Below are positions 1 to 25,297 of a DNA stretch of 25,297 nucleotides, in pieces. Below the pieces are notes generated by a model, which was not told where the DNA came from, searched no databases, and saw nothing but the letters and a program-made list of their open reading frames with translations. Positions within the stretch are counted from its first letter, which is position 1; every line of letters begins with the position of its first letter. The stretch lies in IMG/VR virus record IMGVR_UViG_3300048126_000219, positions 1 through 25,297 of that record; one strand, given 5' to 3'. A program made the position numbers and the translations under genes. Source of the stretch: a virus.

Positions 1-930
1 CAAACATTTGATGATTATAACAATCTATGATTAGACGTTGGTGTTTACTTTGGCGATAAAAAAGAATTAGGAAAAACTCATACTATTTGTACATGGCAAA
101 GTTTGAATAGTATTAAGAAAAGATTTAGAGAAGGTGAATCAGACCTAAGTTTAGCAGACTTTGCTGAAGACGTTGTATGTGTAATAGTAGATGAGGTGCA
201 CCAAGCAAAAGCAGATGTGTTAAAAGAATTACTTACTAAAGAATTTGCAAACATTCCACTACGTTGGGGATTAACAGGTACTATACCTAAAGCAGATCAT
301 GAGAAAGTTAGTTTGCAAGCATGCTTAGGTGATGTAACTAATAAACTTAGTGCAAGCGAACTACAAGGCATGGATGTGCTTAGTCAATGTCATGTTAACG
401 TTGTGCAAATGAAAGAATTTGCAGAGTATAATAATTATCAAAGCGAATTAACTTATCTTACTACAGATAAAGATCGTATGCAATATGTAAGTGGATTAAT
501 TGAAAAAGTATCAGCATCAGGCAATACACTTGTATTAGTAGATAGGATTAAAGCAGGTGGATTAATTTGTGATAATCTTCCACAAGCTAACTTTGTTAGT
601 GGAGAAATGAAAACTACAGATCGTAAAGATCAGTATGATAATATTAATGAAGGAACTAATCAAATTGTAGTAGCAACTTATGGAGTTGCGGCAGTAGGAA
701 TTAACATTCCACGTATTTTTAATCTGGTACTAATAGAACCTGGAAAGAGTTTTGTTAGAGTCATTCAAAGTATTGGTCGTGGAATACGTAAAGCAGAAGA
801 TAAAGATAATGTTCAAATATGGGACATCACCAGTACAGCAAAATTTAGCAAAAAACACTTAACAGAGCGTAAGAAGTTTTATAAAGAAGCAAACTATCCA
901 TTCAGCATTGAAAAAGTTGATTGGCAATAA
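1..930 (+). CDS. uvsW: UvsW-like superfamily 2 helicase, 3' part, interrupted by in-frame TGA
   Basis: This is the carboxy-terminal two thirds of a UvsW-type ATP-dependent helicase, which in T4 remodels branched DNA and ends origin-dependent replication. Helicase motifs run in order: TWQS near nt 91-102, a DEVH Walker B box at about nt 193-204, GLTGT near nt 268-282, a VVATYGVAAVGINI segment (motif V) and QSIGRGIRKAED (motif VI). The 5' end, including Walker A, lies outside the window. In frame, nt 28-30 are TGA, between QTFDDYNNL and LDVGVYFGD. Both sides match the UvsW family in the same frame, so a single base change (for example from GGA) explains it better than an indel. TGA is an ordinary stop elsewhere in this window. 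A TTG at 103 could restart but has no clear Shine-Dalgarno. Confidence 0.85.
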
Positions 931-939
931 GGAAAAATA

Positions 940-1440
940 ATGAAAATATTAACAGTTGAAAACGAAACGTATGAACTAGATGACATACCAGATACTATAG
1001 ATGATTTAAGATACAGTATTTTAGATTACAGTAATCCAGGTTTTATTGATTACTACTTCATCCCATTAGTGTTCTTGGAAAGTTTTTATGCACCAGCGGC
1101 AGTATTAAAAATTGGTGAATATCAAATTACTATGCCATTAGATTGGAGTGTTGTAATTTGCGATCCTACAGTAGGAGATCCAGAAGTATTAAGTTTAATG
1201 AGTTTAAATGATAGAGGTTTTAGTGTATTTGCATTTAATCCAGTAACTGGTTTTACACCTAAGTACTTGGATGTAAGCATTACTAACATTTATACTGATG
1301 TTAAATGGTATGCACCTAAACTTAAATTCGGCCATTTACTAAATGTACCACTACATGATGGACCAAATGCACCTTGTGTATTATTTGTAAAAGAATCAAA
1401 CAAGTTACCTGAGGTACTTGACATTAGCGAGCTTTGGTAG
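940..1440 (+). CDS. Conserved T4-like marine phage protein, unknown function
   Basis: This 166-residue soluble protein begins MKILTVENETYELDDIPDT and ends in DISELW. I associate it from memory with an uncharacterised protein common in T4-like cyanophages, where it also sits near uvsW. No catalytic motif, signal peptide or membrane segment is visible. It is rich in proline-bounded hydrophobic strands (IPLVFLE, MPLDWSVVICDP), suggesting a compact mostly-beta fold. A Shine-Dalgarno AAGGA overlaps the end of uvsW about 7 nt before the ATG, so it is probably co-transcribed with the helicase. The function is not known to me, and the uvsW neighbourhood is only weak support for a replication or recombination role. 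Confidence 0.8.
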   Translation: MKILTVENETYELDDIPDTIDDLRYSILDYSNPGFIDYYFIPLVFLESFYAPAAVLKIGEYQITMPLDWSVVICDPTVGDPEVLSLMSLNDRGFSVFAFNPVTGFTPKYLDVSITNIYTDVKWYAPKLKFGHLLNVPLHDGPNAPCVLFVKESNKLPEVLDISELW

Positions 1441-1444
1441 TACA

Positions 1445-1666
1445 ATGAAAACTAGAATACACGTTAATCAGCATATAATTAAACGTAACGCTAAGTCTGG
1501 TGATAGAGAGCCTGTGTTAACATGTAAAACATCTAAGAGCAATGACTATGCACATGAAGTACATATTAAAGGTGATAGTAAAGTTGTTTATAGTCCAGAT
1601 AAACCATTACCGTGTGGTGCAAAAGTTTGGATAGAAACTGAAGGGGAAGTAATAATTGTCAAATAA
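1445..1666 (+). CDS. Small conserved phage protein, unknown function
   Basis: This 73-residue basic protein starts MKTRIHVNQHIIKRNAKSG. I chose the ATG at 1445 over an upstream TTG at 1418, because the longer form would overlap the previous gene and the protein pattern starts naturally at MKTRIHVNQH. The segment YSPDKPLPCGAKVWIETEGE resembles a short conserved cyanophage protein that I recall only as hypothetical. It looks like a small beta-barrel-like domain. No enzyme motif is visible. It sits 4 nt after its upstream neighbour and overlaps the next gene by 11 nt, so translation is probably coupled. Confidence 0.75.
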   Translation: MKTRIHVNQHIIKRNAKSGDREPVLTCKTSKSNDYAHEVHIKGDSKVVYSPDKPLPCGAKVWIETEGEVIIVK

Positions 1667-2114
1667 ACTAAACATCAAAGAAGAGATGAGATCTATTGAT
1701 ACTAAAGATAGAACTTGGTATGATAGTTTAACTGATGAAGAGAAAAACAAACTTGGCTTATGGCTACTTATGCGTTATACTAGTAGTTGTGGAGACAAGA
1801 TGTTTACTGAACATTATTTAGAATGGACTAATGAAGTAGTTAATGTACACTTTAACAAATTACGTAAACATCCACAATTGCAGTATCAACTGATGCAATT
1901 AGTTGGATTAGGTAAGACTACATTTCATCCATGGCTACCACCAGGTAAGGCAATGAAAAAGAATAAGATTCAAAAGTGGGTAGTTGAAAATTATAGTCAT
2001 TTAAATGATGATGAAGTAGAGATATTTATTAGTACTAAAACAAAAGATGATTGGAAAGATCTTTTTGAAGAGTACGGGCTAGATAAAAAACAAATAAAAG
2101 AATTATTAAAATGA
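1656..2114 (+). CDS. Conserved phage protein, possibly gp62-like clamp-loader subunit
   Basis: The protein has 152 residues from a TTG start at 1656, which has a strong Shine-Dalgarno (AAGGGGAAG, 1641-1649) about 6 nt upstream. An alternative ATG lies at 1686 with a weaker site. The sequence is helical and charged, with DTKDRTWYDSLTDEEK near residues 15-30, HPQLQYQLMQLVGLGK in the middle and a lysine-rich helical tail. General layout (helical, HPxLQY segment, FHPWL segment) is reminiscent of phage clamp-loader small subunits (gp62), and the uvsW neighbourhood would fit. The similarity is too weak to assert, so unknown function is the safe reading. Its TGA stop overlaps the next start (ATGA). 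Confidence 0.7.
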   Translation: MSNKLNIKEEMRSIDTKDRTWYDSLTDEEKNKLGLWLLMRYTSSCGDKMFTEHYLEWTNEVVNVHFNKLRKHPQLQYQLMQLVGLGKTTFHPWLPPGKAMKKNKIQKWVVENYSHLNDDEVEIFISTKTKDDWKDLFEEYGLDKKQIKELLK

Positions 2115-2779
2115 CGTTTACGGCTTTAGATCTAAATATAACAGATGAAGATAGAAAAGCTATGTATAATGAAGTAATGTCAGTTGATGATAGTTACTGG
2201 CATTATAACGAATTTCGTGGATGCAAGATGCTACCTGTATTTAATGCAGAAGGTCAACTTGGCGGACAAGCAGAAGGCAAAAATACAAGATATGGAGAGT
2301 TTGCATATACCAAACCTGCACAGAATTGGACATTTACACAAAAACTTTTAAAAGAAAAAGTATTTCCATGGATGGAACCAGTTGGCAGAGTTACTATTTT
2401 AAGAACGCCAGCAAACTATGGATTAAATGTACATTTAGATAGTAAGGTTGATGAAATAGGATCACTGCAACATAAATTTAGAATCGTGTTAAACGGTAAT
2501 GTTGATAAATTGTATTTTATAGATAAGAAAGATAATAAAGTTTATATTCCACAAAATTATACTACATATGTATTGGATGGTAGTCATCCACATGCACTTG
2601 AGCCAGGTACAGAAGAAAAAGTCACATTATGTATAGGTGCTCCATGGACTGGACAACCAACAGAAAAATATGTTGACTTGATTAATAACTCGTTATATAC
2701 TATGAAAGTTAGTAGACCAGAAAACTTAAAAGAGAATTGGACTGATCCTTTCTGGAAAAAGGAAACTGTTAATGTATAA
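2111..2779 (+). CDS. Putative 2OG-Fe(II)-dependent dioxygenase / aspartyl hydroxylase-like protein
   Basis: This 222-residue protein carries the signature of the double-stranded beta-helix dioxygenases that use Fe(II) and 2-oxoglutarate to hydroxylate a substrate. An HxD pair occurs at H108/D110 (NVHLD), followed by a QHKFRIVLNG strand (H121, R124) like the one in aspartyl/asparaginyl beta-hydroxylases. A distal histidine lies in LDGSHPHALEPG (H159 or H161) and a basic residue follows in KVTLCIGAPW (K170). The substrate is unknown; phage homologues of this fold are common in marine T4-like phages. It starts inside the stop of the gene upstream (ATGA), and its end overlaps the zinc-finger gene by 8 nt, so the three are probably translated as a coupled set. 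Confidence 0.6.
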   Translation: MTFTALDLNITDEDRKAMYNEVMSVDDSYWHYNEFRGCKMLPVFNAEGQLGGQAEGKNTRYGEFAYTKPAQNWTFTQKLLKEKVFPWMEPVGRVTILRTPANYGLNVHLDSKVDEIGSLQHKFRIVLNGNVDKLYFIDKKDNKVYIPQNYTTYVLDGSHPHALEPGTEEKVTLCIGAPWTGQPTEKYVDLINNSLYTMKVSRPENLKENWTDPFWKKETVNV

Positions 2780-3443
2780 ATGCGGATACTGTTCTAAAAC
2801 ATTTAAAAAAGAAAGTACACTAGCTGTTCATATGTGTGAACAGAAACGTAGATTTATGCAAAAAGGAGAACAACATGTTCAACTTGGTTTTAGAGCATTT
2901 CAATTATTTTATAAAATAGGAACAAATTCAAAGAATGAAAAAAGCTACGAAGATTTTGCAAAGAGTCAATACTATATTGGCTTCTGTAAGTTTGGTTATT
3001 ATTGTCGCGACATTGGTATCGATGATGTTCCGGCTTACGCAACTTGGTTAGTAAGAAACCAAGTAAGACTTGACCATTGGTGTAAAGATAAACAGTTTAC
3101 ATCATGGATGAAAGAACGTTTAAGAACTGAGACAGTAGATAGGGCAGTAGAACGTACAATACTATTTTTACAAAACTGGGCAAAAGAAAACAATACAACA
3201 TATAATAATTATTTTGAAATAGTATCACCTAATTTAGCAGTATTTCATATTTGTAGTGGAAAGATTTCGCCATGGGTACTATTTAATAGTAATGCGGCGC
3301 AAGGATTAATTGATAGATTTAATCCTGAACAAATTAAAATGGTTACTGATTATTTAGAAATAGATTATTGGGAACGTGCAATGAAAGTAAACCCACAAGA
3401 TACTAAATGGGTAAAAGAAATAATGGAGCAAGCAACTATATGA
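2772..3443 (+). CDS. Zinc-finger phage protein, unknown function
   Basis: This 223-residue protein has an N-terminal zinc finger: C4 and C7 (CGYC), twelve residues, then H20 and C22. That is a CCHC-like variant of the classical C2H2 finger. The rest (about residues 35-223) is a helical, aromatic-rich domain with no motif I recognise. An AAGGA Shine-Dalgarno lies just before the ATG at 2772. Similar zinc-finger proteins occur in T4-like cyanophages, but I know no assigned function. Nucleic-acid or protein binding is an inference from the finger alone. The TGA stop overlaps the next start at 3440 (ATGA). Confidence 0.75.
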   Translation: MYKCGYCSKTFKKESTLAVHMCEQKRRFMQKGEQHVQLGFRAFQLFYKIGTNSKNEKSYEDFAKSQYYIGFCKFGYYCRDIGIDDVPAYATWLVRNQVRLDHWCKDKQFTSWMKERLRTETVDRAVERTILFLQNWAKENNTTYNNYFEIVSPNLAVFHICSGKISPWVLFNSNAAQGLIDRFNPEQIKMVTDYLEIDYWERAMKVNPQDTKWVKEIMEQATI

Positions 3444-3526
3444 TATGGTCTTTGCTTTTTGTATTATGTTGTTTTATAATACCAATTTTTTTATTGTATA
3501 AAATGAACAACGAGGATCCAAAATGA
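3440..3526 (+). CDS. 28-residue single-pass membrane peptide
   Basis: This tiny ORF reads MIWSLLFVLCCFIIPIFLLY followed by KMNNEDPK and TGA. Residues 2-20 form one continuous hydrophobic segment, and the short charged tail would face the cytoplasm or periplasm. Its ATG overlaps the stop of the zinc-finger gene (ATGA), and its own TGA overlaps the ATG at 3523 in the same way, so it lies in a translationally coupled chain with no spare bases. That arrangement, and an amino-acid composition typical of a real membrane helix, argue for a gene. AT-rich DNA can give hydrophobic ORFs by chance, so confidence is moderate. The function is unknown. Confidence 0.55.
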   Translation: MIWSLLFVLCCFIIPIFLLYKMNNEDPK

Positions 3527-4107
3527 TAGTAAACACAGATATTGATATTGATGTAGCAAATAGAGATAAGCTACTTAATATTATTAATGGAATACCAGCA
3601 ATGATTGCACGTGATAACAAGCAAGTTAAGCACAATACTGGTATATACTTCCATGACATTCCTAGCAATCCATTTACAGGTATGTCTACAATTGATCACA
3701 AAGAAGCTGAAAGTATGGGATATTTTAAAATTGATATACTTAACGTTGGCTTATATAAAAAGATTGAATCTAAGAAACAATTAGATGATTTACTAGCAAT
3801 GGAACCAATGTGGGAATTGTTAGAACACAAAGAAGTTGTAGAACAATGTTTTCATATTCATAAACACTTTGGTGTTGTTGGGCAGATGAAACCTAAGAGT
3901 GTAGAACAAATGGCCGCAGTATTAGCAGTAATTAGACCAGCCAAAAGATATTTAATTGGTAAAGATTGGAATACCATTAATAATGAAGTATGGATAAAGC
4001 CTACAAATGGCGACTACTATTTTAAGAAAGCACATGCCCATGCATATGCAATGGCTATTGTATTACAATTAAATATGCTTGCTACTGGTTTTTCTTTACA
4101 AGATTAA
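3523..4107 (+). CDS. Miniature C-family (DnaE-like) DNA polymerase core protein
   Basis: This 194-residue protein carries, in DnaE order, shortened versions of the bacterial Pol III alpha palm and finger blocks. DIDIDVANRDKLL (residues 6-18) matches the PDxDxDF..RRDEV block holding the first two catalytic aspartates. H37-N-T-G40 matches the HAGG segment. GYFKIDILNVGLYKKI (66-81, D71) matches the KFDFLGLRTLT block with the third aspartate. FGVVGQM (116-122), KPKSVEQMAAVLAVIRPA (123-140) and KKAHAHAYAMAIVLQLNML (168-186) match the FQ.ES, RPxxFEDMIALVALFRPGPL and NKSHSAAYALVSYQTLWLK blocks. PHP, thumb, clamp-binding and OB domains are absent. It could be a minimal polymerase, a nucleotide-binding regulator or a relic. 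Its ATG overlaps the membrane peptide stop, and its 3' end overlaps a convergent gene. Confidence 0.7.
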   Translation: MIVNTDIDIDVANRDKLLNIINGIPAMIARDNKQVKHNTGIYFHDIPSNPFTGMSTIDHKEAESMGYFKIDILNVGLYKKIESKKQLDDLLAMEPMWELLEHKEVVEQCFHIHKHFGVVGQMKPKSVEQMAAVLAVIRPAKRYLIGKDWNTINNEVWIKPTNGDYYFKKAHAHAYAMAIVLQLNMLATGFSLQD

Positions 4108-4453
4108 TACTTCTGCGTTTGATACGTTTAGTAATGCTATTACTTAATCTTACTTCAGGCCCTGCAATTACGTCCATTTGTTTAACATTAAAACTTTGTA
4201 CACAATATTGGAAATTCCATCTATTAAGTAATGCAATATTAATAGGTAACTTTCTATTAGTTTCCCACCACCATTCTTCGCCAAGTGCTAAGAACTTTGC
4301 TTTTTCTGAGGTTTCGTTTAATCGATCGTAGACATACATACTAGCAACATGGTTATCTATGTTTTGAATTATACCAAGATACTCATTGCTAGCATACTCT
4401 ACTACAGTAAGGAACGGATATTCGTCCAAGAGTTTCTGATGTTTCGTTTGCAT
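4082..4453 (-). CDS. Conserved phage protein on minus strand, unknown function
   Basis: This is the only gene I support on the minus strand. It encodes 123 residues starting MQTKHQKLLDEYPFLTVVEY. The blocks YLGIIQNIDNHVASMYVYD, EEWWWETNRKLPINIAL and a basic end (KRIKRRSINLVKK) resemble a protein I remember as a conserved hypothetical in T4-like cyanophages. Its codon use and composition look genuine, whereas the opposite-strand frame (4119-4331) reads as a shadow. It converges on the mini-polymerase gene with a 26-nt tail overlap. A late-promoter box at 4460-4467 points into it, and a transcript from there would begin at or next to the ATG. No catalytic motif is visible. Confidence 0.75.
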   Translation of the reverse strand: MQTKHQKLLDEYPFLTVVEYASNEYLGIIQNIDNHVASMYVYDRLNETSEKAKFLALGEEWWWETNRKLPINIALLNRWNFQYCVQSFNVKQMDVIAGPEVRLSNSITKRIKRRSINLVKKNQ

Positions 4454-4459
4454 TACATC

Positions 4460-4467
4460 TATTTATG
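4460..4467 (-). promoter_or_regulatory. T4-type late promoter box (CATAAATA) for the minus-strand gene
   Basis: Read on the minus strand, these bases are CATAAATA, one change from the T4 late consensus TATAAATA recognised by gp55-type sigma. The minus-strand ATG begins 6 nt past the box, so the predicted transcript would be leaderless or nearly so. Confidence 0.5.
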
Positions 4468-4489
4468 CTTTCAAAATCTGGTAGTATTT

Positions 4490-4497
4490 GATAAATA
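4490..4497 (+). promoter_or_regulatory. T4-type late promoter box (GATAAATA)
   Basis: GATAAATA lies 19 nt before the ATG of the structural gene at 4517. An AGGAG Shine-Dalgarno (4504-4508) lies between, at or just after the expected transcription start. With the box at 4460-4467 it forms a compact divergent late-promoter pair. Confidence 0.6.
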
Positions 4498-4516
4498 CAA
4501 TACAGGAGTCTAACAC

Positions 4517-5350
4517 ATGTCAAATTACGGAACAACATATAATATAAACCAAACAGGCGAATTATACGCATTAGAGGATCATGGTTCAGCACCAGGATTA
4601 GGAAAATATGCAAGTGCTAAAGGTACTGCCGTTAATAGTCCAGTTAATTATAGATTTTTAAAACTATTTCGTGGGTTTGATACTGAGTTTTTCTTCTTTG
4701 TAAAAAATCAAGATAGAAAACCTATTATGCTTCATGGTACAACAATGCAAGTATCATTAATTGACAGAGGCGATAGATCAACAGTAATAAGTAAAAAAGC
4801 AATAATAACTGATTATGATGCAGGATCTGTGAAAGTAGTAATAACTAGTGGTGAAAGTAGTTTATTTTCACAAGGGTTATATGACTTAGTTTTTAGTTAC
4901 ACAACTGACAAGGGCTTAGTAGTTCCTATGTATTGTGATTTGAATATGAGACCTAATTATACAGTTGAGTGTTCAGAAGAAGGCGATGCATTACCACTTA
5001 CTACACAAATTAATGATTCATTTACTACACAAATAATCAACACAGACACATATTACTTTAGTAGTGCATTACGTGCAACTGGTTATTATAATAAGCCAAA
5101 CGGTCTTATTACTATTGCTGTTTACGGAACAGGATATACTGGTAACTTTTGGGTACAGGGTGCATTAAGCGATAACCCAACAGAAGATGATTGGTTTGAT
5201 ATTACATTAGGTACATATACACAACCATTCTACCCATATAACGGGCACACTGGCATAGATCCATGGACATTCCGTACAAATGTCAAATATATTAGAACAA
5301 AACACACTCAACCTACAGGAACACTTGACAAAGTTATAGTTAGAGTGTAA
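4517..5350 (+). CDS. Probable virion structural protein
   Basis: This 277-residue protein starts MSNYGTTYNINQTGELYAL and is almost entirely beta-type. It is rich in Thr, Tyr, Gly and Asn, with the short alternating strands typical of phage baseplate or fibre-associated proteins. The second half (about residues 175-277, with GYYNKPNGLITIAVYGTGYTG and a WFDITLGTY segment) resembles a discoidin-like or jelly-roll repeat seen in phage structural proteins. No signal peptide, membrane helix or enzyme motif is visible. It has its own late promoter box and a good Shine-Dalgarno, as expected for a virion gene. The exact position in the particle cannot be told. It is followed within 10 nt by the primase gene. 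Confidence 0.65.
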   Translation: MSNYGTTYNINQTGELYALEDHGSAPGLGKYASAKGTAVNSPVNYRFLKLFRGFDTEFFFFVKNQDRKPIMLHGTTMQVSLIDRGDRSTVISKKAIITDYDAGSVKVVITSGESSLFSQGLYDLVFSYTTDKGLVVPMYCDLNMRPNYTVECSEEGDALPLTTQINDSFTTQIINTDTYYFSSALRATGYYNKPNGLITIAVYGTGYTGNFWVQGALSDNPTEDDWFDITLGTYTQPFYPYNGHTGIDPWTFRTNVKYIRTKHTQPTGTLDKVIVRV

Positions 5351-5359
5351 TATATACAC

Positions 5360-6373
5360 ATGGCTTTAATGAATGAATACGTGAGAACTCTGGTTCCGGT
5401 TAATTGGCGGTCTAGCCCTAGTGGTTGGATTAGCGGTAACTGTCCTATGTGTGTACGTAATGGACAAGCAAGACCAGATAAGAAAGGCAGAGGTGGGTTC
5501 TTATTTGATGATGATAAATTTCAGTATAATTGTTTTAATTGCAACTATAAAACAGGTTGGAGTCCACAAAGTAAAATTACAGTAAGGTTAAAAAACTTGT
5601 TAGTTACACTTGGTGCTGATGAGAGTGATATACAACGTATACAGTTAGAACTATTACGTGAACAAGACGTAGAAACATTATTAATAAAAACTGAAAAACG
5701 TAAAAATTTAGTTATTGATTGGGATGAGAAAAAACTTCCTGATGATGCAAAACCTTTTATGGAATTTACAGAGCCAAATGCAGATTGGACAGAAGCAGTA
5801 GCATACTTAACAGATCGAGGATTCGATGTAACAGATTCTAGATTTATGTGGAGTCCTAGTAAACAGCATGGAAGAGTAAATAAAAGATTTATATTACCAT
5901 TTACATATAAAGGTAAAGTAGTTGGTTATACAGCAAGATGGGCAGGAAACAATATTCCTGACGGAATGCCTAAATACTATAATCAGCAACCTAAAAAAGA
6001 CTTTGTATATGGGTTAGATAAACAAACCAGTGATAAACAGTTTGTTATTGTAACTGAAGGCCAACTTGATGCTATTGTTACAGATGGTTGTGCAATTGGT
6101 AGTAATAATATAAATGACGAACAAGCAGACATATTACATAGCTTAGAAAAACAAATTATAGTATTACCAGACGCAGATGAAGCTGGTAAATTAATGTGTA
6201 AATCAGCTATAAAAAATGGTTGGATGGTAGCATTTCCCGAGTGGAAAGATTGTAAAGATGCAAGTGATGCCTTGACAAAATACGGAAGATTGTATACAAT
6301 AACAAGTATAATAGATAGTGCTGAAAAGAATTCAACTAAAATTGAACTATTAATGAGAAAGTATTGCAAATGA
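5360..6373 (+). CDS. 61: DNA primase, T4 gp61-like
   Basis: The protein has 337 residues, close to the length of T4 gp61 (342). It makes RNA primers for lagging-strand synthesis with the gp41 helicase. An N-terminal zinc ribbon has C28/C31 (CPMC) and C58/C61 (CFNC). A TOPRIM domain follows, with VIVTEGQLDA (E233) and VLPDADEAG (D271, D273), the acidic residues that hold metal. The middle (about 140-215) has the RGF...RFILPF and YYNQQPKKDFVYGLD segments usual in DnaG/gp61 relatives. The ATG at 5360 has no strong Shine-Dalgarno; an in-frame ATG at 5369 is an alternative. The stop TGA overlaps the helicase ATG at 6370, fitting the primosome pairing. Confidence 0.9.
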   Translation: MALMNEYVRTLVPVNWRSSPSGWISGNCPMCVRNGQARPDKKGRGGFLFDDDKFQYNCFNCNYKTGWSPQSKITVRLKNLLVTLGADESDIQRIQLELLREQDVETLLIKTEKRKNLVIDWDEKKLPDDAKPFMEFTEPNADWTEAVAYLTDRGFDVTDSRFMWSPSKQHGRVNKRFILPFTYKGKVVGYTARWAGNNIPDGMPKYYNQQPKKDFVYGLDKQTSDKQFVIVTEGQLDAIVTDGCAIGSNNINDEQADILHSLEKQIIVLPDADEAGKLMCKSAIKNGWMVAFPEWKDCKDASDALTKYGRLYTITSIIDSAEKNSTKIELLMRKYCK

Positions 6374-7773
6374 CAGAACAAGCAAAAGAATATAATATAG
6401 ATCTACAACGATTGTTTGTAGAATTTTTAGCACAAGATAAAGACTTATTTGCTAGGGTAAACGGCATATTAGATCCTGAATACTTTGATAGAGAATTACG
6501 TAAAGGTGTAGAGTTTATAAAAGAACATGCAACTGGATATAGTGCATTACCTACATTAGAACAAATTGTAGCAACAACAGGATTAGAATTACAAGAATTA
6601 AAAGACGTAGATGATAGACATAAGAAATGGTTTATTGATGAGTTTGAAGTATTTTGTAAACATAAAGCATTAGAAGCGGCAATTTTAAAAAGTGCAGATT
6701 TATTGGAAAAGGGTGATTATGGACCAGTAGAACGTATGGTAAAAGAAGCAGTACAAATTGGACTTGCTAAACATATGGGAACAGACTATTGGGAATCTCC
6801 TGCAGAACGTATTGAAAGAGTACGTAATCAGCGTGGCGGTACAAGTACAGGTTGGGCAGAAATTGATAAGAAACTATATGGTGGATTTAATAGAGGTGAA
6901 TTGAATATATTTGCTGCACCATCAGGTGGTGGTAAGAGTTTGTTCTTACAAAACTTAGGATTAAATTGGGCACTAGCAGGCTTGAATGTTGTATACATTA
7001 GTTTAGAACTTAGTGAAGAACTATGTAGTATGCGATTAGATAGTATGTTAACAGGAATGAATACACGTGACGTATTTAAAAATGCAGATGACGTAGATTT
7101 AAAAGTACGTATGCAAGGTAAAAATGCAGGTAAATTACAAATTGTACAATTACCAAATGGTATTACAATCAATGCTATTACTAGTTACTTACGTGAATAT
7201 GAAGTTAAGAACGATATTAAAATTGATGCAATTTGTATAGATTACTTAGACTTAATGATGCCAGCACAGAGCAAAGTTAATCCTAGTGATTTGTTTATTA
7301 AAGATAAGTTTGTATCTGAAGAATTGCGTAACTTTGCAGTAGAACATGATTTACTATTTGCTACAGCATCACAGCTAAACAGAGCGGCTGTAGAAGAAGT
7401 AGAATTTGATCATTCTCATATTGCTGGTGGTTTAAGTAAGATTCAAACAGCGGATAACGTAATTGGTATTTTTACAAGCCAAGCTATGCGTGAACGTGGG
7501 CGTTATCAAATTCAGTTTATGAAAACACGTAGTAGTAGCGGTGTTGGACAAAAAGTAGACTTAAAATTTGATATATCAGGCTTACGTATTGAGGACTTAG
7601 ATGACGATGAAGCAGGATCTACAATGAATCAACCTAGTGCTATGTTTGAGAAAATTAAGGCACAAAACAAAACAACACACCAAGAAAAGAACATTGCTGA
7701 GAATAGTGTTGTTGAAAACACTATAACAGGGCATGATAAACTTCGCAGTATGCTCAAAAGAAGTAATAGTTAG
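6370..7773 (+). CDS. 41: Replicative DNA helicase, T4 gp41-like (DnaB family)
   Basis: The protein has 467 residues from ATG 6370, close to T4 gp41 (475). It is the hexameric helicase that unwinds the fork and binds primase. Residues 1-140 form the helical N-terminal domain. The RecA-like core follows: Walker A APSGGGKS (184-191), YISLELSEEL (209-218), Walker B IDAICIDYLDLMM (about 285-297, D291), and ATASQLNR as the DnaB Q-motif segment. A KTRSSSGVG arginine-rich turn comes later. The last 60 residues are low-complexity and end LRSMLKRSNS, probably a partner-binding tail. I chose ATG 6370 over TTG 6364 because of the ATGA overlap with the primase stop. Confidence 0.93.
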   Translation: MTEQAKEYNIDLQRLFVEFLAQDKDLFARVNGILDPEYFDRELRKGVEFIKEHATGYSALPTLEQIVATTGLELQELKDVDDRHKKWFIDEFEVFCKHKALEAAILKSADLLEKGDYGPVERMVKEAVQIGLAKHMGTDYWESPAERIERVRNQRGGTSTGWAEIDKKLYGGFNRGELNIFAAPSGGGKSLFLQNLGLNWALAGLNVVYISLELSEELCSMRLDSMLTGMNTRDVFKNADDVDLKVRMQGKNAGKLQIVQLPNGITINAITSYLREYEVKNDIKIDAICIDYLDLMMPAQSKVNPSDLFIKDKFVSEELRNFAVEHDLLFATASQLNRAAVEEVEFDHSHIAGGLSKIQTADNVIGIFTSQAMRERGRYQIQFMKTRSSSGVGQKVDLKFDISGLRIEDLDDDEAGSTMNQPSAMFEKIKAQNKTTHQEKNIAENSVVENTITGHDKLRSMLKRSNS

Positions 7774-7780
7774 ATAAATA
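7773..7780 (+). promoter_or_regulatory. T4-type late promoter box (GATAAATA)
   Basis: GATAAATA begins on the last base of the gp41 stop codon and lies about 31 nt before the ATG at 7812. A CGGAG Shine-Dalgarno follows at 7801-7805. It heads the late cluster 7812-10656. Confidence 0.6.
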
Positions 7781-7811
7781 CTACAAAGTAAACTTATTAC
7801 GGAGAAAAAAA

Positions 7812-8060
7812 ATGAAAAAACGTACTCGAAGTCTATTAGAGGAAATTAACTCACTTGCCCCTAGAAAAGACAAGACTAGCATTCTGGAGAGTAAAGGTAA
7901 TAATGCAATAAGTAGTATTATTAATATTCTTGAGATGATTGATTCTAATTATGATGTAGATACTGCTCAAGATCTTACTAAACGTATTATGTTAAGTATT
8001 AAGAATAGAGATGCAGAACGTTTTAACCGTGGAGTTAAGAAGATTAGAGGTCCTAAATGA
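7812..8060 (+). CDS. Small conserved late protein, unknown function
   Basis: This 82-residue, mostly helical and basic protein begins MKKRTRSLLEEINSL. It contains an ALL-helix-like middle (AISSIINILEMIDSNYD) and a basic end (FNRGVKKIRGPK). I recall similar short hypotheticals in T4-like cyanophages next to the homologue of the following gene. It is first in a late-promoter cluster, and its TGA stop overlaps the next ATG by 4 nt, so the two are probably made together. No motif gives a function; a virion, assembly or nucleic-acid-associated role is possible from the late timing and charge. Confidence 0.7.
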   Translation: MKKRTRSLLEEINSLAPRKDKTSILESKGNNAISSIINILEMIDSNYDVDTAQDLTKRIMLSIKNRDAERFNRGVKKIRGPK

Positions 8061-9250
8061 AAATAACAGATATTGTAGGAAGCAAAAAGCGTAAGCCTAG
8101 AAATTCTAGACTACATAGATTAATTGGAAAAGATTTATTCCAACCAGAAGCTAAAAAGCTACGTGAAGATGCACGTATTCAGCATTTAGAAGACTTAATT
8201 CTATGGGATGCTTCAGCGGGTGCAAGAAAAGCAATTGCTACACTACATCAAGTAGAACAACAACCTAACACAGTAACTATTAAATGGGATGGATCTCCGG
8301 CCGTTATATTTGGTCGTAATGAACAAGGCGAGTTTATATTAACAGATAAGAGTGGATTTACTGCTAAAGGATATGATGGTAAACCAACTAGTGCTGAAGG
8401 CTTAGAAAAAATGTTATTCAATCGTCCTGGTGCAAGCAATCCTGATGCTACTAAAGCGGCAAACTATAAAGCATTCGCAGGTAAAATGAGAAGTATCTGG
8501 GATAAAGTAGAAGCAACTGTACCAAGTGATTTTAGAGGATATGTAATGGGTGACTTACTATGGTTTACAACGCCAGACGTAAAAGAAAACAAATATATAT
8601 TCACTCCTAATACAACAACATATCAGGTTAAAGTAGATAGCGAAGTTGGAAAGAAAATAACAGACAGTGACGTAGGTGTCGTAGTACACATGTCAATTGG
8701 ACTTGATGGCGAAAAGAGTAAAGTTGATATGTCACAATTCCAAGGTGGACCAACATATATTATGCCACCTGTAATGGTACAAAAATCACCAGGTGTAGAT
8801 ATTCCAGCAATAGACGAATTAGAGAATTATTTAGATAAAAATGCACAAGCAATAGATAAATTGTTTGCAGTACCAGCAGAATTAAAAATGGCAGACTTTG
8901 GTAAGATACTTTATGCTTATATTAATAATAGTGTAAAAGCAGGTAACTTAGATAATTTAGGAAGTACATTTCAAAAGTATGTTGAAGGAAGTAAATTATC
9001 AAAACCAAAACAAGCTCGTCTTTTAGAATACATAAATAGTAACATAGATGGGTTTAATGCAACTTTTAATTTTATTAAAGGAATTATGAAAGTTAAAAAT
9101 ACAGTCATCAAAACTTTAGACGCACAAGACGCAGATGTAGAATCATATACAAATGGACAACGTGGCGGAGAAGGTTATGTAGTTGACAAAGATGTTAAAC
9201 TTGTTAATAGAGCAGGCTTTACAGCGGCAAACATGGCAAGGAATAATTAA
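8057..9250 (+). CDS. Putative ligase-fold nucleotidyltransferase, late phage protein
   Basis: This 397-residue protein has a spaced set of blocks like those of covalent nucleotidyltransferases (DNA/RNA ligases and capping enzymes). TIKWDGSPAVIFGR (74-87) holds a motif I KxDG with K76 as the candidate nucleotidylated lysine. GYVMGDLLWF (161-170) resembles motif III, where ligases have GE. GGEGYVVDKDVKLVNR (370-385) resembles motif IV (EGxVxK-like, E372) followed by a motif V lysine (K381). The 200 residues between the last two blocks are longer than usual and contain a helical insert (about 255-350). It would join or adenylylate an unknown substrate. The family is abundant but uncharacterised in marine T4-like phages as far as I recall. 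It lies in a late-expressed cluster, which is odd for replication ligases. Confidence 0.6.
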   Translation: MKITDIVGSKKRKPRNSRLHRLIGKDLFQPEAKKLREDARIQHLEDLILWDASAGARKAIATLHQVEQQPNTVTIKWDGSPAVIFGRNEQGEFILTDKSGFTAKGYDGKPTSAEGLEKMLFNRPGASNPDATKAANYKAFAGKMRSIWDKVEATVPSDFRGYVMGDLLWFTTPDVKENKYIFTPNTTTYQVKVDSEVGKKITDSDVGVVVHMSIGLDGEKSKVDMSQFQGGPTYIMPPVMVQKSPGVDIPAIDELENYLDKNAQAIDKLFAVPAELKMADFGKILYAYINNSVKAGNLDNLGSTFQKYVEGSKLSKPKQARLLEYINSNIDGFNATFNFIKGIMKVKNTVIKTLDAQDADVESYTNGQRGGEGYVVDKDVKLVNRAGFTAANMARNN

Positions 9251-9450
9251 TGTACAGTAAACAATGTAAACTACATTTAGAAGAAGCTAACATGACACGT
9301 TGGCAACATTTTAAACATGCAATAAGTATTGCATGGAGTTTAAAAAGAGCATCAATGGCAGTATTTGTACATGCTTTCGCTCCACGTTATTTTAAAACTT
9401 ATGCAAGCGAAACATGTTTAATGATAGCAACGGAGAACAAAAATGACTAA
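9250..9450 (+). CDS. DUF6356-like small membrane protein
   Basis: This 66-residue protein fits the small DUF6356-type pattern as I remember it: an HLEEANMTRWQHFKHA segment (residues 9-24), then a hydrophobic helix and SMAVFVHAFAPRYFKTYAS. The middle helix (about 25-50) is amphipathic to hydrophobic and probably membrane-associated. The ATG shares its first base with the preceding TAA stop (TAATG), so translation is coupled to the ligase-like gene. It overlaps the next gene by 8 nt. Bacterial and phage members have no assigned biochemical function that I know. A role in envelope interaction during late infection is speculative. Confidence 0.6.
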   Translation: MYSKQCKLHLEEANMTRWQHFKHAISIAWSLKRASMAVFVHAFAPRYFKTYASETCLMIATENKND

Positions 9451-10198
9451 AAAATATACATTGCAACAATATGCGGCTATGGAAGGCGGACATACAATGG
9501 ATGATACTACTAACCAATATTCATTTATGAATTCACTAGGTGAAGCACGTATGTTTAAGTCAAAACATCAAATTAGTAAAGAAGGTGCTAGAACAGTTAC
9601 AGATCATTTTTTTGTAAGCATGTTAAGTTTATATGCTATGTCAAATGATTACAAGTATGCACCTGTTGCAAAAAATTATGCAAAAAATACAAATAGATTT
9701 GGAAATTACAATAGACCTAGTCCAAGTGGAACTGATATGTATCAGTCATTACATACAATTTTAAAACCAGAAGGACTAGTAAATTCAGAAGCTGATAAAT
9801 TACTTTTAAATAAAGTAAATATTGATCAGCGTAAAATTAGAATGTTTATGAAGCAGATTGAAACTGGTAAAGTTAACCCAGGACAAGCACAAGCGTTTTT
9901 CTACAAATTAGAAAAGGATCTAGCAATACAAGATCCTAAACTAAGAGCGGCAAGACGTTTAGTAGGTGACTGGACTAATTTAACAACAAATCAACAACAA
10001 TTAGCGGCAACACAAATTAATAAACATTTTAGACTAAATGCTAGACGCAGTGACTTGTTTCCTATATTTTCTAAATATTCAGCAGAATCAGGATTAGAAC
10101 TTGGTGATAAAGAAAAATCAGGTATTGGGAAACGTATTGCACGTGGTGCAGCGGCGTTTGCGGCAGGTTATACTGCTGGTAAACTTACAGGCATGTAA
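9443..10198 (+). CDS. Conserved late phage protein, unknown function
   Basis: This 251-residue protein begins MTKKYTLQQYAAMEGGHTMDD. It is mixed helical and polar, with an MFMKQIETGKVNPGQAQAFF helix in the middle and an RLVGDWTNLTTNQQQLAATQ segment. The last 25 residues (KRIARGAAAFAAGYTAGKL) are glycine/alanine-rich and could form a membrane helix or helix-packing tail. A GGAG Shine-Dalgarno precedes the ATG, which lies inside the end of the DUF6356-like gene. No catalytic motif was recognised. Its place in a late cluster suggests a virion or assembly role. Confidence 0.7.
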   Translation: MTKKYTLQQYAAMEGGHTMDDTTNQYSFMNSLGEARMFKSKHQISKEGARTVTDHFFVSMLSLYAMSNDYKYAPVAKNYAKNTNRFGNYNRPSPSGTDMYQSLHTILKPEGLVNSEADKLLLNKVNIDQRKIRMFMKQIETGKVNPGQAQAFFYKLEKDLAIQDPKLRAARRLVGDWTNLTTNQQQLAATQINKHFRLNARRSDLFPIFSKYSAESGLELGDKEKSGIGKRIARGAAAFAAGYTAGKLTGM

Positions 10199-10200
10199 TA

Positions 10201-10656
10201 ATGGGTGTAAGTAGACCGAATGAGGTTTTAACAGGGTCGACTGACTTCTATACAGTTTATACATTAATAGATATCACAGATTCAGGTGTTGTTAGTCCTA
10301 AAGTAGATGCAAAAGGATACTATCAAGCACAAAATTTAAATACTTTCATTCAAAGTATAAGTTTACGTTCTCAACCAGTATTAAGTTCAGTTGAGTTTTT
10401 AGACGCACAGAATTTAGATGACTATGATTTTGGTTCAAACTTTTCTGGAGTACAGGATGTTTGGGTATTAAAGTTTGCTAGTGAAACAGCAGATGCATGG
10501 AAATATGAAGAAAACAGTATTCATATGTTAGTACAGGATTTTGATAAAATGCCAGTTCATACAATATTAGATGAAACAGCAAATATTAATCCTGAGATAG
10601 TAGATACAAGTACAGCAAGTAAAAACACGTACTTTAACTATCGCCAAAACATATAA
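10201..10656 (+). CDS. Probable phage structural protein, unknown role
   Basis: This 151-residue acidic beta-rich protein begins MGVSRPNEVLTGSTDFYTVY. Its pattern (short strands, ITDSGVVSPKVDAKGYYQAQNLNTF, an acidic C-terminal half) looks like small baseplate or tail components of T4-like marine phages. It follows the previous gene by 2 nt and ends the late cluster. Its stop codon lies inside the next late promoter box (10652-10659). No signal peptide, membrane segment or enzyme motif was seen. Confidence 0.65.
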   Translation: MGVSRPNEVLTGSTDFYTVYTLIDITDSGVVSPKVDAKGYYQAQNLNTFIQSISLRSQPVLSSVEFLDAQNLDDYDFGSNFSGVQDVWVLKFASETADAWKYEENSIHMLVQDFDKMPVHTILDETANINPEIVDTSTASKNTYFNYRQNI

Positions 10657-10659
10657 ATA
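10652..10659 (+). promoter_or_regulatory. Perfect T4 late promoter box (TATAAATA)
   Basis: An exact TATAAATA overlaps the TAA stop of the upstream gene. The expected start near 10665 would give a leader of about 65 nt before the ATG at 10731, the longest late leader seen here. Confidence 0.7.
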
Positions 10660-10692
10660 GTATATGTACAACGAATGTATATAATTAAATCA

Positions 10693-10725
10693 GCTCTATA
10701 AGACGCTGCTAAAGATTGCGAGAGC
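10693..10725 (+). other. Possible hairpin in the leader of the membrane/coiled-coil gene
   Basis: GCTCT (10693-10697) can pair with AGAGC (10721-10725), and an inner CGC (10704-10706) with GCG (10718-10720). The 3' arm covers the purine-rich GAGAG that is the only ribosome-binding candidate for the ATG at 10731. The pairing is short and bulged, so this is tentative. Confidence 0.25.
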
Positions 10726-10730
10726 AAAAT

Positions 10731-11015
10731 ATGGCAATGAACCAGTCAAGACTTGAGCGTGAAAATCTAGAAGCACATGTAGATTTATGTGCAGAGAGAT
10801 ATCGCGTGTTAGAAGAAAAATTAAATAGACTAGAGTCTAAAGTAGACTCTTTGACAGAAACAATGGGCAAGATGGCAGAAAAACAAACTGCTTCAACCTT
10901 ATCTAGTAATAAACTAGTTATTGGTGCTGCCGCTACGGTTATTGCAGGATTGCTTTCTACTGTAGTATTACTACTACTAAATTTACAAACAGTAACACCA
11001 CTGGTAGGTGGATAG
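10731..11015 (+). CDS. Coiled-coil protein with C-terminal membrane helix, XhlA-like
   Basis: The protein has 94 residues from ATG 10731; a TTG at 10716 is rejected because the peptide from it has no family sense. Residues 5-60 form a heptad coiled coil (LEEKLNRLESKVDSLTETMGKM). Residues 68-88 are one strongly hydrophobic helix (IGAAATVIAGLLSTVVLLLL), ending in a short polar tail. That layout matches XhlA/hemolysin-type phage proteins, which accompany holins in cell lysis, but other small tail-anchored phage proteins share it. It is first in a late transcript with an unusually long leader. Lysis or membrane association is inferred, not shown. Confidence 0.65.
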   Translation: MAMNQSRLERENLEAHVDLCAERYRVLEEKLNRLESKVDSLTETMGKMAEKQTASTLSSNKLVIGAAATVIAGLLSTVVLLLLNLQTVTPLVGG

Positions 11016-11018
11016 TAA

Positions 11019-11306
11019 ATGTTACTGAACGAGGCATATAATACAGTTGTTACAGAAGCAAAAGTAGTTTTTGCTAAACGTGGCAAATCAGTAACGAGAA
11101 AGTTTCGTTGCACTGTAGGTCCACGTAAAGGAAGGGTTGTTGCAAATCCTAGTCAATGTGCAGCCCCAATAAATCTTAAGAAGAGATTTATTTTAAAAAG
11201 AACAAAAGCCGCCAAAGGTGCTAGGATGAATAAAAAGGCGCAAAGAACAAAAAGACTTAGCCCAGCTAGTCGTATTGTTGCAAGGTTAAATAAGGCAAGA
11301 GGATGA
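11019..11306 (+). CDS. Very basic small phage protein
   Basis: This 95-residue protein is packed with Lys and Arg: KRGKSVTRKFRCTVGPRKGR, LKKRFILKRTKAAKGARMNK and KKAQRTKRLSPASR. Its estimated charge is strongly positive. C31 and C47 (RCTVGPRKGR...SQCAAP) could pair or bind metal, though there are only two. I recall a similar basic hypothetical in T4-like cyanophages. Binding to nucleic acid, or packing inside the capsid, is a reasonable inference from the charge and the late cluster. It overlaps the next gene by 4 nt (ATGA). Confidence 0.65.
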   Translation: MLLNEAYNTVVTEAKVVFAKRGKSVTRKFRCTVGPRKGRVVANPSQCAAPINLKKRFILKRTKAAKGARMNKKAQRTKRLSPASRIVARLNKARG

Positions 11307-11812
11307 ATATTTTAAATAACAGTACTATTGATACAGTAATAGATTTTGCAAACGTAAAATTTGGAATGGAACTAACAAAGGAACAAGTTGTTAGTCAACT
11401 AAAAGGTTTATCTTTTTCACAAACTTTAAAACTATTAAGCACAATGAAAAGCGATGACGGCGATGGGTTTTCAGAAATTATAGATTTAAGTGCAGTTTCA
11501 GAAGCATATGGAACAACACAAACAGCCCAACCAAGTAGAGCAACAATTAGATCACAAGGATCAGGTGTAGACCAAAGACGTGCAACTATTTCTAATCAAG
11601 ATGCAAATAGAGATTCTAGAGGCAGTCAGAGATACACAGCAGGTTCTAGGAAAGTACCAACAGGAGATCCTGGACCAAGAACTAGCAGTAAATCAGATCC
11701 AGATGATGATCAAAGAAATCAAAACGCACAAGGTATTGCAAATAACAGTAACCAGTCAGCGTATAACGCACAAGAAATTGAACGCCTAAAAAAGGCAGCC
11801 GGGATAGCATAA
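11303..11812 (+). CDS. Late phage protein with globular head and disordered tail
   Basis: This 169-residue protein has two parts. Residues 1-70 form a small helical domain (DTVIDFANVKFGMELTKEQV). From about residue 75 the sequence is polar low-complexity (Gln, Ser, Arg, Asp, Asn), ending in a short helix NAQEIERLKKAAGIA. A disordered arm with a short terminal helix is typical of scaffolding or assembly proteins that dock on a capsid partner, but no family was recognised. It is coupled to both neighbours (ATGA upstream, TAATG downstream). The alternative frame at 11580-11789 is a shadow. Confidence 0.65.
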   Translation: MNILNNSTIDTVIDFANVKFGMELTKEQVVSQLKGLSFSQTLKLLSTMKSDDGDGFSEIIDLSAVSEAYGTTQTAQPSRATIRSQGSGVDQRRATISNQDANRDSRGSQRYTAGSRKVPTGDPGPRTSSKSDPDDDQRNQNAQGIANNSNQSAYNAQEIERLKKAAGIA

Positions 11813-12021
11813 TGAAAAGCATTGAAACTCCAGGCGGAATCCCAACATTTTTATCACTTCACGAAAGCGAGATGTACGAAAATTTATTAGAACGTACATG
11901 CAAAGAAGATTTATCTGAACGTGAGTGTTACCTAATTCAAAGCCTAGTTAACAAAAATATTGTTAAGAAAATAGTGGAGAATAACAAAGTATATTTTGAA
12001 CGAATGAAAGGGAGCCTATAA
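11812..12021 (+). CDS. Small late protein, unknown function
   Basis: This 69-residue protein begins MKSIETPGGIPTFLSLHESE and contains a helical core (EMYENLLERTCKEDLSERE) and a basic strand (NIVKKIVENNKVYFERMKG) that together look like a small winged-helix-like or beta-hairpin domain. No catalytic residue is apparent. The ATG and the stop both overlap neighbours in TAATG fashion, so it belongs to the same translational chain as 11303-12638. I cannot name a family. Confidence 0.6.
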   Translation: MKSIETPGGIPTFLSLHESEMYENLLERTCKEDLSERECYLIQSLVNKNIVKKIVENNKVYFERMKGSL

Positions 12022-12638
12022 TGCCAACACCAGAAACACAAGGAATGATGGATATCATTAACAAACTTAATGAAGCCGCAAATCAAGAACCAACAGCACA
12101 TCAAAAATTAAAATCACAAAGAAATACACCAACGCCAAACGTTATTGCAGGAGTAAGCAAAGACGCACAAGGCATGCTAGAAATATTACAAAAACTTGAC
12201 GAAGCTACACATAAAGCTACTGAAGAAGTTATTCAAGAATCACATAATGATATTACATTATCAGCAGTGACTAAAAAAGGTAATAGTGTTACAGTAGGTG
12301 ATTATGAAGTTGTATTAGAAAAAGCTACTCTTATTCCTGGTATGACAAAAACGTTCTATAATATTAAAGAAGGTGACGAAATTATATACAATCAAATAGC
12401 ACTGTTCGAGACAGCGATGGGTATTGTAAAAGGTTTATTATTTGAAAAAGACAGTAAGGTTGAAAGATTATTGGATTTAGATAACAGATATTCTAGTGCT
12501 TTAGCAGAAGCAGCCACGTTTAAAATGAAGGCAAAAACGCTAACAGAGTCAAGTAAGATAGATATTGCTATGGCAAAACAAGGATCTGCACTGCAAAAGA
12601 TGAAAAGTATCAAAAATCAAATCAAAAGTAGCCTTTAA
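12021..12638 (+). CDS. Late phage protein with duplicated N-terminal helix motif
   Basis: This 205-residue protein carries two copies of a short helix: TQGMMDIINKLNEA (residues 6-19) and AQGMLEILQKLDEA (about 49-62). They are separated by a polar, proline-rich linker, and a mixed domain follows. The centre has beta strands (VTVGDYEVVLEKATLIPG) and the end is a long basic helix (KQGSALQKMKSIKNQIKSSL). I recall a related cyanophage hypothetical of similar layout, and a repeated docking helix suggests a partner-binding assembly role. It is coupled to the gene before (TAATG) and ends two nt before a late promoter box. No enzyme motif is visible. Confidence 0.65.
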   Translation: MPTPETQGMMDIINKLNEAANQEPTAHQKLKSQRNTPTPNVIAGVSKDAQGMLEILQKLDEATHKATEEVIQESHNDITLSAVTKKGNSVTVGDYEVVLEKATLIPGMTKTFYNIKEGDEIIYNQIALFETAMGIVKGLLFEKDSKVERLLDLDNRYSSALAEAATFKMKAKTLTESSKIDIAMAKQGSALQKMKSIKNQIKSSL

Positions 12639-12639
12639 G

Positions 12640-12647
12640 CATAAATA
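12640..12647 (+). promoter_or_regulatory. T4-type late promoter box (CATAAATA)
   Basis: CATAAATA lies 35 nt before the ATG at 12683, with a GGGG Shine-Dalgarno candidate at 12671-12674. It heads the late cluster 12683-15126. Confidence 0.6.
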
Positions 12648-12682
12648 CAATATAATATAAAAAACCTAGTGGGGTATTGAAC

Positions 12683-13447
12683 ATGGAATTAAAACAATTA
12701 CAAGTGAACAAACTAACCAAGTTAGATAGTGTTCTAAAAGAAGTATTCGGTATGCAGTTTGACTTTGGTGCAGGTAATGCAAAACTAACCAAAGTAAAAA
12801 CAGTTACTGAAAAGAAAATCAACGCATTACGTGAAAACGGCGTTGAGGTTAACGATAAACAATATCAGAAGTTATTGTTAGTATTAGAAGGTATAAACAC
12901 AGTTATGGAAAAGAATCCAGTAATGGAAGGCGAACTTGATCAAGCTGAAGTACTTCTAGCGGCAAAGCAAATGGCAGACGATCTACAAAAAATGGCTGAA
13001 AATTTAGCTAGCATGCAAGTAGAAGAATTAATGAGCATCACTAACGCAATGAAAGAAGAAGTTGGTGTAGCAGAAGCAGATGCATTTAATGTATCAGCTG
13101 AAACAGCAATTAGTTCAGCACTTGAAGCAGTTAAGACAGCAAATCAGCAAGTTGCTGATGCAGTTTTAGTAGCACAAGGCCAAGCACCAGAAACAGATAT
13201 GTCAATGGACACAGGTCCTGAACTTGATGCACCAGCAGATCCAGCAATGGACACGGATGCACCAGTTGAGCCTGCAGAAGATGATTTTGAAGGTGCAGAT
13301 GCAGCGTCAGCTGAAACCGATGTAGACGGCAGAGAGATGAAAGAAGATTCATATCTAAATGCACTACGTATGGTAAAAGAAGCACAAGCAGACGGCAAAG
13401 TCAACAAAGAAGTATTAAAACAAGCATTTGCGGCATTGAAGAAGTAA
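12683..13447 (+). CDS. Probable head/virion or scaffold-like protein, Ala- and Asp-rich
   Basis: The protein has 254 residues from ATG 12683; an in-frame TTG at 12677 is less likely. Residues 1-75 are helical and mixed. Residues 80-165 form long helices rich in Ala, Glu and Met (LDQAEVLLAAKQMADDLQKM). Residues 165-220 are a repetitive acidic linker (DTGPELDAPADPAMDTDAPV). The last 30 residues form a helix (KVNKEVLKQAFAALKK). This matches a type of abundant, coiled, acidic protein that I recall in T4-like cyanophage structural clusters. Whether it is scaffold or a finished virion part is not decided by the sequence. Confidence 0.65.
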   Translation: MELKQLQVNKLTKLDSVLKEVFGMQFDFGAGNAKLTKVKTVTEKKINALRENGVEVNDKQYQKLLLVLEGINTVMEKNPVMEGELDQAEVLLAAKQMADDLQKMAENLASMQVEELMSITNAMKEEVGVAEADAFNVSAETAISSALEAVKTANQQVADAVLVAQGQAPETDMSMDTGPELDAPADPAMDTDAPVEPAEDDFEGADAASAETDVDGREMKEDSYLNALRMVKEAQADGKVNKEVLKQAFAALKK

Positions 13448-13451
13448 AGCT

Positions 13452-13778
13452 ATGAGATACGCTGATCTATTTGAAATATCACAAGTAGATGCAAAGGTAA
13501 TTGATCTACTTTCAATTCTAAGTAGCGAAGGTGTGGAGAGTATTCCTCTAGACTCGCTAGTTAAAGAGTTGGTGGCGATGGGAATAGATGCAGATGGTGA
13601 ATCACTATTTGATGAAATTCAAAACCTCCCTATTGTTAATAACATCAAAGATGGTATAGTATATTTTAATACTGCCAGCATGGGTGCTAGCAATATGAAT
13701 AAAGTAGATCCAGAAAAGAATAAGAAACAAGTAAAAGCAATGGCTAAGAAGCAAGTAGACAAAGAGTTAAACAAATGA
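13452..13778 (+). CDS. Small late phage protein, unknown function
   Basis: This 108-residue protein begins MRYADLFEISQVDAKVIDLL. It is helical, with IPLDSLVKELVAMGIDADGESLFDEIQ forming a possible helix-turn-helix-like pair and a strongly basic tail (PEKNKKQVKAMAKKQVDKEL). Possible DNA or capsid contact is inferred from the tail only. It starts 4 nt after the preceding gene and overlaps the following ATG (ATGA), within the late cluster headed by 12640-12647. Confidence 0.6.
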   Translation: MRYADLFEISQVDAKVIDLLSILSSEGVESIPLDSLVKELVAMGIDADGESLFDEIQNLPIVNNIKDGIVYFNTASMGASNMNKVDPEKNKKQVKAMAKKQVDKELNK

Positions 13779-14383
13779 GTGTAGGATTAAACGCAGCCCA
13801 AGCAAGAGCTAAAGCATCACAAGATATGATTGTGTACAAAGAAACACAAGCTATCATGGAAGTTGTTATTTCACAGAGTGCATTAGGTAAATTTGAAGGT
13901 ACTGTATCAGACACAACTACAATGACAAACTCAACTCCTAGCATACAAAAAATTGGTACAGTTAATAACCCCACAATAACTGTAGGTGACACACTTATTT
14001 TTAATAATCAAACAATAACACTTGGAACAAGTGGAACAAATCTTAATTCTATTGTTGCAGATATTAACGATGCAGGATTAGCAGGATTAACAGCAAGCAA
14101 AGACGCAGGATACTTAGTACTAACAATTGAAGGTTCATTTGCATCATGGAATTATGATATTGGTGCAGGAACAGCAAATTTAGGATTTGCACCAGGAACG
14201 TATAGTATTACAAACCCAACTAGTGTCAACTATTTTAATGTATGGCAAGGTACACTTACAGATCGTGGATTACAAAGTCAAATGGAAACAGTAATTAAAC
14301 ATTTTCAAAATTTAGGATATAAAATTGAAAGACTCACAAATGCAAATACCAGTAAGACATTAAAATGGTACATTTATTGGTAG
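13775..14383 (+). CDS. Virion/tail protein with flagellin-IN-like segment
   Basis: This 202-residue protein has a helical N-terminus (residues 1-40), then a beta domain. Residues 69-119 (ITVGDTLIFNNQTITLGTSG, then NLNSIVADINDAGLAGLTAS and YLVLTIEG) follow the layout of the flagellin_IN/FliD-hook segment: strand, strand, a helix ending in IN-A, then strand with L-x-L. That segment is known from flagellar and other secreted structural proteins, and here it suggests a tail or baseplate protein. The C-terminal 55 residues look like a compact helical tail. It overlaps the SGNH gene by 19 nt. Confidence 0.65.
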   Translation: MSVGLNAAQARAKASQDMIVYKETQAIMEVVISQSALGKFEGTVSDTTTMTNSTPSIQKIGTVNNPTITVGDTLIFNNQTITLGTSGTNLNSIVADINDAGLAGLTASKDAGYLVLTIEGSFASWNYDIGAGTANLGFAPGTYSITNPTSVNYFNVWQGTLTDRGLQSQMETVIKHFQNLGYKIERLTNANTSKTLKWYIYW

Positions 14384-15126
14384 GCAAAAAGATTGCTTTT
14401 ATAGGCGATAGTTTTTCAGCATATTGGCAAGACAAAGTAGAAAAGAATAGTTGGACTTATCAACTAGCACAAAAATTCCCACAACATCAATATTATAATT
14501 ACGCAATAGGAGGTCGTGGACACGACTACTATGAATGGTGTTTACTTGATGCAAAGCTACGTGGCATTGATATTATCTTTACTAATAGAACATTCAAGCA
14601 AAGAGTATTTGAAGTTGGTAGTACTGGAGACTTTGAATTTGAAGAACAAAAAATTGATAATAATTACTCTACGTTAGATGGCCCACCTCATATATGGTAT
14701 TCAATACATAGAAATGCAGGTATGTTTAGAAATTCCCCAAATGATAATTTTCCAAAAAATGTACAATCAAACATTACTGAATCATTAGCACGTAAAAGTG
14801 TATCAGATGTATATCATTCATGGAACGATAAATGGTACGATAACATGGATACATTATATAACTTTGAACATATTATTAAGTTAGAATTATTACGTATGGT
14901 AGATAAGCCACAATTACGTACAGCAGAAGTTGAATTATATAAACAATTTATAGATGAAGGCGAGTGGGTATTTACAAAAGATACAAAAGTCCATATGGAA
15001 ATAGCATTTAGAAATGGATTAACAGTAGCACCGGATGATAACCACTGGTCGTTGTTTAGTAATACATGGGTGTTAAATAATTTTATTTTAACTGAAGAAA
15101 CCATTGACATCTTATCACAACAGTAG
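14365..15126 (+). CDS. SGNH/GDSL-like hydrolase family protein
   Basis: This 253-residue protein keeps the main SGNH blocks. IAFIGDSFSAY (10-20) gives the nucleophile block with S16. NYAIGGRGHDYYEW (45-58) gives the block II glycine. FTNRTFKQR (72-80) gives an Asn-containing block III, and PDDNHWS (about 223-229) gives the D-x-x-H catalytic dyad with D224 and H227. SGNH enzymes are esterases that act on acyl or carbohydrate esters; in phage tails they can deacetylate surface glycans. The middle section (90-200) is longer than a minimal SGNH domain. The start ATG lies within the end of the preceding virion gene, which favours a tail-associated role. An internal TTG at 14377 is an alternative start. 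Confidence 0.6.
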   Translation: MVHLLVGKKIAFIGDSFSAYWQDKVEKNSWTYQLAQKFPQHQYYNYAIGGRGHDYYEWCLLDAKLRGIDIIFTNRTFKQRVFEVGSTGDFEFEEQKIDNNYSTLDGPPHIWYSIHRNAGMFRNSPNDNFPKNVQSNITESLARKSVSDVYHSWNDKWYDNMDTLYNFEHIIKLELLRMVDKPQLRTAEVELYKQFIDEGEWVFTKDTKVHMEIAFRNGLTVAPDDNHWSLFSNTWVLNNFILTEETIDILSQQ

Positions 15127-15132
15127 TATACT
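15104..15132 (+). promoter_or_regulatory. Sigma70-type promoter, TTGACA-17-TATACT
   Basis: TTGACA (15104-15109) is separated by exactly 17 bases from TATACT (15127-15132), one change from TATAAT. It overlaps the end of the SGNH gene. Transcription should start about 15138-15140, that is at or beside the ATG at 15139, so a leaderless early or host-polymerase message is predicted. Confidence 0.75.
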
Positions 15133-15138
15133 TAATGC

Positions 15139-15828
15139 ATGTTAAAGATTAAAAGTCCATATCCATATAAAGAATTAAAACGAACTAGTGTAGACGGAAA
15201 ACGTCTATATGAGAATCCTTGGGGCGATCCTGTTCCAAGTGTTACCACTATTTTAAGTGCTACACAGCCTGCAGAAAAACGTGCAGGATTGGCGGCATGG
15301 AGAAAAAGAGTAGGTACAGAAGAAGCACAACGCATTACAACAACTGCTGCCAATAGAGGTACAGTTATGCACAATATATTAGAACATTGGGCATTAGGCG
15401 AGTATGAAACATACAACCCTGGAAATAATATAGTACACAAACAAGCTAAGGCAATGGCACAGGTTGTTGTGGATAATATTGAAGATGATGTTAGTGAGAT
15501 ATGGGGAACTGAAGTTAATTTATGTGCGGCTGGATTATATGCTGGCACAACTGACTTAGTTGGTGTTTATAAAGGACATCCAACTATTATGGACTTTAAG
15601 CAGACTAATAAGCCTAAAAAACGTGAATGGATTGAAGATTATTTCTTACAAGGTGCCGCCTATGCAAACGCACATAACGAAATGTACAATACTACAATTG
15701 ATCGTATTGCTATCTTTATGTGTAGTGGTGATTGTCAATGGCAACTGTTCGAAAGTGGTCCAGAAGACTTTAAAAATTGGGAAATGAAATGGGCCCAACG
15801 TTTAGAGAAATTCTATAACCTGTCATAA
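15139..15828 (+). CDS. PD-(D/E)XK (RecB/Cas4-like) exonuclease
   Basis: This 229-residue protein has the RecB-family nuclease motifs in order: RGTVMHNILE (H78), E125 in a GTEVNL strand, GTTDLVGVY (D139), MDFKQTNK (D152, K154 of the D-x-K) and a Q-containing helix YFLQGAAYANAHN (Q171, Y175). These residues hold metal and cleave DNA. Phage members process ends for recombination or degrade host DNA. It has its own consensus sigma70 promoter, unlike the flanking late genes, fitting an early role. I chose ATG 15139; an ATG at 15135 is out of frame. There is no Shine-Dalgarno room if the transcript is leaderless. Confidence 0.85.
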   Translation: MLKIKSPYPYKELKRTSVDGKRLYENPWGDPVPSVTTILSATQPAEKRAGLAAWRKRVGTEEAQRITTTAANRGTVMHNILEHWALGEYETYNPGNNIVHKQAKAMAQVVVDNIEDDVSEIWGTEVNLCAAGLYAGTTDLVGVYKGHPTIMDFKQTNKPKKREWIEDYFLQGAAYANAHNEMYNTTIDRIAIFMCSGDCQWQLFESGPEDFKNWEMKWAQRLEKFYNLS

Positions 15829-15831
15829 ATA
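15824..15831 (+). promoter_or_regulatory. T4-type late promoter box (CATAAATA)
   Basis: CATAAATA overlaps the TAA stop of the exonuclease and lies 28 nt before the ATG of the 18-residue ORF at 15860. An AAGGA Shine-Dalgarno follows at 15841. Confidence 0.55.
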
Positions 15832-15859
15832 TATTAATACAAGGAACAACAAAAGAAAC

Positions 15860-15916
15860 ATGTCGACGTTACATTTTAATACCAGACAAGTTTTTTTTGA
15901 CCTGTTAACATATTAA
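15860..15916 (+). CDS. 18-residue peptide ORF coupled to next gene
   Basis: The ORF reads MSTLHFNTRQVFFDLLTY and stops with TAA. An AAGGAAC Shine-Dalgarno (15841-15847) is placed before it, and its stop shares a base with the next ATG (TAATG at 15914-15918). It sits between a late promoter box and a conserved gene. It could be a true micro-protein or a leader that loads ribosomes for the gene at 15916, which has no Shine-Dalgarno of its own. Frameshift fusion with the next gene is another reading, since the first two residues of the two frames are adjacent. Confidence 0.45.
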   Translation: MSTLHFNTRQVFFDLLTY

Positions 15917-16350
15917 TGAAAGATATATGGCAACTACCAGTAAAGTCGCGTCTCCGTACTTGGAGAACTCTGAGAAAAGAGATAGAGGCTTTAGACGACT
16001 TACTTCCTAAACTTGAGGTTGTAACACAATTCTGGAAGATGGCACCTATCAGTGTTAGGGTAATCGATCCTTATAATGAAAGCACATGGCCAAACCCATG
16101 GGACTTACTACATGCAAACGAATATGACGAGAACGTTGTTTCGTTAGGCATTGCTTATACATTGTACTACAGTGGTATTCCATGTAAAATATTACTAGTA
16201 CAGAGTGTAGAAAAAAGTGAGATTAAATTGATTGTTTCAGTTGACAATTGTTATATTTTAAACTATAATTATGATATAATTGACAACCTAAAACTAATCG
16301 ACACACTTGATGTACTAAAGGATATAGATATTAGTACATTAAGCAAATAG
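15916..16350 (+). CDS. Conserved phage protein, unknown function
   Basis: This 144-residue protein begins MKDIWQLPVKSRLRTWRTLR. Segments YNESTWPNPWDLLHANEYDE and VSLGIAYTLYYSGIPCKILL recall the transglutaminase-like pattern of a W-x-x-P motif followed by an aspartate and a helix bordering a substrate cleft. However, I see no convincing Cys-His-Asp triad, so I do not call it an enzyme. It looks like a conserved T4-like marine phage protein. Translation is probably coupled to the 18-residue ORF. The following 58 nt before nrdA hold no clear promoter. Confidence 0.65.
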   Translation: MKDIWQLPVKSRLRTWRTLRKEIEALDDLLPKLEVVTQFWKMAPISVRVIDPYNESTWPNPWDLLHANEYDENVVSLGIAYTLYYSGIPCKILLVQSVEKSEIKLIVSVDNCYILNYNYDIIDNLKLIDTLDVLKDIDISTLSK

Positions 16351-16408
16351 TTATTGAACAACATTACATGTTAAATACATAACTATTTTTAACAAGAACG
16401 GGATACAG

Positions 16409-18733
16409 ATGAGCAAAGATCAAATAGAAATTATAAAAAGAGATGGTACTACAGAAGTACTTGATTTAGAAAAAATGCACAAAGTTGTATTTTACGCATG
16501 TGAAGGTATTACCGGTGTTAGTGCTAGTGAAGTAGAAATTAAAAGTCATTTACAGTTTTATGATGGAATTGAAAGTACAAATATACAAGAAACATTAATC
16601 AAAGCCGCAGCCGATCTTATTAACGAACAAACACCAAATTATCAATGGGTAGCAGGTAGATTAATCAATTATCATCTAAGAAAAAACGTTTACAATTCAT
16701 TTGATCCAGATCATCTAAGTGATATTGCACGTAAGAATGTTGAACTAGGAATATACGACGAAAGTTTTTTCTCCGTTTATACAGAAGAAGAAATTGATCA
16801 ATTAAACAGTTACATTAAACATGATCGTGATGAAAATATTTCTTACGTTGGAATGGAACAATTCCGTGGTAAGTATCTAGCTCAGAATAGAGTAACAGGA
16901 CAAATATTTGAAACTCCACAGATTGCATATATGATGATTTCAGCTACATTGTTTAGTTCGTATCCAAAAGAAACTAGAATGAAATATGTAAAAGAATATT
17001 ATGATGCTATTAGTAACTTTGATATTAGTTTACCTACACCTATTATGGCAGGACTTAGAACACCTCAAAGACAATTTAGTAGTTGTGTATTAATCGAAAC
17101 AGATGATAGCTTAGATAGTATTAATGCTACAAGTGCTAGTGTTGTAAAATATGTTAGCCAAAAAGCAGGTATTGGAATTGGAGCAGGTAGTATTCGTTCA
17201 ATAGGAAGTCCTATTAGACGAGGCGATGCAACACATACAGGTGTTATTCCATTTTATAAATTATTTCAAAGTGCAGTTAAATCATGTAGCCAAGGTGGCG
17301 TTCGTGGTGGAGCGGCAACACTATACTATCCAATTTGGCACTTAGAAGCAGAAGAACTATTAGTATTAAAGAACAATAAAGGCACAGAAGATAATCGTGT
17401 TAGACATATGGACTATGGTGTACAATTTAATAAACTTATGTACGAACGTCTATTAACTGGTAAAGACATTACACTTTTCTCACCTAGTGATGTTCCTGGA
17501 TTATATGAGGCATTTTTTAACGATCAAGATAAATTTAAAGAATTATATGAGAATGCAGAAAGAACAGTTACTAGGAAAAAAGTACTACCAGCATCTGAAT
17601 TGTTTGGTATGTTTATGGAAGAACGTAAAAACACAGGAAGAATTTATTTACAAAATGTAGATCATGCAAATACACATGGAGCATTTTTAGAAGAAGTTGC
17701 ACCAGTAAAACAAAGCAATTTGTGTTGTGAAATTAATTTACCTACAAAACCTCTTTCTTCGTTTAATGATGAAGAAGGTGAAATTAGTTTATGTACATTA
17801 AGTGCGATTAATTGGGGTAACGTTAGAACACCTGAGGACTTTGAACGTATATGTAGATTAGCAGTACGTGGCTTAGACGAGCTATTGGATTATCAAAATT
17901 ATCCAGTATTAGCGGCAGAACTTAGTACAATGAAAAGACGTCCATTAGGTATTGGTATTATTAACTTTGCATATTGGTTGGCTAAGAATGATTTAAATTA
18001 TCAAGATATTGATAAAAAAGGATTAGCATTAGTTGACACATGGACAGAAGCATGGAGTTATTACTTAATTAAAGCAAGTGCAGATTTAGCAATTGAAAAA
18101 GGTAATATTTCAGGAATTAACGAAACAAAATATGGACAAGGTATTACACCTAACCAAACATACAAAAAAGAACTAGATGAGTTAGTTCCACATAAAGAAC
18201 GTATGCCTTGGAAAAGTCTGCGTAAACAGTTACAAAAAACAGGAATACGTAACAGTACATTAATGGCATTAATGCCTGCTGAAACATCAGCACAAATTAG
18301 TAACAGTACTAATGGTATTGAACCACCACGTGCATTTGTAAGTGTTAAACAAAGCAAACATGGAGTACTAAAACAAGTTGTGCCTGGTTATCCTAGGTTA
18401 AAGAATAAATACGATCTGTTATGGGGTCAAAAAAGCCCAGAAGGATATTTAAAAATTATGGCAGTATTACAAAAATATATTGATCAAGGTATTAGTGTAA
18501 ATACAAGCTACAACCCGGAATTTTATGAAGAAGAAAAGATTCCAATGAGTGTTATGCTACAACATCTTGTAATGTTTTACAAGTACGGTGGAAAACAATT
18601 ATACTATTTTAACACATATGATGGTCAAGGTGAAATTGACTTTGATAAGAAGAATGCTGAGCAGATGCTTGGTAGAGAAGAATTTAGCACGGACGAAGAG
18701 TATGACGACTACTGCGAAAGTTGTGTGATATAA
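16409..18733 (+). CDS. nrdA: Class Ia ribonucleotide reductase, alpha subunit
   Basis: This 774-residue enzyme reduces ribonucleoside diphosphates to deoxy forms with NrdB. An N-terminal ATP cone (residues 5-95) starts IEIIKRDGTTEVLDLEKM and would bind the activity regulator ATP/dATP. The active-site set is complete and nearly in E. coli numbering: C226 (FSSCVLIETDDS), N437-L-C439-C-E441 (NLCCEI), C462 (LCTLSAINWG), tyrosines in LYYFNTYDG for radical transfer, and a C-terminal C769/C772 pair (CESCVI) for reduction. The neighbouring nrdB and glutaredoxin complete the pathway. A CGGGA-type site precedes the ATG. It looks intact. Confidence 0.97.
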   Translation: MSKDQIEIIKRDGTTEVLDLEKMHKVVFYACEGITGVSASEVEIKSHLQFYDGIESTNIQETLIKAAADLINEQTPNYQWVAGRLINYHLRKNVYNSFDPDHLSDIARKNVELGIYDESFFSVYTEEEIDQLNSYIKHDRDENISYVGMEQFRGKYLAQNRVTGQIFETPQIAYMMISATLFSSYPKETRMKYVKEYYDAISNFDISLPTPIMAGLRTPQRQFSSCVLIETDDSLDSINATSASVVKYVSQKAGIGIGAGSIRSIGSPIRRGDATHTGVIPFYKLFQSAVKSCSQGGVRGGAATLYYPIWHLEAEELLVLKNNKGTEDNRVRHMDYGVQFNKLMYERLLTGKDITLFSPSDVPGLYEAFFNDQDKFKELYENAERTVTRKKVLPASELFGMFMEERKNTGRIYLQNVDHANTHGAFLEEVAPVKQSNLCCEINLPTKPLSSFNDEEGEISLCTLSAINWGNVRTPEDFERICRLAVRGLDELLDYQNYPVLAAELSTMKRRPLGIGIINFAYWLAKNDLNYQDIDKKGLALVDTWTEAWSYYLIKASADLAIEKGNISGINETKYGQGITPNQTYKKELDELVPHKERMPWKSLRKQLQKTGIRNSTLMALMPAETSAQISNSTNGIEPPRAFVSVKQSKHGVLKQVVPGYPRLKNKYDLLWGQKSPEGYLKIMAVLQKYIDQGISVNTSYNPEFYEEEKIPMSVMLQHLVMFYKYGGKQLYYFNTYDGQGEIDFDKKNAEQMLGREEFSTDEEYDDYCESCVI

Positions 18734-18745
18734 GGATTAAACAAC

Positions 18746-19873
18746 ATGTCAATATTAAACGTAAATAACGAAAAATACCATACTGAAGCAAATGCATTTC
18801 TAGATGGAGATCTTGGATTTCAGCGATACGATACTGTTAAGTATAAACAGTTTGATAAACTTACAGATAAACAATTAGGTTTCTTTTGGAGACCTGAAGA
18901 AGTTGATGTAAGTAAAGATTCAAAAGATTTTAAAGATCTAACTGATCACGAACAGCACATTTTTACAAGTAATCTTAAAAGACAGATACTTTTAGATAGT
19001 GTACAAGGTAGAGCACCTGTTGAAGCATTTGGTCCTATTACTAGCTTACCAGAACTTGAAAACTGGATTATCACATGGACATTCAGTGAAACAATTCACT
19101 CACGTAGCTATACACATATTATTCGTAATATCTATAATAATCCTACAATAGTATTTGATGAATTAGCAGATAGTAAAGAAATTGTAGAATGTGCAGATGA
19201 CATTTCTAAATATTACAATGACCTTATTGAATATTCACAGTACTATCAATTGTTAGGTGAAGGAACACATAAAGTTAATAATAAAACAGTTGAAATTAAT
19301 ATGTATGATCTAAAGAAGAAAATTTGGATGTGTGCAAATAGTGTTAACGTATTAGAAGGCATTCGTTTCTATGTTAGTTTTGCTTGCTCTTGGGCATTCG
19401 CAGAATTAAAGAAAATGGAAGGTAATGCTAAAATTATTAAATTTATTGCACGTGATGAAAATGTTCACTTAGCAAGTACACAATATTTACTTTCAAAAGT
19501 ATTAACAAAAGAAGATCCAGACTTTGCTAAGATTCAAGAAGAATGTAAAGAAGAAGTATCACAAATGTTTGTTGATGCAGTTGAGCAAGAAAAAGAATGG
19601 GCTAACTATCTATTTAAAGACGGTAGTATGATTGGTCTTAATGCACAACTATTACATGATTATATTGAATGGATCTGTTGTAAACGTATGACAGCATTAG
19701 GAATGAAATGTCCATACACAACACCACAAGCAAATCCACTACCATGGACAGCTAAATGGATTAGTGGAGCAGAAGTACAAGTAGCACCTCAAGAAACAGA
19801 AATTAGTAGTTATGTTATTGGCGGTGTTAAAAAAGACGTATCAGAAGATACATTTTCAGGAATGAGTTTATAA
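18746..19873 (+). CDS. nrdB: Class Ia ribonucleotide reductase, beta subunit
   Basis: This 375-residue protein holds the diiron-tyrosyl radical for NrdA. Residues match E. coli NrdB numbering: D84 in ILLDS, E115 and H118 in FSETIHSRSYTHI with radical Y122, and the second E-x-x-H in ARDENVHLAST. The Cys-rich helix LKKKIWMCANSVNVLEG carries another ligand glutamate region (near E204 in the family). The C-terminus (DVSEDTFSGMSL) is the tail that docks on NrdA. It follows nrdA by 12 nt with an AAGGA site, and its stop is shared with the glutaredoxin ATG (TAATG). It appears functional and of the tyrosyl, not Mn-only, type by these residues. Confidence 0.97.
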   Translation: MSILNVNNEKYHTEANAFLDGDLGFQRYDTVKYKQFDKLTDKQLGFFWRPEEVDVSKDSKDFKDLTDHEQHIFTSNLKRQILLDSVQGRAPVEAFGPITSLPELENWIITWTFSETIHSRSYTHIIRNIYNNPTIVFDELADSKEIVECADDISKYYNDLIEYSQYYQLLGEGTHKVNNKTVEINMYDLKKKIWMCANSVNVLEGIRFYVSFACSWAFAELKKMEGNAKIIKFIARDENVHLASTQYLLSKVLTKEDPDFAKIQEECKEEVSQMFVDAVEQEKEWANYLFKDGSMIGLNAQLLHDYIEWICCKRMTALGMKCPYTTPQANPLPWTAKWISGAEVQVAPQETEISSYVIGGVKKDVSEDTFSGMSL

Positions 19874-20130
19874 TGATAATAATTTACGGAAAGACAGCAT
19901 GTCCTTATTGCGTAAGGGCTAAATCACTATGTGAATCACGTGGATATGCTTATGAGTATAAGCAACTAGACGAAGATTTTACAAGGGAAGATGTTATGGA
20001 AACTTTTCCAGGTGCCAGAACATTCCCACAAATAATTATATCCGGTAATAAAGTTGGCGGATATGACCAAATGGTCCAATACATTGAAGATACAGGTTAC
20101 AATGGAACGGGTCATAAAATAGGAGCATAA
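19873..20130 (+). CDS. grx: Glutaredoxin
   Basis: This 85-residue thiol-disulfide protein has the redox motif CPYC at residues 10-13 (YGKTACPYCVRAK), the TFPQI turn with cis-proline (residues 50-54) and a GGYDQM helix start that binds glutathione. It reduces the NrdA C-terminal cysteines, and its position directly after nrdB supports that. Its start overlaps the nrdB stop. The C-terminus (NGTGHKIGA) extends a few residues past the usual fold. It is more glutaredoxin-like than a thioredoxin; the T4 NrdC name would be by analogy only. Confidence 0.92.
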   Translation: MIIIYGKTACPYCVRAKSLCESRGYAYEYKQLDEDFTREDVMETFPGARTFPQIIISGNKVGGYDQMVQYIEDTGYNGTGHKIGA

Positions 20131-20133
20131 TAT

Positions 20134-20439
20134 ATGTTAATAGAAACACCATACACTAACGGCGATGTAGTAAGCATAAAACTTTCTTCAGGTGAGGAAA
20201 TGATCGCACGTTTAGACTCAGAAAATGATACTGATATTACAGTATCTAAGCCTTACATACTAATAGCCGCCCAGAATGGGATGGCTTTAGCACCTTATAT
20301 GTTTACAGTTACTCCAGATACTAAGATCAAATTAAAGATAAATAATATTATATGTGTAGTTAAATCTGCAAAAGATGCCAGCGACATGTATATTAAACAA
20401 AGTACAGGATTAACAGTAGCAAATGCCTCAAGTACATAG
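20134..20439 (+). CDS. Conserved phage protein, possible Sm-like small beta-barrel
   Basis: This 101-residue protein begins MLIETPYTNGDVVSIKLSSG. Its first half (VSIKLSSGEEMIARLDSEND, then TVSKPYILIAAQNG) follows a strand pattern similar to Sm/LSm barrels: a short strand, an SGE turn, a strand, an acidic loop and a strand. No RNA-binding residues can be assigned, and other small barrels share this layout. I recall a homologous short protein in T4-like cyanophages with unknown role. It has an AGGAG site and ends inside the PAAR gene, so it is probably made with tail proteins. Confidence 0.6.
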   Translation: MLIETPYTNGDVVSIKLSSGEEMIARLDSENDTDITVSKPYILIAAQNGMALAPYMFTVTPDTKIKLKINNIICVVKSAKDASDMYIKQSTGLTVANASST

Positions 20440-20707
20440 AAACGGAGATTCTAGACTATGTGGTGCAAGTACAAATGCACTAGCACATATGAATGTCCAT
20501 GTAAATACACAACCAATCAGCGTTGACGGTGACACAAATAGTCACGGCGGCGGTAGTCTTGGTGCTAGATGTAAAAATGTATTTGTAGGCGGAAAATTAG
20601 TTGTACTGAATGGCAATCCAGCCGGTTCAGACACACTTTGTCCTATTCCACCACATTGTGGACCAGACGCAAGCTCGGGTAGTCCAGATGTGTACATAGG
20701 ACAATAA
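20423..20707 (+). CDS. PAAR-domain tail spike-tip protein
   Basis: This 94-residue PAAR repeat protein sharpens the tail spike of contractile tails, capping gp5/VgrG. The start is MPQVHRNGDSRLCGAS, followed by PAAR features: short alternating strands with many glycines, VFVGGKLVVLNGNPAGSDTL, and CPIPPHCGPDASSG. The His/Cys ligands (H41, C50, H78, C79 regions) likely hold a zinc ion at the tip. It overlaps the Sm-like gene by 17 nt and is followed one nt later by the collagen-like tail gene. The T4 counterpart is gp5.4. Confidence 0.85.
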   Translation: MPQVHRNGDSRLCGASTNALAHMNVHVNTQPISVDGDTNSHGGGSLGARCKNVFVGGKLVVLNGNPAGSDTLCPIPPHCGPDASSGSPDVYIGQ

Positions 20708-20708
20708 T

Positions 20709-22229
20709 ATGGCAAATGATTTTGTAAATGGCTTGAAAGACGCTAGTGATTATATCAATAGAACAACTGTTGATATTCCTACTGGTGCTGATATAGACCT
20801 AAATAATGGTAGTATAACAGCTCAAACACAAGCGTACAGCTTGAAAGAAATCATTTGTAGTATATTGGCCGGAAACGGCATAAAACTCCCAAATTTACAA
20901 ATATGCTTAAAGGTTAACATAGGTAGACTAATACCTGAGATACCTGCAGGCTTAGAAGATTTAAGAGATGCATTACAAGAAGCAGAAAATGCATTAGACG
21001 ACTTTATCGCACACACTAACATTGATAACGCACTAGGAAGATTAAATGCGGCTATAGCAGAATTTGCGGCTATTGCTAATATGATTAACTTCTGTGGTAC
21101 ACCAGTTGTTCCACGTGCTATTCCAAACGTATTAAGAGATGCAATGGGAAGTTTCACAGGTGCAGGTAAAGATATACTTGATACATTGGGTCAAATGGCA
21201 GATAGCGATATTGGCGGATGTATTGGTACAGATGGTAAGTTTAACCCAAACTTATTTACAGGTGGACTATTACAAAAACTAGGATCACAATTTAACAACC
21301 TAGCAAATTTACCAGAAGCAGTTAAAAACAATATTATAAGTGATTTGAATGCATTTAAAAATGATATTGGAAACTTAATTGAGTTTGAAAATAATTTTGC
21401 AGGAACAGAATCAGGTGGACAAGGTGGTAGTTTATTTGCACCTCAAGAAAGAATTAATACAGGTGTTGGTGTTGCAATAGATACAGATAACATGACACTT
21501 GCAAAAAGTCAACAGTATGCAAGTAATTTACAATCAGTTTATAATAGTTTAAAAGGTTATGAAGTAGACGAAGATGGAAATAATATATTCCATTATCTAC
21601 TTGAACCTGAAATGTTAAATAGATTAGAAAACGATGGCGATCCAACAGTGCCATTGTCTGAAAGAGAACCAATATACGATCATTGTAATAGAGTTATAGG
21701 TTACACTGAACGTAGTACGCAAACCGTACAAGAATCTAGTTCTGGAAGTCCTAGAATTGCACAACAACAACCAGGTATGACTGGATTAGCTGAAACTGGA
21801 ACAAAAGTTACACCTTCTCCTGCATCTACTACAAATTTAAATGAAGAAGTAGTTACTGGTAATTCAGGAACAGGAACAGGTTCAACTGGACCAACAGGCC
21901 CAACTGGACCAACAGGACCACAAGGACCAGCAGGACCAGCCGGTGCTAACGGAACAAATGGTACTAATGGTATCAATGGTATCAATGGTCAAGACGGTGC
22001 AGATAGTACAGTAGCAGGCCCACAAGGACCAACTGGCCCACAAGGACCAGCAGGACCAGCAGGAATACCAGGAACACCAGCTATTGCGGAAAATGGTACT
22101 GCTGCACAAAGACCAACTAGTCCAGTACCAGGACAATTCTTTTTCAATACAGATACAGCTATGTTTGAAGGTTGGAATGGAACAACATGGGTACAACTAG
22201 TACCATCACAATTCCAACAAACCCCATAA
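20709..22229 (+). CDS. Tail/baseplate-associated structural protein with collagen-like region
   Basis: This 506-residue protein has three parts. Residues 1-240 are mixed helical, with cysteine-containing strands (ICSILAGNGIKLPNLQICLK) and coil (ALQEAENALDDFIAH). Residues 240-385 are polar and probably flexible. Residues 391-457 are Gly-X-Y collagen-like repeats rich in Pro, Thr and Asn, interrupted once (GADSTVAG), which should form a triple helix. The end (PVPGQFFFNTDTAMFEGWNG) is a short domain typical of phage fibre C-termini, perhaps a trimerisation or host-contact domain. Lying directly after the PAAR gene, it probably belongs to the spike, baseplate or a fibre. No signal peptide or catalytic motif was seen. 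Confidence 0.75.
   Translation: MANDFVNGLKDASDYINRTTVDIPTGADIDLNNGSITAQTQAYSLKEIICSILAGNGIKLPNLQICLKVNIGRLIPEIPAGLEDLRDALQEAENALDDFIAHTNIDNALGRLNAAIAEFAAIANMINFCGTPVVPRAIPNVLRDAMGSFTGAGKDILDTLGQMADSDIGGCIGTDGKFNPNLFTGGLLQKLGSQFNNLANLPEAVKNNIISDLNAFKNDIGNLIEFENNFAGTESGGQGGSLFAPQERINTGVGVAIDTDNMTLAKSQQYASNLQSVYNSLKGYEVDEDGNNIFHYLLEPEMLNRLENDGDPTVPLSEREPIYDHCNRVIGYTERSTQTVQESSSGSPRIAQQQPGMTGLAETGTKVTPSPASTTNLNEEVVTGNSGTGTGSTGPTGPTGPTGPQGPAGPAGANGTNGTNGINGINGQDGADSTVAGPQGPTGPQGPAGPAGIPGTPAIAENGTAAQRPTSPVPGQFFFNTDTAMFEGWNGTTWVQLVPSQFQQTP
21879..22079 (+). repeat. Collagen-like Gly-X-Y coding repeat
   Basis: These bases encode residues 391-457 as tandem Gly-X-Y triplets (GPT, GPQ, GPA, GTN, GIN), with one break at DSTVA. 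The underlying DNA is a degenerate 9-nt repeat around GGACCA. The antisense frame open across it (21701-21985) is a composition artefact, not a gene. Confidence 0.85.
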
Positions 22230-22274
22230 TTTACCAGAATCTTTAAATAATCTATAAAAAATAACATTTCTTGG

Positions 22275-22303
22275 TTGACAAAACCTCATCTTACTAGTAT
22301 ATT
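22275..22303 (+). promoter_or_regulatory. Sigma70-type promoter, TTGACA-17-TATATT
   Basis: TTGACA (22275-22280), exactly 17 bases, then TATATT (22298-22303). It lies in the 139-nt gap after the collagen-like gene and heads the accessory gene and tRNA block from 22369. The predicted start near 22310 leaves a leader of about 60 nt containing a 4-codon ORF (22352-22366). Confidence 0.75.
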
Positions 22304-22368
22304 AGTACTTAATAGAAGAAGTAAAAGTAAAGGCTAATAGAAACACAAATAATGGTTAAAGAATAATT

Positions 22369-22650
22369 ATGAGAGCAACAGAATATAAAGACGGAGTAAA
22401 ACGCATTAAAGCTAAAATTGAAGTTCCAATGAGTGAACAAGATGTAAGCAATTATGTAATTAGTGCTCTTACAAGTAACGCAGTTGATTTAACAACGGTA
22501 CAAAAGCTCAACAAACGCGAATTGCTACAACTAGCAAAAGAAGAAGTTAGAGTGAAAGGTACTAATTCAGTAGTAACTGAAAGTTGTGATAATGATACAC
22601 AAGTTATAGTAAGAAACTACGTGAAACAAATGTTTCCGGAATTACAATAA
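22369..22650 (+). CDS. Small conserved protein, unknown function
   Basis: This 93-residue protein begins MRATEYKDGVKRIKAKIEVP and looks helical and charged (VQKLNKRELLQLAKEEVRVK). The N-terminal strand pair and C-terminal helix (QVIVRNYVKQMFPEL) suggest a compact regulatory-sized domain, but no family was recognised. No clear Shine-Dalgarno precedes the ATG. It follows a consensus sigma70 promoter, so early expression is likely. Its TAA shares a base with the next ATG (TAATG). Confidence 0.65.
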   Translation: MRATEYKDGVKRIKAKIEVPMSEQDVSNYVISALTSNAVDLTTVQKLNKRELLQLAKEEVRVKGTNSVVTESCDNDTQVIVRNYVKQMFPELQ

Positions 22651-22826
22651 TGGGTGATACTTCAACCGACTTATGGTATGAAGATATAGACAATAAAGAT
22701 ATTCTAGATATGTTAGAACATCTTAAAGAAGCTAGAGTTGATCCTTGGACAGACAATTTTGAGGCAAAGCTAGGTATAGATCTTGTTCCACAAGTCATTC
22801 AAATTAAAGAGTCCGTTTTTAGTTGA
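22650..22826 (+). CDS. 58-residue acidic protein, unknown function
   Basis: This short gene encodes MGDTSTDLWYEDIDNKDILD followed by MLEHLKEARVDPWTDNFEAK and a hydrophobic end VPQVIQIKESVFS. The protein is strongly acidic at its N-terminus. Its ATG shares a base with the preceding stop, showing a two-gene coupled unit. Its TGA overlaps a late-promoter-like box (22825-22832). The amino-acid pattern is protein-like (aromatic and Asp/Glu periodicity), but no family is recognised. Small acidic early phage proteins often bind host factors; that is only a guess. Confidence 0.6.
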   Translation: MGDTSTDLWYEDIDNKDILDMLEHLKEARVDPWTDNFEAKLGIDLVPQVIQIKESVFS

Positions 22827-22832
22827 TAAATA
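22825..22832 (+). promoter_or_regulatory. T4-type late promoter box (GATAAATA)
   Basis: GATAAATA overlaps the preceding stop codon and lies 17 nt before the tRNA-Thr. If active it would let the tRNA block be transcribed late as well as from the sigma70 promoter upstream. Confidence 0.4.
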
Positions 22833-22849
22833 AAACGTAACTTAATAAA

Positions 22850-22925
<76 letters not shown>

Positions 22926-22930
22926 CTAAG

Positions 22931-23015
22931 GCCCTTGTGGTGGAATTGGTAGACACGCAGGTCTTAGGAACCTGTGTCGCAAGACGTGAGAGTTCGAGTC
23001 TCTCCGAGGGCACCA
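22931..23015 (+). tRNA. tRNA-Leu (anticodon TAG)
   Basis: The acceptor GCCCTTG pairs with CGAGGGC (one G-T), followed by A and encoded CCA. The anticodon stem CAGGT/ACCTG encloses CTTAGGA, giving TAG. A long variable arm (TGTCGCAAGACG) marks it as a class II tRNA. It reads CTA, a codon frequent in this window. Confidence 0.95.
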
Positions 23016-23105
23016 ACACAAAAGGAGACGGCAACAGGACTGCCGGGCTGAAATATTGCCATATATTAGGAAATACAAAAGAAGAGTACAACGAAAGGAA
23101 GTATG

Positions 23106-23309
23106 ATGAGAGAACATTTATTAGGAGCACTAAAAGCTCATGCCGAAGGACAAATTGCAAAACATAAAGCTAATGTTCATGTATACTTAAATCAATCAGT
23201 AGGTATAGGCGAACATCCAGATATTATTGAAGCAATTGAAGAACAATTGGGTTTGATTGCAAAATATGATGATCATCTAGAAGTATTGAATAAATACTTT
23301 GAAGAGTAA
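23106..23309 (+). CDS. Small conserved phage protein, unknown function
   Basis: The protein has 67 residues from the second of two adjacent ATGs. The Shine-Dalgarno AGGA (23096-23099) is 6 nt from 23106 but only 3 nt from 23103. The sequence (REHLLGALKAHAEGQIAKHK, then VGIGEHPDIIEAIEEQLGLI) is helical and His/Glu-rich. I recall a very similar short hypothetical in T4-like cyanophages. It lies between tRNA-Leu and tRNA-Ala and is probably on the same transcript. No motif indicates a function. The 87 nt upstream, after tRNA-Leu, hold one short hairpin (23029-23045) and nothing else that I recognise. Confidence 0.75.
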   Translation: MREHLLGALKAHAEGQIAKHKANVHVYLNQSVGIGEHPDIIEAIEEQLGLIAKYDDHLEVLNKYFEE

Positions 23310-23316
23310 AAATTAA

Positions 23317-23392
23317 GGGGGTATAGCTCAGTTGGGAGAGCGATTGCTTTGCAAGCAATAGGTCATCGGTTCGATCCCGGTTACCTCCACCA
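23317..23392 (+). tRNA. tRNA-Ala (anticodon TGC)
   Basis: The acceptor GGGGGTA pairs with TACCTCC (one G-T), followed by A and encoded CCA. The anticodon stem ATTGC/GCAAT encloses TTTGCAA, giving TGC. It would read GCA, the main Ala codon of this window. Confidence 0.95.
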
Positions 23393-23405
23393 AATAGGAC
23401 AATTA

Positions 23406-24290
23406 ATGAAACTAGCAATATATCAAAACAATTTAGGAAGTGCATCAGGAATACATTGGTGGCTTTCACAAGAAATGAATATTGGGCCAGAAGTATATTC
23501 GTTTACAGATGGATATCTTCGACCTCAACATAATCACATCGGTGGAATAGTTATTGAAGATGGAAATCATCCGTTACATGCACAGTTTAATGATTCTTTT
23601 AAAGAGTTAGATAAAACTGAACATGGAACTGTTGATCCATTTTCAAAACTTGAAGATGTGGTAAAAGACTTTGATACAGCTATTTGGAGTAACTATAGTG
23701 GAAACTTAGCTAACCCAGATAATATTATTAAAGCAGATAAAACAATCTTAGTTGACAATACAATAGAAGAACAACTATTTTTCTATATTACAAACTATGC
23801 GTTTGCATGGATTGAAACAGCAGATGATGTTACTGAGCAATCAGAATCATGGGCTAAAGAACATAGTCACATTGAAGGTTGGAAAGAAGAATGGTTTGGA
23901 AAGTATCACAATGAATATCTTAAAGCATGGGAAGATGGTAAACTAAAATACATGTGGCAGTTAAATTTTGCCCATCATGATTTAGCAGACAATCTAAACA
24001 AATACGACACCTCAGTTGTTTTAGGAGAACCAGAAGATCATGAAAGACTATTTGTACAAAAACGTCAAGAACTGACAGAAGCATATTCGCAGGATACGCA
24101 ATTCTCGTATGCAAATAATGAAGTAGATCATATAGTAGTAGGTGACGATTGGTATACAAGCCCTATTGTTATTACAGAATATCTAGATATAATGAGTTCG
24201 TTTAGATTGAAAAAGTTTTTACTTGATTATGTAAAAATGTATAAACGTAAAAAAGGTTTATACAATACACAATTTATAAAATATTTATAG
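23406..24290 (+). CDS. Conserved phage protein, unknown function
   Basis: The protein has 294 residues from ATG 23406. A longer frame from 23349 would run through tRNA-Ala and is rejected. The sequence begins MKLAIYQNNLGSASGIHWWL and is aromatic- and acid-rich, with HSHIEGWKEEWFGKYHNEYL and a helical basic tail (FRLKKFLLDYVKMYKRKKGL). No P-loop, metal triad, signal peptide or membrane helix was recognised. The intact long frame and codon use show it is a gene. It precedes iscU by 12 nt. No function is suggested. Confidence 0.7.
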   Translation: MKLAIYQNNLGSASGIHWWLSQEMNIGPEVYSFTDGYLRPQHNHIGGIVIEDGNHPLHAQFNDSFKELDKTEHGTVDPFSKLEDVVKDFDTAIWSNYSGNLANPDNIIKADKTILVDNTIEEQLFFYITNYAFAWIETADDVTEQSESWAKEHSHIEGWKEEWFGKYHNEYLKAWEDGKLKYMWQLNFAHHDLADNLNKYDTSVVLGEPEDHERLFVQKRQELTEAYSQDTQFSYANNEVDHIVVGDDWYTSPIVITEYLDIMSSFRLKKFLLDYVKMYKRKKGLYNTQFIKYL

Positions 24291-24302
24291 GAGAATAGGC
24301 TT

Positions 24303-24722
24303 ATGGCATATTCAGAAAAAGTGTTAGACCACTACAATAACCCACGAAATGTAGGTAAAATGGATGCCAATGCCGCAGACGTAGGAACAGGTATGGTAGG
24401 AGCTCCGGCTTGTGGTGACGTAATGCGGTTACAAATTAAAGTAACAGATGGTATCATAGAAGATGCAAAATTTAAAACATATGGTTGCGGTAGTGCAATT
24501 GCTAGTTCAAGTATGGTAACAACTATGTTAAAAGGTATGAATTTAATTGAAGCTGGTGAAATAAAAAATACAACGATAGTTGAAGAACTAGCGTTGCCAC
24601 CAGTTAAGATTCATTGTAGTGTGTTAGCAGAAGATGCAATTAAAGCTGCGGTTAGAGATTATCAAGGTAAAAATCCTAATGATGAAACTGGCAACTATTA
24701 TGAATTAAAACATCATAGATAG
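24303..24722 (+). CDS. iscU: Fe-S cluster scaffold protein IscU
   Basis: This 139-residue protein closely follows bacterial IscU from the first residue (MAYSEKVLDHYNNPRNVGKM). The scaffold ligands are all present: C37 and D39 in GAPACGDVM, C62 in YGCGSAIASSS, and H104 and C105 in LPPVKIHCSVLAEDAIKAA. The LPPVK site (98-102), where HscA chaperone binds, is kept, so it should accept host IscS/HscA/HscB partners. Residues 120-139 extend past the usual end. No iscS, iscA or ferredoxin gene is nearby, so it works with host machinery. TAGGAG precedes the ATG. It looks host-derived and functional. Confidence 0.95.
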   Translation: MAYSEKVLDHYNNPRNVGKMDANAADVGTGMVGAPACGDVMRLQIKVTDGIIEDAKFKTYGCGSAIASSSMVTTMLKGMNLIEAGEIKNTTIVEELALPPVKIHCSVLAEDAIKAAVRDYQGKNPNDETGNYYELKHHR

Positions 24723-24730
24723 ATTAATTA

Positions 24731-24738
24731 TATAAATA
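24731..24738 (+). promoter_or_regulatory. Perfect T4 late promoter box (TATAAATA)
   Basis: An exact TATAAATA lies 18 nt before the nuclease ATG at 24757, with an AGGAG Shine-Dalgarno at 24746-24750. Confidence 0.7.
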
Positions 24739-24756
24739 ACTGTATAGGAGAATATT

Positions 24757-25191
24757 ATGAAAAAATTAATAACAATATTATTTTGTGCAGTTATTACACT
24801 TCCGGCTTTTGCAAAAGACATTGCAATGGAAGTATATGACTTCGAAATCACAAGAGTTATTGATGGTGATACTGTAGCATTTAGAGCAGACTTTTTACCA
24901 GCACCACTTAAACAAGAACTAAGCATTCGTGTTTATGGTGTTGATACACCTGAAAAAGGTTGGAGAGCTGAGTGCGAAAGAGAAGCCGCATGGGGTGAGA
25001 AAGCATCTCAATTCACTAAAGATAAACTTAACGCATCTACAACGCTACAAGTAGCAATTGCTAAATGGGATAAGTTTGGTGGCAGAGTATTAGGCGATAT
25101 TATTATTGATGGCAAAAGTCTTAGACACATGCTAATTGATAATGGATTTGCCAGAGAATACTATGGTGATAAAAAAGAATCTTGGTGTTGA
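24757..25191 (+). CDS. Secreted staphylococcal-nuclease-like endonuclease
   Basis: The protein has 144 residues. Residues 1-19 are a Sec signal peptide (MKKLITILFCAVITLPAFA, cleavage after AFA). The rest is a SNase-fold domain keeping the catalytic set: VIDGDT (D36, D38), IRVYGVDTPE (R58, D63, E66) and DKFGGRVLGD (R110 near R87 of the Staphylococcus enzyme), plus NGFAREYYG. SNase cleaves DNA and RNA with Ca2+. The export signal implies action in the periplasm or outside the cell, for example on host DNA released at lysis or on competitors' DNA. A perfect late box and Shine-Dalgarno precede it. Its TGA stop overlaps the TTGACA of the next promoter. Confidence 0.88.
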   Translation: MKKLITILFCAVITLPAFAKDIAMEVYDFEITRVIDGDTVAFRADFLPAPLKQELSIRVYGVDTPEKGWRAECEREAAWGEKASQFTKDKLNASTTLQVAIAKWDKFGGRVLGDIIIDGKSLRHMLIDNGFAREYYGDKKESWC

Positions 25192-25216
25192 CAAATATAC
25201 TAAGATAACTTATAAT
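25188..25216 (+). promoter_or_regulatory. Consensus sigma70 promoter, TTGACA-17-TATAAT
   Basis: TTGACA (25188-25193) overlaps the nuclease stop codon. Exactly 17 bases later is TATAAT (25211-25216), a perfect match at both boxes. Its predicted start near 25223 precedes tRNA-Asp at 25229. Confidence 0.8.
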
Positions 25217-25228
25217 ACTAACTAATAA

Positions 25229-25297
<69 letters not shown>

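What the first reader, a model, noticed from the sequence alone, without database searches (positions are those of the whole stretch)
3523..4107. Miniature C-family DNA polymerase (DnaE-like) in a T4-like phage
A 194-residue protein keeps the order of DnaE blocks: DIDIDV with the first two catalytic aspartates, an H-x-x-G segment, GYFKIDILNVG with the third aspartate (D71), an FGVVGQ block, a KPKSVEQM...IRPA block and a KKAHAHAYA block. Spacing is greatly shortened, and PHP, thumb, clamp-binding and OB domains are missing. T4-like phages normally use a B-family polymerase (gp43), so a stripped C-family core would be a new polymerase type, an inhibitor of host Pol III, or a nucleotide sensor. 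It sits in a coupled chain with a zinc-finger protein and a membrane peptide.
Basis: partly seen in the sequence, partly recalled or inferred. Interest (0 to 1): 0.88.

Follow-up and report, generated by a model that had tools for sequence, protein, structure and literature searches.

The report
Half of a split phage polymerase
This marine phage gene encodes one half of a tiny bacterial-type DNA polymerase whose other half is a separate gene elsewhere in the phage genome; the split enzyme was described in giant phages in 2021, but what it does in the infected cell is still unknown.

Summary
Window 3523-4107 encodes a 194-residue protein with the ordered C-family (DnaE) blocks, in a known family, PHROG 11778 "DNA polymerase". 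D6, D8 and D71 line up with E. coli D401, D403 and D555, and H171 with the presumed steric-gate H760; all four are invariant in 48 of 48 aligned sequences. Profile comparison with DnaE gives E 1.2e-8; the best of 40 column shuffles gives 0.14. Structure searches rank Pol III alpha and PolC first.

The interpretation needs correcting. This is not a complete miniature polymerase: it lacks the nucleotide-triphosphate-binding GxGRGS segment. That sits in a second protein (168 aa, PHROG 11127), encoded about 117 kb away on a 204,772-base virus contig that also encodes an identical copy of the window protein. The partner ends just before the point where the window protein begins. All 11 named phages tested have both halves plus a B-family polymerase. 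Iyer et al. 2021 (PMC7824862) already described this split minimal Pol III alpha in jumbo phages.

Most likely the two proteins assemble one active site and act beside the B-family replicase, perhaps extending primers. Assembly and activity are inferred.

The parts
3523..4107 (+). C-terminal half of a split minimal Pol III alpha (194 aa, PHROG 11778): metal-binding palm strands plus a shortened fingers segment
3538..3552 (+). DIDID: D6 and D8 (E. coli D401, D403), D10 (D405)
   Evidence: invariant in 48 of 48 aligned sequences; register and from E. coli dnaE numbering
3727..3735 (+). K69-I-D71: third catalytic Asp (E. coli K553, D555)
   Evidence: 48 of 48; numbering
3934..3945 (+). R138-P139-A-K141, start of the fingers (E. 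coli 'ALFRPG')
   Evidence: 48 of 48 for R138, P139 and K141; alignment
4033..4047 (+). H171...Y175: presumed steric-gate helix (E. coli H760, Y764)
   Evidence: 48 of 48; alignment, numbering; H760 as presumptive steric gate: PMC8485763 passages
2772..3443 (+). C2HC zinc-finger protein (223 aa, PHROG 11058), in most loci just upstream; candidate accessory subunit
   Evidence: same locus in 71 of 74; 15 of 15 records; the profile contains sequences from 10 of them
3440..3526 (+). 28-aa hydrophobic peptide ORF, overlapping both neighbours by ATGA; not general in the family
4082..4453 (-). Convergent gene overlapping the 3' end of the half-polymerase (123 aa, PHROG 11637, basic C-terminal tail); the most constant neighbour
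   Evidence: 73 of 74 loci; 15 of 15 records; the profile contains sequences from 12 of them
103..930 (+). UvsW-like helicase (listed ORF; cut by the window edge)
5360..6373 (+). gp61-like (DnaG Toprim) primase
   Evidence: same locus in 72 of 74
6364..7773 (+). gp41-like (DnaB) replicative helicase
   Evidence: same locus in 72 of 74

Best explanation
The 194-aa protein is the C-terminal half of a split, minimal Pol III alpha (DnaE-type) polymerase. It supplies the three metal-binding aspartates and the shortened fingers with the presumed steric-gate histidine. A second phage protein (168 aa, encoded about 117 kb away on the contig with the identical protein) supplies the GxGRGS nucleotide-triphosphate-binding part of the palm. 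The two should associate in trans to form one dNTP-using active site at the position of the break. With no PHP and little room for a thumb or for OB and clamp-binding parts, it should be a distributive polymerase. From its place beside primase (gp61) and helicase (gp41), and the coexistence of a B-family replicase, I think its likeliest job is short extension of primers at the phage fork before the B-family polymerase takes over, as B. subtilis DnaE does for PolC.

Shown: homology, complementarity of the halves, invariance of the catalytic residues, co-occurrence and gene order. Inferred: association, activity and role. The confidence below is for the split enzyme; for the fork role alone I would say about 0.4.
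For: C-half homology to DnaE: 9 of 9 PDB hits are Pol III alpha; the top 12 Foldseek rows are Pol III alpha or PolC-type entries; 9qrn is titled only 'DNA polymerase'; 3f2b Z 8.1, 190 aligned, 4.0 A; E. coli 2hnh residues 398-787, Z 7.8. Two C-halves (W09, W11) pass the Pfam cut-off for Pol III fingers, PF17657.

N-half homology to DnaE: (5lew Z 8.5; 4jom residues 279-386, Z 8.1). The halves cover adjacent, non-overlapping stretches of E. coli DnaE. All 32 N-halves stop within 5 residues after invariant E165, the place of E. coli FERFL (388-392), and the window protein starts five residues before D401.

Invariant D6/D8/D71/H171 in 48 of 48 aligned C-halves; G134, G136, R137, G138 and S139 in 32 of 32 N-halves.

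Co-occurrence: 11 of 11 named phages tested have both halves and PolB; the N-half profile was built from IMG/VR sequences only, so these hits are independent of it. 56 of the 60 listed C-half records are among the 60 listed N-half records, and 2 of the other 4 have the N-half by profile.

Replication neighbourhood: gp61 and gp41 in 72 of 74 loci. Purifying selection. DnaE-to-PolC hand-off precedent: abstract of PMC5627055 in a search listing.
Against: No co-fold of the two chains could be run, so association is inferred.

AlphaFold confidence is moderate: C-half pLDDT 80, pTM 0.69, with residues 1-7, which hold the first aspartate, under 50. N-half pLDDT 83, pTM 0.62, with 137-140, in the GRGS motif, under 50. 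Foldseek E-values are weak (4e-3 for C, 0.34 for N) and the Z values lie in the range the tool calls middling.

About 121 residues of DnaE fingers (R639 to H760) shrink to 33, and 106 thumb-region residues (D405 to H511) to 27, so polymerase activity may be altered or lost.

16 of 24 IMG/VR contigs searched have the C-half without a separate N-half (15 with no match, G017 only inside a compact DnaE), and 5 have N without C. Their completeness is not known. Of the four contig ends I examined, two (G012, G014) stop within about 3 kb of where gene order predicts the N-half and two (G002, G011) stop earlier; 12 were not examined.

In XacN1 and RAS14 no gp61 or gp41 was found in the 18-kb locus of the C-half, which weakens the primer-extension role.
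Confidence: 0.75

Rival explanations
1. Same split enzyme, but a repair, gap-filling or recombination polymerase (acting with the UvsX/Y/W system) rather than a fork primer-extender.
For: UvsW-like helicase lies in the same locus in 70 of 74. In K64-1, PBECO4 and GAP32 genes annotated as an exonuclease (in two of them as a DNA polymerase exonuclease subunit) and UvsX/UvsY-like recombination proteins lie in the same stretch, and PF00929 matches occur in 9 of 19 records (8 over cut-off). Iyer et al. [quoted passage not shown]
Against: Primase and helicase are equally constant neighbours. No PF00929 match in 8 of 8 IMG/VR contigs tested, including the one with the identical protein.
Confidence: 0.35
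2. A catalytically inert remnant kept as a structural or regulatory replisome subunit, or as an inhibitor or decoy of host Pol III.
For: Thumb region and fingers are much shortened and PHP is gone. The phages have their own B-family polymerase. Not tested directly here.
Against: All three catalytic aspartates, K69, R138 and the steric-gate histidine are invariant in 48 of 48 aligned sequences, and the NTP-binding motif in 32 of 32 partners. A decoy needs no active site. Hosts range over several bacterial genera.
Confidence: 0.12
3. The 194-aa protein alone is a complete miniature C-family polymerase.
For: It holds all catalytic aspartates and the presumed steric gate.
Against: It lacks the GRGS segment that E. 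coli DnaE has at 361-364. That segment is on a separate co-occurring protein that ends where this one starts.
Confidence: 0.04
4. The halves are joined by a split intein or by trans-splicing into one chain.
For: A split PolB with an intein is reported for the related phage MIJ3 (PMC6892783 passages).
Against: All 32 N-halves stop within 5 residues after E165. The 48 C-half ORFs have at most 29 residues before the DID block, the window protein 5. That leaves little or no room for intein pieces; no intein search was run.
Confidence: 0.02

Closest known systems
Split minimal DNA polymerase III alpha of group 2.2 jumbo phages (Iyer et al. 2021, PMC7824862; section 13 (3.4.1) and passages read)
   Same: Two separate proteins from distant genes: an N-terminal NTP-binding half and a C-terminal Mg2+/template half; coexists with a family B polymerase and a gp41-type helicase.
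   Different: Found here in marine IMG/VR phages related to the PA5oct/Atu_ph07 group and in a 141-kb circular phage record. The break point, invariance counts, steric gate and two constant companion genes are documented here; the text I read does not give them (its Figure 3b is not held).
PHROG 11778 (C-half) and PHROG 11127 (N-half), both annotated 'DNA polymerase'
   Same: Nearly full-length matches, E 1.1e-64 and 1.1e-43.
   Different: Nothing: this is the same family.
Truncated Pol III alpha CBB_328 of phage CBB (PMC5259590, passages)
   Same: 172-aa Pol III alpha fragment in a Rak2-like phage with a gp43 homologue; the N-half search hits a CBB gene annotated DNA polymerase III alpha, which I take to be CBB_328 (inference).
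   Different: The passages I saw mention one fragment and call it truncated.
E. coli DnaE (Pol III alpha) and Gram-positive PolC
   Same: Catalytic aspartates, presumed steric-gate helix and GRGS motif in the same order as DnaE; best structural matches.
   Different: One chain (E. coli DnaE 1160 aa) with PHP, thumb, full fingers and further C-terminal parts; here two chains of 168 and 194 aa.
Compact single-chain phage DnaE without PHP (548 aa, P0003 in contig G017)
   Same: C-family palm and fingers in a phage, next to gp41.
   Different: Single chain; over the Pfam cut-offs for both palm and fingers models.

Membership tests
C-family DNA polymerase (Pol III alpha) catalytic core | Metal-binding Asp triad D401/D403/D555 | tested here: met
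   D6, D8, D71 in 48 of 48 aligned sequences; [quoted passage not shown]
C-family DNA polymerase (Pol III alpha) catalytic core | Presumptive steric-gate His (E. coli H760) | tested here: met
   H171 in 48 of 48; PMC8485763 passages
C-family DNA polymerase (Pol III alpha) catalytic core | GRGS NTP-binding segment in the same chain | tested here: not met
   Not in the 194-aa protein; no significant N-half match in the window's six frames (best E 0.32); present in the separate partner, 32 of 32
C-family DNA polymerase (Pol III alpha) catalytic core | Profile similarity to DnaE | tested here: met
   hhalign E 1.2e-8 (C) and 2.7e-12 (N), 40 shuffles each far below; but no Pfam hit for the single C-half sequence and prob 5.7 against E. 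coli DnaE alone
C-family DNA polymerase (Pol III alpha) catalytic core | Pol-beta-type palm fold with the three Asp clustered | tested here: inconclusive
   Whole model aligns to PolC/DnaE; strands at 7-10 and 69-73 hold D8, D10 and D71; but no coordinates were available to measure distances and residues 1-7 have low confidence
C-family DNA polymerase (Pol III alpha) catalytic core | Fingers domain (PF17657) | tested here: inconclusive
   Partial matches inside the C-half in 11 of 15 records at E up to 1; two of them (W09, W11) over the cut-off; none in G001
C-family DNA polymerase (Pol III alpha) catalytic core | PHP domain (nearly universal in bacterial members, PMC3919608) | tested here: not met
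   0 of 15 phage records have a PF02811 match; all 14 controls do
C-family DNA polymerase (Pol III alpha) catalytic core | DNA polymerase activity | not testable with these tools
   no biochemistry
[quoted passage not shown]
Split minimal Pol III alpha of jumbo phages (PMC7824862) | Genes distant from each other | tested here: met
   about 117 kb apart on contig G001; but only about 11-15 kb in W08, W09 and W11
Split minimal Pol III alpha of jumbo phages (PMC7824862) | Accompanied by a family B polymerase | tested here: met
   G001 and 11 of 11 named records have PF00136 matches
Split minimal Pol III alpha of jumbo phages (PMC7824862) | Host phage is a jumbo phage (over 200 kb) | tested here: inconclusive
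   The window is a 25,297-base record; the contig with the identical protein is 204,772 bases, completeness not known. A 141,431-base circular record also has the pair

The most novel reading that the evidence does not exclude
These phages run a dedicated four-part minimal C-family polymerase: the two half-palms, the C2HC zinc-finger protein and the convergent protein with a basic tail, all four found in 14 of the 15 records searched. The active site is assembled in trans across two chains, with the zinc-finger and basic proteins replacing the lost thumb/fingers DNA grip. It works as a primer-extending polymerase inside a T4-type B-family replisome.
Probability: 0.2. Interest if true: 0.8.

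Novelty: new member of a known kind. Interest (0 to 1): 0.45.

Why it matters
If the halves work together, this would be the smallest C-family polymerase I know of (recalled; 362 residues in two chains) and one whose active site is divided between two genes, alongside a B-family replicase in the same phage. It would show how little of Pol III is needed for catalysis and bear on how that family arose. It is simple to test: two small proteins, one primer-template, clear active-site mutants. Many of the homologous genes listed are annotated as hypothetical protein or putative membrane protein, so the pair is easily overlooked.

Tried and rejected
Complete miniature polymerase: rejected, because the NTP-binding segment is on another protein.

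Chance motif match: rejected by the shuffled and reversed profile controls.

Split intein: thought unlikely, because little extension is seen at the break; no intein search was run.

Missing partner as evidence against pairing: of 16 IMG/VR contigs with C but no separate N, I examined four contig ends. G012 ends about 0.6 kb after a gene whose homologue lies about 2.6 kb before the N-half in G001. G014 ends inside a ClpP-like gene whose homologue follows the N-half in G001. G011 ends earlier in the stretch shared with G014. G002 ends about 10 kb past PolB, where G001 has the N-half about 19 kb past it. The other 12 were not examined.

Same-strand rule: N and C lie on one strand in 14 of 14 records holding both, but the flanks in G012 and G014 predict opposite strands there, so I do not use it as evidence.

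DnaQ-type exonuclease as a constant partner: not supported (9 of 19 records).

Separate fingers or PHP protein elsewhere: PHP in 0 of 15. PF17657 matched 11 of 15 records at E up to 1, 3 over cut-off, in 13 places: 11 lie inside the C-half itself, one in the compact DnaE of G017 and one (weak) in a 558-aa frame of GAP32 that I did not identify.

By-construction caveats: the zinc-finger profile holds sequences from 10 of the 15 records it was searched in, and the convergent-gene profile from 12, plus the window itself, whose near copy is G001. The 11 named records were chosen because they have the C-half. The 74 loci include near-identical contigs: the first 80 loci hold 53 distinct sequences over a fixed stretch (a crude cut). 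The 48 C-halves were picked by hand from the 92 ORFs to cut repeats. The 32 N-halves leave out L099 (identical to L100) and L121 (partial).

hhalign places the DIDID block badly in its alignment and the structural alignment may be off in register there; I rely on the HMMER alignment and the numbering of E. coli dnaE for D6=D401.

Not-in-print statement: I found no biochemical study of the split enzyme in searches of an open-access library that lacks most subscription papers.

Paper coverage: PMC7824862 passages and section 13; PMC5259590, PMC3919608, PMC6102473, PMC8485763, PMC12926913 and PMC6892783 passages; PMC5627055 only its abstract in a search listing.

Full report
OBSERVATION. It matches PHROG 11778 'DNA polymerase' over residues 4-187 at E 1.1e-64, and the long phage polymerase family PHROG 405 at E 0.0015. 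Pfam gives nothing for the single sequence. tblastn finds 63 of 50,697 phage records, 35 of them covering at least 80% of the query, many from Rak2-like, Asteriusvirus, Wroclawvirus and Atu_ph07-type large phages. In IMG/VR, 148 of 151 pattern stretches encode relatives. The three closest relatives tested show dN/dS of about 0.05-0.06 (one misaligned row dropped).

C-FAMILY HOMOLOGY. A profile of the family hits only Pol III alpha chains among solved structures, weakly (9 of 9 hits, best E 0.04). Profile-profile comparison with seven DnaE sequences gives prob 94.8, E 1.2e-8, score 46.4. Forty column shuffles reach at most 7.5 and the reversed profile 3.1. Against E. coli DnaE alone the same profile gives only prob 5.7. 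The AlphaFold model (pLDDT 80, pTM 0.69) has Pol III alpha or PolC-type entries as its top 12 Foldseek rows (E 4e-3 to 0.58; 9qrn is titled only 'DNA polymerase'). VIA-align matches PolC 3f2b at Z 8.1 over 190 residues and E. coli 2hnh residues 398-787 at Z 7.8, above unrelated rows at 4.3 and below. The second, clustering of the aspartates, could not be measured because no coordinates were available.

THE MISSING HALF. A PF07733 search of contig G001 (204,772 bases, IMG/VR) found a second gene matching at 32,854-33,105. G001 encodes a 100% identical copy of the window protein with the same neighbours at the same spacing. The full ORF is 168 aa, at 32,875-33,378 without its stop. It belongs to PHROG 11127 'DNA polymerase' and matches Pfam DNA_pol3_alpha at E 1.1e-8. 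It carries GVGRGSS and ends EFLK. The family profile against DnaE gives prob 97.9, E 2.7e-12, and residues 76-161 of its model fit E. coli DnaE 279-386 at Z 8.1, although Foldseek alone was weak (E 0.34). In E. coli DnaE, GRGS lies at 361-364, FERFL at 388-392 and DFDVDF at 401-406. The partner stops at the FERFL position and the window protein starts five residues before D401. No significant N-half match exists in the 25,297-base window (best E 0.32).

ACTIVE SITE. Across 48 distinct C-halves, D6, D8, D10, H37, G40, K69, D71, P124, R138, P139, K141, H171 and Y175 are invariant. Across 32 N-halves, R99, E103, G134, G136, R137, G138, S139 and E165 are invariant. D6, D8 and D71 match the catalytic D401, D403 and D555. 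D10 matches D405, an Asp found in DnaE but replaced by Asn in PolC (PMC3919608), so the family is DnaE-like in this respect. H171 matches H760, the presumptive steric gate of E. coli Pol III (PMC8485763), so dNTPs rather than rNTPs are the expected substrate. The thumb region between the DxD block and the H-x-x-G block is 27 residues (D10 to H37) against 106 in E. coli (D405 to H511). The fingers segment between R138 and H171 is 33 against 121 (R639 to H760).

CO-OCCURRENCE. Of 35 records searched, 30 have the C-half, 20 an N-half match (one of them, in G017, lies inside a different, compact DnaE) and 21 a B-family polymerase. All 11 named phages have all three, as do contigs G001, G023 and G024. 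The named phages were fetched because they have the C-half, but the N-half profile held no sequence of theirs. Fifteen IMG/VR contigs have C without N, G017 has C with only the compact-DnaE match, and five have N without C; their completeness is not known. I looked at four of the C-without-N ends: two (G012, G014) stop within about 3 kb of where conserved flanking genes predict the N-half, and two (G002, G011) stop earlier. Of 60 listed C-half phage records, 56 are among the 60 listed N-half records. Of the other four, OP752703 and OQ508956 have the N-half by profile, and OQ508957 and PP728206 were not tested. Three C rows and 32 N rows were not listed.

NEIGHBOURHOOD. In 74 loci with enough flank, UvsW is found in 70, the zinc-finger protein in 71, the convergent gene in 73, gp61 in 72 and gp41 in 72 (near-identical contigs included). 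In XacN1 and RAS14 no gp61 or gp41 was found in the C-half's 18-kb locus, yet the convergent gene still follows it. There the N-half, zinc-finger gene and C-half lie in that order within about 15 kb on one strand. In Alishewanella phage Slicko01 (141,431 bases, circular) the same order spans about 11 kb. The zinc-finger and convergent families were found in 15 of 15 records searched, partly by construction, since most of those records gave sequences to the profiles. PHP is absent in 15 of 15. A PF00929 (DnaQ-type) exonuclease match is present in 9 of 19, 8 over cut-off. By its gp41 the window phage is nearest to PA5oct/Paride (52.6%), Phosso and Atu_ph07, so it is a relative of that group.

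MECHANISM. The best-supported reading is that two small proteins meet at the break in the palm: the N-half holds the triphosphate, the C-half holds the two metals, the primer end and the sugar gate. Homology, complementarity, conservation and co-occurrence are shown. Association and catalysis are inferred. The fork position suggests primer extension with hand-off to the B-family polymerase, for which B. subtilis DnaE/PolC is a precedent (PMC5627055 abstract). Repair or gap filling is nearly as likely, and Iyer et al. mention both kinds of role.

WHAT IS KNOWN. Iyer et al. [quoted passage not shown] The CBB paper noted a 172-aa truncated alpha, and the Atu_ph07 paper notes alpha and epsilon subunits. 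The window gene is therefore a new member of a known kind. Searches showed no biochemical test.

Noticed in passing
L175 1745-3391 (-), contig G017 (154,976 bases): A compact 548-aa single-chain DnaE without PHP (PF07733 1.8e-43, PF17657 6.8e-15) sits right after gp41 in a phage contig that also carries the C-half but no separate N-half; 410 IMG/VR stretches encode relatives (80 kept). It may show displacement of, or coexistence with, the split enzyme.
   Followed up: partly
window 4082-4453 (-): Convergent 123-aa gene (PHROG 11637, unknown) overlapping the 3' end of the half-polymerase; present in 73 of 74 loci and kept beside it in XacN1 and RAS14, where the cluster is rearranged; mostly basic C-terminal tail.
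   Followed up: partly
window 2772-3443 (+): C2HC zinc-finger protein (PHROG 11058, unknown), found in 15 of 15 records searched; about 3.3 kb from the N-half in XacN1 and RAS14.
   Followed up: partly
L084 8986-9561: The GenBank CDS of the Atu_ph07 homologue (AUZ94883.1) starts at 9067, after the DxD motif, so the deposited protein lacks two catalytic aspartates; the longer ORF has them.
   Followed up: no
L168 (3,733 bases): A contig in a 'Natrialbaceae archaeon' MAG carries zinc-finger gene, an inserted ORF resembling a GIY-YIG endonuclease (recalled resemblance), C-half and convergent gene; probably a viral contig in an archaeal bin.
   Followed up: no
L098/L100: In G001 the N-half is followed by a small unknown gene, a GroES-like gene and a ClpP-like gene, and GroES-like ORFs lie downstream of it in four jumbo phages too (resemblances recalled, no family search).
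   Followed up: no
window 3440-3526 (+): 28-aa hydrophobic peptide ORF coupled by ATGA overlaps to the genes on both sides; a crude scan found one like it in 3 of 15 related loci.
   Followed up: partly
window 24303-24722 (+): 139-aa ORF that looks like an IscU/NifU-type Fe-S scaffold protein in a phage (recalled resemblance, no family search made).
   Followed up: no
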